From contig NZ_CP070619.1 in assembly GCF_017068395.1 (NCBI RefSeq), forward strand, positions 2,604,001 through 2,668,000: a stretch of 64,000 nt of DNA, read 5' to 3'. Shown one piece after another: positions 1-64,000 of the stretch. This DNA is from Rhodococcus pseudokoreensis (GTDB lineage Bacteria; Actinomycetota; Actinomycetes; Mycobacteriales; Mycobacteriaceae). A program made the translations under genes and the position numbers. Under the pieces are notes generated by a model that ran no database searches, was not told the origin of the DNA, and worked only from the letters and a program-made list of their open reading frames with translations. How positions within the stretch are numbered: the first letter of the stretch is position 1; each line of letters opens with the position of its first letter.

Positions 1-530
1 GCGTGCAGCAGCGCCGCGTCCAGTTCGGCCCGCGACGCGATCGGCCGCGACTGTTCGGACGCCCACGCGCCCAGCCTGGATCCGCGGGGCCTGCTGTGCC
101 AGTACTCGTCCGTGACCTCGGCACTCACCCGCTCGACGGGGCCGCGGACGGTGATCTGCCGGGCGACGGGCACCCACGTGAACGTCACCGACGCGTAGGG
201 CACCGCGTCGAGGTGGCGGCCCTTGTCCGATTCGTAGTTGGTGAAGAACAGCACGCCGTCGGCACTCAGCCCCTTGCACAGGACGGTGCGGGTGCACGGA
301 TGACCGTGCTCGTCGACGGTGCCGAGTGTCATCGCGTTGGGTTCGGGAACCCCGGCCTCCACGGCGTCCTCGAGCCACCGGCGCATCAGGGGAAGCCAGC
401 CGTCGCTCAGCTGGTCGGCATCCAGATCGGCGTCGTCGTACCGTCCGTCGGCGCCCTGCTGCCCGTAGCCGACGCGCATGGCCGCGAGGTCCTTGTTCAC
501 CGGTTTCGGCTGTTCTGCATCTGGAGACAC
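1..530 (-). CDS. pdxH: Pyridoxamine 5'-phosphate oxidase, 3' end cut by window edge
   Basis: FMN-dependent oxidase that makes pyridoxal 5'-phosphate from pyridoxine/pyridoxamine phosphate. About 176 N-terminal residues of a family of roughly 215 are present; the C-terminus lies outside the window. Reading the complement shows typical PdxH blocks: PNAMTLGTVDEHGHP, TRTVLCKGL, VLFFTNYESDKGRHL and RPRGSRLGAWASEQSRPI. A GTG at 530 gives the N-terminus VSPDAEQPKPVNKDLAAMR, which matches the length of mycobacterial homologues, and GGGAG lies about 12 nt upstream. The gene is divergent from citA. The family call is firm; the exact start is less sure. Confidence 0.9.
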   Translation of the reverse strand, partial: MSPDAEQPKPVNKDLAAMRVGYGQQGADGRYDDADLDADQLSDGWLPLMRRWLEDAVEAGVPEPNAMTLGTVDEHGHPCTRTVLCKGLSADGVLFFTNYESDKGRHLDAVPYASVTFTWVPVARQITVRGPVERVSAEVTDEYWHSRPRGSRLGAWASEQSRPIASRAELDAALLH

Positions 531-770
531 AGCCGAGAACGCTACTCCCGGGTATGCACTGATCTGCTCTCCGGTGACACCGGCTAAAGTTTTGGGGACC
601 GAACCCGTCCCCTCGGATTGCAGCCGCGATCGTGCGATGCCCGGGGACGGCAAGTCGATTGCGCGGACGAGGGTGCCTGCCCATCCCGCATGCACGCCCA
701 GCGCAATTGTCGAACGCCGAGACAGTGCCGCTCTGACCGGGGGCACTCGAACGAGGAGAGTCCACGAGCT
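531..770. promoter_or_regulatory. Divergent pdxH/citA intergenic region
   Basis: This 240-nt gap must hold promoters for both flanking genes. A TAAAGT hexamer at 585-590 is a possible -10 toward citA, which would leave a leader of about 180 nt. I saw no clear operator or riboswitch. The citA ribosome binding site (GAGGAG, near 752-758) is at its right end. Confidence 0.4.
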
Positions 771-1901
771 ATGTCAGCTAGCGCGGCAATACCGGACGAT
801 TTCGTCAGCGGACTGGAAGGCGTGGTCGCGTTCACCAGCGACATCGCCGAACCCGACAAGGACGGCGGCGCCCTGCGCTACCGCGGCGTCGACATCGAGG
901 AACTCGTCTCCAAGCACGTCACGTTCGGCAACGTGTGGGCCCTACTCGTCGACGGCCGCTTCGGCCCCGGACTGCCCCCGGCCGAACCGTTCCCTCTCCC
1001 CGTGCACACCGGCGACGTCCGCGTCGACGTCCAGGCCGGCCTCGCCATGCTCGCCCCCATCTGGGGATACCAGCCCCTCCTCGACATCGACGACGACACC
1101 GCCCGCGAACAACTCGCCCGCGCCTCCGTCATGGCCCTGTCCTACGTCGCCCAGTCCGCCCGCGGCATCTACCAGCCCGCCGTCCCGCAGCGGCGGATCG
1201 ACGAGGCCAAGACCGTCACCGAACGGTTCATGGTCCGCTGGAAGGGCGACCCCGACCCCGCCCACGTCGCCGCCATCGACGCCTACTGGGTCTCCGCCGC
1301 CGAACACGGCATGAACGCCTCCACCTTCACCGCCCGCGTCATCGCCTCCACCGGCGCCGACGTCGCCGCCTCCCTGTCCGGGGCCATCGGCGCCATGTCC
1401 GGCCCGCTGCACGGCGGCGCCCCCGCCCGCGTCCTGCCGATGATCGAGGACACCGAGAAGTCCGGCGACGCCCGCGCCCTGGTCAAGGGCATCCTCGACC
1501 GCAAGGAAAAGCTGATGGGCTTCGGGCACCGCGTCTACCGCGCCGAAGACCCCCGCGCCCGGGTGCTGCGCGCCACCGCCAAACGCCTGAACGCACCCCG
1601 CTACGAGGCGGCCGCCGCCCTCGAGCAGGCCGCCCTCGCGGAACTGCGCGAACGCCGCCCCGACCGGGCCATCGAGACGAACGTCGAATTCTGGGCCGCG
1701 GTCATCCTCGACTTCGCCGAGGTCCCGGCGCACATGATGCCGGCGATGTTCACCTGTGGCCGCACCGCCGGCTGGTGCGCCCACATCCTCGAGCAGAAGC
1801 GCCTCGGCAAACTCGTCCGCCCGGCCGCCATCTACACCGGGCCCGCACCCCGCACCCCCGAGTCCGTCGAGGGCTGGGACCAGATCGCCCACACCAGCTG
1901 A
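771..1901 (+). CDS. citA: Citrate synthase 2 (CitA-type)
   Basis: Condenses oxaloacetate with acetyl-CoA to citrate in the cytoplasm. The 376-residue protein has the family active-site segments: GPLHGGAPARVL with His214, and GFGHRVYRAEDPRAR with His253, followed by the NVEFWAAVILD region that supplies the catalytic Asp. The ATG at 771 is chosen because the protein starts at the usual place and GAGGAG lies 13-19 nt upstream; longer in-frame readings add only non-conserved residues. It precedes serC by 41 nt and is probably co-transcribed with it. In M. tuberculosis citA (Rv0889c) also lies a few genes from serC, although there the two are not adjacent. Confidence 0.95.
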   Translation: MSASAAIPDDFVSGLEGVVAFTSDIAEPDKDGGALRYRGVDIEELVSKHVTFGNVWALLVDGRFGPGLPPAEPFPLPVHTGDVRVDVQAGLAMLAPIWGYQPLLDIDDDTAREQLARASVMALSYVAQSARGIYQPAVPQRRIDEAKTVTERFMVRWKGDPDPAHVAAIDAYWVSAAEHGMNASTFTARVIASTGADVAASLSGAIGAMSGPLHGGAPARVLPMIEDTEKSGDARALVKGILDRKEKLMGFGHRVYRAEDPRARVLRATAKRLNAPRYEAAAALEQAALAELRERRPDRAIETNVEFWAAVILDFAEVPAHMMPAMFTCGRTAGWCAHILEQKRLGKLVRPAAIYTGPAPRTPESVEGWDQIAHTS

Positions 1902-1918
1902 CCGTCTCCCCCGCCTGA

Positions 1919-3064
<1,146 letters not shown>

Positions 3065-3080
3065 GTCCCGGCACCTACGA

Positions 3081-3118
3081 CCGTCAGCCCCCGGCACCGA
3101 AGCGCCGGGGGCTGACGG
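3081..3118. terminator. Bidirectional terminator hairpin between serC and deaminase
   Basis: A perfect 15-bp stem (3081-3095 with 3104-3118, arms starting CCGTCAGCCCCCGGC) with an 8-nt loop lies between two convergent genes. There is no strong U-tract, which is usual for actinobacterial terminators. Confidence 0.85.
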
Positions 3119-3128
3119 CGTCTCCGGG

Positions 3129-3614
3129 TCAGTCCGTGTCGAGGAAGCGGTGGAACGGCGCGAGCGCCTCGTCGCCGAGATGCGGCCCGCTCACCTGGAT
3201 CTCGACGCTCGCCGCATCGAGCACGTCGGCGCAGCCCAGCGTGAACCGCGGCCCGTCCGGGAGGATCCGGGAGAAGTCCGCGGACGAGGCCGCGTAGACC
3301 ACCCGCGCGATCCCGGCCCACACCATCGCCGCACTGCACATCGGGCACGGCTCCCCGCTCGCGTACATGGTGGCTCCGACGAGGTCGCCCGTCCGGCCCT
3401 CACCGCAGGCGGTGGTGATCGCGTCGAGTTCCGCGTGCTCGGTGACGTCGGCGGACGTCGCCACGGAGTTGGCGCCCTCACTGATCACGTGACCGTCTGC
3501 GCCGACCGCGACCGCACCGAACGGCCTGTTGCCCGCGTCCCCCGTCTCGTCGGCGAGTTCGATGGCCCGCCGCAGGTGGGCAAGGTCCACGTCGTCGATA
3601 TCGCTCTGGCTCAT
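3129..3614 (-). CDS. Nucleoside deaminase, CDA/TadA-like
   Basis: A 161-residue zinc-dependent deaminase of the cytidine/guanine/tRNA-adenosine deaminase superfamily. Zinc and catalytic residues are visible as His60-Ala-Glu62 (TEHAEL) and Cys90-Pro-Met-Cys93 (GEPCPMCSAAMVWAG). The length and NRPFGAVAV motif fit guanine deaminase or general nucleoside deaminase better than TadA; the substrate cannot be decided from sequence. Its ATG overlaps by 4 nt (ATGA) the stop of a degraded ornithine-cyclodeaminase tail, so it was probably once translationally coupled to that gene. It is convergent with serC. Confidence 0.88.
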   Translation of the reverse strand: MSQSDIDDVDLAHLRRAIELADETGDAGNRPFGAVAVGADGHVISEGANSVATSADVTEHAELDAITTACGEGRTGDLVGATMYASGEPCPMCSAAMVWAGIARVVYAASSADFSRILPDGPRFTLGCADVLDAASVEIQVSGPHLGDEALAPFHRFLDTD

Positions 3615-3748
3615 CGACTCAGATCCACTTCTGTTCCGACGCCCCGTTGCCGGGCTGTGTCGATCAGTATGCGCGCCGCGGCGCGGTCCTGGAGGCCGAT
3701 CCCGACGGAGTTGTACCGCGCGATCGACCCCGTCCAGGTCACCCGCAC
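3611..3748 (-). pseudogene. Remnant C-terminus of ornithine cyclodeaminase / mu-crystallin family gene
   Basis: About 45 codons in one open frame resemble the conserved C-terminus of ornithine cyclodeaminase/alanine dehydrogenase proteins, with ARYNSVGIGLQDRAAAR followed by ARQRGVGTEVDL and a stop. Upstream of this the frame turns into unrelated sequence: the 144-codon frame reads through the sepH promoter region and into antisense of sepH, and no start or nucleotide-binding domain is present. The full family is about 320 residues, so over 85 percent is missing. The stop codon overlaps the ATG of the downstream deaminase, which suggests an ancestral two-gene operon. Confidence 0.72.
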
Positions 3749-3917
3749 GAGGCAGCGCACACCCCGCAGGAAGGAACGATCGGGAAACGAGGAAGCGTAG
3801 CGCGCAGCCGAATCCGGGACGGGATTTACCCGCGCGTGTCCTGCCGCGCGGGCTGTCACGAATGAATTACAGTTGCCGGGGTGCAGAGTCGCGAGCCGGC
3901 GCGATAAGGAGGTCAAC

Positions 3918-4775
3918 GTGCGAGAGCTTCGAGTGATCGGTCTCGAGCCCGATGGATCGCACGTCGTGTGCGCAGATGCCAGTACCGGCGAAAAATTCCG
4001 GCTTCCCGCCGATGACAAACTCCGCGCCGCATCCCGCGGGGACATCGCTCGACTCGGCCAGATTGAGATCGAAATGGACAGTCAGCTCAGGCCCCGAGAG
4101 ATCCAGGCCCGCATCCGTGCCGGCGCCTCCGTCGAACAGGTTGCCGACGAGGCCGGTATCCCCCTGGCGAAGGTGGAGCGTTTCGCGTATCCGGTTCTGC
4201 TCGAACGTTCCCGTGCGGCCGAGATGGCGCAGGGCGGACACCCGGTGCGCGACAACGGCCCCGCCGTTCCCACTCTCGCCGAGATCGTCACGCAGGCGTT
4301 CCGCGCGCGGGGACACAACATCGACGACGCCACCTGGGACGCGTGGCGCGACGAGGACAATCACTGGGTCGCCCAGCTGCAGTGGCAGGCCGGTCGGACC
4401 ACCAACGCGGCGCACTGGCGGTACCAGCCGGACGCGCACGGTGGCACCATCGTCGCGCTCGACGACACCGCGTTCGACCTGATCGACCCCGACTTCGGCC
4501 GTCCGCTGCGCGGATTGGCGCCGGTGGCGTCGGACGAACCGGAGCAGCTCGAGCTCGCCGAGTTCCCCACCGAGGTGGAGGTGCCGACGATCGAGCCCGA
4601 GGAGATCATCGAGGCCGACGTCACCGAGGAGCCCGAGGACGAGCCCGCGTCGCCCGAGGAGCCGGCCGCACCCAAGATCGCCCCGCACCAGACGAACAAC
4701 AAGGACAAGCGCGGCAAACCCGCCCTCCCCTCGTGGGATGACGTCCTGCTCGGTGTCCGCAGCAGCGGACGCTGA
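3918..4775 (+). CDS. sepH: Septation protein SepH (DUF3071)
   Basis: Actinobacterial cell-division protein, known to bind FtsZ and promote its assembly. The 285-residue protein has the conserved N-terminal DUF3071 block (MRELRVIGLEPDGSHVV, then RPREIQARIRAGASVEQVADEAGIPLAKVERFAYPV, a helix-turn-helix-like segment) and a low-complexity acidic C-terminal half that ends with a basic patch (KDKRGKPALPSWDDVLLGVRSSGR). GTG at 3918 is chosen because an AAGGAGG site lies 6 nt upstream; an ATG at 3873 would add 15 non-conserved residues. M. tuberculosis Rv0883c next to serC is the positional equivalent. Confidence 0.92.
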   Translation: MRELRVIGLEPDGSHVVCADASTGEKFRLPADDKLRAASRGDIARLGQIEIEMDSQLRPREIQARIRAGASVEQVADEAGIPLAKVERFAYPVLLERSRAAEMAQGGHPVRDNGPAVPTLAEIVTQAFRARGHNIDDATWDAWRDEDNHWVAQLQWQAGRTTNAAHWRYQPDAHGGTIVALDDTAFDLIDPDFGRPLRGLAPVASDEPEQLELAEFPTEVEVPTIEPEEIIEADVTEEPEDEPASPEEPAAPKIAPHQTNNKDKRGKPALPSWDDVLLGVRSSGR

Positions 4776-4853
4776 CCGTCGGCGCGGTAAGCAGGCCGGG
4801 AACACGGTCGGGGTCGTACTCTTTCAGGAAGACACCGGAAGAGGGGGATGACC

Positions 4854-5630
4854 GTGGGGGCCAAGGTATCAACGATCTGGTACGTCGACGTCCCCGACCC
4901 TGCGGCTGTTCTGCGCGCTCACCCCGAGCCTGACCTCGCTGCGGCGCGGCGACTCGCCGCCCGCCTCCATCCCGATCTGGCGGCCACCCCCACGGGCCCG
5001 GTTCCGCTGGCCGAGGCCGCGCGACTCGATGCCGCCGGGACCGTGCACATCGGTACCTACGCCGGCGTCACCGTCGTGTGCGGGCCCGACCTTGCCGTTC
5101 CCCGGCCGTCGACCCTGCCCGGAACCCGCATCCGGCCCACCGAATCCGCGAAGACGTACTACGTCGCATCCAAGCCCGACATCGCGTGGGGCTCGTTCGC
5201 GATGTGGGAGGACGGGCACCTGATCCGCGCGTTCAGCGCGACGCCGGTGCACATCCACGAAGACCTCGGCATCCCCCTGGTATGGGAGCGACCGTTCTGG
5301 GCGGGCGACTTCCCGCTCGAACACCCGCCGGGCGTGCTGCCCGACCCACAATCGCTGCCGTTCCACCCGCAGCAGTTCGCCGAGGGCGCCAACCGGGAAT
5401 GGCTGAACTTCCGGTACACGGGCGCCCCGGAGGGCACCGAGATCGACCCGAAGAAGATCACCGTGCTCGGGTTCGCCGTCCACCTGCCCGGCGAGGGTCC
5501 GGTCGAATCTCCCGCCGAGGTAGAACAACCTGCTGAGGTCGAACAACGCGCCCCCGAGCCGGTTCCCACGCCCGCTCCACCGCCGCCCGCTCGCAAGGGC
5601 GGACTGCTCCGCCGCTACTTCGGCTTCTGA
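4854..5630 (+). CDS. DUF6928 family protein, function unknown
   Basis: Soluble protein of 258 residues. It starts VGAKVSTIWYVD, which matches the usual MGAK start of this family, so GTG 4854 is preferred over ATG 4848; the purine-rich GAGGGGG then sits at proper spacing. Visible blocks are IGTYAGVTVVCGPDL and TYYVASKPDIAWGSFAMWEDGHLIRAF. The C-terminus is a Pro/Glu-rich linker with a basic tail (RKGGLLRRYFGF). A possible -10 TACTCT lies upstream. No enzymatic motif is recognised and the function is unknown. Confidence 0.8.
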   Translation: MGAKVSTIWYVDVPDPAAVLRAHPEPDLAAARRLAARLHPDLAATPTGPVPLAEAARLDAAGTVHIGTYAGVTVVCGPDLAVPRPSTLPGTRIRPTESAKTYYVASKPDIAWGSFAMWEDGHLIRAFSATPVHIHEDLGIPLVWERPFWAGDFPLEHPPGVLPDPQSLPFHPQQFAEGANREWLNFRYTGAPEGTEIDPKKITVLGFAVHLPGEGPVESPAEVEQPAEVEQRAPEPVPTPAPPPPARKGGLLRRYFGF

Positions 5631-5642
5631 CGCCAGCCGGAG

Positions 5643-5939
5643 TCAGGCGGCCCCGACGAGCAGCGCCGACCAGCCGGCGAGAACTCCGGCCGCGGCGCCG
5701 TACACCAGCCACCGCCACACCGGTGTCCGGCGCAGTCGCCACACCGACGGCGCGACCCCGGCCACCACGACGAGTTCGAGGACCACCGCCAGTGCCGGGT
5801 TGATCCGGGCGAGCTGCGAGCCGAACGCCATGATCGCGACGGCCACCACCGCCGCGGCGAACGCTGCCACGAGAAGTCCGGTGAACCACGGTGTTTCCGC
5901 CGGCGGCGGCGGCGGATACGCGGAATGAGGGGGCAGCAT
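5643..5939 (-). CDS. Small membrane protein (Rv0882-like)
   Basis: A 98-residue protein with a proline-rich start (MLPPHSAYPPPPPAE) and three probable hydrophobic segments: LLVAAFAAAVVAVAIMAF, the region around ALAVVLELVVVAGVAPSV, and WLVYGAAAGVLAGWSALLVG. It starts 2 nt after the stop of the SpoU methyltransferase gene, so the two form an operon. The same pair occurs in M. tuberculosis (Rv0881-Rv0882). Function unknown. Confidence 0.82.
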   Translation of the reverse strand: MLPPHSAYPPPPPAETPWFTGLLVAAFAAAVVAVAIMAFGSQLARINPALAVVLELVVVAGVAPSVWRLRRTPVWRWLVYGAAAGVLAGWSALLVGAA

Positions 5940-5941
5940 CC

Positions 5942-6748
5942 TCACCGGCCCGTGCGGACGCGCTCGTAGAACGCCATCGCCGCCGCCGTCGCGACGTTGA
6001 GCGAATCCGTTCCGGGCGCCATCGGGATGCGGGCACGAATGTCGGTGGCGCGCATGGCGTGTTCGGTGAGTCCGGGCCCTTCTGCGCCCAGCAGCAGCGC
6101 CACCTTCTCCCCCGTCATCGCCTCGGCCAGCGTCACCGCCTCGGGGTTCGGGGTCAGCGAGATCAGCTGGAACCCCCGCTCCCGCAACGCGTCCAGATCG
6201 TGCGGCCACTTCGTCACGTGCGCGAACGGAACCCGGAGGACGTGCCCCATCGACACCCGGACCGCCCGGCGGTACAGCGGGTCGGCGCACCCCTTGCCGA
6301 ACACCACGGCGTCGACGCCGAGCCCCGCGGCGTTGCGGAACATCGAGCCCAGGTTCTCGTGATCGTTGACGCCCTCGAGCACCGCGACCGTCCGGGAGTG
6401 CTCGAGCACATCCGACAGTTCGAGGGGTGCGGGGCGACGCGCCGCCGCGAGCACACCCCGGTTGAGGTGGAACCCGACGACCTCGGCCATGACGTCCGCC
6501 GTCGTCCGGTAGAACGGCACGTCCACGCCGTCGAGATCGTCGGCCAGTTCCTCCAGCCGCCGATCGACGCCGAGCAGACCGATCGGGTCGAACCGGGACG
6601 CCAGCAGTCGCTGCGCCACCAGCACACCCTCCGCGATCACCAGACCCTTGCCCTCGGGGAGGTCGGGACGCCGGTCCGAGGAGTTGAGATCGCGGAAGTC
6701 GTCCAGCCTGGTGTCGGCCGGATCTGTTATGTCGATGACGTGAACCAC
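5942..6748 (-). CDS. SpoU/TrmH-family RNA 2'-O-methyltransferase
   Basis: A 268-residue SPOUT methyltransferase that uses S-adenosylmethionine to methylate rRNA or tRNA ribose. The three family motifs are in order: NLGSMFRNAAGLG (residues 132-144), LLLGAEGPGL (218-227) and IPMAPGTDSLNVATAAAMAFYE (241-261). The N-terminal about 110 residues form the substrate-binding extension. GTG at 6748 is taken as start because conserved residues (VVHVIDITDPADTRL) begin here; there is no obvious ribosome binding site, so the transcript may be leaderless. Positional match to Rv0881. The target nucleotide is not known. Confidence 0.9.
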   Translation of the reverse strand: MVHVIDITDPADTRLDDFRDLNSSDRRPDLPEGKGLVIAEGVLVAQRLLASRFDPIGLLGVDRRLEELADDLDGVDVPFYRTTADVMAEVVGFHLNRGVLAAARRPAPLELSDVLEHSRTVAVLEGVNDHENLGSMFRNAAGLGVDAVVFGKGCADPLYRRAVRVSMGHVLRVPFAHVTKWPHDLDALRERGFQLISLTPNPEAVTLAEAMTGEKVALLLGAEGPGLTEHAMRATDIRARIPMAPGTDSLNVATAAAMAFYERVRTGR

Positions 6749-6818
6749 CGGTCCATATTGCCGTATGCGGGGCGTCACAGCGTTGACTCCCCTCCGCCGG
6801 GCGCGAAAGCTCGAAGGA

Positions 6819-7658
6819 ATGAAGCACCTGCACGGACGCACGGCTCTGGTGACCGGCGCCTCCGGCGGTCTCGGCCGCGTCGTCGCCCGGGCCCTGGCCC
6901 GCGAGGGTGTCGCCGTCGCCGTGTCCGGCCGGCGTGAGGACCGACTCGCGGAACTCGTGGCGGAACTGCGTGCGCTCGGTGCGCGCGCCGAGGCCGTGCC
7001 TGGGGACCTGAACCGACTGGACCTGCTCGATGCGCTGATCGAACGCACCGAGGCAGCTGTCGGCCCCCTCGACGTCCTGGTGAACAACGCGGGTGTGGAG
7101 AACGTCTCGGCCTACACCCGGCTGGATCCCGCCGAGCTCACCGCCATGGTCGACGTAAATCTCACCGCACCACTGCTTCTCACTCGCCGGGTGCTGCCCG
7201 GGATGCTCGACCGCGGCCTCGGTCACGTGGTGTTCGTGTCGTCGCTGGCAGCGAAGATCGGTCCGGCGTACTGCGCGCCGTACGCCGCGACGAAGGCCGG
7301 CCTGATCGGTCTCACCCAGTCGCTGCGCGCGGAGTACGCGGGCGCTCCGGTCGGCTTCTCCGTCGTGTGTCCCGGGTTCATCGCGGGCGACGGCATGTAC
7401 CAGCGGATGACGGAACGCGGAATCAGGGCCGGCCGGATGGCGGGCGAGACCAGCACCGACAAGGTCGCCGCCGCCGTGATCCGGGCGATTCGGCGGGACC
7501 TGCCGGAGGTCGTCGAGAGCGGAGCACCGATCCGCCCCCTGCTCGCCCTGGCCCAGATCGCGCCGGGACTCGCCGAGCGGGTGGCCGCGCGGTTCGGCGC
7601 CACCGAGATGTTCCGGCGGTTGAGCGAGGACCGCGGCCGGGTGGACCCGGATGGTTGA
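6819..7658 (+). CDS. SDR-family oxidoreductase
   Basis: Classical short-chain dehydrogenase/reductase of 279 residues. The cofactor motif TGASGGLG (12-19), NNAG (89-92), catalytic Ser141/Ser142, Tyr155 and Lys159 are all present. The Arg39-containing loop (VSGRREDR) suggests NADP preference. ATG 6819 is used because GAAGGA lies just upstream and the Rossmann fold starts at once; an in-frame ATG at 6765 would overlap the divergent promoter. The substrate is unknown. It is 77 nt ahead of the CoxD-like ATPase gene, but that gene has its own promoter, so joint function is not shown. Confidence 0.88.
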   Translation: MKHLHGRTALVTGASGGLGRVVARALAREGVAVAVSGRREDRLAELVAELRALGARAEAVPGDLNRLDLLDALIERTEAAVGPLDVLVNNAGVENVSAYTRLDPAELTAMVDVNLTAPLLLTRRVLPGMLDRGLGHVVFVSSLAAKIGPAYCAPYAATKAGLIGLTQSLRAEYAGAPVGFSVVCPGFIAGDGMYQRMTERGIRAGRMAGETSTDKVAAAVIRAIRRDLPEVVESGAPIRPLLALAQIAPGLAERVAARFGATEMFRRLSEDRGRVDPDG

Positions 7659-7735
7659 CGGCATGCTCGGTTGACGGCGTGCACCGTGGCCCGAGTCGGG
7701 TACCGGGGCGTGGGCACTGATCTAGGCTCGCGGAC

Positions 7736-8629
7736 GTGAGTGATTCCACGCCGACGGTCGGTTCGCCCGCGGAACTGGCGCGGGCGCTGGGCGCCACCGG
7801 TTACCTCGCCGACGACGGCGTCGCGATGGCCGCGTTCCTCGCCATACGTATGGGACGGCCCCTGTTCTGCGAGGGCGAACCCGGCACCGGCAAGACGTCG
7901 CTCGCGGCCGCGTTGTCGGAGGCGTTCGGCCTGCCGCTGATCCGGTTGCAGTGCCACGAGGGCATCGACGCCGCGCAGGCGCTCTACGACTGGGACTTCC
8001 CGCGGCAACTGCTGCATCTGCGGACGCTGGAGGCGGCGAGCGACGGATCGCTCGAGGCCGACTCCGTCGAACGCTCCCTGTACACCGAGCGGTTCCTGCT
8101 GGCGCGGCCCCTGCTGCGGGCCCTCACCGAGGCGCCGTGCGTGCTGCTCGTCGACGAGATCGACCGCGCCGACGACGAGTTCGAGGCGTTCCTGCTGCAG
8201 GTCCTCGACGAGAACGCCGTCACCATCCCCGAACTCGGCGAGGTGCGGGCGGCGACACCGCCGCTGGTGGTGCTCACGTCCAACCGCACCCGCGAGGTGC
8301 ACGACGCCCTCAAGCGCCGCTGCCTGTACCACTGGCTCGAACACCCGGATCTGGCGCGGGAGGTCGCGATCCTGCGCCGCCGCATCCCCGGCATCGGGGC
8401 CGAACTCGCCGGCCAGGTCGCCCACGCCGTCCGCTCCCTGCGCGAGATGGAACTGCTCAAGCCGCCGGGGGTGGCCGAGTCGCTGGACTGGGCGCGTGCA
8501 CTGCAGGAACTCGATCGGGACGTGCTGGACGCGGAGACCGCGGCCGCGACGCTCGGCGCCGTCCTCAAGTACCGCGAGGACCTCGAACGCGTGGCCCGGG
8601 CGGGACTGGACCGGCTCCTGGCGGGGTGA
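7736..8629 (+). CDS. MoxR/CoxD-like AAA+ ATPase
   Basis: A 297-residue AAA+ ATPase with Walker A GEPGTGKT (47-54), Walker B CVLLVDEIDRAD and sensor-type LTSNRTREVHDALKRRC. This subfamily includes CoxD, which helps mature the CuSMo centre of carbon monoxide dehydrogenase and acts with a VWA partner. That partner follows here with a GTGA overlap, and molybdenum hydroxylase genes come next. GTG at 7736 follows TAGGCT (7723-7728) by 7 nt, so a leaderless transcript is likely. The assignment to the hydroxylase cluster is by context. Confidence 0.9.
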   Translation: MSDSTPTVGSPAELARALGATGYLADDGVAMAAFLAIRMGRPLFCEGEPGTGKTSLAAALSEAFGLPLIRLQCHEGIDAAQALYDWDFPRQLLHLRTLEAASDGSLEADSVERSLYTERFLLARPLLRALTEAPCVLLVDEIDRADDEFEAFLLQVLDENAVTIPELGEVRAATPPLVVLTSNRTREVHDALKRRCLYHWLEHPDLAREVAILRRRIPGIGAELAGQVAHAVRSLREMELLKPPGVAESLDWARALQELDRDVLDAETAAATLGAVLKYREDLERVARAGLDRLLAG

Positions 8630-9750
8630 GCACCGTGCCCGCGAACCCGGACGCCGGCGACCCGCTGGTGGGATTCGCCGGGTTCGCGCACGCCCTCGCG
8701 GCGGCGGGACTGCCGGTCGCGTCGGATGCCGTCGCCGCATTCACGCGGGCGCTGTGCCAGGTGGATGTGGGCGATCCGGGCCAGGTGTACTGGGCGGGTC
8801 GCGCGACCCTGTGCCGCGGTCCCGACGACATCCCCCGGTACGACGCGGCGTTCGAGGGCTGGTTCGGCGGTACCGTCCCGTTGCACACGCCGCGGTCCGG
8901 GGAGCAGCCCCGACGGGCCAGAACCGCCGCTCTGACCTCGACGGACGGCGGCGACACCGGTGGGGACGCACCGCGGCTGAGGGTCGCGGCCGACGACGCC
9001 GAGGTGTTGCGCCACCGGGACATCGCCGACCTCACCGCGGCCGAGCGCGCGCACCTCGCCGAGCTGATCGCCACCCTGCGCCCGCGGCCCCCGACCCGCC
9101 CGGCCGTCCGGATGCGCCCCGCCCGCCGGGGCGCCGTCGATCCGCGGCGCACGGTGCGGGACATGCTCGCGGCGGGCGGCGAAGCGGTGCGGCCGAGCCA
9201 CCACCGCAAGGCCACCCGGCCGCGCCGGATGGTGCTGCTGATCGACGTGTCCGGATCGATGAGCCCGTACGCCGACGCGCTCCTGCGATTCGGTCACGTC
9301 GTCGCGCGGAGCAACCCGGCGGGCACCGAGGTGTTCTCGCTGGGCACCCGGATGACCCGGCTGTCCCGGGCGCTGCGGGTCCGCGACCCGGAAATGGCAC
9401 TGGCCGCCGCGAGCCGGGCAGTGCCCGACTGGGCGGGCGGCACCCGCCTCGGCGAGACGCTTCGCGCCTTCCTGGACCGCTGGGGCCGGCGCGGGGTGGC
9501 CCGCGGCGCCGTCGTGGTGATCTTCTCCGACGGCTGGGAGCGCGGCGACCCAACCCTGCTCGCGGAGCAGATGGCTCAGCTGCGCCGGCTCGCCCACGCC
9601 GTGCTGTGGGTGAATCCGCACGCCGGCGCGGACGGGTACGAACCGGTGCAGTCCGGGATCGTCGCCGCGCTGCCGTATGTCGACCGGCTCCTCGCAGGCC
9701 ACAGTCTCGCGACGCTGCAGGAATTGCTCGAGGTGGCGCGCCGGACGTGA
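8626..9750 (+). CDS. CoxE-like VWA domain protein
   Basis: A 374-residue protein with a C-terminal von Willebrand A domain. The metal-site motif DVSGSMS starts at Asp207, followed by GGTRLGETL (MIDAS Thr region) and FSDGWERGD. The N-terminal half is variable and Arg/Pro rich. CoxE proteins work with MoxR-type ATPases in assembling molybdenum hydroxylases. The gene starts inside the last codon of the ATPase gene (GTG 8626, TGA 8627-8629), which implies translational coupling. About 96 nt separate it from coxS. Confidence 0.88.
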   Translation: MSTVPANPDAGDPLVGFAGFAHALAAAGLPVASDAVAAFTRALCQVDVGDPGQVYWAGRATLCRGPDDIPRYDAAFEGWFGGTVPLHTPRSGEQPRRARTAALTSTDGGDTGGDAPRLRVAADDAEVLRHRDIADLTAAERAHLAELIATLRPRPPTRPAVRMRPARRGAVDPRRTVRDMLAAGGEAVRPSHHRKATRPRRMVLLIDVSGSMSPYADALLRFGHVVARSNPAGTEVFSLGTRMTRLSRALRVRDPEMALAAASRAVPDWAGGTRLGETLRAFLDRWGRRGVARGAVVVIFSDGWERGDPTLLAEQMAQLRRLAHAVLWVNPHAGADGYEPVQSGIVAALPYVDRLLAGHSLATLQELLEVARRT

Positions 9751-9846
9751 CCGATCCGGAAACGGTTCCCCGATTCGGGGTGTTGTTCGGGCCCGGTCGG
9801 CGCAGAGTAGGACGTATCACCTGAGGCTCTCGGCTTTGGAGGCGCG

Positions 9847-10371
9847 ATGCGCATCACCGTCACCGTCGACGGAACGGCATACACGGACGACGTCGAACCA
9901 CGACTGCTCCTCGTCCATTATCTTCGGGATCGGCTCGGCAAGGTCGGCACCGTCATCGGCTGCGACACCGGGAACTGCGGGGCGTGCACCGTTCATCTGA
10001 ACGGTCACAGCGTCAAGTCCTGCTCGGTGCTCGCCGTGCAGGCCGACGGCGGTGACGTCCTCACCATCGAGGGCCTGTCCCGCAACGGGAAATTGCACCC
10101 CGTGCAGCAGGCGTTCCGCGACAACCACGCCCTGCAATGCGGCTACTGCACACCCGGCATGATCATGCAGACTCTCGACCTGCTTGCCGAGGAACCCGAC
10201 CCGGACGAGCGGACGGTGCGGCTGGGGTTGGAAGGCAACCTGTGCCGCTGTACCGGGTACCAGAACATCGTCAGCGCGGTGCAGGACGCGGCGCAGCGGT
10301 TGCGCGGCGGCAGCACCGCCGAAACACCGAAGGACGCGAAGACCAACACCGCGCCGGGAGGTGTGCGATGA
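9847..10371 (+). CDS. coxS: Molybdenum hydroxylase, 2Fe-2S small subunit (CoxS-like)
   Basis: A 174-residue iron-sulfur subunit that carries electrons from the molybdenum site to FAD. Eight cysteines for the two clusters are in place: Cys39, 44, 47 and 59 in the plant-ferredoxin-like domain, and Cys98, 101, 133 and 135 in the helical domain ([10 protein letters not shown] and [10 protein letters not shown]). It ends in an ATGA overlap with coxL. The S-L-M gene order is that of form II CODH-like enzymes rather than the M-S-L order of the true form I CODH. Confidence 0.93.
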
Positions 10372-12743
10372 CCGCCACCACCGAACCGGAAATCGGCAAG
10401 GCCCGCAGACGCAAGGAAGACGAACACCTGATCACGGGCCGCACCCGCTGGACCGACAACCTCGTCCTGCCCGGCATGCAGCACCTGGCGATCCTGCGCA
10501 GCCCGTTCGCGCACGCCCGCATCACCGGAATCGACACCTCCGCCGCCCGCGACCTGCCCGGGGTCGTCGCCGTCCTCACCGGCGCCGACCTCGCCGACGA
10601 ACAGGGCAGCCTGCCGTGCGCCTGGCCGATCACCCCGGACATGAAGTCGCCGCCCGCCCCGTCCCTCGCGGTCGACCGGGTGAACTTCGCAGGCGAGGCC
10701 GTCGCGGTCGTGGTGGCGCGCAGCGCCTACGAGGCGCACGACGCTCTCGAGGCGATCGACGTCGAATACGACGACCTGCCGGTCGTGCTGGACCTCGCGT
10801 CCGCGGCCGCCGACGGCTCCGAACTCGTGCACCCCGATCTCGGGACGAACGTCAGTGCCACCTGGACCTTCGATTCCGCGGAGGCCGGTACCGGCGGCGA
10901 CGTGGAGGACGCCATCCGCGACGCCGAGGTACTCGTCGAACGCACGTTCCGGCAGCAGCGGCTCATCCCGGCGTTCATGGAACCCCGCTCGGTGGTGGTC
11001 GACCCGACCGGCGCCCAGATCACGATGTGGTCGGCCACGCAGATCCCCCACATCCTGCGGCTCATGCTCGCGATGACGCTCGACATCCCGGAGCACAAAC
11101 TGCGCGTCGTCGCCCCGGACGTCGGCGGCGGTTTCGGCGGCAAGCTGCAGGTGACGCCCGAGGAGGTCATCGCGCTGCTCGTCGCGCGGCGACTGGGCAA
11201 ACCGGTCAAGTACACCGAGTCCCGCAGCGAATCGATGGTCGCGGCCCATCACGGTCGCGACCAGATCCAGAAGCTGACGCTGGCCGCCCGCCGCGACGGC
11301 ACCGTCACCGGGATGAAGGTGGAACTGCTCGCCGACATGGGCGCGTACCTGCGGCTGGTCACCTCGGGGGTGCCGATCCTGGGCGCGTTCATGTTCAACG
11401 GCATCTACAAGTTCCCTGCGTATCACTTCACGTGCACCAATGTGTTCACGAACAAGGTGCCCACCGACGCGTACCGCGGGGCGGGGCGCCCGGAGGCGAC
11501 GTTCGCGATCGAGCGGATGATGGACGAACTCGCGACCGAGTTGTCGCTCGACCCACTGGAGTTGCGGGCGAAGAACTGGATCACCCACGAGGAGTTCCCG
11601 TTCGACACCGTCGCGGGCCTGACATACGACTCCGGCAATTACGAGGCCGCCACCGCGCACGCGCGAGAGTTGTTCCACTACGACGGTCTGCGCCGCGAGC
11701 AGGCGGAGCGCCGCGAGCGGAAGGACCCGGTGCAACTGGGCATCGGGGTGTCCACGTTCACCGAGATGTGCGGGCTGGCGCCGTCGCGCACCCTCGGCGC
11801 GCTGGCCTACGGGGCCGGCGGGTGGGAGCACGCGGCGATCCGGATGCTGCCCACCGGCAAGGTCGAGGTGGTCACCGGTTCCTCCGCGCACGGCCAGGGC
11901 CACGAGACCGCGTGGAGCCAGGTGGTCGCGGATCAGCTCGGGGTTCCGTTCGAGGACGTCGAGGTGCTGCACGGCGACACCCAGACCTCGCCGCGCGGGA
12001 TGGACACGTACGGTTCCCGGTCGCTGGCGGTCGGTGCGATCGCGGTGGTGAAGGCCGCCGAGAAGGTGATCGCGAAGGCCAGACCCATCGCGGCGCACCT
12101 GATGGAGTGCGCCGAGGACGATCTCGAGTTCACCGACGGCCGGTTCCGGGTGAAAGGCACCGAGAAGGCGGTCGGCATCGCCGACGTCGCGCTCGCCGTG
12201 TTCGCCGCGCACGATCTGCCCGACGGTGTGGAGCCGAACCTGGACTCGGAGGCGGCGTACGACCCGGAGAACTTCTCGTTCCCGCACGGCACGCACCTGT
12301 GCGCGGTGGAGGTCGACACCGAGACCGGGAAGGTCCGCATCCGCTCCTACGTGTGCGTCGACGACATCGGGCACGTGGTCAACCCGCTGATCGTGGAGGG
12401 GCAGGTGCACGGCGGACTCGCGCAGGGCATCGCGCAGGCCCTGTACGAGGAGGCGGTGTACGACGAGTCCGGCACCCTGCTGTCGGGTTCGTTCGCCGAG
12501 TACTCGGTTCCGTCGGCGGCGGATCTGCCGTCGTTCACCACGGGCCGCACCGAGACCCCCGCGACCGGTAACCCGCTGGGCGTCAAGGGGGTCGGCGAGG
12601 CGGGGACGATCGCGTCCACCCCGGCCGTCGTCAACGCCGCCCTCGACGCGGTCCGGCAGTTCGGGGTGCGTGACATCGAGATGCCGTTGACGCCGATGCG
12701 GGTCTGGCGTGCCGTCCACACCGCTCAGGAAGGTGCCCGATGA
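10368..12743 (+). CDS. coxL: Molybdenum hydroxylase large subunit, form II CoxL-like
   Basis: A 791-residue molybdopterin-cytosine-dinucleotide subunit of the xanthine oxidase family. The active-site loop reads AYRGAGR (starting at Ala368), which is the form II signature; genuine CO dehydrogenase (form I) has AYxCSFR. The catalytic glutamate is in [10 protein letters not shown] near the C-terminus, and the GGGFGGK molybdopterin loop is present. It overlaps both neighbours by ATGA. The form II substrate is unsettled, so this could be a CO, aldehyde or heterocycle oxidase. No mcd/coxF-type maturation genes are nearby beyond the coxD/E pair. Confidence 0.92.
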
Positions 12744-13594
12744 TTCCGTCGAGCTTCGATTACGTCGCCCCGACCTCCGTCGACCAGGCGGTGGCCGCGC
12801 TCGCCGAGGCCGGCGAGGACGCCAAGATCCTCGCGGGCGGGCAGAGCCTGCTGCCGGTCCTGCGGCTGCGGCTGTCCTCGCCGAGCGCCCTCGTCGACCT
12901 GGGCCGGATCGGTGAGTTGCGCGGCGTGCGCGAAGACGGGGACAGCATCGTGATCGGCGCGATGACCACGTACTACGACGTGATCCGCAACCCGCTCGTG
13001 CACGAGCACGCACTGCTGCTCGTCGAGGCGGGCCGCACCGTCGCCGATCCGCAGATCCGGCACCGCGGCACGCTGGGCGGTGCTCTCGCGCATGCCGATC
13101 CGGCGGGTGACCTGTGCGCACCCGCGCTGGCCCTGGACGCCACCCTGACCGTGGCGGGTACCGCGGGTAGACGGACCATTGCGGTCGCCGACTTCTTCGA
13201 GGGTTACTACACCACCACGATGCGACCGGACGAGATCCTCGTGGACGTCCGGATCCCGAAACACACCGGTTGGGAGGCGCGGTACGAGAAGTTCAACACG
13301 GTCGCGGAGGCCTGGTCGATCGTGGGGGTGGCCGCGACGATCCAGGTGGACGGCGGCACGATCCGGCAGGCGCGGGTGGCGCTGACCAACATGGGGTCGG
13401 TGCCGGTGCGTGCTCGCGGCGTCGAGGACGCGCTCGTCGGAAAGGCCGCGGACCCGGAGTCGATCCGGGCGGCGGCCGAGCACGCCGCCGAGGGCACCGA
13501 CCCCGTCACCGACGGCAACGCCGACGCCGAGTACCGCACCCACCTCGCGAGAGTGCTGACCCGGCGGGCCGTGGCGACGGCGGTCGGCGTCTGA
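12740..13594 (+). CDS. coxM: Molybdenum hydroxylase FAD subunit (CoxM-like)
   Basis: A 284-residue FAD-binding subunit that takes electrons from the 2Fe-2S subunit. The two FAD signatures are [15 protein letters not shown] (about 31-45) and the [15 protein letters not shown] block (about 113-127). It starts in an ATGA overlap with coxL and ends 12 nt before the convergent MFS gene; a short GC-rich inverted repeat (ACGGCC/GGCCGT) covers the gap. Confidence 0.93.
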
Positions 13595-13606
13595 ACGGCC
13601 CGGCCG

Positions 13607-14986
13607 TCAGGACCGCGGGTCGCGGCTGGCCTCCACCGCCTGTTCGGTGGCGTCGCAGACCACGACGGGGCGCGGTTCGGGCACGTTGCGCAATTCGATC
13701 ACCGGGAGGTGGCGCCCGGCGTCCGGTCTGCGCACCTTGATCCACACCCGCTGGTGCCGCATCAGGTACAGGGCCGCGCCGATGCCGCTGACCAGGGAGA
13801 TCGCGCCGCCGATCACGAGCGGGGCGCGGGGGTCGAGGACGTCGGCCAACCAGCCCAGAACGGGACTGCCCAGCGGGGTGCCGCCGAGGAAACAGAGCAT
13901 GTAGATGCCCATCACCCGGCCGCGCATCTCGGACGGCACGGACATCTGCAGAATGTTCATCGCCGCCGTCGTGAACGTCAGGGTGAGCGCACCGGTCGGG
14001 ACGAGCATGATCGCGACCAGCGCATACGTGGGCATCACTCCGACCAGGATCTCGAACGCCCCGAACGCGGCCGCGGCCCCGAGGAACGTGCGCAGCCGCG
14101 GCGGGGTCCTGCGTTTCGCGGCGATCGTGGCACCGGCGAGCGTGCCCACGGCGAGAGTGGTCGACAGCAGTCCGTAGGCGTCCGCACCGCGCTCGAACGT
14201 GTTGCGGGCGAGAACGGCGAGACTGATCGGGAAATTCAGCCCGAACGTGGACACCATGAAGATCGCCACCATCAGCACCCGCAGGTCGGCGCGACTCCAT
14301 ACGTAGCGGAAACCCTCCCGGACCTGCCCTTTCCCGCGTTCCGCCTGGGGCGCCGTGAACAGGTCGCGGGCGTTCATCATCAGCAGGGCGATGAGCACAC
14401 CGGTGAACGTGCCGACGTTGAGCAGGAACACCCAGCCCGTGCCGATGAGGGTGATCAGCACACCGGAGATCGCCGGGCCGATGATCCGGGCCGTGTTGAA
14501 CGTCATGGAGTTCAGGGCGATGGCGTTGGGCAGCGAGTCCTTGCCGACCATCTCGATGGTGAACGACTGCCGCGCCGGCGCGTCGATCGCGGACGCGCAG
14601 CCCATCAGGAACGCGATGAGGTAGACGTGCCACAGGGCGACCAGTCCGCCGACGTCGAGCAGGCCGAGCACCAGCGCGCACAACGCCATCGACACCTGTG
14701 TCGCGATGAGGATGCGCCGCTTGTCGTACCGGTCGGCGAGGACGCCGCCCCACACGGACAGAAACAGGGTCGGGCCGAACTGCAGTGCCATCACGATCCC
14801 GACCGCGAGAGCGTTGCCGTTCGACAACGTCAGGACGAGCCAGTCCTGCGCCACCCGCTGCATCCACGTGCCGACGAGGGAGACGATCTGCCCCGACGCC
14901 CACAACCGGTAGTTCCGGGTGCGGAGAGCGACGAACATGCCGGTCTTCGGCTGGTCTGGGGCGGTGGTCTCGGGTTCGGGCGGCAC
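13607..14986 (-). CDS. MFS transporter (EntS-like, MFS_3)
   Basis: Inner-membrane transporter of 459 residues, with about 12 hydrophobic segments beginning at LWASGQIVSLVGTWMQRVAQDWLVL. The LADRYDKRR loop between helices 2 and 3 is the family's motif A. The DAPARQSFTIEMV and NTARIIGPAISGVLI blocks are typical of the EntS/MFS_3 group, which export siderophores or drugs. The C-terminal 50 residues are hydrophilic. The substrate is not known. A MarR gene lies 199 nt upstream in the same orientation. Confidence 0.88.
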   Translation of the reverse strand: MPPEPETTAPDQPKTGMFVALRTRNYRLWASGQIVSLVGTWMQRVAQDWLVLTLSNGNALAVGIVMALQFGPTLFLSVWGGVLADRYDKRRILIATQVSMALCALVLGLLDVGGLVALWHVYLIAFLMGCASAIDAPARQSFTIEMVGKDSLPNAIALNSMTFNTARIIGPAISGVLITLIGTGWVFLLNVGTFTGVLIALLMMNARDLFTAPQAERGKGQVREGFRYVWSRADLRVLMVAIFMVSTFGLNFPISLAVLARNTFERGADAYGLLSTTLAVGTLAGATIAAKRRTPPRLRTFLGAAAAFGAFEILVGVMPTYALVAIMLVPTGALTLTFTTAAMNILQMSVPSEMRGRVMGIYMLCFLGGTPLGSPVLGWLADVLDPRAPLVIGGAISLVSGIGAALYLMRHQRVWIKVRRPDAGRHLPVIELRNVPEPRPVVVCDATEQAVEASRDPRS

Positions 14987-15185
14987 CCTTCCATCTTGCT
15001 CCCGTCACCGGAATGCCTTCGACCTGCCCCTGTGCGCGCCTCGGTGGCAGGGCGACTGGAGGTGCCGATTGCGTTCTCCGGCAGATGATTTGCTCCGCGA
15101 CTTCGCGGAAACGGAAACCTGGCCCAGGTTCCGGGGAGCCGAATGCCGTTGCACTACTGGGCAGCTGCCGATCAGTTGCGGCGGT
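14987..15185. other. Intergenic region, MarR gene to MFS gene
   Basis: A gap of 199 nt. It is AT-richer than the coding sequence in places (15070-15130) and must hold the MFS promoter, but I see no convincing operator palindrome, RNA structure or small gene. Confidence 0.35.
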
Positions 15186-15617
15186 TCACTCCGAGTCGGC
15201 GACGATGGACGTGATGATGCCGACCGCGTCGCGGAGGGTCTTCAGCTGAGACTCGTCGAGCCCGGACAGCCGCTCGTTCATCCACGCCTCGCGGGCGTGG
15301 GTCTCGTCGGCGATCAGCGCGTGACCGGCGTCCGACAGCGTGACGATGATCTGGCGTCCGTCGGTGGGATGCGGTGCCCGCTCGACCAGTCCCAGTTCGA
15401 CCAGCGACGCGATGACCCTGGTCATCGACGGCGGCTGCACCTTCTCGCGCGCCGCGAGATTGCCCGGCGTCATGGCGCCGTCGCGGGCGAGGGTGGCCAG
15501 TGCCGACAGCTGGGTCAGCGATACCTGGGCGTCGACGCGGCGCCCACGCAGGTGACGCGTGAGGCGCACGACAGCCAGGGAGAGGTCGCTGGCGAGTGCT
15601 CGCGTATCCGTGGTCAC
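15186..15617 (-). CDS. MarR-family transcriptional regulator
   Basis: A 143-residue winged-helix repressor. The core LTQLSALATLARDGAMTPGNLAAREKVQPPSMTRVIASLVELGLVERAPHPTDGRQ shows the recognition helix followed by the wing (DGRQIIVTLSDAGHAL). It lies between the purine permease and an MFS pump, all on the minus strand, so it may control one of them. M. tuberculosis Rv0880 is the positional equivalent. The ligand is unknown. Confidence 0.9.
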   Translation of the reverse strand: MTTDTRALASDLSLAVVRLTRHLRGRRVDAQVSLTQLSALATLARDGAMTPGNLAAREKVQPPSMTRVIASLVELGLVERAPHPTDGRQIIVTLSDAGHALIADETHAREAWMNERLSGLDESQLKTLRDAVGIITSIVADSE

Positions 15618-15650
15618 GGGAATGACAATACGGGACCGATCGGCCGCCGT

Positions 15651-17105
15651 TTACGTTACTGCGTCGGTGATCGGACCGACCGCGAAGTAGGCCACGAACA
15701 GAAGCGCCACCACCCACATCAACGGGTGAATCTTCTTGATACCACCGCTCGCAGCATTGAGCACGACCCACGAGACGAATCCGACGCCGATGCCGTTGGC
15801 GATCGAGTACGTGAACGGCATGACGATGATGGTGAGGAACGCGGGCAGCGCGATCGAGAACTTCGTGAAGTCGATGTCCCGGACCTGGCCGATCATCATC
15901 GCGCCCACCACGACCAGCGCGGGCGCGGCCGCCTCGATCGGCACCACCGAATACAGCGGGGTCAGGAACATCGCGGCCAGGAACAGCAGTCCCGTCACCA
16001 CATTCGCGAGTCCGGTGCGGGCGCCCTCGGCGATACCGGAAGCGGATTCCACGAAGACCGTGTTGGACGACGCGGAGGCCCCGCCGCCGACGATCGCGCC
16101 GGTGCCCTCGACGACGAGGGCCCGTCCGATGTTGGGCAGGTTGCCGTCCTCGTCCGTGAGGCCTGCCTCCTTGCCGAGCCCGGTCATCGTGCCCATGGCG
16201 TCGAAGAAGTTGGCGAGCACGAGCGTGAACACCAGCAGGCTGGCCGCGAGCACGCCGATGCGCGTGAACGCCCCGAAGATGCTGACGTCGCCGACGAGGC
16301 TGAGGTCCGGAAGTTCCGCCAGCACTTCGGGAGCGGCCGGAACGCTGAGGTTCCAGCCGTGGGGGTTCACGCCGAGCGACGGTCCGACACCGGCGACGGC
16401 CTCGATGATCGCGGCCAGCACGGTGGTGACGACGATGCCGATCAGCAGGCCGCCGCGCACCTTGCGCACCACCAGGACACCCATCAGCAGCACACCGAAC
16501 ACGAACGTCAGGGTCGGCCAGGAGGAGATCGATCCGTTGATGCCCAGGCCGACGGGGACCGTGGTGCCCGCGACGTCGGGGATGCGCCGCACGAACCCGG
16601 CGTCGACGAGACCGATGAACGCGATGAACATGCCGATACCGGCGGCGATGGCGGATTTCAGCTCGGCGGGAATGGCATTGAAGACGGCCGTCCGGAAACC
16701 GGTGAGCGCCAACACGACGATGATGACACCGTCGATCACGACGAGACCCATCGCCTCCGGCCAGGTGACCTGCGGCGCGATGGTGACGGCGAGGAGACTG
16801 TTGATGCCGAGGCCCGCCGCGATCGCGAAGGGGTAGTTCGCGACGACCCCGAACACGATGCTCATCAGTCCCGCCACCAGGGCTGTGACCGCGGCCACCT
16901 GGTTCACGGGGAGGATGTTGCCGAGGACGTCCGTCTTGGCGACGGCGTCGTCCGGGGAGAAGCTGCCGAGGATCAGCGGGTTCAGCACCACGATGTACGC
17001 CATCGCGACGAACGTCACCACGCCGCCGCGAATCTCCGCGCCTACCGTCGAACCACGCTCGGTGATCTTGAAGTAGTTGTCGAGCAGTTTCGGAGCAGCA
17101 CCCAT
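15651..17105 (-). CDS. NCS2-family purine permease (AzgA-type)
   Basis: A 484-residue proton symporter for adenine, guanine or hypoxanthine. The start MGAAPKLLDNYFKITERGSTVGAEIRGG and the NPLILGSF, FDAMGTMTGLG and SASSNTVFVESASGIAEGARTG blocks are characteristic of the AzgA/GhxP/PbuG branch, with 13-14 membrane segments. It ends 33 nt before the MarR gene and starts 76 nt from the divergent DUF2530 gene. It is not part of the M. tuberculosis order I recall, so it may be an insertion. Confidence 0.92.
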   Translation of the reverse strand: MGAAPKLLDNYFKITERGSTVGAEIRGGVVTFVAMAYIVVLNPLILGSFSPDDAVAKTDVLGNILPVNQVAAVTALVAGLMSIVFGVVANYPFAIAAGLGINSLLAVTIAPQVTWPEAMGLVVIDGVIIVVLALTGFRTAVFNAIPAELKSAIAAGIGMFIAFIGLVDAGFVRRIPDVAGTTVPVGLGINGSISSWPTLTFVFGVLLMGVLVVRKVRGGLLIGIVVTTVLAAIIEAVAGVGPSLGVNPHGWNLSVPAAPEVLAELPDLSLVGDVSIFGAFTRIGVLAASLLVFTLVLANFFDAMGTMTGLGKEAGLTDEDGNLPNIGRALVVEGTGAIVGGGASASSNTVFVESASGIAEGARTGLANVVTGLLFLAAMFLTPLYSVVPIEAAAPALVVVGAMMIGQVRDIDFTKFSIALPAFLTIIVMPFTYSIANGIGVGFVSWVVLNAASGGIKKIHPLMWVVALLFVAYFAVGPITDAVT

Positions 17106-17181
17106 TGTTCAGTCCCCATCGCCAGAAGTCGCGCGTCGCCCTTGGAGATTAGGGCACCACGGCGAGGGTAGCGTTCATTCG

Positions 17182-17433
17182 GTGAACGAAACCGCAGATC
17201 GCCGACCCCTCACTCAGCGCCTCGCCGACCCGCGACCTGCGCTGATACTGGGCACCACTCTGTGGGCGGTCGCGACGGTCGTGGTGATCGTCACGGGCAA
17301 CCGGTGGTCGGATGCGCTTCCGACGTGTATAGCCGGTGTCGTCGTCGGATTCCTCGGGTACGGATTGTTCGCGTTGCAGCGGCGGGCGGCGCGGCGCGGC
17401 AGCCGCGGGGCGCAGCAGGGCCTGCTCGAGTGA
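17182..17433 (+). CDS. DUF2530 small membrane protein
   Basis: An 83-residue protein with two membrane segments (PALILGTTLWAVATVVVIVTG and PTCIAGVVVGFLGYGLFAL) and a basic tail (RRAARRGSRG). GTG at 17182 is preferred because the family starts just before the conserved RPLTQRLADPRP; the TTG-initiated longer frame is antisense to the permease. Function unknown. It corresponds in position to Rv0879c. Confidence 0.8.
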   Translation: MNETADRRPLTQRLADPRPALILGTTLWAVATVVVIVTGNRWSDALPTCIAGVVVGFLGYGLFALQRRAARRGSRGAQQGLLE

Positions 17434-17455
17434 TACAGCAGGGACTCGATCTGTC

Positions 17456-17992
17456 CTAGGCGCGGCGGGGCCGGGTGCGGGTCAGCAGGATCCAGAACGC
17501 CGCCCACAGCGCGCCGAAGGCCCACCCGGCGAGGACGTCGGTCATCCAGTGCGCGCCCAGGTAGACGCGCGACAGCCCCACGGCCAGCGGGTACAGCACC
17601 AGCAGGAAGACGAGCGTGCTCCGGACGTGCCGCACCAGCACGATCCGGAGGACGACGGCGACGACCACGCTCGCGAGGATCGCGGTCATCATGGCGTGAC
17701 CGGACGGAAACGAGAACGACGAGATCTCCACCAGCCGATCCGGCAGTGGCGGGCGCTGCCGCTCGAACAGATTCTTGAGCGCGGTCATCACGGCCAGACC
17801 CGACAGCATCGCGCCGGCGACGAGCACGGCTTCCCGCCGGCGGTCCTGCAGCAGGAGGACCACCGTCAGGACGGTGGACACGATCCAGGCTGCGACCGTT
17901 CCGCCGCTGTGCGTGATGACGGTCACGACGTCGATCAGCCAGGGTGTGCGCTCCTCGACCGCGCTGTCGAGGATGCTCTGGTCAAACGACAC
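17456..17992 (-). CDS. PAP2-family phosphatase, membrane
   Basis: A 178-residue integral-membrane phosphatase. The three catalytic motifs are visible: KNLFERQRPP (KxxxxxxRP), FPSGHAMM (PSGH) and SRVYLGAHWMTDVLAG (SRxxxxxHxxxD). Likely substrates are lipid phosphates such as undecaprenyl pyrophosphate or phosphatidylglycerol phosphate; this cannot be resolved. GTG at 17992 overlaps the sacsin-like gene stop by 11 nt, so the two are coupled. It is convergent with DUF2530. Confidence 0.88.
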   Translation of the reverse strand: MSFDQSILDSAVEERTPWLIDVVTVITHSGGTVAAWIVSTVLTVVLLLQDRRREAVLVAGAMLSGLAVMTALKNLFERQRPPLPDRLVEISSFSFPSGHAMMTAILASVVVAVVLRIVLVRHVRSTLVFLLVLYPLAVGLSRVYLGAHWMTDVLAGWAFGALWAAFWILLTRTRPRRA

Positions 17993-20738
17993 CGGCGGCG
18001 CCCCACGTGCCCTCGGCCCAGGACTCGGAGCAATGCGTGGTGCCCTGCTCGTCCATCCACCACGGGACCGCGATCTCGGAGTCGACGGCACCCGTGAGCT
18101 TGACCGTGAGCCGGGGATGGACGACAACGCCCCCGCGGGGCAGGTCGCGGCCGAGTGCGGCGAAGGCGAGCACCGCGGCGGGTTCGCGATCCCACGTGGA
18201 TTCCCGGCCGGATCCGGTGACGGTGCCGCGGATCGCCGCGGAGGCGAGCGGGACGTCCAGCAGATCGGCGAGCGACTCGGCGGTGTCCAGGCTCCCCACC
18301 ACCAAGCGCTCGCGCGGCACGGCGGCGGCCAGCCACGGTTCGTCCAGCACCAGCGCGTCGGCGGGGTCGACCAGGGTGCCCGTCAGGCCGCGCACGTGTT
18401 CGGGCAGGTGAAGTTCCTCGAGGTCGAGGAGGTGCCCGGCCGCGGCCGTCGCCAGCAGGCTGTGGGTCCGCGCCGTCACCGCCGGCGTCGGTTCGCGCTC
18501 CGGATCGGCCAGTCGGTCCAGCAATAGTTGCGCGAGTTCCGGTGAATCGACCGTCGCGGGGGCCAGTGCGGCGGCGAACACGGCGGATTCCGGGTGCTCG
18601 ACGGGGTCGAGCAGACCGGCGAACGTCTCGTCGGCGGGGTCGCGGAGCAGACCGAGCACCTGGCCGTCCAGTTCGGCGTTGTGCCGCAGCCACCAGGCCG
18701 TGTACCCGGCGCGGTCGGCGAGCAGCGGACGCGTCGCCGGGTCCCGGGCGAGCATCGTCAGCGCCTGCGGCCAGCGGTCCTCGTCCACCAGGTCCAGGTC
18801 GCGCACCGCGCCGAGCACGTCGGGGTCGTCGTCGAGCGTGTCCCACCAGCGGTCCTCGTCGTCGAGGTCGTGGTCGGGTCCGGTGGGGAGTTCGGCGCGC
18901 AGCACGGTGAAGCCCCAGCCGACGCCAACGGCGCGGAGGGCGTCCTCCCCCACCCGTTCCGCGAACGCGGAGTCCACGCACGCGAACGGCGAGTCGTCCA
19001 CCAGGACCTCGGCGAGTGGCGCACCGGGCAACAGCAATTCGTCCGCCCCGCGCAACTCCCCGTCGATATCCGGCAGGGGCAGCAGACCGAGCCACGACGG
19101 CAGACCGCCGGGATCGACGCGGCCCGCGAGATCGAGCACCGCGACCGACAGTTCTTCGGCTGCCGCCGCGTCGTCGGGGTCGAGGTCCTCGATCTCGGCG
19201 CGCAGCGCCGGATCCGAGAGCAGGTCGACGGCCGTGGCGGTCTTCGCGCCGAGCCTCGACAGCAGCGGGTGCGCGGCGTCGGGGTGGACGAGCCTCGTCC
19301 AGTCGACACCCAGGACTCCGTCGATGTCGTGACCCAGCAACACCGTTCGCGGGCCGGTCACGGTGCGGCCGTCGGACAGCGGCACCGGGATCGACGCCAG
19401 TTCCTCCGCGGCGAGGGCGTCAATCGCCAGCGGTTCGAGCGCCGCGTACAGGCGCTGCCACCAGGACGGTTCCCGTTCGATGCCACTGAGCAGTTCGGTG
19501 AGGCGGGCCAGGCCGAGGCGGTGGGCGTCGACCGCGGCCAGTGCAGGCGCCCAGCGGGGGCCGGACAGATCCGGGACGACCAGGCCGTCGACGATCTCGG
19601 CGAGCAGTTCGGCGAGTTCGTCGGTGAGCCCGGGGACCACCGACGCCCGGCCGGGGGCCTTGTCCTTGCCGTCGACGGTCGGCAGCCAGGGGTGCTCGCG
19701 GAGTTCGGCGACGAGATGGTCGCGCAGCGCCGAGTCGACCTCGCTGCGTGCGAACGCGGGGACGGGAACCAGCGACAGTCGCTGTTCGGGCGGCACCGCG
19801 GCCACGAACTCGGCGTATCCGGTGGCCAACTCGGCGATCGCGGCGCCGGGCAGGATGCGCCTGCGGTCGGGTTGCATGGCGATGTCCGCGACGAGGATCG
19901 CGGGTACCGACAGTTCCTCGTCCGAGCGGGTGGGGGCGCGCAGCACGTCCTCGGTGACGGGTGCGACGACGCCGTCCCGGACCGGGACGAGCCAGCGTGC
20001 GCGCCCGGACTCGTACTGCCACCAGCGGTCGTCGCCGATCGCGACCTCGGTCAACCCGGACTCGAGTGGTCGTTCACGCCGGCGGAACTGCTTGTCGCCC
20101 ACGGTGATCGAGACGAGCGCCGGGAGCTCGAGCAGAAGGTCGGGGGCCTCGCGCGCCATGTACGCGAGCAGCGACTCGCCGTCGACGTCCTCGCGCAGCG
20201 TCAGCACGACTTCCGACGCCGCACCCGCGGCCGGGCGGGTCTCGGTGGGCCACGCCAGCCGGAGGGCGGGCACGCCCGCGCCAGGGTCGGCGCCGTCGAG
20301 ATCCCGCAGTTCCGACCTCGTGCGGTCCGCCGAGAACAGCACGGAACCGGACGTCGACCGCAGTTCGACCTCGTCACTCACCGACAGCACCGCCGTGAAA
20401 CCGACGCCGTAGCGGCCGACGGTCGCCCCGGATTTGTTCGACGCCCGCAGCGCGACCAGCGCCTGCACTCCCGGCTCGTCGAGCGGTGTGCCGGTGTTGG
20501 ACACGCTCAGGACGCGTCCGTCGAGGCGCACGGACAGCTCGCCGGGCACTTCGGCGCGGGCCGCGGCGTCGGCCGCGTTCTGCGCCAGCTCGGTGAGGAG
20601 CCGGTCGCGGTAGCCGGCGCGGGCCAGATCGGATTCGGCCGCGGCGTCCTCCCGCAGGCGGGTCGGGGACGTGCGCCACGCGAGGAGCGTCGAATCCCTC
20701 AGGGCGGCGGTGCCGAAAGGATCGGCTAGCTGGTCGAT
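17982..20738 (-). CDS. Sacsin N-terminal ATPase-like domain protein (GHKL/Hsp90-like)
   Basis: Large protein (918 residues from the start used here) with an N-terminal GHKL ATPase domain: ELAQNAADA (N box) and GRYGVGFTAVLSVSD (G box), as in Hsp90 and sacsin. The remainder is acidic and Leu/Asp rich without a recognised domain. No ATG, GTG or TTG occurs in frame close to the conserved N-terminus (IDQLADPFGTAALRDSTLLAW). The best signal is an ATC at 20738 with GAGGAA 5 nt upstream. The nearest normal start is GTG 20885, which would add 49 residues antisense-free but overlapping the DUF3027 gene. It overlaps that gene by 13 nt from the ATC. Confidence 0.82.
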   Translation of the reverse strand: MDQLADPFGTAALRDSTLLAWRTSPTRLREDAAAESDLARAGYRDRLLTELAQNAADAAARAEVPGELSVRLDGRVLSVSNTGTPLDEPGVQALVALRASNKSGATVGRYGVGFTAVLSVSDEVELRSTSGSVLFSADRTRSELRDLDGADPGAGVPALRLAWPTETRPAAGAASEVVLTLREDVDGESLLAYMAREAPDLLLELPALVSITVGDKQFRRRERPLESGLTEVAIGDDRWWQYESGRARWLVPVRDGVVAPVTEDVLRAPTRSDEELSVPAILVADIAMQPDRRRILPGAAIAELATGYAEFVAAVPPEQRLSLVPVPAFARSEVDSALRDHLVAELREHPWLPTVDGKDKAPGRASVVPGLTDELAELLAEIVDGLVVPDLSGPRWAPALAAVDAHRLGLARLTELLSGIEREPSWWQRLYAALEPLAIDALAAEELASIPVPLSDGRTVTGPRTVLLGHDIDGVLGVDWTRLVHPDAAHPLLSRLGAKTATAVDLLSDPALRAEIEDLDPDDAAAAEELSVAVLDLAGRVDPGGLPSWLGLLPLPDIDGELRGADELLLPGAPLAEVLVDDSPFACVDSAFAERVGEDALRAVGVGWGFTVLRAELPTGPDHDLDDEDRWWDTLDDDPDVLGAVRDLDLVDEDRWPQALTMLARDPATRPLLADRAGYTAWWLRHNAELDGQVLGLLRDPADETFAGLLDPVEHPESAVFAAALAPATVDSPELAQLLLDRLADPEREPTPAVTARTHSLLATAAAGHLLDLEELHLPEHVRGLTGTLVDPADALVLDEPWLAAAVPRERLVVGSLDTAESLADLLDVPLASAAIRGTVTGSGRESTWDREPAAVLAFAALGRDLPRGGVVVHPRLTVKLTGAVDSEIAVPWWMDEQGTTHCSESWAEGTWGAAGVV

Positions 20739-21538
20739 GCGGATTCCTCGGCGTCGGTGACCTCGGCAGCAGCTTCCGTCTCGGTTGCGGCCCGCTCGAC
20801 GACCTCGACGGCGCCGTCGTCGTACGCGTCGTACTGCGGCGAACCGGCGCCCGTGGGGAGCAGGGTGTCGGAGTGGGCGCCGCACCCGTACGTGACGTCG
20901 ACGACGTGCCCGTCGGCGGCCATCTCGTTGCCGCACACGCCGAACGCCCCGTGCAGGGACCCGGCGAGCGGGAGGTAGAAACCGCACAGCCCGCACGTCG
21001 ACGGCGCGGCCTTGGCCATCTCCGAGTCGGGGCCGTAATCGCCGTCGTGCCAGCGCTGGGCGGCGTCGAGGCGACCCTCGAGGCTCATCGTCTGCTTGCG
21101 GCCCAGGCCCAGTTCGAGGGCGGCGTCGTCGATCTCGGGGTCGCCCGTCGCCACGTAGCCGGGGACGAGGCGGGGGTCACCGGCAGGCGGTGCCAGGAGA
21201 TCGCCCGCGGACAGGTCACCGGGCCGAATCCGCTGGTCCCACGGAATCCATTCGGGTGCGACCAGCGCATCGGGTCCCGGGAGGAGGGCGAGTTCGCTGA
21301 CGGTGGCACGGTCCGACTCGGGATCGGCGGCCACCACCACCGCCCACTGCCAGCCCCGGTAGCCCGGAAGGTCCGCAACGAAACGGTGAGTCGCGGCGCA
21401 CTCGTCCTCGGACGTGACGCCCAGATAGTCGCCGACTCCCCCTTCCTGCAGTTGGACCAATGCGGTTCGGGCGAGCTCGACGGCGTCGGTCAGTACGGGA
21501 CGCGCCACTGCGCGCTCGTCGGAAGAAGCAACACTCAC
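20726..21538 (-). CDS. DUF3027 family protein
   Basis: A 270-residue protein of Rv0877 type. Conserved features include DYLGVTSEDECAATHRF, GWQWAVVVAADP and a cysteine cluster CGLCGFYLPL...FGVCGNEMAADG that could bind zinc, followed by a Glu-rich tail. GTG 21538 gives the N-terminus VSVASSDERA; a start at 21559 is also possible. The stop overlaps the sacsin-like gene, and the two are probably one transcript. It is divergent from the glutaminyl cyclase gene. Function unknown. Confidence 0.85.
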   Translation of the reverse strand: MSVASSDERAVARPVLTDAVELARTALVQLQEGGVGDYLGVTSEDECAATHRFVADLPGYRGWQWAVVVAADPESDRATVSELALLPGPDALVAPEWIPWDQRIRPGDLSAGDLLAPPAGDPRLVPGYVATGDPEIDDAALELGLGRKQTMSLEGRLDAAQRWHDGDYGPDSEMAKAAPSTCGLCGFYLPLAGSLHGAFGVCGNEMAADGHVVDVTYGCGAHSDTLLPTGAGSPQYDAYDDGAVEVVERAATETEAAAEVTDAEESASTS

Positions 21539-21597
21539 ACCACCAGTTTGCCGCACCACCGCAAGTGCGTGCCCACCTGGGCTGTCATGCTGGTCCG

Positions 21598-22392
21598 ATG
21601 ACCGGCCGGAGGCACCTCGTCCCAGCCCTGCTCGCGGTGGCGTGGATGGTCACCGCATGCTCCCCGCAGAGTCCGGTGGCGGCGGGCGCGGCGGGCACGA
21701 ATCTCCGCGCGGAGATCGTCCGCACCGTCGACCACGACCCGAATGCGTTCACCCAGGGCCTCGAGATCGACGGCACCGAACTGCTCGAGGGCACCGGTCG
21801 CCCCGGCGAATCCTGGGTGCAGGCCACCGACCTCGACAGCGGCACCGTCCGGGCGCGCGCCGAACTGCCGTCTCCCCTGTTCGGCGAGGGCATCACGGTG
21901 AGCGACGACACGATCTGGCAGCTGACGTGGCGTGACGGGGTCGCCGTCGTCCGCGATCGGGCGACGCTCGCCGAACAGCGGCGGGTCCCGTTCGACGGCG
22001 AGGGGTGGGGCATCTGCGCGTTGCCCGGCGCCCTGGTCACGAGCGACGGCTCACCCACCCTCACGTTCCGCGACCCGGTCACGTTCGAACCCCGGCGCAC
22101 CGTGCAGGCGATGCAGGACGGAAACCCCGTCTCCCGGCTCAACGAACTCGAATGCGCGGACGACGGCGCGATCTACGCGAACGTCTGGACCACCGACACC
22201 CTCGTCCGCATCGATCCGTCGGACGGACGGGTCACCGCGGAGATCGACGCCTCCGCCGTCCGCGACGCGCTTCCGCCCGGCCCGCGGGACGTCGACGTCC
22301 TCAACGGCATCGCCCAGATCCCGGGAACGGACCGGTTCCTCGTCACCGGAAAGTACTGGCCGGCCATGTTCGAGGTGCGGTTCGTTCCCTGA
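21598..22392 (+). CDS. Glutaminyl-peptide cyclotransferase, lipoprotein
   Basis: A 264-residue beta-propeller cyclase that forms N-terminal pyroglutamate, similar to plant papaya-type QC. The hallmark blocks are DPNAFTQGLEIDG, LFGEGITV, IWQLTW and NELECADDGAIYANVW, then YWPAMFEVRF at the end. The signal peptide MTGRRHLVPALLAVAWMVTAC ends in a lipobox with Cys21, so the protein is probably membrane-anchored outside the cell. ATG 21598 is the only start that provides this signal peptide. Confidence 0.88.
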   Translation: MTGRRHLVPALLAVAWMVTACSPQSPVAAGAAGTNLRAEIVRTVDHDPNAFTQGLEIDGTELLEGTGRPGESWVQATDLDSGTVRARAELPSPLFGEGITVSDDTIWQLTWRDGVAVVRDRATLAEQRRVPFDGEGWGICALPGALVTSDGSPTLTFRDPVTFEPRRTVQAMQDGNPVSRLNELECADDGAIYANVWTTDTLVRIDPSDGRVTAEIDASAVRDALPPGPRDVDVLNGIAQIPGTDRFLVTGKYWPAMFEVRFVP

Positions 22393-22463
22393 CAGGCCGA
22401 TCTGACCAGCATTGGCCGGGGTTGCTGTGGTCGCATGTCTCCCGACTAGGACAGAATTAGGGA

Positions 22464-24134
22464 GTGACCGGACCGCGCGAACCCAACGAGCCTGACGGCG
22501 GTCGGGCTCCTGACGAGAATCCCGGGCCCCCCGTTCATCCCGGCTACGACAAATACCCGCCCGCGGCACGCCCCGGCGGCCGGCGCACGCCGCTGCCGCC
22601 CCTGCATCCGGTCGGCGGCGGGCAGCGTCCCCGGTCCGACGAGGAGCGGGCGGACGCCCCCAAGGCGCCGCCGATGCCGCGCAAGCTCACCGTCACCCGG
22701 GTGGCGGCGATGCGCAGCCGGGAACTCACCAACAAGGGCATCGCGACGTTCCACCGGGCCGCCAAGGCGGACGGTGCGGACAAGTCTGGGCTCACCGCGC
22801 TCACCTACGCGGTGATGGCCAACAACGCGACCGACGCGGCCATCGCCGTCGCCCTGGCGAACACGCTGTTCTTCTCGGCCGCGACGGGCGAGGACAAGAC
22901 GAAGGTCGCGCTGTACCTGCTGATCACGATCGCCCCGTTCGCCGTCATCGCTCCGCTGATCGGTCCGATGCTCGACCGCCTCCAGCACGGCCGCCGCGTC
23001 GCGCTGGCCACGTCGTTCGGACTCCGGACGATGCTGGCGATCGTGCTCGTCTTCAACTTCGACAGCTGGGTGCTGTATCCGGCGGCGCTCGGAATGATGG
23101 TGCTCAGCAAATCGTTCTCGGTGCTCAAGAGTGCGGTCACCCCACGTGTGCTGCCACCGGAGATCGACCTCGTACGCGTCAACTCCCGGCTCACCGTGTT
23201 CGGGCTTCTCGGCGGAACCATCGGTGCGGGCGCCCTCGCGGGTGCTCTCGCCATGGCCACCGGTTCCGTCGGCGCGCTGTGGCTGGCGGCCGTCATCACC
23301 GCCCTCGGCGCGTACCTCAGCATGCGGATCCCGTCGTGGGTCGAGGTCACCGAAGGCGAGGTTCCCGCCACCCTCACGTACCACGGCGACGAACACCCGA
23401 CCGAGGTGATCGGACGCACCCGCGTGCTGCAACCCGAGGCCCCGGCCGCCGCGAAGACCGGCAAACGTCGGCAACCACTGGGCCGCGCGGTCATCACCGG
23501 GTTGTGGGGCAACAGCACCATCCGTGTGCTCACCGGGTTCCTCACCCTGTACATCGCGTTCGTCGCGAAATCGAAGACCGACCACGAACCGCTGGTCCAG
23601 GCCGCCATGCTCGGCTTGGTCGGCGCGGCCGCCGGCATCGGCAACTTCGCGGGCAACGCCGCGGGCGCCCGGATCAAGCTGGGCCGCCCCGCCCTCATCG
23701 TGCTGCGCTGCACGGGCGCAGTGTGGATCATCGCCGTCCTCGCCGCGATCACCGACAATCTCCTGACCGCCGCCCTCGCCACGCTCGTCGCATCGGCCGC
23801 CAGCGCCCTCGCCAAGGTGTCGCTGGACGCGTCGCTGCAGCACGACCTGCCCGAGGAGTCGATCGCGTCCGGATTCGGGCGGTCGGAGACCGTTCTACAG
23901 CTGAGCTGGGTCGTGGGCGGGGCTCTGGGCGTGCTGCTGCCCACCGAATACTGGATCGGGTTCTCGGTAGTCTCCGCCGTGATGACCGTCGGGCTCGTCC
24001 AGACCATCCTCACGTACCGCGGCAGCACCCTCCTGCCCGGGCTCGGAGGAAAACGCCCCGACCTGGCCGAACAAGAAGTGACCGAGCACCACTCGACCCA
24101 CCGGGCCGACCGATCGACAGGAAATGTGAAGTAA
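22464..24134 (+). CDS. MFS transporter (Rv0876c-like)
   Basis: A 556-residue MFS-type membrane protein with a Pro/Arg-rich cytoplasmic N-terminus of about 75 residues and about 12 hydrophobic segments starting at YAVMANNATDAAIAVALANTLFF. The loop MLDRLQHGRRVAL resembles MFS motif A. This long-N-terminus group is confined to Corynebacteriales and precedes the DUF2771 gene in M. tuberculosis too. It abuts the DUF2771 gene (TAA followed directly by GTG). Substrate unknown. Confidence 0.87.
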   Translation: MTGPREPNEPDGGRAPDENPGPPVHPGYDKYPPAARPGGRRTPLPPLHPVGGGQRPRSDEERADAPKAPPMPRKLTVTRVAAMRSRELTNKGIATFHRAAKADGADKSGLTALTYAVMANNATDAAIAVALANTLFFSAATGEDKTKVALYLLITIAPFAVIAPLIGPMLDRLQHGRRVALATSFGLRTMLAIVLVFNFDSWVLYPAALGMMVLSKSFSVLKSAVTPRVLPPEIDLVRVNSRLTVFGLLGGTIGAGALAGALAMATGSVGALWLAAVITALGAYLSMRIPSWVEVTEGEVPATLTYHGDEHPTEVIGRTRVLQPEAPAAAKTGKRRQPLGRAVITGLWGNSTIRVLTGFLTLYIAFVAKSKTDHEPLVQAAMLGLVGAAAGIGNFAGNAAGARIKLGRPALIVLRCTGAVWIIAVLAAITDNLLTAALATLVASAASALAKVSLDASLQHDLPEESIASGFGRSETVLQLSWVVGGALGVLLPTEYWIGFSVVSAVMTVGLVQTILTYRGSTLLPGLGGKRPDLAEQEVTEHHSTHRADRSTGNVK

Positions 24135-24626
24135 GTGAGAATGCAGGCGCGAACCAAGAAGATCCTCGCACTGATCGCAGTGGGCCTGATAGTGGTCCTG
24201 GTGGCCTTCGTCGGAGTCGTCTACACACTGGTCCGCAATTCCTCGCCCCGCCTGCCCGAGATCACGGCCTTCGCGCACGACCGGGCCGAGCAGGTCGCCC
24301 CGCTCGGCTACTGCAACCTGTATCTCGAGGACTGCGAGACCGGCGACCTCGCCGAACTCGACGTGCCCCCCGGCTCCTCGCTGCAGCTGTCGTTGCCGCC
24401 GGAGATCGTCGACGCCCCGTGGCGCATGCTCGTCGTCTACCAGGATCCTTCGGGTCAGGTCCTCGTCCAGGAACAGGTGCACCGCGCCGGTGAGACCCGC
24501 GCCGTGACCGTGCCGTCCTCGGAAGAACTGCAACTGGCCGGCGTCGAGATCCAGCTGCCGTCCGCCGTCATCGACGAGCAGGGCCTCACCCAGGCCCGGG
24601 CCGCCTGGTCGATCAAGACCGCCTAG
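24135..24626 (+). CDS. DUF2771 membrane-anchored protein
   Basis: A 163-residue protein with one N-terminal membrane segment (ILALIAVGLIVVLVAFVGVV) and an extracytoplasmic domain carrying GYCNLYLEDCETGD, whose two cysteines may pair. It resembles M. tuberculosis Rv0875c. GTG 24135 directly follows the MFS stop; ATG 24141 is an alternative. It is followed by a strong bidirectional hairpin. Function unknown. Confidence 0.85.
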   Translation: MRMQARTKKILALIAVGLIVVLVAFVGVVYTLVRNSSPRLPEITAFAHDRAEQVAPLGYCNLYLEDCETGDLAELDVPPGSSLQLSLPPEIVDAPWRMLVVYQDPSGQVLVQEQVHRAGETRAVTVPSSEELQLAGVEIQLPSAVIDEQGLTQARAAWSIKTA

Positions 24627-24643
24627 AACGACCCGCCCACGAA

Positions 24644-24678
24644 GAAGGGCCCCGCGCTGTCACAGCGCGGGGCCCTTC
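24644..24678. terminator. Bidirectional terminator between DUF2771 gene and cspB
   Basis: A perfect 16-bp stem (24644-24659 with 24663-24678, arm GAAGGGCCCCGCGCTG) with a 3-nt loop lies between two convergent genes. On the minus strand it follows cspB by 12 nt. Confidence 0.9.
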
Positions 24679-24690
24679 TCGTCGGACGAA

Positions 24691-25101
24691 TCAGCTGTCG
24701 AGTTCGCGTGCGACGGCGCGGACCACCTCGGAGATGCGCTGGGCGGTCTTGCGGTCGGGGTACTTGCCCTTGCGCAGGTCGGGCTGGACCTTCGCCTCGA
24801 GCAGCGTGATCATGTCCTCGACCATGCCGTGCAGTTCGTCCGGCGTGTGCTTCTTGGCGGACGGCTCCTTGCGGGCGCCGTTCTGACGCAGCGACGGCGC
24901 CGGGTCGAGGACCTTCAGGCTCAGCGCCTGGGGTCCGCGTCGACCGGCGGCCATGCCGAACTCGACACGCTGACCGGCCTTGAGGCCCTCGACGCCCTCG
25001 GGAAGAGCGGACGAACGCACATAGACGTCCTCCCCCTCCTCCTGCGACAGAAAGCCGAAGCCCTTTTCGACGTCGTACCACTTCACCTTGCCGGTCGGCA
25101 C
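24691..25101 (-). CDS. cspB: Cold-shock domain protein with C-terminal extension (CspB)
   Basis: A 136-residue nucleic-acid-binding protein. The cold-shock domain covers the first 67 residues or so, with RNP1 KGFGFLS and RNP2 DVYVRSS. The mycobacterial-type extension [34 protein letters not shown] follows; it is absent from small CspA proteins. GTG 25101 (protein [10 protein letters not shown]) agrees with the M. tuberculosis Rv0871 start. GTG 25110 is a less likely alternative. The leader carries a tandem 16-bp repeat. Confidence 0.94.
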
Positions 25102-25118
25102 CGCGTTCACCCGCTCAT

Positions 25119-25165
25119 CACTTGGAGTGCAGTTGGTTGCACTTGGTATTGGTTGCACTTGGTAT
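25119..25165 (-). repeat. Tandem 16-bp repeat and CACTTGG motifs upstream of cspB
   Basis: On the plus strand the unit TGGTTGCACTTGGTAT occurs twice without a gap (25134-25149 and 25150-25165). A third copy of its CACTTGG core is at 25119-25125, so the core recurs at 25119, 25140 and 25156. The array is 18-64 nt upstream of the cspB start, in the promoter or 5' UTR, and is AT-richer than its surroundings. It could be a regulator site or an RNA thermometer element. Confidence 0.75.
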
Positions 25166-25270
25166 GCAAAACAGCGCGCCCCACCTCTGGTGCGGGACGC
25201 GCAGTGCCCACAGTCTACCTTGCACGGACCCCCTCCGGCATTCGGGTTTCCAGGCACTATCGTTGCTGGT

Positions 25271-25510
25271 GTGGCCCACGAATCGACTCCTTCGAGCACT
25301 CCTCAGACACCCCGGAGGGGCGACGGACTCCTGCGGGTCGCGCTCGCCCTCTTCGCGATCGGTTTCGTCGCGATCGTGGCGATCTTCCTGACCCCGGTGG
25401 TCTCCGATTCCGAACCGGGTCTCGTTCTCTACCTCATCGCCCTCGCCTGCCCGATCGGGTTCCTCCTCGGAATCGTCGCGGCACTGAGGCAGGGCAGACG
25501 CTCGCGCTGA
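25271..25510 (+). CDS. Small membrane protein, function unknown
   Basis: A 79-residue protein with two hydrophobic segments ([23 protein letters not shown] and [21 protein letters not shown]) separated by a short polar turn, and a basic tail RQGRRSR. GTG 25271 follows TATCGT (25258-25263) by 7 nt, so a leaderless transcript is likely. It is divergent from cspB and 44 nt before the YccF gene. I do not recognise the family. Confidence 0.72.
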
Positions 25511-25554
25511 CCCACCCGACCACCGGGGCATTCCCAACCACCGAGGGGACGATC

Positions 25555-25932
25555 ATGAGAATTCTGCTCAACATCATCTGGCTGATCTTCGGCGGTCTGT
25601 GGCTGGCGCTGGGGTACTTCGTCGCCGGAATCCTGTGCTGCATCCTGATCATCACGATCCCGTTCGGCATCGCGTCGTTCCGGGTCGGCGTCTACGCGCT
25701 GTGGCCGTTCGGGAAGACCGTGATCGACAAGCCGACGGCCGGGGTCGCCTCGGTGATCGGCAATGTCATCTGGTTCATCATCGCAGGTCTGTGGCTCGCG
25801 ATCGGGCACGTCGTCACGGCCGTCGCCATGGCGATCACGATCATCGGGATTCCCCTCGCCGTCGCGAACATCAAGATGATTCCCATCTCGCTGATGCCCC
25901 TCGGCAAGGACATCGTCGATGCACCGCGGTGA
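25555..25932 (+). CDS. yccF: YccF-domain inner-membrane protein
   Basis: A 125-residue protein with two tandem YccF repeats. Each has the pattern NIIW(L/F)I-GLWLA-G and later IIGIPFG/IIGIPLA (residues about 6-45 and 68-108), with about four membrane segments. Function is unknown in all species. It matches Rv0870c, which also sits near rpfA and cspB. Its stop is directly followed by a CRP-type site that probably serves rpf. Confidence 0.9.
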   Translation: MRILLNIIWLIFGGLWLALGYFVAGILCCILIITIPFGIASFRVGVYALWPFGKTVIDKPTAGVASVIGNVIWFIIAGLWLAIGHVVTAVAMAITIIGIPLAVANIKMIPISLMPLGKDIVDAPR

Positions 25933-25948
25933 TGTGAGCTTACTCACA
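25933..25948 (+). promoter_or_regulatory. CRP/GlxR-type operator upstream of rpf
   Basis: The sequence TGTGAGCTTACTCACA is a perfect TGTGA-N6-TCACA palindrome, the cAMP-receptor-protein/GlxR consensus. It begins right after the yccF stop and about 455 nt before the rpf start, upstream of the riboswitch leader. CRP control of rpfA is known in M. tuberculosis. Confidence 0.8.
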
Positions 25949-26159
25949 TAACGGCCCGATAACGGAAGGACAACGGGACGGCGATACGCGCGTCCCGTCG
26001 CTACTAGCTGGGAAGAGTCCCGGCGCGCCCAATGAGGCCCCGCAACAGGCGAAGACACACCGCGTTATCAAATGGTGACACTGCGGCCTCGGCCCGTTAC
26101 CGTCGTCACCGGCCGATGAAACATCGACCACGTCCGGCCCGCCGCGCCAAACCTCGTCC

Positions 26160-26366
26160 CGCGGGTACCGGAGTCCCGACGAAGCATTCCAGGGACGAGG
26201 ACGGGGGACCCAAAGTCCTCCAGGGAACGCAAGTTTCCAGACGGACACCGGTCCGAATGTGCCTCGCACAGTCGGATCTTGGGGTGAAGCCAGACCCTCT
26301 CCAGCCAGGAGAGGCGAGGCCGGGCGACCTCTCAGCCCGAACCCGACAGCTGACCTCGCAGGCGCG
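26160..26366 (+). ncRNA. ydaO/yuaA-type (c-di-AMP) riboswitch in rpf leader
   Basis: The long leader carries the conserved ydaO blocks in order: ACGGGGGACCCAAAG near 26201-26215, GGGGTGAAGCC at 26281-26291, a stem CCTCTCC/GGAGAGG right after it, then GCCCGAACCCGACAGCTGAC and CCTCGCAGGCG ending about 26363. The riboswitch class binds cyclic di-AMP and is commonly found before rpf and cell-wall hydrolase genes in actinobacteria, where it usually lowers expression when c-di-AMP is high. The boundaries are approximate; the rpf start is about 23 nt downstream. Confidence 0.85.
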
Positions 26367-26388
26367 TGTGGAGAGGATCTCTACCATC

Positions 26389-26970
26389 ATGAGCGGACGC
26401 CATCGCAAGCCCACCACCACCGGCCGCACCGTCGCCAAGGTCGCCGTCACCGGCGCCATCATGGGTGTCGCCGGAGCAGCCTTCTCGGGCACCGCGAACG
26501 CGGCACCCGACTCCGACTGGGACCGCCTCGCGCAGTGCGAGTCCGGCGGCAACTGGGGCATCAACACCGGAAACGGCTTCCAGGGCGGACTCCAGTTCTC
26601 CCCGAGCACCTGGAACGCACACGGTGGAACCCAGTACGCAGCCACCGCCAACCAGGCCTCGCGTGAACAGCAGATCGTCGTCGCCGAGAAGGTCCTCGAC
26701 TCCCAGGGCTGGGGCGCATGGCCGTCCTGCTCCTCGAGCCTCGGCCTGAGCAGCGCACCCACCCAGCGCAACGCCCCCGCCACCGTGCCCGAGGCCCCCG
26801 CGGCACCGGCACTCCCCGACCTCACGGGCGGCGTCCCCAGCACCAACGGCACCTCGCAGTACGCGGGCGTCGTCGACAGCGCGATCGAGGCCGTCAAGGC
26901 CCAGGGCATCGCGATCGACCCCCAGATCCTGCAGCTCATCGACGCGAACAAGGGACTGCTCGCGCAGTAA
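26389..26970 (+). CDS. rpfA: Resuscitation-promoting factor (Rpf)
   Basis: Secreted muralytic enzyme that helps dormant cells resume growth. The 193-residue protein has a signal peptide (cleavage probably after GTANA, residue 38) and an Rpf domain of about 75 residues, with catalytic Glu51 in [22 protein letters not shown]. The usual disulfide cysteines are present (AQC and WPSC). A Pro/Ala-rich linker and a C-terminal amphipathic stretch follow. GAGAGG lies upstream of ATG 26389. Expression is probably set by the CRP-type site and riboswitch upstream. Positional equivalent of Rv0867c. Confidence 0.94.
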
Positions 26971-26984
26971 TCCCCGCAATTCAC

Positions 26985-27027
26985 AGAAGAGGGGCCCTGC
27001 ACCGATCCGGTGCAGGGCCCCTCTTCT
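26985..27027. terminator. Bidirectional terminator after rpf
   Basis: A 19-20 bp perfect stem (left arm AGAAGAGGGGCCCTGCACC, right arm its complement) with a tiny loop around 27005 lies between the convergent rpf and the 62-codon gene, 14 nt after the rpf stop. Confidence 0.92.
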
Positions 27028-27036
27028 GTCGCGTGG

Positions 27037-27225
27037 TCAGCGGTTGATCACCGTGTGCGGGTGCGCGTACGGCAACGACTCCGCCGGCAACGGAAACTCG
27101 GTGTCCTCGCCGAACGGGGACAATCCGCCCGCACGGGTCGACGACAGTTCGGTCACGGCGTGATCTCCATCGGCGGTTTCGGGCCACCCTGGATCCACAT
27201 ACTGCTTCTTCGAATTGTTAGCCAC
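27037..27225 (-). CDS. Small conserved-looking protein, function unknown
   Basis: A 62-residue acidic protein beginning [20 protein letters not shown] and ending with [12 protein letters not shown]. No membrane segment, signal peptide or known domain is seen. It is considered real because a strong terminator lies just beyond its stop and because it fills the gap before the divergent helicase-associated gene. Function unknown. Confidence 0.65.
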
Positions 27226-27285
27226 GGTGCCATTTTGACAGGAGCATTCGGCGACGTACAGCCCAGGTCTCTAATCTGATAGTCG

Positions 27286-29604
27286 ATGACCGACACCGAC
27301 GACACCACCGCAAGCACCAACGGCACCGCAGTCTCCCCCCGCGGCGCCGCGACGCTCGCGGACTGGCTGGCCGCGCGCAGCGACGCAGAACTGACGGATC
27401 TGCTCCGCAGGCGCCCCGATCTCGCGGTCCCGCCGCCGGCCACGATCGTCGTCCTCGCCGGTCGTGCCGAGCAACGGGCGTCGGTCGCGCGTGCGGCCGA
27501 CAACCTGACGTCCCTGGACTTCGGTGTCCTCGAACTCCTGGCGCTCGAGCGTGCCGACGAGGTGGCCGTGCCCCGGGCCACCCTGCAGGACGCGGTGCGG
27601 TCGCGGGCGACGAAGAAGACCGTCGACGCCACCCTGGACGGCCTGCGGTCCGTCGGGATCGTCTGGGGTGACAAGACGTCGCTGCGGATCGTTCCCGCGG
27701 TCGTGGCCACCATCCCGTGGCGCGTCGGGCGGAGCGCCGAACCCGTCGAGACGCTCGACGAGGCCGGCATCACGGCGGCGCTGGCCGGGCTGCAGACCGC
27801 CGAGCGGGACATCCTCGAGACACTGGCGAAGTCGAGTTCGATCGGACGCACCCGGGACGCGGCCCCCGGGACCCCACCCGACCGTCCCGTTCAGCGGCTC
27901 CTCGCCGCCGGGCTGCTGCGGTGGATCGACGACGAGACCGTCGAATTGCCGTTCCAGGTGCGGCAGGTGCTGCGCGGCGAGGCCGTCTTCGACCCCACCT
28001 CGCTGGCCGCGCCCACCGTGACGGGCCGCAAGCACAAACCGGCCGACATCAATGCGGCCGCCGCGGGTGAGGCCATCGAACTGGTCCGCCACTGCGAGGA
28101 CGTCGTCAAGGCGCTCGGCGAGATCCCGGCGCCGGCTCTGCGGGCGGGTGGTCTCGGGGTCCGGGAACTGCGGCGGATCGCCAAGACGTCCGGCATCGAC
28201 GAGAACCGGCTGAGCTTGCTCGTCGAACTGCTGTCGGCCGCGGGACTGATCGCGAGCGGCACCCCGGACCCGGCCCCGACGTCCGACACCGGAGAGAACT
28301 ACTGGGCCCCGACCACCGCGGTCGACAACTGGCTCACCTCCCCGGTCGCCCGGCGGTGGCACGCGCTGGCCGCGGCGTGGCTGGAACTGCCGCGCATGGC
28401 GTGGTTCATCGGCATGCGCGACGCCAACGACAAACCGGTCGCCGCGCTGTCCGAGGAAGTGCGCGCGCCGTCCGCGCCGCGGGACCGGCAGGCGATCCTG
28501 GGGTTGCTGGCCGAACTGGGCACCGGGCACTCGGCGGACCCCGCCGAGGTCAGTCGCCTGCTGGCGTGGCGCCGGCCCCGCTGGGGTGCCCGGCTGCGCG
28601 TCCACGCGGTGGAACGCACCCTCGAGGAGGCCGCGACACTCGGACTCGTCGCCCGCGGCGCGCTCAGCTCCCCCGGACGTGCGCTGCTCCACGGCGGTGA
28701 CGCCGAGGCCGAGATGCACGCGTCGCTGCCCGAACCCGTCGACCACGTCCTCGTGCAGGCCGACCTCACCGTCGTCGCACCGGGACCGCTGACCCCGGAA
28801 CTGCTGGAGCAGGTCACCCTCGTCGCGGACATCGAGTCCGCCGGTGCGGCGTCCATGTACCGGATCAGCGAGGACAGCATCCGGCGCGCCCTCGACGTCG
28901 GGATGACGGCGGCGGAACTGCACAGTCTCTTCGCGACCCGGTCGCGCACACCGGTCCCGCAGTCGCTGTCGTATCTCATCGACGACGTCGCGCGGCGGCA
29001 CGGCCGGCTCCGGGCCGGTGTCGCGGCGTCGTTCGTCCGCTGCGAAGACCCCACGCTGCTCGCGGAGGTCCTGGCGTCACCGGTAGCGGCGTCCCTGGCC
29101 CTGCGCGCGCTGGCGCCGACGGTGGCGGTGTCGCAGGCACCGCTGCGGGAAGTGCTCGGCGAACTGCGGGCGGCCGGGTTCGCGCCGGCAGGCGAGGACT
29201 CGTCCGGCGCCCTCGTCGACCTGCGCCCGCGCGGCGCCCGCGTCCTGACCCGGCGCAAAGCCCCCGCGAGCCGCACCCCGGCCGTCGCGACGGACGCCCA
29301 GCTCGACGCGGTCGTCCGGACCCTGCGCGCCGGTGACCTGGCCGCCTCCACCCGAGGGTCCGGCAGCATCCGGTCCGACGGGTCGCGGGCCAGCAGCGCC
29401 GCGACCATCGCCCTGCTCAACGCCGCGGCGCGCGAACGCTCCAGCGTGACGATCGGTTACGTCGACGCGCAGGGCGTGGCGACGCACCGCATCGTCGATC
29501 CCGTCAGCGTCGGCGGCGGCCAGCTCGACGCCTTCGACCCGGCGAGCGGCGCGGTCCGCCGGTTCACTCTCCACCGCATCACGTCGGTGGCCCGCGTCGA
29601 CTGA
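27286..29604 (+). CDS. Helicase-associated protein (Rv0862c-like, XPB/Ssl2 N-terminal-type)
   Basis: A 772-residue protein without its own helicase motifs. The C-terminal region contains the helicase-associated domain found with XPB-like proteins (around SVTIGYVDAQGVATHRIVDPVSVGGGQLDAFDP), and there are several winged-helix-like Leu/Arg-rich stretches before it. In M. tuberculosis the homologue Rv0862c directly neighbours the XPB helicase gene Rv0861c. Here the two are 11.5 kb apart, separated by the mycolyltransferase and an organosulfur operon. Probable role in DNA repair with XPB is inference from that linkage. Confidence 0.85.
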   Translation: MTDTDDTTASTNGTAVSPRGAATLADWLAARSDAELTDLLRRRPDLAVPPPATIVVLAGRAEQRASVARAADNLTSLDFGVLELLALERADEVAVPRATLQDAVRSRATKKTVDATLDGLRSVGIVWGDKTSLRIVPAVVATIPWRVGRSAEPVETLDEAGITAALAGLQTAERDILETLAKSSSIGRTRDAAPGTPPDRPVQRLLAAGLLRWIDDETVELPFQVRQVLRGEAVFDPTSLAAPTVTGRKHKPADINAAAAGEAIELVRHCEDVVKALGEIPAPALRAGGLGVRELRRIAKTSGIDENRLSLLVELLSAAGLIASGTPDPAPTSDTGENYWAPTTAVDNWLTSPVARRWHALAAAWLELPRMAWFIGMRDANDKPVAALSEEVRAPSAPRDRQAILGLLAELGTGHSADPAEVSRLLAWRRPRWGARLRVHAVERTLEEAATLGLVARGALSSPGRALLHGGDAEAEMHASLPEPVDHVLVQADLTVVAPGPLTPELLEQVTLVADIESAGAASMYRISEDSIRRALDVGMTAAELHSLFATRSRTPVPQSLSYLIDDVARRHGRLRAGVAASFVRCEDPTLLAEVLASPVAASLALRALAPTVAVSQAPLREVLGELRAAGFAPAGEDSSGALVDLRPRGARVLTRRKAPASRTPAVATDAQLDAVVRTLRAGDLAASTRGSGSIRSDGSRASSAATIALLNAAARERSSVTIGYVDAQGVATHRIVDPVSVGGGQLDAFDPASGAVRRFTLHRITSVARVD

Positions 29605-29607
29605 CCC

Positions 29608-29647
29608 GTGAGTACTTGTTAACCGCGGGACGTTAACAAGTGCTCAC
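29608..29647. repeat. Palindromic repeat, copy 1 (GTGAGTACTTGTTAAC family)
   Basis: Arms GTGAGTACTTGTTAAC and GTTAACAAGTGCTCAC give a 16-bp stem (one G-T pair) around an 8-nt loop, starting 4 nt after the stop of the helicase-associated gene. Two close relatives are at 30745-30790 and 40137-40184. Its position after a stop fits a terminator; the sequence conservation between copies suggests a repeat family. Confidence 0.85.
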
Positions 29648-29751
29648 AGGTCGGATAACGATTCTGCGCAAACGCCGAGGAATTCCGGGCCGCGCAATAC
29701 CGTGTTGCTGGTATGTACCTGGCCGGGGACGACTTACCAGGAGGCAGAACC

Positions 29752-30735
29752 ATGGGTGTCGCAGCAACGAAGCCGTTACACGGTTGGTTACGAGGCGTCG
29801 TCCGGCTGATGATTGCGGTGGTGGTCCTGCCCCTCGCGTTCGTCCTCGTCGGCGGCGGGACGGCGTCCGCGGACCCGTACAGCCGGCTGCGTGAACACTG
29901 GGTCGACGCACCCGGCGGGGTCGGGCAGATCAAGATCCGCATGTGGCTCGCGAACAACGGCAGCAACAAGGCCGTCTACCTCCTCGACGGACTCCGCGCG
30001 ACCAACGACGTCAGCGGGTGGGAGCACGAGACCAACGCCGCGTGGCTGTCCGATCACGGGATCACCGTGGTCGAACCGGTCGGCGGCCAGTCCAGTTTCT
30101 ACACGGACTGGTACGCGCCCAGCAACACCAACAACCAGCCGTACACGTACAAGTGGGAGTCGTTCCTCACCCAGAACCTGCCCGACTTCCTGGCGAACAA
30201 TTACGGCATCAGCCGCACCAGCAACGCCATCGCCGGACTGTCGATGGGTGGCAACGCGGCGTTGATCCTCGCCGCCTACCACCGCGACCAGTTCACGTTC
30301 GCCGGGTCGATGTCCGGGTATCTGAACCTGTCGGCGCCGGGCATGCGTGAGGCGATCCGTATCGCGATGCTCGACTCCGGTGGTTACAACGCCGACTGCA
30401 TGTGGGGTCCGCCGTGGGATCCGGCGTGGCTTCGTAACGATCCGTTCGTCGCCGCCCCCCTGATGCGCGGGCTTCCGATGTGGATTTCGGCGGGGGCAGG
30501 CCTCCCCGGACCGCACGATCAGCCGCAGTCCGCGATCGACGTGTTCAACGTCGGAACCGGCATGGGCCTCGAGGCCATCGCCCTGGCCCAGAACCGTGCG
30601 TTCCAGGTGCGGCTCGACACCCTCGGCATCCCCGCGCACTACGACTTCCCGGCGCAGGGGACCCACAGCTGGGGCTACTGGCAGGACCAGCTGTGGGCCA
30701 TGCTGCCGATGATGAAGGCGTCGATCGGCGCTTAG
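29752..30735 (+). CDS. fbp: Mycolyltransferase, antigen 85 family
   Basis: Secreted alpha/beta hydrolase that transfers mycolic acids to trehalose or arabinogalactan. The 327-residue protein has a signal peptide ending VGGGTASA (about residue 40). The nucleophile is Ser164 in AGLSMGGNAA, and the catalytic His is in GTHSWGYW. The region YLLDGLRATNDVSGWE is typical. ATG 29752 is used because AGGAGG lies 7 nt upstream; an upstream ATG at 29713 lacks a site. The gene lies between two palindromic repeats, copies 1 and 2. It shows that the host makes mycolates. Confidence 0.94.
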   Translation: MGVAATKPLHGWLRGVVRLMIAVVVLPLAFVLVGGGTASADPYSRLREHWVDAPGGVGQIKIRMWLANNGSNKAVYLLDGLRATNDVSGWEHETNAAWLSDHGITVVEPVGGQSSFYTDWYAPSNTNNQPYTYKWESFLTQNLPDFLANNYGISRTSNAIAGLSMGGNAALILAAYHRDQFTFAGSMSGYLNLSAPGMREAIRIAMLDSGGYNADCMWGPPWDPAWLRNDPFVAAPLMRGLPMWISAGAGLPGPHDQPQSAIDVFNVGTGMGLEAIALAQNRAFQVRLDTLGIPAHYDFPAQGTHSWGYWQDQLWAMLPMMKASIGA

Positions 30736-30744
30736 GCCTTCGGC

Positions 30745-30790
30745 CCCGTGAGTACTTATCAACGTCCCGCGGTTAATAAGTACTCACGGG
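30745..30790. repeat. Palindromic repeat, copy 2
   Basis: Arms CCCGTGAGTACTTATCAAC and GTTAATAAGTACTCACGGG form a 19-position stem with one mismatch and an 8-nt loop. It lies between the convergent fbp and ABC exporter genes. The right arm encodes the last residues (PVSTY) and the TAA stop of the exporter gene, so the repeat reaches into the coding sequence. Confidence 0.85.
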
Positions 30791-33700
30791 TGGCGAAGCC
30801 GCATAGGCGTCCCAGAGTTCCCGGTAGACGCCGCCCCGGTCCAGCAGCTCGTCGTGCGTTCCGATTTCCGCGACGCGGCCGCCGTCGAGGACCACCACCC
30901 GGTCGGCTCGCGCGGCGGTGCTCAGCCGGTGCGCCACGACGACGGTGGTGCGCCGCCGGGACAGGTTCTCGGTCGCGCGGCGGACCCGGTCCTCGGTGGC
31001 CAGGTCCAATGAGGCGGTGGCCTCGTCCAGCAGCAGGATGTCGGGGTCGACCAGTTCGGCGCGGGCCAGTGCCAGCAACTGTCGCTGCCCGGCCGACAGG
31101 TTGCGCCCGTGTTCTCCGATCGGTTGCAGGTATCCGAGGGTCAGCCCGGACACCATGTCGTGAGCGCCGACGGCCCTGCTGGCTGCCTCGACCTCGGCGT
31201 CCGTCGCGTCGGGGCGCCCGTAGGCGACGGCGTCGCGGACGGTGGCGCCGAACAGGTGCGGCTCCTGCGGGACGACGCCGAGTCGCTGCCGGAACGACGC
31301 GAGGTCCAGGGCGCGGGTGTCGATGCCGTCGACGCGCACCGTCCCCTCGGTGGGGTCGTAGAAGCGGGCGAGCAACTTGAGCACCGTCGACTTTCCCGCG
31401 CCGGTCTGGCCGACGAGGGCGACCGTCTCGCCCGGTTCGATGTGAAGCTCCACCCCTCGCAGCGCCTCGCCCTTGCCGGATTCGTACGCGAAGTGGACGT
31501 CGTCGAACACGATGCCGCCGCTGATTCGGTCGAGGACGATCGGATCTCCGGCCTGCGGTGTGGTGGTCGGCGTCCGCATCAGTCCCCGCAGCCGTCCGAG
31601 CCCGATGACCGCCTGCTGGTAGCCGTCGAACACCTGCGAAAGTTGTTGCACGGGAGCGAAGAACAGTTCGACGTACAGCACGAACGCGATCAGTGTGCCG
31701 ACGGTGAGGGTTCCGGCATGGATCCGCGCGGTCCCCGCGGCGAGCACCAGACCGGTCGCCACCACGGACAGGAATTCGACGAACGGGAAGTACAGCGCCA
31801 TGTACCGCTGGGCCCGGAGCCGCGACTCCCGGAAGTCCCAGGCCCGCCGGGCGAACTGGGCCGCGTTGTAGTCCTCGCGCCGAAATGCCTGTGTGACGCG
31901 GATGTTCGTCACGTTCTCCTGCAGGTAGGCGTTGACGATTCCGACGCGGTCGCGGGCCTCGGCGTAGGCGGGCACCGACTTCCGACGGAACACGACGGTG
32001 GCCGCGACGAGGACGGGCACCACGAGTACCAGCACGAGGGCCAGTTCCGCGTCGATCACCAGCAGTGCCACCAGCACACCGGAGATGGTCAGCCCGCTGA
32101 CGACCGCGGTGGCCAGACCCGTCTGCAGGAAGTTGGACAGGCTGTCGACGTCGGTGGTCATGCGGGTCATGATCCGGCCGGCGAGTTCCCGCTCGTAGTA
32201 CTGCAAACCGAGCCGCTGCAGTTGCGCGAACGTCTTGACCCGCAACGTGTACAGGAGCCGCTCGCCGGTACGTCCCGTCACCCGGGTCTGCGCGACGTTG
32301 ACGGCCCAGTCGAGCAGCACCACGACCACGGTCGCGGCCGCCGCGAGCAGCAGCAGGTCGCGGGCGCCCTGCAGCACTCCCCGATCCACGCCGGTACGGA
32401 CCAGGACCGGCACCGCGATCTGCGCGACGGCGTCCAATCCGACCAGCACCAGTCCCGCGACCAGCGGCAGCAGGAGCGGCCGCAGCAGCGAGCCGAGTCC
32501 GAACGCGGGGTCGGCGGCCCGGGCCTCGTCGGCGGCGATGTCCGGGTCTCCGGTGAGCGGCGGCAGGTCGTCGAGCCGGGCCATCACGTCGGGTCCGGGC
32601 GGTGCCGACGACAGGATTCCGCCTGCCGCGCCGCCGCGGGACGGTCCGCTGGCACCGGCCGCCGCGGTCGCGAAAGCCGCTGCGGCCCTGGCGTCGAACA
32701 CCCCGGACGCCTCGTCACCGTCCTCTCGGCGCCACAGTTCGGCAGTGACACCGTCGACGACCGGTTGCGGCGGCGACGTGTCCGGGGCGGCGACGTCGTC
32801 CGCACTCGACAGCAGTGCGCGGAACAGCGGGCAGCGTTCGTCGAGTTCGGCGCTCGTCCCCACGTCGACGATGCGGCCGTCCGCCAGCACGGCGATACGG
32901 TCGGCCAGGGCGAGCGTCGACCGGCGGTGCGCGATGATCAGCGTGGTCCGCTCCCGGGTCGCGACGCGCAGTTCGTGATGGACGGCTGCCTCGACGCGGG
33001 CGTCGACCGCCGAGGTCGCGTCGTCGAGCACCAGGATCCGCGGATCGGTCACCAGCGCCCGGGCGAGGGCGATGCGCTGCCGCTGACCACCCGACAACGT
33101 CACCCCCTGCTCCCCCACGACGGTCTCGAGACCGTCCGGCAGCGCGTCGACGAATTCCTCCGCCTGCGCCACGCGCAGCGCCTCCCGCACCGTCGCCTCG
33201 TCGACGTCCGGCCTGCCGTACGAGACGTTCGCGCGAATGGTCTCGGACATCAGGTAGCTGTCCTCGAAGACGACGCCGAGCGCGGAGCGCAGCGATTCGA
33301 GCGACAGCCTGCGGGTGTCGATCCCCCCGACGGTGACCGCACCCGCGTCGACGTCGTACAGCCTCGGAACGAGCATGGCCAAAGTCGATTTGCCCGAACC
33401 GGCGGCACCGACCACCGCCACGGTCTCGCCGGGTGCGATTCGCAGCGACAGTCCGTCGAGCAACCGGTTCGACGGACCGTAGCCGAAGGCGACGTCGTCG
33501 AATTCCACCGCGAGCGGCCCGTCCGGCAGGTCCACGGCGCCGGGCGCGGTGGTGACGGCCGGCGCGTTGTCGATCACCTCGCGGACTCGTTCGACGCTCG
33601 CGCGCCCCTGCTGGCTCACAGTCAGCAGGGTCGCGAGTTGACGGACGGGCGACGCGAACGCCGCCAGGTACGTGGTGAACGCGACGAACGTGCCCAGCGA

Positions 33701-34528
33701 CAGCGTGCCGTGCAGCGCCAGCCACCCGCCGAGGGCGAGCACCAGGGCCTGTCCGAGCATCGGGACCGCCTGCAGCGCAGGGTTGTACCGACTGGTGAGC
33801 CGCGCGACGCGCAGCCGGGACCGGAACAGCTCACCCGCCCGCTTCTCGAGGTCTTCGAGTTCGCGGCCCTCCTGGCCGAATCCCTTGACGACGCGCACCC
33901 CGGTGACGGCGGCTTCCACACCACCTGCCACGACGGCCGCCTGTTCCTGCGCATGCCAGTTGGCGGGGAACAGGTCGACGCGGCTGCGCAGGGAGATGAA
34001 CCACAGCGCGGGCAGCACGGCGAGGGCGACGAGGGTGAGGATCGGCGACAGCACGGCCATCACGCCCAGCGAGATCGCGAACATCAGCAGGTTCCCCGCC
34101 ATGTGCGGCAGCAACTGCAGGAGCATCTGGATCAGCGTGATGTCCGAAATCGACCGGCTCACCACCTGCCCCGTCTGCAGCCCGTCCTGTTTGACGCCGT
34201 CCAGGCGCAGCAGTGATCGGAAGGCGTCGCCGCGCAGATCGTACTGCACGCCGAGGGACAGCTGCCCGGACCGGTACCGCCGCGTGTAGGCGGCGGCGAA
34301 GCGGATCGCCGCGAGGGCGACGAGCACCGCGATCCACGGTGCCAGTGCATGATTCGTGTCGATGGCGGCGTTGTCGATCACGTGCCGGACGGCCAGCGGG
34401 ATGGTGGCGGTGGCCGCGGCCGCGACCGCCGCCGCCCCGTACGCGAGAACCAGATTGCGGCGCTGGCGCAGACAGTAACCGAACAGGTACCGCAGCCAGC
34501 CGGTGTTCTCCGGAGCTCCCGTCGTCAC
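30773..34528 (-). CDS. Fused ABC exporter, two TMD-NBD halves
   Basis: A 1251-residue protein with two complete exporter halves in one chain. NBD1 has Walker A GAAGSGKST (374-382), signature LSGGQ (478-482) and Walker B ILVLDD, with Asp503 where the catalytic Glu is expected. NBD2 has GQTGAGKST, a variant signature LSAGQ, and canonical ILLLDEATASLD. One degenerate and one intact ATP site is usual for asymmetric exporters. GTG 34528 overlaps the LLM gene stop (GTGA), so it belongs to the organosulfur operon. Linker segment near the middle is Ala/Gly rich. The exported substrate is unknown; the C-terminus ends within a palindromic repeat. Confidence 0.9.
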   Translation of the reverse strand: MTTGAPENTGWLRYLFGYCLRQRRNLVLAYGAAAVAAAATATIPLAVRHVIDNAAIDTNHALAPWIAVLVALAAIRFAAAYTRRYRSGQLSLGVQYDLRGDAFRSLLRLDGVKQDGLQTGQVVSRSISDITLIQMLLQLLPHMAGNLLMFAISLGVMAVLSPILTLVALAVLPALWFISLRSRVDLFPANWHAQEQAAVVAGGVEAAVTGVRVVKGFGQEGRELEDLEKRAGELFRSRLRVARLTSRYNPALQAVPMLGQALVLALGGWLALHGTLSLGTFVAFTTYLAAFASPVRQLATLLTVSQQGRASVERVREVIDNAPAVTTAPGAVDLPDGPLAVEFDDVAFGYGPSNRLLDGLSLRIAPGETVAVVGAAGSGKSTLAMLVPRLYDVDAGAVTVGGIDTRRLSLESLRSALGVVFEDSYLMSETIRANVSYGRPDVDEATVREALRVAQAEEFVDALPDGLETVVGEQGVTLSGGQRQRIALARALVTDPRILVLDDATSAVDARVEAAVHHELRVATRERTTLIIAHRRSTLALADRIAVLADGRIVDVGTSAELDERCPLFRALLSSADDVAAPDTSPPQPVVDGVTAELWRREDGDEASGVFDARAAAAFATAAAGASGPSRGGAAGGILSSAPPGPDVMARLDDLPPLTGDPDIAADEARAADPAFGLGSLLRPLLLPLVAGLVLVGLDAVAQIAVPVLVRTGVDRGVLQGARDLLLLAAAATVVVVLLDWAVNVAQTRVTGRTGERLLYTLRVKTFAQLQRLGLQYYERELAGRIMTRMTTDVDSLSNFLQTGLATAVVSGLTISGVLVALLVIDAELALVLVLVVPVLVAATVVFRRKSVPAYAEARDRVGIVNAYLQENVTNIRVTQAFRREDYNAAQFARRAWDFRESRLRAQRYMALYFPFVEFLSVVATGLVLAAGTARIHAGTLTVGTLIAFVLYVELFFAPVQQLSQVFDGYQQAVIGLGRLRGLMRTPTTTPQAGDPIVLDRISGGIVFDDVHFAYESGKGEALRGVELHIEPGETVALVGQTGAGKSTVLKLLARFYDPTEGTVRVDGIDTRALDLASFRQRLGVVPQEPHLFGATVRDAVAYGRPDATDAEVEAASRAVGAHDMVSGLTLGYLQPIGEHGRNLSAGQRQLLALARAELVDPDILLLDEATASLDLATEDRVRRATENLSRRRTTVVVAHRLSTAARADRVVVLDGGRVAEIGTHDELLDRGGVYRELWDAYAASPPVSTY

Positions 34529-35886
34529 TGTGCAGACACCAGCGTGGAATCCTTCTCGACCGCAAACTGATTCGCGGGCCGCGGCAGGCCGTAGTGCCCA
34601 CGCAGCGTGGTCTCGGTGTAGTCGGTGCGGAACAGTCCGCGTTCCTGCAGGATCGGGACCACCGAGTCGACGAACTTCTCCAGCCCGGACGGCAGGACGG
34701 CGGGCATGATGTTGAACCCGTCGGCGGCGCCGTTGCGGAACCAGTGCTCGATCGTGTCGGCCACCTGGACCGGGGTGCCCGCGAACGTGCGGTGCCCACG
34801 ACCGCCACCGAGTCGCCCGATCAGCTGCCTGACGGTGAGCTTCTCCCGGCGGGCGAGGTCCACGATCAGCGTGTACCGGCTCTTCGCGCCCTCGATCTCG
34901 TCCTCGGACGGCAGGTCGTCGGGCAGTTCCTCGTCGAGCGGGAGCTGCTCGGGTTCGAGATTGAACCGCGCCGCCAGCTGCTTGCGGGCGTACTCCGGCG
35001 AGATCAGCCGCTCCAGTTCGGCTTCGAGTTCGAGGGCCTCCTCCTCGGTGTCCGCGATGACCGGCACGATGCCGGGCAGGATCAGCACCTGCTCCGGGTC
35101 CCGTCCCACTGCGGCGACGCGGTCCTTGACGTCGGCGTAGAACGCCTTCCCCTCGTCCAGGGTGGGCTGGGCGGTGAAGATCGCCTCCGAGTAGCGGGCG
35201 GCGAAATCCTTTCCGTCCTCCGACGATCCCGCCTGCACGAGCAGCGGGTATCCCTGCGGCGACCGCGGCACGTTGAGCGGTCCCCGCACCTTGAAGAACC
35301 GGCCCTCGTGTTCGATGACGTGCACCTTGGCGGAGTCGGCGTGGATCGCGACGTCCTTGTCCGCGACGATGGCGTCGTCCTCCCAGCTGTCCCACAACTT
35401 GGTGGAGACGTCCACGAACTCCGCGGCCCGCTCGTACCGGCTGCGGTGGGCGGGCGTGTCGTCGAGGCCGAAGTTCTGCGCCGCGTCGGCGCCTGCCGTG
35501 GTGACGATGTTCCAGCCGGCGCGGCCGCCGCTGACGAAGTCGAGGGACGCGAACCGCCGCGCCAGGTTGTACGGCTCGTTGTAACTGGTCGACGCGGTCG
35601 CGATCAGGCCGATCTTCTCGGTGGCCGCGGAGACCGCGGTGAGGATGATGGTCGGCTCCAGCTTGCCGCTCGGCCTGCGTTCCGGGTTGCTGAACAGCAC
35701 CGGGCTGTCGGCGAGGAACACCGAGTCGAACTTTCCGCGTTCGGCGGTCTGCGCCAGCGAGATGTAGTGCTTGATGTCGAGGTTGGCGTTCGGGTCGCTC
35801 TCGGGCAGGCGCCAGGCCGCCTCGTGGTGTCCGATCGCCATCAGGAATGCGTTGAGATGCAGCCGGCGCTGGGGTGACGAACTCAT
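34525..35886 (-). CDS. LLM flavin monooxygenase, NtaA/SnaA/DszA family
   Basis: A 453-residue FMNH2-dependent monooxygenase of the group that includes nitrilotriacetate, dibenzothiophene sulfone and other C-S or C-N cleaving enzymes. Typical blocks are LNAFLMAIGHHEAAWR at the start, FDSVFLADS, SAATEKIGLIATASTSYNEPYN, SGGRAGWNIVTT, PLLVQAGSSEDGKDFAARY and GFNIMPAVLP. ATG 35886 has GAGGAG about 7 nt upstream. It lies in an operon with sulfonate-type uptake genes, so an organosulfur substrate is likely. A flavin reductase is needed but none is in the window. Its closest relative in the window is the gene at 46332-47675. Confidence 0.9.
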   Translation of the reverse strand: MSSSPQRRLHLNAFLMAIGHHEAAWRLPESDPNANLDIKHYISLAQTAERGKFDSVFLADSPVLFSNPERRPSGKLEPTIILTAVSAATEKIGLIATASTSYNEPYNLARRFASLDFVSGGRAGWNIVTTAGADAAQNFGLDDTPAHRSRYERAAEFVDVSTKLWDSWEDDAIVADKDVAIHADSAKVHVIEHEGRFFKVRGPLNVPRSPQGYPLLVQAGSSEDGKDFAARYSEAIFTAQPTLDEGKAFYADVKDRVAAVGRDPEQVLILPGIVPVIADTEEEALELEAELERLISPEYARKQLAARFNLEPEQLPLDEELPDDLPSEDEIEGAKSRYTLIVDLARREKLTVRQLIGRLGGGRGHRTFAGTPVQVADTIEHWFRNGAADGFNIMPAVLPSGLEKFVDSVVPILQERGLFRTDYTETTLRGHYGLPRPANQFAVEKDSTLVSAQ

Positions 35887-35897
35887 GGTGTAACTCC

Positions 35898-36632
35898 TCA
35901 CTGTGCCGCTACCTCGACGCCGAGGGCGCCGAGCAGCGTATTGCGAAACTCGTGGAACTTGCTGTCGCCGAGCGCTCTCGGCCTCGGAATGTCGACGATC
36001 TCGTCGACGACGATCTGCCCGCGGTCGAGAACGAGCACCCGGTCGGCGAGCGCGATCGCCTCGTCGACGTCGTGGGTGACGAGCAGGACGGTGGGGCGGT
36101 GCCGGCGGATCAACTCCTGCAGCAGCGCGTGCATCTTGATCCGGGTCAGCGCGTCGAGGGCGCCGAACGGCTCGTCGGCGAGGAACAGCTGGGGCTCGCG
36201 GACCAGCGCCCGCGCCAGCGCCACCCGCTGTTGTTCGCCGCCGGACAATTCACTGGGCCAGGCCTTCTCGCGGCCGGCGAGCCCCACCTCCGCGAGTGCG
36301 GAGGCGCCCCGGCTCGTGCCGGTGCGGCCCAGCCCGAGCGTCACGTTGTCCAGCACCCGCAGCCACGGCAGCAGCCGTGAGTCCTGGAACGCCACCGACA
36401 CTTCCGCGGGCACGGTGAGCGTTCCGCCGCGGCCCTCGACGTTGTAGTCGAGGCCTGCGAGCGCGCGCAGCAGTGTGCTCTTGCCGGACCCGCTCTTGCC
36501 GAGCAGGGCCACGAACTGGCCTTCGGGAATGTCGAGGTCCAGGTGGTCGAGGACGGTCTTGTCGCCGAATCCGCGGACGAGGGACCGCACCTGCACGGCG
36601 GCGGGTTCTAACCGGCGAGCGTCTTGCGCCAT
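35898..36632 (-). CDS. ssuB: Sulfonate-type ABC transporter ATPase (SsuB-like)
   Basis: A 244-residue ATPase with Walker A GKSGSGKS (45-52), signature LSGGEQQRVALARAL and Walker B LFLADEPFGALD. The sequence VAFQDSRLLPWLRVLDNV is typical of the nitrate/sulfonate/taurine subfamily. It starts 25 nt inside the end of the permease gene. It powers the uptake system formed with the next two genes upstream. Confidence 0.92.
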   Translation of the reverse strand: MAQDARRLEPAAVQVRSLVRGFGDKTVLDHLDLDIPEGQFVALLGKSGSGKSTLLRALAGLDYNVEGRGGTLTVPAEVSVAFQDSRLLPWLRVLDNVTLGLGRTGTSRGASALAEVGLAGREKAWPSELSGGEQQRVALARALVREPQLFLADEPFGALDALTRIKMHALLQELIRRHRPTVLLVTHDVDEAIALADRVLVLDRGQIVVDEIVDIPRPRALGDSKFHEFRNTLLGALGVEVAAQ

Positions 36633-37477
36633 GACAGCGACCGCCTTTCGATGTAGCGGAGGACGGCGTCGGACAGCAGACCGAAGATGCCGTAGACGGC
36701 GAGCCCCACGAGAATCACGTCGGACTGTCCGTAGTTCTGGGCGTTGTACATCATCTTCCCCAGACCGGTCACCGCGTTGATGCCCTCGACGACGATGAGA
36801 GTGAGCCAGGCACCGGTCACCGAGAGGCGCAGTCCGAGAAAGAATCCCGGCATCGCACCCGGCAGCACCACTTTGCGGATGAACGTGGCCCGGGACAGCC
36901 CGAGGACCTCGGCGAGTTCGACGTACCGGTTGTCGATCGACGTCAGCGAGTTGTGGGTCTGGATGTACATGTGGACGACGACGCCGAGCGCGATGATCAC
37001 GATCTTGAACGTCTCGCCGATGCCGAGCCAGAGGATCAGCAGCGGGATCAGGCCGAGCGTCGGGATGGCCCGTTTGAGCTGGATCGGCCCGTCGATCAGG
37101 GCGTCACCGGAACGTGTCAGTCCGGCGACGACGGCGAGGGCCGTCCCGATCACCACACCGAACGCGAACCCGACGGCGGCGCGGCTCAACGACGCGGCGA
37201 TGTGCTCCTGCAGGATGCCGGTGGAGATCAGGTCGACGGCCGTGGTGACCACCGTCCACGGCGCGGACAGCTTTCGCGGGTCGATGAGGCCCGCCAGGCT
37301 GCCCACCGCCCACACCGCGAGGAGGAGCAGCACCCCGGCCAGCCGGGAGAACGGGAAACCCTTGCGCAGGCCGAGTCGCCGGATCGGCCGCTCGGCGGCA
37401 CCGGACCCGGACCGGTCGACACCGGCGGCGGTCGTGCGCGCCGGCACGGCTGCGGGCGCGGAGAGAATACTGGTCAT
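36608..37477 (-). CDS. ssuC: Sulfonate-type ABC permease (SsuC-like)
   Basis: A 289-residue inner-membrane permease with about six helices and the EAA-type loop ELAEVLGLSRATFIRKVVLPGAMPGFFLGLRLSVTGAW of the SsuC/TauC family. The Pro/Arg-rich N-terminus (about 40 residues) is cytoplasmic. It overlaps the binding-protein gene by 4 nt and the ATPase gene by 25 nt. Confidence 0.92.
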   Translation of the reverse strand: MTSILSAPAAVPARTTAAGVDRSGSGAAERPIRRLGLRKGFPFSRLAGVLLLLAVWAVGSLAGLIDPRKLSAPWTVVTTAVDLISTGILQEHIAASLSRAAVGFAFGVVIGTALAVVAGLTRSGDALIDGPIQLKRAIPTLGLIPLLILWLGIGETFKIVIIALGVVVHMYIQTHNSLTSIDNRYVELAEVLGLSRATFIRKVVLPGAMPGFFLGLRLSVTGAWLTLIVVEGINAVTGLGKMMYNAQNYGQSDVILVGLAVYGIFGLLSDAVLRYIERRSLSWRKTLAG

Positions 37478-38541
37478 CGCTGCACACCGCCTCGGTACTC
37501 GGCCGGCACGGCGTCGGCGGCGACGGTTTCGAATCGGCGGTCGAACAGCTCGTTGGCGTCGAACTCACTGAAGTAGCCGGCGTCGGAAAGCAATTGGACG
37601 GTGTCCTGCGTCCACTCGACGGCCGCGTCCCAGTTGGCCGGGTACGACGGTCGCTGCCCGACGGAGGCGACGATGCGCTTGCCGTCCTCGGCCGACACCT
37701 GTTCGCTCTCCACGTAGTACTTCTGGATCCACGCGTCCTGGTTCTCCCACGCCCAGATCTCCCCGCGCGCCCAGAACGGAATGAACGCCTTGATCGCCGC
37801 CGCCTTGGCCGGATCCTGCAGGACCTCCACCGGCGCCCAGAGCACGGTGAGCGCGTCCACGGCGTCGGTCTGCAACGCCTTCGCTCCGTCCGGTCCGTAC
37901 TGGTTCAGGTACTTCGTCACCGTCGGCTCCGACAGCGGCGCGACGTCCACCTGCTTCGACTGCAACGCGGTGAGGAACTGCGGGCTGGGCAGCTCGACGA
38001 GTTGGACGTCTTTCGTGGTCAGGCCCTGCGCCTTCAGCGTTCGCAGGATCACCACGCCCTGTGCCTGCCCGGGCGAGAACGCGATCTTCTTGCCCCGCAG
38101 GTCCGGCAGTGCCGCGATGTCCGAGCCGGGGGCGGTGGCCAGCACGTACTGCGGCTGTTCCTTCTCCCGGACCGCGACGATCTTCGCGTCGAGCCCCGTG
38201 GCGTGCGCCTGGATCGGCGGGATCGCGGCGTTGGTGGCCAGATCGACCGCGTTGCCGCGGAAGGCCTGGATCACGTCGGGACCGGCGCTGACGTCCGGCC
38301 AGTCCGACACGGTGAACGGGAGATCGGCGATCTTGTCGGTCGCCTCGAGCTGCAGCCGGGTGGTCTTGATCGACACGCTGAGCGAGGTTCCTTCCGGAAC
38401 CTGATCGGGCACAGCATCATCGAGCGCGAGCCCGCCGGAGGAACCGGAGGAGCAGGACGCGAGCCCGAGCGCCACGACGCCGGCGAAGGCAGCGCGCGTG
38501 AGGCGCCGGTACCCGGCGGAAGACACGAGTGAACTGGACAT
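37474..38541 (-). CDS. ssuA: Sulfonate-type substrate-binding lipoprotein (SsuA-like)
   Basis: A 355-residue lipoprotein with a lipobox VALGLASC (Cys30). The body is of the NMT1/SsuA type, with the conserved DLRGKKIAFSPGQAQGVVILRTLKAQG and a later LFDRRFETVAADAVP. It is the first structural gene of operon 1. The start is preceded by a 14-bp palindrome that contains the ribosome binding site, and further up by a cysteine-containing leader ORF. Confidence 0.9.
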   Translation of the reverse strand: MSSSLVSSAGYRRLTRAAFAGVVALGLASCSSGSSGGLALDDAVPDQVPEGTSLSVSIKTTRLQLEATDKIADLPFTVSDWPDVSAGPDVIQAFRGNAVDLATNAAIPPIQAHATGLDAKIVAVREKEQPQYVLATAPGSDIAALPDLRGKKIAFSPGQAQGVVILRTLKAQGLTTKDVQLVELPSPQFLTALQSKQVDVAPLSEPTVTKYLNQYGPDGAKALQTDAVDALTVLWAPVEVLQDPAKAAAIKAFIPFWARGEIWAWENQDAWIQKYYVESEQVSAEDGKRIVASVGQRPSYPANWDAAVEWTQDTVQLLSDAGYFSEFDANELFDRRFETVAADAVPAEYRGGVQR

Positions 38542-38546
38542 GAGTG

Positions 38547-38560
38547 ATCCTTCGAAGGAT
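38547..38560 (-). promoter_or_regulatory. Palindrome overlapping ssuA ribosome binding site
   Basis: ATCCTTCGAAGGAT is a perfect 14-bp palindrome that ends 6 nt before the ssuA ATG and contains its purine-rich GAAGGA. It could hide the site in a hairpin or be a protein operator. Confidence 0.65.
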
Positions 38561-38563
38561 GTG

Positions 38564-38661
38564 GTCTCCGGTCGGGCACCCCGGACGCAGAAGGTCGGGT
38601 GCCACGCAGGAGCGAGAAAGGAAGAACGGAACGATGTTTCGGCAGACGTCAGGCCGGAGAC
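38564..38661 (-). promoter_or_regulatory. Possible attenuator structure between leader ORF and ssuA
   Basis: Right after the leader stop, the message has GTCTCCGG (38661-38654), perfectly complementary to CCGGAGAC (38571-38564), which is just ahead of the ssuA palindrome. Inside are two competing hairpins: GACGTC/GACGTC next to the leader stop, and GGCACCC/GGGTGCC. These allow alternative folds that could respond to ribosome position. Confidence 0.55.
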
Positions 38662-38662
38662 G

Positions 38663-38749
38663 TCAGATGCGACCCGGTCGCGTGCGGCGACAACAGGACC
38701 CGGAGCGACACGAGGTGGTACGCACGCTGTCCGCCGTGGTGATGTTCAC
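38663..38749 (-). CDS. Cysteine-rich leader peptide of organosulfur operon 1
   Basis: A 28-codon ORF beginning GTG (VNITTADSVRTT) and carrying SCRSGSCCRRTRPGRI, that is three cysteines including two in a row, before its stop. AAGGA lies 7 nt before the GTG. It ends 121 nt before ssuA. Short polycysteine ORFs that attenuate sulfur-assimilation operons are known in mycobacteria: low charged tRNA-Cys stalls the ribosome and opens the downstream genes. The codon content, site and pairing segments fit that model. Confidence 0.68.
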   Translation of the reverse strand: MNITTADSVRTTSCRSGSCCRRTRPGRI

Positions 38750-38815
38750 ACCAATATCCTTGCGATCCAGCGCAATCCCCGTCAACATTGCTTCCCACCG
38801 AATTAACTCCGGCCC

Positions 38816-38831
38816 TGTGATACACGTCACG
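38816..38831. promoter_or_regulatory. Near-consensus CRP/GlxR-type site upstream of operon 1
   Basis: TGTGATACACGTCACG fits TGTGA-N6-TCACA with one mismatch. It is 67 nt upstream of the cysteine leader ORF on the minus strand and overlaps the stop of the ROK gene. Confidence 0.5.
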
Positions 38832-40038
38832 AGATTCCGGCCAACGGCCGCACGAAGCTGGTGAGCGGCGCCCGGTAGAGCTCCGCGAGGATCACGGAAC
38901 CGGCGGACACCGGCAGTGCCCGTCCCGGAAAGCTGGTGGACAGCACGGACCACGACGGATCGTCGCACGTCGCCGACGACTCCGCGACCGCCCGCCTGAC
39001 CGTGTCGAGACAGCCGGGAATCCCGCTCACGCTCTGGTCGCAGACGATGAGGACCTCCGGATTGAACAGATCGAGCAGTCGCGCCGCCACCACCCCGACG
39101 CCGTGCGCCCGTTCCGTGAACAGGGCCAGCGCCTCCGGGTGCCTGCGACGGCCCGCGTCGAGAAGGTCGCGGAAGATCGGCCGCTCGATGATGCCCAGTT
39201 CCATCGCCCTGCGTACCAGCACCCGATCCGACAGGGTGGCCTGCACACATCCGGTGCGTCCGCAGGTGCACTCCTCGACACTGTTCTCGACGGGCACGTG
39301 CGCCACCGCGCCCGCCGCCGCGCGAGGACCGTGGTGGACCACGCCGCCGGTCGCGAACGCGGCGTCCACCACGTTCCCGACGAAGAGTTGCACCACGCTC
39401 TCGCGCGCCCTCGGTTCCCCGAACAGCACCTCCGCGTCGATGAGAGCACGCGCGTGCGAATCCATCCGGACGTCCAGGCCCGTGCGCTGCTCGAGATCCG
39501 CGCGGACCGGGTACCCGTTCCAGCCCGGGATCGGATGCTCGCGCACCACACCCGATTCGGAGTCGATCCAGCCGCCCGCCGCGAAGCCGACGCCGATCGG
39601 AACCGACGGCTCACCATGCTGGACGGCCAGCGCCTCCAGGGTCGTCACGGCGTTCCGGAGGATCTCGGCCGGTCCCAGCCCGTAGTGCGGATCCCGGGAC
39701 CGCGCCAGCACCCGCCCGCGCAGGTCGAGCAACGCGGTGGTCACGTGCGTGATCGCCAGATGGATGCCGTAGACGACGTACCGGCTGTCGTCGACGTCCA
39801 CCGGCACGTGGGGCCGTCCCAGCCCGGTGGGACCCGCGATCTCCGGCAGTTCCCGCAGCAGGCCGTGGTCGACGAGCTGCGCGCTGGCCGTGGTCACCGT
39901 CGCGGGCGAGAGCCCGGTGACGCGGGCGATGGTGCTGCGCGCGATCGGCCCGCTGTCGAGGACCGTACGCAGCACCGTGCCCGCGCTGGCGCCGGAACGT
40001 CCGGCGCCGCGCCGGGTGACGGGCTGGGTTCGCGCCAT
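38827..40038 (-). CDS. ROK-family transcriptional regulator, SsuR-like
   Basis: A 403-residue protein with an N-terminal winged helix (SGPIARSTIARVTGLSPATVTTASAQLVDHGLL) followed by a ROK domain with the zinc motif CTCGRTGC. In Corynebacterium glutamicum the ROK protein SsuR activates sulfonate-use genes, and this gene sits directly upstream of an ssu-type operon in the same orientation, so a similar role is likely. ATG 40038 is preceded by AAGGGGGGAACG; the frame extends to 40110 without a second site. A perfect palindrome lies upstream at 40137-40184. Confidence 0.85.
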   Translation of the reverse strand: MARTQPVTRRGAGRSGASAGTVLRTVLDSGPIARSTIARVTGLSPATVTTASAQLVDHGLLRELPEIAGPTGLGRPHVPVDVDDSRYVVYGIHLAITHVTTALLDLRGRVLARSRDPHYGLGPAEILRNAVTTLEALAVQHGEPSVPIGVGFAAGGWIDSESGVVREHPIPGWNGYPVRADLEQRTGLDVRMDSHARALIDAEVLFGEPRARESVVQLFVGNVVDAAFATGGVVHHGPRAAAGAVAHVPVENSVEECTCGRTGCVQATLSDRVLVRRAMELGIIERPIFRDLLDAGRRRHPEALALFTERAHGVGVVAARLLDLFNPEVLIVCDQSVSGIPGCLDTVRRAVAESSATCDDPSWSVLSTSFPGRALPVSAGSVILAELYRAPLTSFVRPLAGIS

Positions 40039-40136
40039 CGTTCCCCCCTTCGCCGCGCGCAGTGATGTGGCCTGACCTCGAACGCTAACGAAGGGGAACG
40101 TGCAGTTCAACGGACTCGATTCCCGTGAATTTAACT

Positions 40137-40184
40137 CCCCGTGAGTACTTGTTAACCGCCGGCGGTTAACAAGTACTCACGGGG
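40137..40184. repeat. Palindromic repeat, copy 3 (perfect 48-bp)
   Basis: Two 24-nt arms starting CCCCGTGAGTACTTGTTAACC are exact complements with no spacer. It lies 2 nt after the stop of the LppU-like gene and about 100 nt before the ROK gene. Shares the GTGAGTACTTGTTAAC core with copies 1 and 2. Confidence 0.9.
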
Positions 40185-40186
40185 CG

Positions 40187-40948
40187 TCAGCCACCCAGAT
40201 TGACCTCGATGCAGTACGTGCGCTGGGGTTCGGAGAAGGCGATGGGGAATGCGGTGTCGAACTCGTTGCACAGGGTCTCGTCGTCCTGGCCGTCCGCGCG
40301 TCTCACGACCTTGACGGTCTGCATGTCGGAGCAGTCGGACGGCACGATCCGGCCGTCGTCCTCGAGCAGGTAGCAGGAGTCCTCGATCATGTTCGGGACG
40401 AGGCACAGCGTGGTCTGCACGTCCTTGTCCTCGCCGACGAGCGTGTAGGAGAAGTAGTCCTCGCCGCACTGGACGTCGCCGTCGTTCTTCTGCGCCACCT
40501 CGTACGTGGCCTCGCTGTCGGAGCAGTCCCGCTTCTCGTGCGAGGTGTCGGCGGCGGTGGTCGACGCGGACTCGAAGAACAGGCAGTCGCCGACGTCGAG
40601 GGCGTTCTCGTCGGCGCTCTTGACCGCGTACACGCCGAACGCGGCGACGGCGGCGAGGATCACGACGGCGAGGACGCCGAGAGTGATGAACAACCCTTTC
40701 CGCGACTTCTTCGGCTGCGGTGGGTACTGACCCGGCGGGTACTGGCCGGGCTGCTGCCCGTACTGGCCCGGCGGATACTGGCCGGGCTGCTGGGCGTACT
40801 GACCCTGCTGGTACGGCTGCTGCGGGTACTGACCTTGCTGGTAGGGCTGCTGCGGCCCACCTTGGGGGTACGGTTGCTGCGGGTTGTTCGGCGGCTCGCC
40901 GGGGACGCTCGGATCGGGGCGGTTCGGGTCGTCGGGGGGCTGGGTCAT
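40187..40948 (-). CDS. LppU/SCO3897-like membrane-anchored protein
   Basis: A 253-residue protein. The first about 80 residues are a Pro/Gln/Tyr-rich repeat built from QQPYQQGQY and QQPGQYPPGQY units; one membrane helix follows (GLFITLGVLAVVILAAVAAFGVYAV, about 84-108). The external domain has several cysteines (VGDCLFF, KRDCSDSEA, DVQCGEDY, CYLLEDDG, SDCSDMQ, TYCIEV) that probably form disulfides. Matches the general plan of the LppU family. Function unknown. It is divergent from the XPB gene. Confidence 0.8.
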   Translation of the reverse strand: MTQPPDDPNRPDPSVPGEPPNNPQQPYPQGGPQQPYQQGQYPQQPYQQGQYAQQPGQYPPGQYGQQPGQYPPGQYPPQPKKSRKGLFITLGVLAVVILAAVAAFGVYAVKSADENALDVGDCLFFESASTTAADTSHEKRDCSDSEATYEVAQKNDGDVQCGEDYFSYTLVGEDKDVQTTLCLVPNMIEDSCYLLEDDGRIVPSDCSDMQTVKVVRRADGQDDETLCNEFDTAFPIAFSEPQRTYCIEVNLGG

Positions 40949-41121
40949 CGCGAGCCTCGTCTCTGGGTCGATCCATCCGGCTGCCCCTCAATTTAGGCCC
41001 CGACCGCCCCGGATGTGCAGGTATCGGCCCTGCCGGGGGCCGCGACGTGGCGCGCCGCCGCCCGGATCAGGACAATGGACAGGCTGGCTACATCCGGCAC
41101 CGCATTTTCGAGGAGGCTTCC

Positions 41122-42801
41122 GTGACCGACGGACCGTTGATCGTCCAATCCGACAAGACCCTGCTGTTGGAGGTCGATCACGAACGAGCGAACGACGCCC
41201 GCCAGGCGATCGCCCCGTTCGCGGAACTCGAGCGCGCGCCCGAACACGTCCACACCTACCGCATCACCCCGCTGGCGCTGTGGAACGCGCGCGCCGCCGG
41301 GCACGACGCCGAGCAGGTGGTCGATGCGCTCGTCAACTTCTCCCGGTACGCGGTGCCGCAGCCGCTGCTGGTCGACATCGTCGACACGATGGCCCGGTAC
41401 GGGCGCCTGCAGCTGGTGAAGAATCCCGCCCACGGTCTGACGCTGGTCAGCCTCGACCGCGCGGTCCTCACCGAGGTGACCCGGCACAAGAAGATCGCCC
41501 CGATGCTCGGCGCCCGCGTCGACGACGACACGGTGGTGGTGCACCCGAGCGAGCGCGGCCGTCTCAAGCAGTTGCTGCTCAAGGTCGGCTGGCCGGCGGA
41601 GGACCTCGCCGGGTACGTCGACGGCGAGGCGCACGCCATCGACCTGGACTTCGAGGGAACGTCCCCGGGGTCGGCAGACGGCCAGTGGCACCTGCGCGAC
41701 TACCAGGAGATGGCCGCCGACTCGTTCTGGGCGGGCGGATCCGGTGTCGTCGTCCTGCCCTGTGGTGCGGGCAAGACGATGGTCGGTGCGGCGGCGATGG
41801 CCAAGGCGAAGGCCACCACGCTGATCCTGGTGACGAACACGGTCGCGGGACGGCAGTGGAAGCGCGAGCTGATCGCGCGCACGTCGCTGACCGAGGAGGA
41901 GATCGGCGAGTACTCCGGCGAGCGCAAGGAGATCCGTCCGGTCACGATCGCCACGTACCAGGTGATCACCCGGCGCACCAAGGGCGAATACAAGCATCTC
42001 GAACTGTTCGATTCCCGCGACTGGGGTCTCGTGATCTACGACGAGGTGCACCTGCTGCCCGCCCCGGTGTTCCGCATGACCGCCGACCTGCAGTCCCGCC
42101 GGCGCCTCGGCCTCACCGCCACCCTGGTGCGCGAGGACGGCCGCGAGGGCGACGTGTTCTCGCTGATCGGGCCGAAGCGTTACGACGCACCGTGGAAGGA
42201 CATCGAGGCGCAGGGGTGGATCGCTCCCGCCGACTGCGTCGAGGTGCGGGTGACGCTGACGGACGCCGAACGCATGGCGTACGCCGTCGCCGAACCCGAC
42301 GAGCGGTACAAGCTGTGTTCCACCGCACACACCAAGATCGCGGTGGTGAAGTCGATCCTGGAACGGCACACCGACGCACCGACGTTGATCATCGGCGCGT
42401 ACCTCGACCAGCTCGACGAACTGGGTGAGGCGTTGAACGCCCCGGTCATCAAGGGGTCGACCAAGAACAAGGAGCGGGAGGAACTGTTCGACCGTTTCCG
42501 GGCGGGCGAAATCCAGACGTTGGTGGTCAGCAAGGTCGCGAACTTCTCGATCGACCTGCCGGAAGCGTCTGTCGCCGTGCAGGTTTCGGGTACGTTCGGG
42601 TCCCGTCAGGAGGAGGCTCAGCGGCTGGGACGGCTGCTGCGGCCCAAGCACGACGGCGGCCAGGCCCACTTCTACTCGGTGGTGGCGCGGGACACGCTCG
42701 ACGCCGAGTACGCCGCCCACCGGCAGCGCTTCCTCGCCGAGCAGGGATACGCGTACCGGATCACCGACGCCGACGACCTGCTGGGCCCGGCCATCGGGTA
42801 G
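41122..42801 (+). CDS. XPB/ERCC3-type DNA helicase
   Basis: A 559-residue superfamily 2 helicase. It has an N-terminal damage-recognition-like domain (residues 1-180), Walker A PCGAGKT with Lys218, the DEVH motif (IYDEVHLLPA), GLTATLVREDG, and C-terminal helicase motifs QVSGTFGSRQEEAQRLGRLLRPK. Mycobacterial XPB (Rv0861c) unwinds DNA 3'-5' and is linked to repair. GTG 41122 is used because GAGGAGG precedes it by 5 nt; longer in-frame sequence is antisense to the LppU-like gene. Confidence 0.95.
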   Translation: MTDGPLIVQSDKTLLLEVDHERANDARQAIAPFAELERAPEHVHTYRITPLALWNARAAGHDAEQVVDALVNFSRYAVPQPLLVDIVDTMARYGRLQLVKNPAHGLTLVSLDRAVLTEVTRHKKIAPMLGARVDDDTVVVHPSERGRLKQLLLKVGWPAEDLAGYVDGEAHAIDLDFEGTSPGSADGQWHLRDYQEMAADSFWAGGSGVVVLPCGAGKTMVGAAAMAKAKATTLILVTNTVAGRQWKRELIARTSLTEEEIGEYSGERKEIRPVTIATYQVITRRTKGEYKHLELFDSRDWGLVIYDEVHLLPAPVFRMTADLQSRRRLGLTATLVREDGREGDVFSLIGPKRYDAPWKDIEAQGWIAPADCVEVRVTLTDAERMAYAVAEPDERYKLCSTAHTKIAVVKSILERHTDAPTLIIGAYLDQLDELGEALNAPVIKGSTKNKEREELFDRFRAGEIQTLVVSKVANFSIDLPEASVAVQVSGTFGSRQEEAQRLGRLLRPKHDGGQAHFYSVVARDTLDAEYAAHRQRFLAEQGYAYRITDADDLLGPAIG

Positions 42802-42838
42802 CCGCCTGCCGCCGGAGCGGGCGCTCTAAGCTGGGGCC

Positions 42839-43507
42839 GTGCGACATTTCGAGTTCACCGTCGACCGGCCCTACGCGAAGTCCGTCAACCAGACGTTCGC
42901 CGACATGCGACGCCTGCAGGTGTCGGCGATCGTGGTGGCGCTGCTGTTCGCGGCCGCCGCTGTCGGCCTGATCCTGCTCGCCCACCCCTGGTCGATCATC
43001 CTGGGTGCCGTCGTGGCGATTGCCGCGCTGACGTCCGTGTGGGTGGCGTTCTGGGTGCCGAAGAAGGTCGGCAGCATCGAGGACCTGTACGCGAAGAGTC
43101 CGCTGGTGCCTGCCGTCGTCTCGGAGGTCCATCCCCGCGCGGTGACCCTGCTGTCGCTGATCGACGTCGCGAAGCCGTCCGCGGGCCACCCGTCGTACGC
43201 GCTCGTCACCCGCAACGTTCCGATCCGCACCGGTCAGAAGCAGCGGGTGGGTGACCGGGTGCCGTCCGTCGCACTGCTGAACGACCGCAGCACCCACAGC
43301 CTGTCCGACACCTGGGAGATGGTCAGCCCGATGCCGATCGCGTGGGGCACCCGCGACGCGGCCGTGCGGTCCCGCGCGGAGGTCGCCATCGATCAGGTCG
43401 AGTGGGATTTCCTGCAGAGCCGGATCGCCGAGTCGGAGCACATCCGCACCAACCCCGACCAGCGGGTCGCGGTGTCCGAGCACGACCTTCCGGAAGGCTT
43501 GCGCTGA
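42839..43507 (+). CDS. DUF3239 membrane protein
   Basis: A 222-residue protein with two adjacent hydrophobic segments (VSAIVVALLFAAAAVGLILLAHPW and ILGAVVAIAALTSVWVAFWV, residues about 30-76) and a soluble C-terminal part with WVPKKVGSIEDLYAKSPLVPAVV, the DUF3239 core. GTG 42839 follows TAAGCT (42827-42832) by 6 nt, so a leaderless transcript is likely. Function unknown; found in Corynebacteriales. Confidence 0.82.
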   Translation: MRHFEFTVDRPYAKSVNQTFADMRRLQVSAIVVALLFAAAAVGLILLAHPWSIILGAVVAIAALTSVWVAFWVPKKVGSIEDLYAKSPLVPAVVSEVHPRAVTLLSLIDVAKPSAGHPSYALVTRNVPIRTGQKQRVGDRVPSVALLNDRSTHSLSDTWEMVSPMPIAWGTRDAAVRSRAEVAIDQVEWDFLQSRIAESEHIRTNPDQRVAVSEHDLPEGLR

Positions 43508-43514
43508 CCGGTCG

Positions 43515-44078
43515 CTAGCCGGGCCAGCCGTCGGCCGGGTGCCGGGGGTCGCCGGCCAGCAGGGCGGCGGCCCACGAATCGCGCCGGACACCGCGCTGCA
43601 CCAGTCCGGCGCGCTGGATGCCCTCGAACCGGAAGCCCACCCGTCGGGCGACTGCCGCCGAGTCCCGGTTGCCGGCGAACGCACGCCATTCGATGCGTTC
43701 GAGCGCCATCCCGTCCGGCCGAAACGCGAAATCGCACACCAGGTTCACCGCGGTCGTCATCAGCCCCCGCGAGCGCGCGGACGGCGACAGCCAGTACCCG
43801 ATCTCCGCTGCGGTCATATCCCGCGCCATCAGGCCGATCATCCCCAGCACCGGGCCGTTCTCACGATCGCGCAGCGCCCAGGTGGGGCTGCGGTCGGCCC
43901 AGCCGGTCGGCACCGTCTGCCGCACGAACTGCTCGGCGTCCGAGCGTGCGTACGGGGCGGGCATCGTCGTCCACTCGGCGATCGACGCCTCGCCGCACGC
44001 CGAGCAGATCGCGTCGATGTCGGTGACAACCGGCGGGCTCAGCCACACGTTGTCGGCGGCGAGGGTGACGACGAACAT
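43515..44078 (-). CDS. GNAT-family N-acetyltransferase
   Basis: A 187-residue acetyltransferase of the RimJ/RimL type. The acetyl-CoA region is IGYWLSPSARSRGLMTTAVNLVCDFAF, followed by GVGFRFEGIQR-like NRDSAAVARRVGFRFEGIQRAGLVQRG. Substrate unknown; RimL-like members act on ribosomal protein ends or small molecules. ATG 44078 is used; GTG 44087 would add three residues. It is convergent with DUF3239 with 7 nt between. Confidence 0.87.
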   Translation of the reverse strand: MFVVTLAADNVWLSPPVVTDIDAICSACGEASIAEWTTMPAPYARSDAEQFVRQTVPTGWADRSPTWALRDRENGPVLGMIGLMARDMTAAEIGYWLSPSARSRGLMTTAVNLVCDFAFRPDGMALERIEWRAFAGNRDSAAVARRVGFRFEGIQRAGLVQRGVRRDSWAAALLAGDPRHPADGWPG

Positions 44079-44111
44079 GCCCGCCACTCTATGCCCGGGG
44101 AACCGACCTAC

Positions 44112-45101
44112 TCACCGCAACGCCGGCAGGACCTCTTTCTCGAAGAGTTCGATGCCCGAGGTGTCGTAGGCGGCTTCGGGGAAGTAGAAGATGCCGTAGG
44201 ACATGCCGAGTTCCTTCAGCGCCGACAGTTTCTCGACGATCTGTTCCGGCGTTCCCACACCGGGCATGCCCCGGAACGCGCCGAGCGCGCCCTCGGCGGC
44301 GTCGGCGCCGACGTGCGGGGTGAGCCGGTCCTTCAGGGTGAGCAACCGCTGCTCGACCTCCGCCTCGGTGGTGCCGATCGCGACGTTGTAGTTGGCCGAG
44401 CGGGTGATGGCGTCGAAGTCGGTGCCGACAGTGTCGCAGTGCTTCCGCAGAATCTCGGACTTCTGTGCGAATCCGTCGGGTGTGCCGTCGAAGTTGGTGT
44501 ACTGCGCGTACTTTGCCGCGATCTTCAGCGTCACCTTCTCGCCGCCACCGGCGATCCACAGCGGAATGCCGCCGTCCTGCAGCGGAAGTGGACGGACGAT
44601 GGCGCCGTCGACCTGGTAGTGCTTGCCTTCGAGGGTCGCGGTGCCGTTGGTCCAGGCCTGGCGCATGATCTGCACGCCTTCGTCGAGGCGGCCGAGACGC
44701 GTACCGGCGGAGGGGAATCCGTAACCATATGCCTGCCATTCGTGCTCGTACCAGCCGCCACCGATGCCCATCTCGATGCGTCCGCCCGAGATGAGGTCGG
44801 CGGTGGCGGCGACCTTGGCGAGGTAGGCGGGGTTGCGGTAGCTCATCGCCGTACACATCTGACCGAGACGCACCCGCGACGTGACGGCCGCGAACGCGGA
44901 CATGAGGGTCCACGCCTCGTGCGTGGCCTCCTCGGTCGGGGCCGGGACGGTGTGGAAGTGGTCGTAGACCCACAGTGAATCCCAGGACGAACCCTGATCG
45001 GCGCGCAACGCGAAGTCGCGCATCACCGACCATTGATCCGCGGGATCGATTCCGACGAGATCCAGACGCCAACCTTGAGGAACGAACAATCCGAAGCGCA
45101 T
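44112..45101 (-). CDS. LLM-class F420-dependent oxidoreductase
   Basis: A 329-residue TIM-barrel protein of the luciferase-like family, F420-binding type judged by MRFGLFVPQGWRLDL, the DHFHTVPAP block, SRVRLGQMCTAMSYRNPAYLAKVAATADLISGGRIEMGIGGGWYEHE and PLPLQDGGIPLWIAGGGEKVTLKIAA. It starts 13 nt after the MFS stop in organosulfur operon 2 and could be its last gene. The substrate is not known. Confidence 0.87.
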   Translation of the reverse strand: MRFGLFVPQGWRLDLVGIDPADQWSVMRDFALRADQGSSWDSLWVYDHFHTVPAPTEEATHEAWTLMSAFAAVTSRVRLGQMCTAMSYRNPAYLAKVAATADLISGGRIEMGIGGGWYEHEWQAYGYGFPSAGTRLGRLDEGVQIMRQAWTNGTATLEGKHYQVDGAIVRPLPLQDGGIPLWIAGGGEKVTLKIAAKYAQYTNFDGTPDGFAQKSEILRKHCDTVGTDFDAITRSANYNVAIGTTEAEVEQRLLTLKDRLTPHVGADAAEGALGAFRGMPGVGTPEQIVEKLSALKELGMSYGIFYFPEAAYDTSGIELFEKEVLPALR

Positions 45102-45114
45102 GAAACGAATGTAC

Positions 45115-46335
45115 CTATGCTTCCTGTTTTTCGAGCGGTGAGGAATCCGGCTCCGCCGCGGGCGGCGGTGGCCAGGGGGAATAGACCGGGATGAACCGGA
45201 ACAGGAGTCCGGCGCCGAGCAGCGCCGCTCCCCCGATCGCGGCGACGGCGGCACCGAGCGGGACCACCGCGGCGAGCGCGCCGACCCCGAACGGTCCGGC
45301 GAACATGCCGGTGTCGTGGGTGAGCCGCCACGCTGCGAGGAATTCGGCGCGGGTGGCCGGCGGGGCGATGTCGGCGCCGAGGGTCATGATGACGCCGTTG
45401 CCGAGGCCGTTGCCGATTCCCATCACGACGGCGACGATCCCGATCGACCACAGGTCGTGCGAGAACGGCAACGCCAGGTACGACACGCCGATCACCAGCA
45501 GCGACGGCACCGCGATGAACCTGCGGCCGTACCGGTCCATGAAATGTCCGGCCGGATACGAGCACAGCAGGTCGACGGCGGCACCGACACCGAAGACGAG
45601 ACTGACCTGGGCGGCGTCGAGTCCGAGGTGGGCGGCCCACAGCGGGAGCACCGCCTCCCGGGAGGCGCGGGCCGCGCCCATCATGAGCGATCCGGCTCCG
45701 AGTGTGGCCAGCAGTTTCCGGTGGCGACGCAGGATCGACGGCAGCGTCGCGTGCCCTCGCACGGTGGCCGGGTCGCGGCGCGGCGGGTCGGGCACCCGCG
45801 ACATCAGCCACCCGGACAGCACGACGCCGACGAACTGCACCATGAACCCGCCCCGCGCGCCGACCACCAGGATGACGGCGGCACCGAGCAGCGGGCCGAC
45901 GAAGAAGCCGAGCCGCCACATCGCCGCGAACGACGACATCGCCCGGGCCCGCATCCCGATCGGCACGGCATCGGCCAGATAGCTCTGGCGGGCCAGCCCC
46001 CACACGGCGTTCGCGAGCCCGGTCAGCAGTGCACCGATACCGAGCATCCAGGGTGTCTGCGCGAGGAGGCAGACCAGCACTCCGGTGGCGCCGACGGCAC
46101 TGCCGCCGATGATCGACCGCCGCTCCCCGAACCTCGCGACGATCCGGCCCGCGGGCAGGTCGCCGAGGACGGCGCCGAGCCCGACGACCGCGACGATCAG
46201 CCCGGACACGGCCACCGACGCACCCAGTTCGCGGGCCGTCAGTGCCATGACCGGGGCGGCGGCGCCCTGTCCGATGCCGAAGATCGCGGCGGGGACGAAG
46301 ACGGTGGTGACGAGAGGCTTCAGACCGCCGCTCAT
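45115..46335 (-). CDS. MFS transporter in organosulfur operon 2
   Basis: A 406-residue major facilitator protein with 12 hydrophobic segments, beginning LVTTVFVPAAIFGIGQGAAAPVMALTA, and motif A RIVARFGERRS. It starts in an ATGA overlap with the LLM monooxygenase gene, so translation is coupled. It probably exports or imports a substrate or product of the monooxygenase. The specificity is unknown. Confidence 0.87.
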   Translation of the reverse strand: MSGGLKPLVTTVFVPAAIFGIGQGAAAPVMALTARELGASVAVSGLIVAVVGLGAVLGDLPAGRIVARFGERRSIIGGSAVGATGVLVCLLAQTPWMLGIGALLTGLANAVWGLARQSYLADAVPIGMRARAMSSFAAMWRLGFFVGPLLGAAVILVVGARGGFMVQFVGVVLSGWLMSRVPDPPRRDPATVRGHATLPSILRRHRKLLATLGAGSLMMGAARASREAVLPLWAAHLGLDAAQVSLVFGVGAAVDLLCSYPAGHFMDRYGRRFIAVPSLLVIGVSYLALPFSHDLWSIGIVAVVMGIGNGLGNGVIMTLGADIAPPATRAEFLAAWRLTHDTGMFAGPFGVGALAAVVPLGAAVAAIGGAALLGAGLLFRFIPVYSPWPPPPAAEPDSSPLEKQEA

Positions 46336-47675
46336 GCGCTCGCTTCGTCGACCACGCCCGCGAACCGGTTGTCGACGTCCGCGAGCCCGTAGTGACCGCG
46401 CAGGGTGGTCGCCGTGTACTCCGTGCGGAACAGTCCGCGCTGCTGCAGGATCGGGACGACCCGGTCGACGAAGTCGTCGAGTCCGCCGGGCAGGTACGGC
46501 GGCATGATGTTGAAACCGTCGGCCGCGCCCTGCTCGAACCAGGTCTGCAGTTCGTCCGCCACCTGTTCCGGGGTGCCTGCGAACGTGCGGTGTCCGCGTC
46601 CGCCGCCGAGCAGCCCGATCAGCTGCCGGACGGTGAGCGATCCGTCCGCCGCGAGATCCTTCACCAGCTGGTACCGGCTCTTGTTGCCCTGGATCTCGTC
46701 GAGCGGGGGAAGCGGCGGCAACGGTGCGTCGAGAGAATGCTTGGTGAGATCGACACCGAGCATCGTGGACAGCTGCCGCAGCGAGTACTCGGGCGAGATC
46801 AGATCGGTGAACGACTGCTCGAGCGCCTTCGCCTCCTCCTCGGTGTCGGCGATGAACGGCACGATGCCGGGCAGCACCTTCAGGTCGCCGGCATTGCGGC
46901 CGTGTTTCACCACGCGCGCCTTCAGGTCGCGGTAGAACTCCTGCCCCTGCTCGAGGGTGCGCTGCGCGGTGAACACGGCCTCGGCGTACCGCGCCGCGAA
47001 CTCCTTGCCGCTCTCGGACGATCCGGCCTGCACCAGCAGCGGCCGCCCCTGAGCGGAACGGGGCGAGTTGAGCGGGCCCTTGATCCGGAACCGCGGACCG
47101 TCGTGGTCGATGGTGTGGACCTTGCCGGGATCGGCGAACACGCCGGTCTCCGGATCCAGTACCACCGCGCCGTCCTCCCAGCTGTCCCACAGGGCCAGGG
47201 TGACGTCGACGAATTCCTCTGCGCGCTCGTATCGTCCGCTGTGCGCGGGGATGCCGTCGACGCCGAAGTTGGCGGCCTCGTCCGCGCCGGCCGACGTCAC
47301 GATGTTCCACCCGGCCCGGCCGCTGCTGATGTGGTCGAGCGACGTGAACTTACGGGCCAGGGTGTAGGGGTCGGAGTAACTCGTCGACGCCGTGGCGATC
47401 AACCCCACGTGTTCGGTGGCGACGGCGATCGCCGAGAGCAGCGTGACGGGTTCGAAGATCGCCTGCGTGTTGTGCTTGATCCGCGGTCCGACGGCGAGAC
47501 CGTCGGCGAAGAACACCGAATCGAGCTTGCCGCGCTCCGCGATCCGGCCGAGTTCCTGGAAGTGCGCGACGTCCAGGACGCGGTGCGCCTCGGTGCGGGG
47601 GTGGCGCCACGCCGCCTCGTGATGCCCCACGCCCATGAGAAACGCGTTGAGGTGGAACTGGGAATCCTGTGACAT
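46332..47675 (-). CDS. LLM flavin monooxygenase, NtaA/SnaA/DszA family (paralogue)
   Basis: A 447-residue FMNH2-dependent monooxygenase closely similar to the gene at 34525-35886. Shared blocks include LNAFLMGVGHHEAAWRHP, the GLIATASTSYSDPYTLARK region, SSGRAGWNIVTSAGADEAANFG, TVRQLIGLLGGGRGHRTFAGTP and ERTEYTATTLRGHYGL-like RTEYTATTLRGHYGLAD. It lies in operon 2 between an ABC permease and an MFS gene. Likely role is oxidative release of sulfite from an organosulfur compound. Confidence 0.9.
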   Translation of the reverse strand: MSQDSQFHLNAFLMGVGHHEAAWRHPRTEAHRVLDVAHFQELGRIAERGKLDSVFFADGLAVGPRIKHNTQAIFEPVTLLSAIAVATEHVGLIATASTSYSDPYTLARKFTSLDHISSGRAGWNIVTSAGADEAANFGVDGIPAHSGRYERAEEFVDVTLALWDSWEDGAVVLDPETGVFADPGKVHTIDHDGPRFRIKGPLNSPRSAQGRPLLVQAGSSESGKEFAARYAEAVFTAQRTLEQGQEFYRDLKARVVKHGRNAGDLKVLPGIVPFIADTEEEAKALEQSFTDLISPEYSLRQLSTMLGVDLTKHSLDAPLPPLPPLDEIQGNKSRYQLVKDLAADGSLTVRQLIGLLGGGRGHRTFAGTPEQVADELQTWFEQGAADGFNIMPPYLPGGLDDFVDRVVPILQQRGLFRTEYTATTLRGHYGLADVDNRFAGVVDEASA

Positions 47676-47699
47676 GTAGTTTTTCTTTTCCGGTAAGGA

Positions 47700-48575
47700 C
47701 TAGACCCGCCAGCGGGACAGCCTGCGTTCGATCAGTACGAGAACGGCGTTGATCGTCAGGCCGAGAACCGAGATGGCGACGATGCCCGCGTACATGTTGG
47801 GAATCTGGAAGTTGAACTGGGAGGCCGTGATCAGGTAGCCGAGCCCGGCCTTGGCCCCGACCATCTCGGCGGCGATCAGCACGAGGATCGACGACGCCGC
47901 GGCCATCCGGATTCCGGTGAAGATGGTGGGAACGGCGGCGGGCAGGACCACCTTCTGGAACAGGCGCACCGGCGACAGTCCCAGCGAGGACGCCGACTTG
48001 ATCAGCAGCGGGTCGACGGTGCGGACACCGGAGATCGTGTTCAGCAGGATCGGGAAGGTGCACGCGTAGATCACCAGGGCGATCTTCGACTCCTCACCGA
48101 TGCCGAGGATCAGGATGAAGACGGGGAGCAGTGCCAGCGCCGCCGTGTTGCGGAACAGTTCCAGGATCGGGTTCAGGAAGTCCGACACGGGCCGGTACCA
48201 GGCGATGGCGATGCCCAGCGGGATCGCGATCACGATGGCCACGAAGAAGCCGATCAGCGCGCGGGAGATGCTGGCGGACACGTGCTGCCACAGCTCACCG
48301 CTCTGGAGCAGGTCGAAGAACGCCTCGATCACCGTGCTGAACGGGGGCAGGAACACCTCGTCGACGAGACCGACGCGGGGAGCGATCTCCCACAGCGCCA
48401 GGAAGGCGACGATCGCGATGGACGGCTTCAGGATCCGCCACGCGAGCGGACCCAGCGCCGCGCCGGCACGCTGGACGGCACCCGGCTCGGGCGGGGTGGA
48501 AGCGGGCGTCGGAGCCGCGGTCCGGGTCGGATCGGCGGCGACGGGAACTTCCGGTGTCGCGAGTGCGCTAGACAT
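47700..48575 (-). CDS. Sulfonate-type ABC permease, operon 2
   Basis: A 291-residue SsuC/TauC-type permease with about six helices. The conserved loop SASSLGLSPVRLFQKVVLPAAVPTIFTGIRMAAASSILVLIAAEMVGA is present. A Pro/Ala-rich N-terminal tail of about 45 residues precedes the first helix. It overlaps the ATPase gene by 8 nt. Confidence 0.92.
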   Translation of the reverse strand: MSSALATPEVPVAADPTRTAAPTPASTPPEPGAVQRAGAALGPLAWRILKPSIAIVAFLALWEIAPRVGLVDEVFLPPFSTVIEAFFDLLQSGELWQHVSASISRALIGFFVAIVIAIPLGIAIAWYRPVSDFLNPILELFRNTAALALLPVFILILGIGEESKIALVIYACTFPILLNTISGVRTVDPLLIKSASSLGLSPVRLFQKVVLPAAVPTIFTGIRMAAASSILVLIAAEMVGAKAGLGYLITASQFNFQIPNMYAGIVAISVLGLTINAVLVLIERRLSRWRV

Positions 48576-49404
48576 GTGCTTCCTCCTTCTCGATTACCTG
48601 TGCACGCTCCACTTCGCCGTGCAGCAGCGTCCAGATGCGGTGTCGGTAGTGCCGGAACTGCTCGTTGGACCGGACGTCCTCGCCGCTGCGGTCGATGTCG
48701 ATGTCCACGAACGTCTTCACCCGGCCGGGGCGTGACGTCAGGACGGCGACCCGCTGCCCGAGGTAGATGGCCTCGTCGATGCCGTGGGTGATGAACAGGA
48801 TGGTCTTGCCGGTGGCCTTCCAGATGCGGAGCAGTTCGTCCTGCAGCGACTCGCGGGTCTGGGCGTCGAGCGCGGCGAACGGCTCGTCCATCAGCAGCAC
48901 CTCGGGGTCGAATGCCAGGCTGCGGGCGATCGCGACGCGCTGCTTCATGCCACCCGACAACTCGTGCGGGTAGCGGTCGCCGAATCCCTTCAGACCGACG
49001 AGTTCGAGGTAGTGCTCGGCGAGTTCGCGCCGTTCCTTCTTGGGCAGTCCCTTGGCTTCGAGCCCGAACTCGATGTTGTGCCGTGCCGTCCGCCACGGCA
49101 GGAGCGCGTACTGCTGGAAGACGATGCCGCGGTCGAGGCCGGGGCCGGTGACCGGCTTGCCGTCGAGCAGGATCCGACCGGACGTGGGTGTGCTGAGTCC
49201 GCCGAGCAGGTCGAGCAGCGTCGACTTTCCGCAACCGCTCGGCCCGACGAGGACGAGGAATTCGCCGTCCGCGAGATCGATGTCGATGTCTTCGATCGCG
49301 GTGAACTTGTCCTTCGACCCGCGCACGTCGAACTGCTTGGTGACGTGCTCGAGGCGGAGCTTGGGCGTCTGAACCCGGTCGGGATTCGAGGCGGTGGTGC
49401 TCAT
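48568..49404 (-). CDS. Sulfonate-type ABC transporter ATPase, operon 2
   Basis: A 278-residue ATPase with Walker A GPSGCGKST, Q-loop FQQYALLPWRTARHNIEFGL, signature LSGGMKQRVAIARSL and Walker B VLLMDEPFAALD. It belongs to the nitrate/sulfonate/taurine group. Its ATG overlaps the stop of the binding-protein gene (ATGA). Confidence 0.92.
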   Translation of the reverse strand: MSTTASNPDRVQTPKLRLEHVTKQFDVRGSKDKFTAIEDIDIDLADGEFLVLVGPSGCGKSTLLDLLGGLSTPTSGRILLDGKPVTGPGLDRGIVFQQYALLPWRTARHNIEFGLEAKGLPKKERRELAEHYLELVGLKGFGDRYPHELSGGMKQRVAIARSLAFDPEVLLMDEPFAALDAQTRESLQDELLRIWKATGKTILFITHGIDEAIYLGQRVAVLTSRPGRVKTFVDIDIDRSGEDVRSNEQFRHYRHRIWTLLHGEVERAQVIEKEEAHV

Positions 49405-50489
49405 TTCTGTCCTTCCAGTACTTCTCCGTCGGGCCCGCTCTCGGCGGGGAACGTGCCGTTGGCGTACGGGTTGAATTCGTTGGTGTAGAGGTCGGTCGCG
49501 GTCAGCTTGCCCTCGTCGAGCTCACCGTTCCGGACGAGCCAGTCGATCCAGGTCTGCAGCTCCTTCTCCTGGATCACGGCCCCGGCGATGGGAATTCCGG
49601 AGCTGCGCCAATAGTCGATGGCCTCGTCGCTCTCGTTGCGGCCACGCTTTTCGATGATGCTCTTCAGCCGTGCGACCACCTCTTCGCGCGGGGTCACCTG
49701 GGTCCAGCGGATGGCCCGGGCCGTGCCCTGCACGAAGTCCGCGACAGCGTCCTCGTTCTTCGCCAGGAAGTCGTCCCGCACCACGTACGTGCCGTAGCTG
49801 AACGCGCCGAACAGATCCCGGTCCGTGAACAGCGGCCGGATTCCCCCGCGCTCCTGGGCTGTTTCGCGGTAGATCCCGTTGATGGCGGCCACGTCGATCT
49901 GGCCTTCGCGCAGCGCCTGTTCGTTGTTCACCGGCGGCACGACGATCAGCTCCACCTGCTTGATCTCGTCCGGGGTCAGGCCCTGCTGGGCCAGCCACTC
50001 CCGGACGAGGAACTCGTGGTGCGCGCCGAGCGTGTTCATCCCGACCTTCTTGCCGATCAGGTCACGCGCCGAGCGAATGGGGCTGCCGTCCAGCACGAAG
50101 TAGCCCGTGAACTCGCCGGCATCCGCGCCGTAGGAACTCAGCACCGACGTGATCGGCGCCCCCGCGGCGTTGAGTTTGACGACGGCTCCGTTGAAGGCCG
50201 AACCGAATTCGACGTCACCGGTGGCCGCCGACTGGATGTCCTGCGGGCCGCTGGTGGTGTCGCCGACCCATTCGAGCTTGACCTTGTCGTAATACCCCAG
50301 GTCCTCGGCGAGTTCGTGGAATCCCACGTCGCCGGCCCACCCCTGGTACCGCAGGACCGTCTTCCCGTCCTCGGTGGTGGCGGTGTCCGACGAGCCGGCA
50401 CACCCCGCCACTCCCGAGGCCAGCGTGAACAGTGCTGCGGTCGCCGCGAGTGCGCGCACGGCGCCGCGCCGGAACCGGGAGTGGGACAT
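49401..50489 (-). CDS. Substrate-binding lipoprotein B, operon 2
   Basis: A 362-residue lipoprotein with lipobox LASGVAGC (Cys30). It is a close tandem paralogue of the next gene upstream: both contain the RYxGxxGxVxFxELAxDLGYY start, the block RDLIGKKVGMNTLGAHHEF, VREWLA, and the end block NPYANGT followed by SGPDG. It belongs to the NMT1/SsuA-like family. It shares the ABC ATPase and permease downstream. Confidence 0.9.
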   Translation of the reverse strand: MSHSRFRRGAVRALAATAALFTLASGVAGCAGSSDTATTEDGKTVLRYQGWAGDVGFHELAEDLGYYDKVKLEWVGDTTSGPQDIQSAATGDVEFGSAFNGAVVKLNAAGAPITSVLSSYGADAGEFTGYFVLDGSPIRSARDLIGKKVGMNTLGAHHEFLVREWLAQQGLTPDEIKQVELIVVPPVNNEQALREGQIDVAAINGIYRETAQERGGIRPLFTDRDLFGAFSYGTYVVRDDFLAKNEDAVADFVQGTARAIRWTQVTPREEVVARLKSIIEKRGRNESDEAIDYWRSSGIPIAGAVIQEKELQTWIDWLVRNGELDEGKLTATDLYTNEFNPYANGTFPAESGPDGEVLEGQK

Positions 50490-50527
50490 CGACTTCACTT
50501 TCTTCTCGTGGGGACTTGGGGCGGAGT

Positions 50528-51598
50528 TCACTTGGCGGCCAGCGCTTGTCCGTCGGGACCGCTGTCGGCGGGGTACGTGCCGTTGGCGTACGGGTTGTAC
50601 TCGTTGGTGTAGACGTCGGCAGGCGTGAGCTTGCCGTCCTCGAGTTCCCCGTTGCGGACGAGCCAGTCGATCCAGGTCTGAATTTCCTTGTCGGTGATCA
50701 CGCCACCGGGGCCTGCGACACCGGGCGACTTCCAATAGTCGACGAGGTCGGTGGTCTCGTTGCGGCCGCGCCCCGTGATGATCTCCTTGTACTTCGCGAT
50801 CACGTCGGCGCGGGGCGTGGTCTGCGTCCAGCGGATGGCGCGGGCCGTGCCCTGCACGAAGTCGGCGACGGCGTCCTTGTTCTTCGAGATGAAGTCGTTG
50901 CGGAACAGCAGCGAACCGTACGTGAAGGAACCGAAGATGGACTCGTCGGTGAACAGCGGGCGGATGCCGCCGCGTTCGACGGCCTTGTCGCGGAACACGC
51001 TTCCGAGCGTGCCGACGTCGATCTGTCCCTGGCGCAGCGCCTGCTCGGTATTCACCGGCGGCACGACGGTCAGCTCGACCTGCTTGATCTCGTCGGGGCT
51101 CAGCCCCTCCCGGGCCAGCCACTCACGCACGAGGAATTCGTGGTGCGCGCCGAGCGTGTTCATGCCGACCTTCTTGCCGATCAGGTCGCGTGCCGACGTG
51201 ATCGGGCTTCCGTCGAGCACGTAGTACCCGTTGAACGTCTCCTTGTCGGAGCCGTAGTAGCCGATGACGGACGTGATCGGGGAATCGGCCGCGGCGAGCT
51301 TCAGCACCGCCCCGTTGAACGCCCCACCGAAGTCGGTCTGACCCGTGGCGGCGTTCTGAATGCTCTGCGGCCCACTGGTGGTGTCGCCGATCCAGTTCAG
51401 TTCGACCTTCTGGTAGTAGCCGAGGTCGGCCGCGAGTTCCGGGAACGAGACCTGGCCCGTGGTGCCCTCGTACCGCAGCACGGTCTTGCCGTCGGCGGTC
51501 GTGGTGGTTTCGGATTTGGAGCAGGCAACGGCGAGACTGGTGAGGGAGAGGAGGGCGGCCGCGGCCGCCAGAGTCCGCGCGAAACGGGGACGAGTCAT
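50528..51598 (-). CDS. Substrate-binding lipoprotein A, operon 2
   Basis: A 356-residue lipoprotein with lipobox SLAVAC (Cys26). It is the first structural gene of operon 2 and a tandem paralogue of the gene at 49401-50489, with long identical stretches such as RDLIGKKVGMNTLGAHHEF and ADFVQGTARAIRWTQ. Two binding proteins probably widen the substrate range of one transporter. It is preceded by a nine-codon leader ORF with two cysteines. Confidence 0.9.
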   Translation of the reverse strand: MTRPRFARTLAAAAALLSLTSLAVACSKSETTTTADGKTVLRYEGTTGQVSFPELAADLGYYQKVELNWIGDTTSGPQSIQNAATGQTDFGGAFNGAVLKLAAADSPITSVIGYYGSDKETFNGYYVLDGSPITSARDLIGKKVGMNTLGAHHEFLVREWLAREGLSPDEIKQVELTVVPPVNTEQALRQGQIDVGTLGSVFRDKAVERGGIRPLFTDESIFGSFTYGSLLFRNDFISKNKDAVADFVQGTARAIRWTQTTPRADVIAKYKEIITGRGRNETTDLVDYWKSPGVAGPGGVITDKEIQTWIDWLVRNGELEDGKLTPADVYTNEYNPYANGTYPADSGPDGQALAAK

Positions 51599-51658
51599 CG
51601 AAGGTCTTCCTGGTGTGTGGTGCCCGCGAACGACGAAGCAGCGGGTCGTGCGAGCGCA

Positions 51659-51685
51659 CTCCGGCCGGCCCGGCGTTCGCCGGAG
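51659..51685 (-). promoter_or_regulatory. GC-rich hairpin in operon 2 leader
   Basis: CTCCGG at 51659-51664 pairs with CCGGAG at 51680-51685, with an inner CCGGCG/CGCCGG pairing. It lies between the leader ORF (51734-51763) and the first binding-protein gene, where an attenuator would be expected. On the minus strand a run of six T lies before it (near 51710). Role inferred. Confidence 0.5.
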
Positions 51686-51733
51686 GGGGGTTGGCAGGAC
51701 GTGCAGACGAAAAAGGGGTGCGGAAAAGCCAGG

Positions 51734-51763
51734 TCAGCTACGACAGCTGGAACACTGGAACAT
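51734..51763 (-). CDS. Nine-residue cysteine-containing leader peptide of operon 2
   Basis: ATG at 51763 opens a nine-codon ORF MFQCSSCRS with two TGT cysteine codons, then TGA. GGGAG lies 6-7 nt upstream at ideal spacing. It ends 135 nt before the first gene of organosulfur operon 2. Together with the leader of operon 1 it suggests translation-coupled sensing of cysteine. It is very short, so chance is possible. Confidence 0.58.
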   Translation of the reverse strand: MFQCSSCRS

Positions 51764-51780
51764 GGCAGACTCCCTGGACG

Positions 51781-51799
51781 TGGTGTGGTCGCCACACCA
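51781..51799 (-). promoter_or_regulatory. Inverted repeat upstream of operon 2 leader
   Basis: TGGTGTGG and CCACACCA, 8-bp arms separated by 3 nt, lie 18 nt upstream of the leader ORF. Probably a protein operator for operon 2, for the divergent sigma gene, or for both. Confidence 0.6.
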
Positions 51800-51877
51800 T
51801 ACGTCCGGACCCACCACCAGGGTCAACGGTTACGCACACGACGGATTTTATGTCTGGACCGCACGTAGGATATCGGC

Positions 51878-52798
51878 ATGCCCACCGCGACGCTGGTAGA
51901 CGAATTCGAGTCCCACCGGCGGCATCTGCTCTCGGTAGCGTACCGGCTGACCGGCAGTGTCAGTGACGCGGAGGACGCCGTGCAGGAGTCGTGGCTACGA
52001 CTCGACGACGCGAACGCCGCGACCATCCGCGACCTCGGGTCCTGGCTGACCACGGTGGTCGGGCGGATCTGCCTCGACCGGTTGCGTTCGGCCGCGGTGC
52101 GGCGGGAACAGTATGTCGGCCAATGGCTTCCGGAACCGGTCGTCACCGCGCTGTCCCCGTCCGCCGAGCCGGATCCCTTGGAGGCGGTCGTCCGGGACGA
52201 GGACAACCGCCTCGCGGCGCTGATCGTGCTCGACACCCTCACCCCGGCGCAACGGGTCGCGTTCGTGCTGCACGACGGTTTCGGGGTGCCGTTCGACGAG
52301 GTGGCCGGGATTCTCGGCATCGAGACGCCCGCCGCGCGCCAGCTCGCGTCGAGAGCCCGCAAGGCGGCTGCCGCAACGACACCCGCCGTTCCCGACGAGG
52401 AGCACGCTCTCGCCGTGCAGCGGCTGCTCGAGGCTCTCGCCGGCGGCGACCTCGACGCGGTGGTCGCGGCGCTGCACCCGGAAGCCCTGGTCATCGGCGA
52501 CGCCAACGGCACCACGAGCACCGCCGTCAACGTCATCCGCGGCGCCGACAAGTTCGCCCGCTTCTTCCTCGGCCTCGTCCAGCGGTACGGGCCGGAGGTG
52601 TTCACCGCCATGGAGCTGGTTCTGGTCAACGGCCAGCTCGGCTATTTCACCGCCGGATTCACCGGAGACGATGCCCACCGCAGCTCGCCTGCGCGAGTGG
52701 GTGGGTTCACCGTCCGCGACGGTCTCGTCTACGCGGCGTACGACATCGCCAACCCGGAGAAGTTCGCCGGGATCATGCTCCCGGACCGTCCGTCGTGA
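51878..52798 (+). CDS. ECF41-family sigma factor (SigJ-like)
   Basis: A 306-residue sigma factor: sigma region 2 (residues 8-75, RRHLLSVAYRLTGSVSDAEDAVQESWLRL), the group signature WLPEP (83-87), region 4 (about 110-165, LTPAQRVAFVLHDGFGVPFDEVAGILG), and a C-terminal SnoaL-like domain that regulates it, with the NP-type motif in AYDIANPEKF. ECF41 factors have no classical anti-sigma and are usually next to carboxymuconolactone-decarboxylase-like genes, as here. ATG 51878 follows TAGGAT (51866-51871) by 6 nt, so a leaderless message is likely. Confidence 0.93.
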   Translation: MPTATLVDEFESHRRHLLSVAYRLTGSVSDAEDAVQESWLRLDDANAATIRDLGSWLTTVVGRICLDRLRSAAVRREQYVGQWLPEPVVTALSPSAEPDPLEAVVRDEDNRLAALIVLDTLTPAQRVAFVLHDGFGVPFDEVAGILGIETPAARQLASRARKAAAATTPAVPDEEHALAVQRLLEALAGGDLDAVVAALHPEALVIGDANGTTSTAVNVIRGADKFARFFLGLVQRYGPEVFTAMELVLVNGQLGYFTAGFTGDDAHRSSPARVGGFTVRDGLVYAAYDIANPEKFAGIMLPDRPS

Positions 52799-53372
52799 CC
52801 GCGGCGTCGTCGGCCCACGGCACCCGGCACGAATCGGTGCCGAAACCCTGCTCGGTGATGCCCAGCGCCGAGTACATCCGGGCGCGCATGTTCTCGATAC
52901 CGATCTGATAGGACAGTTCGACGACGCCGGCCCGGCCGAACCGGCGCTCGAGATCCGCGACCTGATCGTCGGTGACGGTGGTGGGTGTCGCCGTCACCGC
53001 GTCGGCGTAGGCGATGGCCGCGCGCTCGTCGTCGCTGTACGCGGGTGAGTCGGCGTAGTCGGCGATGTGCTTCAGCCGCTCCACGTCCAGGCCGTCGAGG
53101 CGTTGCAGCATCGTGCCGAAGTCCACGCACCACGAGCAGCCGATCGTCCACGCCACGCGGAAGACGGCGATCTCCCGCACGTTCGCCGGGAGGACGGTCG
53201 ACGCCTTCTGCACCGCCATCTCGTGCCGGGCGGAGGCGACGAACAGTTTGCGGTGATGGGCGAGCACGGCGAACGGCTCGGGCACCTCGTCGAACTTGTG
53301 GGCAGCATATTTGTAGGCGACCTTCACCAGCGGGCTCGCGTCCGCGGGGGCCACTGCGGGAATGCGGGGCAT
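52773..53372 (-). CDS. Carboxymuconolactone decarboxylase/AhpD-like protein
   Basis: A 199-residue protein with the CMD/AhpD-type active-site motif GCSWCVDFG (two cysteines). The block NVREIAVFRVAWTIGCSWC and the later ALGITEQGFGTDSCRVPW are typical of sigma-linked members. ATG 53372 is chosen because GGAGGA lies 4 nt before it; GTG 53390 is in frame. The 3' end overlaps the sigma gene by 26 nt, convergent. It is the expected ECF41 target and carries a matching promoter. Confidence 0.9.
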   Translation of the reverse strand: MPRIPAVAPADASPLVKVAYKYAAHKFDEVPEPFAVLAHHRKLFVASARHEMAVQKASTVLPANVREIAVFRVAWTIGCSWCVDFGTMLQRLDGLDVERLKHIADYADSPAYSDDERAAIAYADAVTATPTTVTDDQVADLERRFGRAGVVELSYQIGIENMRARMYSALGITEQGFGTDSCRVPWADDAAVTTDGPGA

Positions 53373-53421
53373 TGCGTCCTCCATCGTCACCGGGCGCCCT
53401 TCGCGCGCCGTCTACAGAGAA

Positions 53422-53448
53422 GACGAGACAGCCCCGCAGAACGTGACG
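53422..53448 (-). promoter_or_regulatory. ECF41-type promoter of the CMD gene
   Basis: On the minus strand CGTCACG is followed after exactly 16 nt by CGTC (53425-53422). The ECF41 consensus is TGTCACA-N16-CGTC. It is about 50 nt before the CMD ATG. Confidence 0.75.
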
Positions 53449-53492
53449 CGGCCGTGTGCAACCGTCGCCGTCACACCGACTACGCTGCAGTA

Positions 53493-54680
53493 ATGCCCGC
53501 AACGCCGCGCAACCGCACCGTCCAGCGCTTGCAGCCGTTCGCGTCCACCATCTTTGCCGAGATGACCGCGCTCGCCGTGCGTCACGACGCGATCAACCTC
53601 GGTCAGGGTTTCCCCGACACCGACGGTCCCGCGTCCATGCTCGACACGGCGCGGCAAGCGATCGCGGACGGGCTCAACCAGTACCCACCCGGCCCCGGTA
53701 TGCCCGTGCTCCGGCAGGCGGTCGCGGCCGACCGCCTGGCCCGGTACGGGCTCGACCACGACCCCGACTCGGAGGTGCTGGTCACCGTCGGCGCCACCGA
53801 GGCCATCAGTGCCGCCATCCTGGGCCTGGTCGAACCGGGTGAGGAAGTGGTGCTGATCGAGCCGTACTACGACTCCTACGCCGCCTCGGTCGCGCTGGCG
53901 GGGGCGGTGCGGCGCAGTGTGCCGCTCGCCCGCTCCGGCACGAGGTTCGTCGTCGACCTCGACGCTCTGCGCGCCGCGATCACGCCGAAGACCCGGATGC
54001 TGGTGATCAACACCCCGCACAATCCGACGGGCACCGTGTTCACCCCGGACGAGATCGCCGCGGTCGCGGAACTGGCCTGCGAACACGACCTGCTGGTGCT
54101 GAGCGACGAGGTGTACGAACACTTGGTCTTCGACGGCCGCACGCACACCGCCCTGGCCACCCTCCCGGGAATGTACGAACGGACCGTCTCGGTGTCCAGC
54201 GCCGCCAAGACGTTCAACGTCACCGGGTGGAAGATCGGCTGGGCGTGCGGTCCGGCGGAACTGATCGACGCGGTCCGCACCGCGAAGCAGTACATGTCCT
54301 TCGTCGGCGGCGGACCGTTCCAACCCGCAGTGGCGCACGCGCTGAGCCACGAGCAGCAGTGGGTGAAGGAACTGCGGGACAGTCTCCAGGCCAAGCGGGA
54401 CGTCCTGTACGACGCGCTCGTCGCGTCCGGTCTGGAGGTCCATTCGGGCGGCGGCACGTACTACCTGTGCGCCGACATCACCGCGATCGGCGAACGCGAC
54501 GGCATCGACTTCTGCCGCACACTCCCGGAGCGCATCGGTGTGGCCGCAGTACCGGTCAGTGTGTTCACCGACCATCCGCAGCCGTGGAACCCGCTGGTGC
54601 GGTTCGCTTTCTGCAAACAGGATCACGTGCTCGAGGAGGCCGCACGACGGCTACGGACCCTCGGAGAGTCCGGATCGTGA
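53493..54680 (+). CDS. dapC: DapC-like aminotransferase
   Basis: A 395-residue class I PLP aminotransferase. The PLP lysine is in SSAAKTFNVTGWKIGWA; the NxxHNPTG motif is INTPHNPTG; DEVYEHLVF carries the PLP-contacting Asp/Tyr. It resembles Rv0858c, annotated as N-succinyldiaminopimelate aminotransferase in lysine/diaminopimelate synthesis; the family also includes kynurenine and methionine aminotransferases. ATG 53493 follows TACGCT (53481-53486) by 6 nt, a leaderless start. GTGA overlap with the AraC gene. Confidence 0.87.
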   Translation: MPATPRNRTVQRLQPFASTIFAEMTALAVRHDAINLGQGFPDTDGPASMLDTARQAIADGLNQYPPGPGMPVLRQAVAADRLARYGLDHDPDSEVLVTVGATEAISAAILGLVEPGEEVVLIEPYYDSYAASVALAGAVRRSVPLARSGTRFVVDLDALRAAITPKTRMLVINTPHNPTGTVFTPDEIAAVAELACEHDLLVLSDEVYEHLVFDGRTHTALATLPGMYERTVSVSSAAKTFNVTGWKIGWACGPAELIDAVRTAKQYMSFVGGGPFQPAVAHALSHEQQWVKELRDSLQAKRDVLYDALVASGLEVHSGGGTYYLCADITAIGERDGIDFCRTLPERIGVAAVPVSVFTDHPQPWNPLVRFAFCKQDHVLEEAARRLRTLGESGS

Positions 54681-55708
54681 CTGCGCGCACCATCCCCGCC
54701 GACTTCGTGCGGCGATCGCTCGACCTGTCGGCGCGCAGTGGCGTCGACCTCTCCCCCGCACTGTCGGCGGCGGGACTCACGACGGCATCGCTCGGGGATC
54801 CGCTGGCCCGGTTGACGCCCACCCAAGTCACCGCGTTCACCCAGGCCGTCTGGCAGATCACCGGCGACGAATTGTTCGGCCTCGGCCCGGCACCGGTCCC
54901 CCGCGGCACGTTCCGGCTCGTGTGCCTCGCGCTGATCCATACCGCGGATCTGTCCGCCGCCCTCGAGCGGATGGCCGACATCCTCCGTGCGCTGCCGTCA
55001 CTGCCCGCGCTGCACATCGGCCCCGGTGCCCACGGCGGCACCCGGATGACCATCGACATCCGCCCGGTGGCGGCCGAACGGTCCGCCGAGGAGGTGCAGT
55101 TGTCGCTCGAGGCGACGCGCGTCACCACGGACTTCCTGCTGATCCTGCTCCACCGGTTCGCGGCGTGGCTCGTGGGCAAGAGGGTCCGGTTGCTGGCGGT
55201 GGAACTGCCGTATCCGGCGCCGCTGCCGCAGCTCGCCGAGAACTACGATCACATCTTCGGTGTCCCCGTGACGTTCGATTCCGACATTCCCGCAGTCGAA
55301 TTCGACAATGCGGTGATGCGGGCGCCCATCATCCAGACCGAGGAGACTCTCGAGGAGTATCTGCGGGAGTCGCCGACGCTGCTGATGTCGGAGCGCGACT
55401 ACGACAGCACGGCGTCCGCGCAGGTACGCCGGGTTCTCGAGCACGGCATGAAGGGCCGCACCTCGACGGCCGAGGACATCGCGGAGATGCTGTCGATCAG
55501 TGTCCCCCACCTGCGCCGGCTGCTCCGGCAGGAGGGGACGTCGCTGAACCAGCTGCGGGAGGAAGTGCTTCGCGACGCCGCCGTCGCCGGGCTCCGGCGC
55601 GGCGAGTCCGTGGACGACCTGTCGGCGCGGCTCGGCTTCTCCGAGCCCAGCGCGTTCCGTCGCGCCTTCAAGCGCTGGACCGGCAGCACGCCGAGTTCCT
55701 ACCGCTGA
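54677..55708 (+). CDS. AraC-family regulator (OruR/ArgR-like type with N-terminal DUF4147-like region)
   Basis: A 343-residue regulator. The N-terminal 220 residues resemble the ArabinoseBinding-like domain of the OruR/Mce-linked group (RRSLDLSARSGVDLSPALSAAGL, ILLHRFAAWLVGKRV); two helix-turn-helix motifs are near the C-terminus (TAEDIAEMLSISVPHLRRLLRQEG and ESVDDLSARLGFSEPSAFRRAFKRWTG). GTG 54677 overlaps the dapC-like stop. It could regulate that gene, but this is only positional. Confidence 0.85.
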   Translation: MTARTIPADFVRRSLDLSARSGVDLSPALSAAGLTTASLGDPLARLTPTQVTAFTQAVWQITGDELFGLGPAPVPRGTFRLVCLALIHTADLSAALERMADILRALPSLPALHIGPGAHGGTRMTIDIRPVAAERSAEEVQLSLEATRVTTDFLLILLHRFAAWLVGKRVRLLAVELPYPAPLPQLAENYDHIFGVPVTFDSDIPAVEFDNAVMRAPIIQTEETLEEYLRESPTLLMSERDYDSTASAQVRRVLEHGMKGRTSTAEDIAEMLSISVPHLRRLLRQEGTSLNQLREEVLRDAAVAGLRRGESVDDLSARLGFSEPSAFRRAFKRWTGSTPSSYR

Positions 55709-55720
55709 GTGGCCGTCGCG

Positions 55721-56146
55721 TCAGCTGACGCAGAACTCGTTGCCCTCCGGGTCGGTCAACGTGACCCACTCGCTCGGACCCTGGCGACCCCGGTGGAGGA
55801 CGGTGGCGCCGGCCTGCTCGAGCTTTTCGGCGACCTCGTAGCGGCCGTCCCCGACCCTGATGTCCAGGTGCAGCCGGTTCTTCACTGTCTTCCGTTCGGG
55901 AACCAGCTGGAACAGCACGCGGGGGCGCTCGGGGTGCTCCGGATCGCGGATGGCCTGGCCCTCCCGCCAGACCAGGACACCCTCGAATTCGATGGTGTCG
56001 GACTCCTGCGCGTGGCCGGCCTGCACGAGCCCGCGGATGAACTCCTCGTTGCTCGGCTCCACCTCCCAGCCGAGCGCCTGGGCCCACCATTTGGCCAGGG
56101 TATGCGGGTTCTCCGAGTCCACTGTGACTTGAAATTCATATCCCAT
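55721..56146 (-). CDS. VOC-family (glyoxalase-like) protein
   Basis: A 141-residue vicinal-oxygen-chelate fold protein. Metal-binding type residues appear in MGYEFQVTVDSENPHTLAKWWAQALG and VLFQLVPERKTVKNRLHLDIRVGD, and DPEGNEFCVS closes the fold. Could be a fosfomycin-, bleomycin- or small-molecule-related enzyme. It is convergent with the AraC gene. Confidence 0.85.
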   Translation of the reverse strand: MGYEFQVTVDSENPHTLAKWWAQALGWEVEPSNEEFIRGLVQAGHAQESDTIEFEGVLVWREGQAIRDPEHPERPRVLFQLVPERKTVKNRLHLDIRVGDGRYEVAEKLEQAGATVLHRGRQGPSEWVTLTDPEGNEFCVS

Positions 56147-56197
56147 GGCCCGACGGTACAGCGGGGCACCGACAGGTCCCGGTGAGCCGCGTCCCGC

Positions 56198-57241
56198 TCA
56201 GGGTTTGACGAGGATCCGGATGGGATCTCCCTCGTGGTTCGCGAGTTTCTCGATGCCCTTCGCGACGTCTTCGAGCGGGACGATCTCGCTGATCGACCGC
56301 GACAGGTCGAGGCGGCCGCGCGACACCAGTTCGGCGAGGGTTTCGATGTCGACGTTCTTGTACCCCAGATGGCCGAGTACCTGCTTCTGCGACAGTCCGA
56401 ACTGCGCGGTGGTCCCCACCGACGCCTCCTGCGCGCTCAGGCCGACCGCGACGAGGCGGCCGCCCACCGTCAGGCAGTTCAGTGCCTGCTCGAACGTCAC
56501 CTTCAGTCCGGCCGCGTCGAACGCGACGTCCAGCATCCGGCCGCCCGTGGCCTCCGCGACCTTCTCCTTCAGGTCCTCGTCCCGGGAGTCGAACGCGTAG
56601 TCGGCGCCGAGTTTCAGAGCACGCTTCCGCACAGCGGGATTGATGTCGAACGCGATCACCGGGACGGCGCCGACCAGGCGCGCCAGCTGCACGATGTGGG
56701 TGCCGACGCCGCCCACACCCCACACGCCGACGGTCTCCCCGACCACGACCTTGCCGGTGCGCACGACCGCACCGAACGGCGTCGACACCGCGTCGGCGAG
56801 GAGGGCCGCCTGCTCGAACGGAACGTTGTCCGGGATGCGGGTCAGTCCCCCGGCTTGCGCGACGGTGTACTCGGCCCACGCGCCGTCGTAGGCGAACGCC
56901 ATGAGCTGGATGTTCAGGCAGTTCGTGAGGTCTCCGCGGCGGCAGTTGCGGCACGCGAAGCAGGGCCTGCCCGCGGACGGCACGACGCGGTCACCCTCGG
57001 CCCAGCCGGTCACTCCGGCACCGACTTTCGCGATGGTGCCCGACGCCTCGTGGCCCTGGGTCACCTCGGGCAGCAGCGCCGGGAACGTGCCGTCGATCAG
57101 ACTGAGGTCGGAGTGGCAGATGCCGCAGAACTCCACCTTGACGAGCACTTCACCGGGGCCGGGCTCCGGAATCGGAATATCCTCCACAGCAATTGTTTTC
57201 GTGTCGGCGTGGAATCGTTCCGCCCGCATGGTCCCGGCCAT
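56198..57241 (-). CDS. Zinc-dependent alcohol dehydrogenase
   Basis: A 347-residue medium-chain dehydrogenase. Catalytic zinc ligands are Cys39 (CGICHSD) and His64-Glu65 (GHEAS); structural zinc cysteines are 94, 97, 100 and 108. The cofactor fold has GVWGVGGVGTH. It resembles AdhP-type alcohol dehydrogenases for primary alcohols. The start MAGTMRAERF is supported by its conserved position. No operon partner is clear. Confidence 0.9.
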   Translation of the reverse strand: MAGTMRAERFHADTKTIAVEDIPIPEPGPGEVLVKVEFCGICHSDLSLIDGTFPALLPEVTQGHEASGTIAKVGAGVTGWAEGDRVVPSAGRPCFACRNCRRGDLTNCLNIQLMAFAYDGAWAEYTVAQAGGLTRIPDNVPFEQAALLADAVSTPFGAVVRTGKVVVGETVGVWGVGGVGTHIVQLARLVGAVPVIAFDINPAVRKRALKLGADYAFDSRDEDLKEKVAEATGGRMLDVAFDAAGLKVTFEQALNCLTVGGRLVAVGLSAQEASVGTTAQFGLSQKQVLGHLGYKNVDIETLAELVSRGRLDLSRSISEIVPLEDVAKGIEKLANHEGDPIRILVKP

Positions 57242-57329
57242 CGCTCACCCCTTCGTCGTCGTTGCCTCGACGGTACCCGCGAAGAATGCCCGGGTGTGCA
57301 TGATTCGGGCCACCCGGGCCGCGGCCGGC

Positions 57330-57977
57330 TCAGACGACCGCGGGCCGGGCCCGGTCCAGCGCGAGGTGGACGGCGAGACCGCCGAGGACGCTTCCCATCA
57401 CGAACTTCTGCGCCCGCAGCCACGCCGGGCGTCCCGACAGGAAGGTCGCGACAGTTCCTGCGACGCAGACGATCAGCGCGTTCACGGTGAGCGCGACCAC
57501 GATCTGCACACTGCCCAGCAGTAGGCTCTGCACCCAGACGGGACCGGCGCCGGGGTGCACGAACTGCGGGATCAGCGCCAGGTACATCACCGCGATCTTC
57601 GGGTTGAGCAGATTCGTCGTCAGGCCCATCAGGAACAGCCGGGCGGACGAGTCCCGGGGCAGTGCCCGGGCAGGCGCGAACGGCGCATGACCGCCGGGCC
57701 GCAACGCCTGCCACGCCATCCATCCCAGATAGCACGCGCCCGCCAGTTTCAGTGCGGTGTACGCCTGCGGGACGGCGGAGAACACCGCCGAAATACCCAG
57801 TGCCGCAGCGGCCAGATAGCACAGGAACCCGAGAGCGACACCGGCCAGCGAGACCAGGCCCGCCGCCCTGCCCTGAGTGATGCTGCGCGAGACCAGATAC
57901 AGCATGTTGGGTCCCGGCGTGAGAACCATGCCGAGCGCGATCGCCGCCACCCCGAGTACCGCCACCGAATCGGTCAT
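57330..57977 (-). CDS. LysE-family translocator
   Basis: A 215-residue exporter with about six hydrophobic segments. The family start LGMVLTPGPNMLYLVSRSITQGRAAGLVSLAGVALG and the block LLNPKIAVMYLALIPQFV are present. Exports an amino acid or related compound; substrate unknown. ATG 57977 is used; GTG 57986 would add three residues. Divergent from ectD. Confidence 0.9.
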   Translation of the reverse strand: MTDSVAVLGVAAIALGMVLTPGPNMLYLVSRSITQGRAAGLVSLAGVALGFLCYLAAAALGISAVFSAVPQAYTALKLAGACYLGWMAWQALRPGGHAPFAPARALPRDSSARLFLMGLTTNLLNPKIAVMYLALIPQFVHPGAGPVWVQSLLLGSVQIVVALTVNALIVCVAGTVATFLSGRPAWLRAQKFVMGSVLGGLAVHLALDRARPAVV

Positions 57978-58122
57978 GTCCGTCACGATCCCACCGCGGC
58001 GACGCGCCGTCGCGGTCCAGTCCAGCCTCGGTGGACCTGTGTCCGGGTTGCATTCGTCGACGACCAGTGAGAACGTCGGAAGAGTAAAGCGTTGTCCAAT
58101 CCGAAAGGGTGAAACACGAGTT

Positions 58123-59034
58123 ATGCGTACGGCCGTAGCCGACAACTACCCCACGAGGGACCGCGACGAGTGCACGATGACCGTCCGTCAGGACCCGGTC
58201 ACCTGGTTCGATACGAAACGGGGTGATACCCGGTCCGGTCCGCTCACTGCGAATCAGATTGCCGACTACGACAAGCGCGGATACCACTCCGCCGACGCGA
58301 TCATCCCGCCACGCGACGTGTTCGACCTGGTCGACGAGATGACCCGCCTCGCCGAGACCGACACGTTGCGCGGCGACGACCGCATCGTGCGGGAGAACGG
58401 CAACGGCGCCGTCCGGTCCGTGTTCGACGTCCACCGTCTCAGCGACGTCGTCGACGAGATCGTCCGCCGCCCCGAGGTGGTGGGTATCGCCCGGCAGATC
58501 CTCGGTTCGGACGTCTACGTCCACCAGTCGCGGCTCAACTTCAAACCGGGTTTCACCGGCGGCCCGTTCTACTGGCACTCCGACTTCGAGACGTGGCACG
58601 CCGAGGACGGGATGCCTGCGCCGCGCGCCGCGAGCATCTCGATCGCGCTGACCGAGAACTACGGGCACAACGGCGGGCTGATGATCATGCCCGGATCGCA
58701 CCGCGCGTTCGTCTCGTGCGCCGGCGAGACCCCCGAGGACTACTTCAAGGAATCGCTGGTCAGCTACGTTCCGCCCACCGGGTCGCCGGATCAGCCGACG
58801 CTCACCCGGATGGCCAACGAGTACGGCATCGACACGATGACCGGACCCGCGGGTTCGGCCACCGTCTTCGATTCGAACTGCATGCACGGTTCGAACGGCA
58901 ACATCACGCCGTTCGCGCGGTCGAACCTCTTCATCGTGTTCAACAGTGTCGAAAACACTCTGACGGATCCGTTCTCGGCTCCCGCCCCGCGCCCCGGCTA
59001 CCTCGGTAGCCGGGATTTCACGCCCCTGCGGTAA
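58123..59034 (+). CDS. ectD: Ectoine hydroxylase
   Basis: A 303-residue non-heme iron(II) dioxygenase that converts ectoine to 5-hydroxyectoine. The signature block FYWHSDFETWHAEDGMP carries iron ligands His152 and Asp154; the third ligand is His255 in SNCMHGSN. NFKPGF and DVYVHQSRL match EctD. ATG 58123 has no strong ribosome binding site. No ectABC genes are in the window, so ectoine must come from elsewhere on the genome or from outside. Confidence 0.93.
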   Translation: MRTAVADNYPTRDRDECTMTVRQDPVTWFDTKRGDTRSGPLTANQIADYDKRGYHSADAIIPPRDVFDLVDEMTRLAETDTLRGDDRIVRENGNGAVRSVFDVHRLSDVVDEIVRRPEVVGIARQILGSDVYVHQSRLNFKPGFTGGPFYWHSDFETWHAEDGMPAPRAASISIALTENYGHNGGLMIMPGSHRAFVSCAGETPEDYFKESLVSYVPPTGSPDQPTLTRMANEYGIDTMTGPAGSATVFDSNCMHGSNGNITPFARSNLFIVFNSVENTLTDPFSAPAPRPGYLGSRDFTPLR

Positions 59035-59050
59035 CGAGGACAACGACGTA

Positions 59051-59088
59051 CCGCGGCCCCGCTCCCTGACGTCGGAGCGGGGCCGCGG
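59051..59088 (+). terminator. Terminator after ectD
   Basis: A perfect 15-bp stem (59051-59065 with 59074-59088, arm CCGCGGCCCCGCTCC) with an 8-nt loop starts 16 nt after the ectD stop. Confidence 0.9.
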
Positions 59089-59206
59089 TGTTCTCGATGC
59101 GGCAGAACCCGTAGCCTTCGCGGCGCCCTGCGTGCGACGATGACTTGGCACGGTTCGACCGCCCGGCCCCGGGCGCCGGCCGAACCTTCATCTCCCGGAA
59201 CGGGGA

Positions 59207-61357
59207 ATGATGTTTGCCTACATCGCGCGTACCGTCGTCGCACACCCGTGGCGAGTCATCGCGGCCTGGGTGGTCGCCGCAATAGCGGTCATTCTGTTCG
59301 CACCCAGCCTCGACGACTACACCACCGGTAACCAGCAGACATTCCTGCCCAGTTCATTCGAGTCCTCCGAGGCGCAGGCCGTCGGCAACCAGTACTTCCC
59401 CAGCCTGTCCGGTGCCACCGGCAGCCTGGTGGTGGTCCGCGCCGACGGCGCCCCACTGTCTCCCGCCGACCAGCAGACTGCCCTCAATCTCGCGACGTCG
59501 CTGCAGAATTCGGCGATCCCGGGCGTGCTGAGCGTGCAGGGGTCGCCCACGTCGCTGTCCGCCGACGGCAAGGCCGCCGCACTGCAGGTGGTGTTCGCCG
59601 GGCAACCCGGCGACGACCAGGTCAACGAAGCCGTCCCGGTCGTCCGGAACGACGCCGAGCAGCAACTGAGCGGCACCGGCCTGGTGAGCGGGCTGACCGG
59701 CAACGCGGCCATCCAGGTCGACACCACCGCCGCCTACGACAACGCCGACAAGGTCATCACGATCGCCACGGTGATCGTCATCCTCACCCTGCTCGGCCTG
59801 ATCTTCCGCAGCCCCGTCATCGCGGTCCTGCCGGTCCTCGTGATCGGCGTCGTGCTGGCGGTGGTCACCGGGCTGACCGCCGTGCTCGCCGATCTGTTCG
59901 ACTTCCAGGTCAGCACGTCGCTGCAATCGATCCTCGTGGTGGTCCTCTTCGGTGTCGGCACCGACTACATCGTCTTCCTGCTGTTCCGGTATCGCGAGCG
60001 TCTGCGGCAGCAGGCCGCGGCAGGGTGCACCGCCGACACGCACCGGGAAGCGCTCGTGTTCTCCACCGACGTCGTCGGTCGCGTCGTCGCGTCGTCGGCG
60101 CTCACGGTCATCGTCGCGTTCGCCGCGCTGCTGCTGGCGAAACTCGGTTCCCTCACCACGCTCGCCCCGGGACTCATCGTCGCGGTGGCCGCCATGTTGG
60201 TGACCGCGTTGACGCTCATTCCCGCCGTGTTCACCGTGCTGGGCCGCCACCTGTTCTGGCCGCTCGGCCCGGGACACGACAGCCCGCACACACCGTTCGC
60301 CGCGATCGGCGCCGCGATCGGACGCCGCCCGGCCGTGTTCGCCGTCGTCATCGGCCTCGTGCTGATCGCGCTCGCCTCGTTCGCGTCCGGCTACAAGTCG
60401 ACGTACAACACGCTCGGCGAACTGCCCGCCGACACGCCGTCCCAGCAGGCGTTCGACACCCTCGGCAAGTCCTTCCCCGCGGGCGCGCTCAGCCCCACCC
60501 AGGTGTACGTCGTGGCTCCCGGACCGCTCGACCCCGCGTCACTGACACCCCTCGTGACCGCGCTGACGCAGGTGCCGGGGGTGTCCTCGGTCGCCCCGCC
60601 GCGACCGAGTCAGGACGGTCGCGCCGCGCTCGTCACTGTCGTTCTCGCCGACGACCCGTACTCGAATACGTCTCTCGATCTCGTCGAGGGACCGATCCGC
60701 GACGCCGCCCACGGAGCGGTCCCCGGCTCGGAAGTCGTTGTGGGAGGGCAGACGTCCACGTTCGTCGACGTCCGCGCTCAACTCGCGGCGGACACTCGCC
60801 TCGTCTTTCCCGTCGCCGCGGTCGCGATCGCGCTGATCCTCGCCCTGCTCCTGCTGGCGGTGCTCGCGCCGATCAACCTGCTGGTGTGCGTGGCCCTCAC
60901 GTTCGTCGCCACGCTCGGCGCCGTAGTGCTCCTGTTCCTGCACGGCCTCGGCTACGACGGCATCGACTTCTCCATTCCGATCGTGCTCTACCTGTTCGTC
61001 GTGGCGATCGGCACCGACTACAACATCCTGCTCGCCTCGCGACTGCGCGAGGAATTCCGCAACGGGTACTCCCCTCGCGACGCCGCGCGGATCGCCGTCG
61101 CCAACGACGCCCCCACCGTCGCCGCCGCCGGCCTGATCCTCGCGCTGACGTTCGCGTCCCTGACCCTCACCGGACTGGCCAACCTCGCCGAACTCGGCTT
61201 CGGGGTGGCGATCGGTGTCGCGCTCGCCGCCTTCGCGATGGCCCCGATGCTGGTGCCCAGCCTGTCGGCACTCGAACGCCGCGCCTTCTGGTGGCCGAGC
61301 AGGCAGAAGGCCGTCGTCGACACCGGCGACGACCGGGAGCCCGTGGTGCCGCGGTAG
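59207..61357 (+). CDS. MMPL/RND-family membrane transporter
   Basis: A 716-residue protein with two halves, each with one N-terminal helix, a large external loop and a cluster of about five helices (for example VVLFGVGTDYIVFLLFRYRERLR and VVAIGTDYNILLASRLREEFR). The GTDY motifs in the helices are proton-pathway residues of MMPL proteins. These proteins export lipids or drugs in mycobacteria and relatives. The first half begins MFAYIARTVVAHPWRVIAAW. ATG 59207 or 59210 could be the start. Substrate unknown. Confidence 0.92.
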   Translation: MMFAYIARTVVAHPWRVIAAWVVAAIAVILFAPSLDDYTTGNQQTFLPSSFESSEAQAVGNQYFPSLSGATGSLVVVRADGAPLSPADQQTALNLATSLQNSAIPGVLSVQGSPTSLSADGKAAALQVVFAGQPGDDQVNEAVPVVRNDAEQQLSGTGLVSGLTGNAAIQVDTTAAYDNADKVITIATVIVILTLLGLIFRSPVIAVLPVLVIGVVLAVVTGLTAVLADLFDFQVSTSLQSILVVVLFGVGTDYIVFLLFRYRERLRQQAAAGCTADTHREALVFSTDVVGRVVASSALTVIVAFAALLLAKLGSLTTLAPGLIVAVAAMLVTALTLIPAVFTVLGRHLFWPLGPGHDSPHTPFAAIGAAIGRRPAVFAVVIGLVLIALASFASGYKSTYNTLGELPADTPSQQAFDTLGKSFPAGALSPTQVYVVAPGPLDPASLTPLVTALTQVPGVSSVAPPRPSQDGRAALVTVVLADDPYSNTSLDLVEGPIRDAAHGAVPGSEVVVGGQTSTFVDVRAQLAADTRLVFPVAAVAIALILALLLLAVLAPINLLVCVALTFVATLGAVVLLFLHGLGYDGIDFSIPIVLYLFVVAIGTDYNILLASRLREEFRNGYSPRDAARIAVANDAPTVAAAGLILALTFASLTLTGLANLAELGFGVAIGVALAAFAMAPMLVPSLSALERRAFWWPSRQKAVVDTGDDREPVVPR

Positions 61358-61377
61358 CCGTCGTCGCCGGAAAATAT

Positions 61378-61393
61378 GGGAACATACGTTCGA
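61378..61393 (+). promoter_or_regulatory. LexA (SOS) box upstream of alkB
   Basis: GGGAACATACGTTCGA contains GAAC-N4-GTTC with a perfect right half (GTTCGA); the actinobacterial consensus is TCGAAC-N4-GTTCGA. It sits upstream of TAGCAT (61403-61408), a probable -10, so LexA binding would block alkB transcription. Confidence 0.75.
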
Positions 61394-61414
61394 CTGCCGG
61401 TGTAGCATGGCCGC

Positions 61415-62062
61415 ATGACCTCCGCGGATGCGCGGTATGCGCTGCAGGCTTCGCTGTTCGACGATGCGTCATTCGGTGTGGAGCTGGGCGAACTCGGGCC
61501 GACGGTGCAGCGCCGCACGCTGACGGCGGGGGCGTGGGTCGACGTGCGACCGGGGTGGATGACCGGCTCCGACGACCTGTTCACGACGCTCGCGGAGACG
61601 GTGCCGTGGAATGCGGAGCGGCGCCAGATGTACGACCGCGTGGTGGACGTGCCGCGCCTCGTCCGGTTCTACGGAGAGGACGAGCCGCTCCCCGACCCAC
61701 TGCTGGTCGCCGCGCGAGACGCCCTGAGCAGGCATTACCGGCCCGAACTCGGCGAGGAGTTCGCCACGTCCGGACTGTGTTTCTACCGCGACGGGTCCGA
61801 CAGCGTCGCCTGGCACGGCGACGACACCGGTCGCAGCCGAACCGAGGACACGATGGTCGCCATCCTGTCGCTCGGCGCCTCGCGTCCGCTGCTGCTGCGT
61901 CCGCGCGGCGGCGGGCACTCGATCCGGTACTCCCTCGGCCACGGTGACCTGCTGGTGATGGGTGGTTCCTGCCAGCGCACCTGGGAGCATTGCGTACCGA
62001 AGAGTGCCCGTCCGCTCGGACCGCGGATCAGCGTCCAGTTCCGGACGCGGGGCGTGCGGTGA
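61415..62062 (+). CDS. alkB: AlkB-type DNA dealkylase (2OG-Fe(II) dioxygenase)
   Basis: A 215-residue oxygenase that removes alkyl groups from DNA bases. Iron ligands are His134, Asp136 (WHGDD) and His192 (WEHCVPK); the 2-oxoglutarate and substrate arginines are Arg204 and Arg210 (RISVQFR). ATG 61415 follows the -10-like TAGCAT by 6 nt, so the message is probably leaderless. A LexA box upstream suggests induction by DNA damage. Ends exactly against the convergent DAHP synthase gene. Confidence 0.9.
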   Translation: MTSADARYALQASLFDDASFGVELGELGPTVQRRTLTAGAWVDVRPGWMTGSDDLFTTLAETVPWNAERRQMYDRVVDVPRLVRFYGEDEPLPDPLLVAARDALSRHYRPELGEEFATSGLCFYRDGSDSVAWHGDDTGRSRTEDTMVAILSLGASRPLLLRPRGGGHSIRYSLGHGDLLVMGGSCQRTWEHCVPKSARPLGPRISVQFRTRGVR

Positions 62063-63151
62063 CTATCCGCGCCGGGCCGCGACGGCCTGCGCCAGCCGGT
62101 CGAGTTGCGCGGCCGTGGTGTTCCAGTCGATGCAGGCGTCGGTGATCGACTGACCGTAGGTGAGCTCCTCCGACTTTCCGAGGGTGAGGTCCTGGCGTCC
62201 GGCCTCGATGAAGCTCTCCACCATCACACCGACGATCCCCTTCTCGCCTGCCTCGAGGCGGGACGCGATGTCGTCCAGCACGTCGACCTGCTTCTCGTGG
62301 TTCTTGCTGCTGTTGCCGTGGCTGGCGTCGATGACGACGCGTTCCGGCAGACCGGACTTGTTCAGCCGGGCGAGGGTGTCCGCCACCGTCTCGGCGTCGT
62401 AGTTCGGTCCGTCGCTGCCGCCGCGCAGGATGACGTGGCAGTCGGGGTTGCCCATGGTGCGGATCAGCGCGGCCTGCCCGTCGAGGTCGGTGCCGGGGAA
62501 CACGTGGCTCGCCGCGGCGGCGCGGGTGCCGTCCACGGCCACCTGCACGTCGCCCTCCGTCGAGTTCTTGATTCCGACGGGCATCGACAGCGCGCTGCAC
62601 AGCTGCCGGTGCACCTGGCTGGCGGCGGTGCGGGCACCGATTGCGCCGTAGGTGACGAGGTCGGCGATGTACTGCGGCATGATCGGGTCGAGGAACTCGC
62701 AGCCGACCGGCAGTCCGAGCGAGGACACGTCGAGCAGCAGCTTGCGGCCCATCCGGATCCCGGTGTCGATGTCGAACGTGCCGTCCAGGTGGGGGTCGTT
62801 GAGCAGACCCTTCCAGCCCAGCGTGGTGCGCGGCTTCTCGAAGTAGACCCGCATCACGATGTGCAGGTCGTCGCGCAGTTCCTCGGCCTTGGCGGCGAGC
62901 CGGCGGGCGTAGTCCATGGCGGCGACGGGATCGTGCACGGAGCACGGGCCGACCACGACGAGCAGGCGGTCGTCGTCGCCGTTCAGCACGTTCACCGTGT
63001 CGGCGCGGCCCGAGCGGACGGTCGCGGATGCGACGTCGTCGGGGGCGTGTTCGCGGCGCACGACGGACGGCGCCACCAGCGGGCTGATGCTCACGGTGCG
63101 CTGGGCGTCCAGGCGATCACTGCTGGTCGTGGTGTCGAGAGTGACAGTCAT
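62063..63151 (-). CDS. aroF: DAHP synthase, class I (AroF/AroG type)
   Basis: First enzyme of the shikimate pathway: joins phosphoenolpyruvate and erythrose 4-phosphate. The 362-residue protein is of the class I (AroFGH) group, shown by VVGPCSVHDP, RVYFEKPRTTLGWKGLLNDP and IDASHGNSSKNHEKQ. Mycobacterial AroG is class II, so this gene matches the class I enzyme of Corynebacterium. A leader ORF with consecutive aromatic codons precedes it by about 90 nt, which points to attenuation control. Confidence 0.95.
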   Translation of the reverse strand: MTVTLDTTTSSDRLDAQRTVSISPLVAPSVVRREHAPDDVASATVRSGRADTVNVLNGDDDRLLVVVGPCSVHDPVAAMDYARRLAAKAEELRDDLHIVMRVYFEKPRTTLGWKGLLNDPHLDGTFDIDTGIRMGRKLLLDVSSLGLPVGCEFLDPIMPQYIADLVTYGAIGARTAASQVHRQLCSALSMPVGIKNSTEGDVQVAVDGTRAAAASHVFPGTDLDGQAALIRTMGNPDCHVILRGGSDGPNYDAETVADTLARLNKSGLPERVVIDASHGNSSKNHEKQVDVLDDIASRLEAGEKGIVGVMVESFIEAGRQDLTLGKSEELTYGQSITDACIDWNTTAAQLDRLAQAVAARRG

Positions 63152-63204
63152 GGGTTCGGGTTCCTGTTCTCAGGCCGGCCCTCGAAGACTGTGGAGATTC
63201 CCGC

Positions 63205-63226
63205 GAGCCGGTCTGTAATCCGGCTC
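63205..63226 (-). terminator. Hairpin in aroF leader, possible attenuator
   Basis: GAGCCGG and CCGGCTC (7-bp arms, 8-nt loop) lie between the leader ORF stop and aroF. Other GC-rich segments in and after the leader ORF (CCGGCC/GGCCGG types, 63246-63285 and near 63171) can pair with each other or with it, so exclusive folds are possible. Confidence 0.55.
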
Positions 63227-63240
63227 TGGGGTGGAGGAGG

Positions 63241-63309
63241 TCAGCGCGTGGTTACGCCGACCGGCCCACCCGGGGCCGGCCTGCTAAACCAGAAATATGC
63301 GCGCTGCAT
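63241..63309 (-). CDS. Aromatic leader peptide upstream of aroF (AroR-like)
   Basis: A 22-codon ORF beginning MQRAYFWFSRPAPGG: Tyr, Phe, Trp and Phe in consecutive codons 5-8. Such codons in a leader allow ribosome-mediated attenuation by aromatic amino acids, as known for Corynebacterium aroF (aroR). ATG 63309 follows TACTGT (63322-63317) by 7 nt, so it is probably leaderless. A hairpin (63205-63226) lies between it and aroF, 89 nt downstream. Confidence 0.75.
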   Translation of the reverse strand: MQRAYFWFSRPAPGGPVGVTTR

Positions 63310-63433
63310 GACGGCCACAGTAACGGCTGGTCCGGATCGGCGCCACACCTACCCCCCTCCCCTGACATTTGTCACGGTGAGGTCGTGACGGACGTGTGAG
63401 GGTCGCAGGCCGCCCGGATCGCACGCTGAATGC

Positions 63434-64000
63434 ATGACATCGACAGAACCCCGCACCTCCGCGCAGGCGTCCGCATCGCCGGCTCCGGCAGTCAGCCTGC
63501 GCGGCGTCCACAAGCACTTCGGTGACGTTCACGCCGTCCGCGGGCTGGACCTCGAGATCCGGCCCGGTGAGATCGTCGCGTTCCTCGGCCCGAACGGCGC
63601 AGGCAAGACCACCACCGTCGACATGGTCCTCGGACTGTCCCGCCCCACCGCCGGCGAGGTGTCCGTCTTCGGCACGGATCCGCGCACCGCGATCGCGAAG
63701 GGCCTCGTCTCCGCGGTCATGCAGACGGGCGGCCTGCTGAAGGAACTGACGGTCGAGGAGACCGTCCGGCTCACCGCGAGTCTGTTCGCCGACACCCGGC
63801 CCGTCGACGAGGTCCTCACCCGGGCCGGCATCGCCGATCTCGGAAACCGGTTGGTGGGCAAGTGCTCCGGCGGGCAGCAGCAGCGACTGCGGTTCGCGAT
63901 GGCACTGCTGTCCGATCCCGAACTGCTGATCCTCGACGAGCCGACCACCGGCATGGACGTCGAGGGCAGGCGGGACTTCTGGTCGGCGATCCGCGCCGAC
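63434..64000 (+). CDS. ABC-2 type transporter ATPase, 3' end cut by window edge
   Basis: The first 189 codons of an ATPase of the DrrA/daunorubicin-resistance type. Walker A GPNGAGKTTT is at about residues 51-60; the signature CSGGQQQRLRFAMALLSDPELLILDEPTTG contains Walker B; SVFGTDPRT is typical. It probably pairs with a membrane subunit beyond the window and exports drugs or lipids. It begins about 125 nt from the divergent aroF leader. ATG 63434 lacks a clear ribosome binding site. Confidence 0.9.
   Translation, partial: MTSTEPRTSAQASASPAPAVSLRGVHKHFGDVHAVRGLDLEIRPGEIVAFLGPNGAGKTTTVDMVLGLSRPTAGEVSVFGTDPRTAIAKGLVSAVMQTGGLLKELTVEETVRLTASLFADTRPVDEVLTRAGIADLGNRLVGKCSGGQQQRLRFAMALLSDPELLILDEPTTGMDVEGRRDFWSAIRAD

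Follow-up and report, generated by a model that had tools for sequence, protein, structure and literature searches.

The ssuACB-monooxygenase operon of Rhodococcus pseudokoreensis is preceded by a 28-codon open reading frame (ORF) with three cysteine codons. Comparison of genomes showed that this leader ORF, its Cys codons, and the distance between its start and the promoter are widely conserved among actinomycetes. Based on this pattern, we consider it likely that the leader makes ssu expression respond to cysteine. Cysteine sensing at this site had been proposed earlier by a reader given the letters of the DNA and its ORFs (referred to below as the sequence-only reading). Of that proposal, the Cys leader of the ssu operon was borne out by conservation and by motif-based tests, but its Shine-Dalgarno sequence, its switch between complementary arms, and its unmasking of the ssuA ribosome binding site (RBS) were not. 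We infer a leaderless start, translation of the leader, and ribosome stalling within it, and the sign of the response is taken from the mycobacterial cases by analogy. The kind of leader is known from mycobacteria; the operon context is new. All positions refer to the window, the whole 64,000-nt stretch of DNA that was analyzed, unless a locus is named.

The leader ORF and its conservation in close relatives

The 28-codon ORF described by the sequence-only reading is present on the minus strand, within the 286-nt gap that separates the end of a ROK-family regulator ORF (38827) from the ATG of an ssuA-like gene (38541). The features of this region and of the operon are collected in Table 1. By its position the ROK regulator looks SsuR-like. 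Two more SsuA-like binding proteins are encoded nearby, at 49512-50291 and 50783-51382 (-).

Table 1. Features of the ssu operon and its upstream region, in window coordinates.
Feature	Position	Strand	Remarks
NtaA/DmoA-type FMN monooxygenase	34525..35901	-	TIGR03860, E 1.7e-169, over cut-off
ssuB-like ATPase	35898..36632	-	NF008420, E 8.6e-77, below cut-off
ssuC-like permease	36608..37477	-	NF008470, E 3.8e-54, below cut-off
ssuA-like sulfonate-binding lipoprotein	37474..38541	-	355 aa; SsuA_fam TIGR01728, E 6.6e-28, below its cut-off
Palindrome ATCCTTCGAAGGAT	38547..38560	-	small hairpin holding the ssuA Shine-Dalgarno sequence; invariant in 8/8 genomes, absent in G002
Partner arm CCGGAGAC	38564..38571	-	near the ssuA RBS
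Pyrimidine-rich spacer, TTCCGTTCTTCCTTTCTCGCTCCT and around	38590..38640	-	candidate Rho-loading or anti-Shine-Dalgarno tract; borders approximate
First arm GTCTCCGG	38654..38661	-	one base after the leader stop
Cys leader ORF	38663..38749	-	GTG start at 38749, TGA stop ending at 38663; reads VNITTADSVRTTSCRSGSCCRRTRPGRI; Cys codons 14, 19, and 20, all TGT; intact in 8/8 genomes
Probable -10 hexamer AAGGAT	38756..38761	-	ends 6 nt before the GTG; nAnnnT geometry
Probable -35 hexamer TTGACG	38780..38785	-	inside GCAATGTTGAC; 18 nt from the -10
Imperfect palindrome CCGGAGTTAATTCGG, candidate ROK operator	38798..38812	-	TTAATTC at 38806-38800, 57 nt from the leader start
CRP-like site GTGACGTGTATCACA	38816..38830	-	overlaps the ROK stop codon
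ROK-family regulator	38827..40110	-	likely start 40038; Mlc/NagC models, E 3e-34 and 1e-27, below cut-off

Seven ORFs of 10-45 codons with at least three Cys per eight residues were counted on the two strands of the window, which corresponds to about 0.016 expected in a single-strand gap of 286 nt. Because Cys-rich short ORFs are not rare genome-wide, the sequence alone is weak evidence, and one such ORF can suggest a leader but does not prove it. Of the 143 Cys codons counted in 39 window ORFs, 22 are TGT. None of the NCBIfam leader-peptide families matched the 28-residue peptide at E values up to 1, although queries this short are hard for such models, and Rfam gave no match over the region at the gathering score. 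The sole Rfam match in the window lies elsewhere: a c-di-AMP riboswitch (ydaO/yuaA leader) at 26167-26380 (+) that exceeds the gathering score with 52.6 bits.

When the DNA of the gap was searched against 61 genomes, ten gave a match. Eight of these (own genome included) matched over the full length with 84-100% identity, and G002 matched at bases 1-118 only; a 32-base match in G014 was set aside as chance. Loss of the Cys codons in related genomes had been named in the sequence-only reading as grounds for giving up its proposal. What was found is that all eight genomes keep the ORF, its length, its stop codon, and the three TGT codons, with indels in the spacer beyond the stop, and it is this conservation that puts the leader beyond chance. 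One of the eight, G005, has a fourth Cys codon (TGC). The ssuA match in this genome (L025, G005:C15:73791-74024) covers residues 1-78 only, with the leader intact, which may reflect a broken gene or an assembly error. For the whole leader, a codon test yielded pS 0.155 and pN 0.117. For codons 2-11, pS (0.307) exceeded pN (0.117), while for codons 12-28, the half with the Cys codons, pS (0.077) was below pN (0.117). Conservation of the Cys half is thus one of nucleotides, and the codon test shows no amino-acid constraint on it.

Promoter motif, candidate operator, and start spacing across actinomycetes

The word AAGGA at 38761-38757, 7 nt before the GTG, had been read as the Shine-Dalgarno (SD) sequence of the leader. 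Comparison with distant loci spoke against this assignment. An nAnnnT hexamer lies 6-7 nt before the leader start in G002, G077, and Frankia, in all 43 named loci that carry the promoter motif, and in all 30 places found by motif alone (both sets are described below), but an SD-like word (AAGGA, AGGAG, or GGAGG) occurs in only three of the 30. Since AAGGA is part of the nAnnnT hexamer and is not kept elsewhere as a purine SD, a leaderless start is more likely, with AAGGA belonging to the putative -10 hexamer of a leaderless promoter. A consensus sigma-70 scan listed no promoter at the region. The hexamer AAGGAT departs strongly from TATAAT, and an activator would likely be needed. The candidate operator CCGGAGTTAATTCGG resembles the CysR/SsuR box of Corynebacterium glutamicum, given as TGAAtnnAAt in the accessible part of PMC2580772. 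The near-CRP site noted upstream was also confirmed and is kept in the eight close genomes and in G002; it did not extend to the Frankia locus (L045), where it is absent.

Two more distant genomes keep the order ROK gene-leader-ssuA: G002, with an ssuA 69% identical, and G077, from another genus, with an ssuA 55% identical. Their leader peptides, VNTSRMHAARRSCRRPGRCRLTGVPRCRR and VIDIEAESVRGVLQRNVFAFRCCCR respectively, each have three Cys residues, all encoded by TGT. A ROK-similar gene precedes the leader in these two genomes and in Frankia. To describe the promoter more generally, the motif TTAATTC-N8-GNANTGTTGAC was sought in 80 ssuA relatives from named genomes. The exact Rhodococcus form GCAATGTTGAC finds four of these loci and the looser pattern 43, made up of three Rhodococcus, one Candidatus Frankia californiensis, and 39 Streptomycetaceae. 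In all 43, a short ORF with at least two Cys codons (at least three in 36) begins with an ATG or GTG at +56/57, and the nAnnnT hexamer ends 6 nt ahead of that codon. In 36 of the loci a loose ROK pattern lies just upstream. The Frankia leader ends in CSPRNRACCPCCCC. The distance from the motif to the ssuA match is about 270 nt in Rhodococcus, 358 nt in Frankia, and 0.86-1.23 kb in Streptomycetaceae, where another gene must therefore intervene. The motif is absent in 37 of the 80 loci, including all 20 from Nocardia. Short ORFs with at least three Cys codons were seen within 600 nt before ssuA in eight of the 80 loci; those of Nocardia L048, L050, and L053 and of L110 were not counted in the motif class. 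The upstream regions of 21 weaker ssuA relatives were also read. Besides those of G002 (L018) and G077 (L019), the ORFs of L027 (G036, MIFGSVDTLARRHALPACCVCAPCPRSC) and L028 (ending RRRHVDLCRTAGASCRPGTA) resemble Cys leaders, and other Cys-containing short ORFs in these regions were discarded as probable out-of-frame readings of coding DNA.

The same motif was then used for searches blind to both ssuA and Cys codons. At the level of the order it was found in three of 397 genomes (own, G016, and G077), and at the level of the phylum in four of 396 (own, G620, G546, and G512). The G512 match was taken as chance, as was that at L175, which lies in an AT-rich stretch. A search of the G620 family with the exact pattern gave 62 places in 60 of 394 genomes, and a reversed-pattern control gave none. 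This family is Streptomycetaceae, as at least six of the leaders recur unchanged at named Streptomyces, Actinacidiphila, and Peterkaempfera loci. Thirty of the 62 places were read (L173, L174, and L176-L203). In every one, an ATG or GTG stands 56-58 nt after the first base of TTAATTC and opens an ORF of 12-74 codons with at least two Cys codons, and in 27 the ORF has at least three. Over all 30 leaders, 76 Cys codons are TGT and 28 are TGC. When random anchors were used in the same loci, such an ORF with at least three Cys was found in 109 of 21,886 trials (0.5%). The counts from the named and the blind-found loci are not independent: the loci are related, and at least six of the 30 leaders are shared with the named set. 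Peptides differ widely among the places (for example MSPLTSCRTLCC, MSSARVQVPLTKCRVVDLMRVARTRCC, and MNGQQRNPERAQSPTLSCCRHSAAGACCPRRSRQGARRAA) with the Cys codons and the offset kept. An offset of 56-58 nt thus holds for G077, for the 43 named loci, and for the 30 blind-found places, and the leader of the window starts at +57. The leaders of L192-L203 have only twelve codons (MSPLTSCRTLCC is one of them), and the nucleotides near their Cys codons are almost invariant. In the R. pseudokoreensis genome the full motif was found once and therefore does not act there as a signal common to the sulfur regulon.

Proposed relay of a cysteine signal and competing accounts

The arrangement suggests the following model. 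The Cys leader would form the 5' end of the ssuACB-monooxygenase mRNA. An SsuR-like ROK regulator bound to CCGGAGTTAATTCGG probably drives the promoter TTGACG-N18-AAGGAT, and the transcript would start at or very near the leader GTG, leaving the leader with no 5' UTR ahead of it. Under a shortage of Cys-tRNA, ribosomes would slow at the three rare TGT codons and the genes for sulfonate uptake and desulfonation would go up. When cysteine is plentiful, the leader would be translated quickly and the operon would stay low. Stalling would be relayed most likely via translation of ssuA, the SD of which lies in a small hairpin, and less likely via Rho acting at the pyrimidine-rich spacer.

The 14-bp palindrome that had been pointed out over the ssuA RBS is indeed there and never varies in the eight close genomes. 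In folding predictions the ssuA SD is mostly paired in all eight, with an unpaired probability of 0.13-0.39 in the free RNA. The effect of a ribosome was modeled with masks over Cys 14, over Cys 19/20, over the stop, or over the whole leader. These shifted the cost of opening the RBS by at most 0.5 kcal/mol in 30 of 32 cases, and the remaining two (G019 at the stop and G020 with the leader covered) raised it. Unmasking of the RBS by a stalled ribosome, as proposed in the sequence-only reading, was therefore not reproduced by folding in either of two designs, and no consistent effect was seen. Two pairings picked out by eye, CTCCGG in the leader competing for CCGGAG and leader GGUCCU with the SD, were dropped because they are not kept in all eight genomes. 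In ten Streptomycetaceae loci with twelve-codon leaders, the spacer contains a near-invariant CCCGGAATTC. Consensus folding of these ten leaders suggests that CCCGGAATTC pairs with the RBS region; it shows little covariation, and no link between leader and RBS. Occlusion of the RBS is plausible in both the close genomes and the Streptomycetaceae on the basis of these predictions.

No terminator-like site was found at 38400-38900, unlike in a classical terminator attenuator of the trp, ilvB, or cysS type. The lack of an intrinsic terminator would fit an alternative output for the same Cys leader, namely Rho-dependent termination, in which a fast ribosome leaves the leader and Rho loads on the C-over-G spacer to halt RNA polymerase ahead of ssuA, while a slow ribosome prevents this. 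The spacer is in fact pyrimidine-rich. Its maximum pyrimidine fraction over 50 nt is reached by 0.3-0.5% of random window stretches in seven of the eight close genomes and in G002 (8.7% in G020), and the median for the 30 Streptomycetaceae places is 4% of background. Rho has also been proposed for cys leaders of Mycobacterium in the part of PMC1262725 available. On the other hand, C exceeds G to a moderate degree (background fraction 0.02-0.33 for the close set, with a median of 0.14 over the 30 Streptomycetaceae places), pyrimidine tracts are equally able to pair with a Shine-Dalgarno sequence, and a ribosome stalled at codon 20 would sit upstream of the tract and leave it uncovered. We regard a Rho-dependent output as rather unlikely.

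The ORF could also be translated without sensing anything, as a by-product of a leaderless promoter controlled by the ROK regulator and CRP alone. The promoter motif is no less conserved than the leader, and the C. glutamicum ssu genes are controlled by SsuR according to the accessible text of PMC2580772. A mere by-product is nevertheless improbable given what the lineages have in common: their peptides differ except for Cys, of which every leader has at least two, both in the 43 named loci and in the 30 blind-found places. More doubtful still is the switch of the sequence-only reading, in which GTCTCCGG pairs with CCGGAGAC and a stalled ribosome changes the pairing. Both segments exist, and 89.1% of helix cells pair over the eight sequences. 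However, the predicted pairing probability is only 0.00-0.15 in all genomes and ribosome states, there are no double-sided changes, the pairing is not above that of shuffles, and a ribosome stalled at the Cys codons would, by position, leave both arms free. A chance ORF with no role can practically be dismissed: the window does have one Cys-rich short ORF per roughly 18 kb of strand, and at least three Cys are present in 17% of 1481 short ORFs at other positions of the Streptomycetaceae loci, but conservation across genera and the motif-based tests argue strongly against it.

Returning to a leader that senses cysteine, we tentatively propose, as an idea that could about as easily fail as hold, that it is part of an old actinomycete two-input module in which a ROK operator and the start codon of a leaderless Cys leader are held 56-58 nt apart and the output is independent of leader-RBS pairing. 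If so, a protein would sense the sulfur source and the ribosome would sense cysteine in a single promoter-leader unit. The peptide would be free to change, from 28 codons in Rhodococcus to 12 in Streptomycetaceae, with the Cys codons and the offset held. The fixed offset and the twelve-codon leaders would make this a compact system in which to study how a stalled ribosome acts on a gene more than 100 nt away with no evident leader-RBS pairing. The leader unit recurs in Rhodococcus, Frankia, and Streptomycetaceae, and would extend cysteine-sensing leaders from the sulfate and cysteine genes of mycobacteria to organosulfur scavenging. In desulfurization, for which rhodococci are employed, repression by sulfate and cysteine sets a practical limit.

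Known systems and further cysteine leaders

The closest precedent is provided by the polycysteine leaderless short ORFs of mycobacteria (Canestrari et al. 2020, Mol Microbiol 114:93; cited in the accessible parts of PMC9031893 and PMC13236596), and further precedents for Cys leaders are found in the portions of PMC1262725 and PMC4633059 at hand. Like the mycobacterial ORFs, the leader of the window has clustered Cys codons, is the first ORF of a sulfur operon, directly upstream of its genes, and is probably leaderless, and its Cys codons are conserved while the remaining peptide varies. It differs in serving a sulfonate operon behind a ROK regulator and in having its Cys codons split (SCRSGSCC) rather than in a single run. 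The candidate Cys leader peptides that Seliverstov et al. (2005; PMC1262725, in the part available) describe for Mycobacterium, P. acnes, and B. longum share with that of the window Cys codons near the stop, the lack of a terminator hairpin, and pyrimidine motifs in the spacer, but precede cys or cbs operons. The word 'Rhodococcus' is absent from the main text of that paper. In C. glutamicum, the accessible account of SsuR/CysR (PMC2580772) likewise describes a ROK regulator with sulfonate genes, but its passages on SsuR mention no Cys leader. Another Cys-codon upstream ORF with tandem Cys before a cysteine-related gene is uORFC-8-2, located before cysS in Rhodobacterales. As described in the available text of PMC8632094, it ends in an intrinsic terminator, unlike the leader of the window. 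A literature search that covered few subscription papers turned up no listed paper naming a Cys leader before ssu in Rhodococcus, Frankia, or Streptomyces.

Three further Cys leaders were detected among 49 loci around sulfur-gene families of the R. pseudokoreensis genome, at L128 (~2619-2721, -), L151 (322-409, +), and L155 (2963-3053, -). One, with the core RRHVDLKRVCSCCCLPCLAQ, stands before a gene of the sulfite/nitrite-reductase family, and the other two, MQSSHELMLTRRRTVDLCRLGACCCTCC and MQTCRELLLTRRRTVDLCRVGGSCCLWRR, stand before rhodanese operons, which recalls the mycobacterial cysA2 case in the part of PMC4633059 consulted. All three have nAnnnT hexamers 7 nt from the start, the second ATG being taken as the start in the sulfite/nitrite-reductase case, and they have in common an RR-VDL-R core that the window leader lacks. 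Several other Cys-rich short ORFs in the 49 loci look like background. The genome therefore seems to hold at least four cysteine leaders. This number is in line with the situation in mycobacteria, where the Cys leaders have reportedly been termed a 'ribulon'.

A second type of Cys leader, MQRSAHLTTRGHVDLKRVCSA (form MQRSAHLTTRGHVDLKRVCSAACHRA), was encountered in 39 of the 80 named loci, not the same 39 as the Streptomycetaceae loci with the motif. It lies 2.3-2.8 kb before ssuA and hence, by position, apparently before the ROK gene and upstream of the leader that follows the motif. TTGACC is followed by a TACSTT-like hexamer 7 nt before the ATG, and the ORF has two Cys codons (three in L066). 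This Streptomyces-type leader and that of the window both look leaderless and both contain Cys codons, but their peptides and promoters differ. If the two-input module is real, Streptomyces, and perhaps Frankia, would sense cysteine twice per pathway, the second time with a leader before the regulator gene. In Frankia, a second-type Cys leader, RRHVDLRRQAAALC, is found at L045 (~1220-1306, +), by position before the ROK regulator gene.
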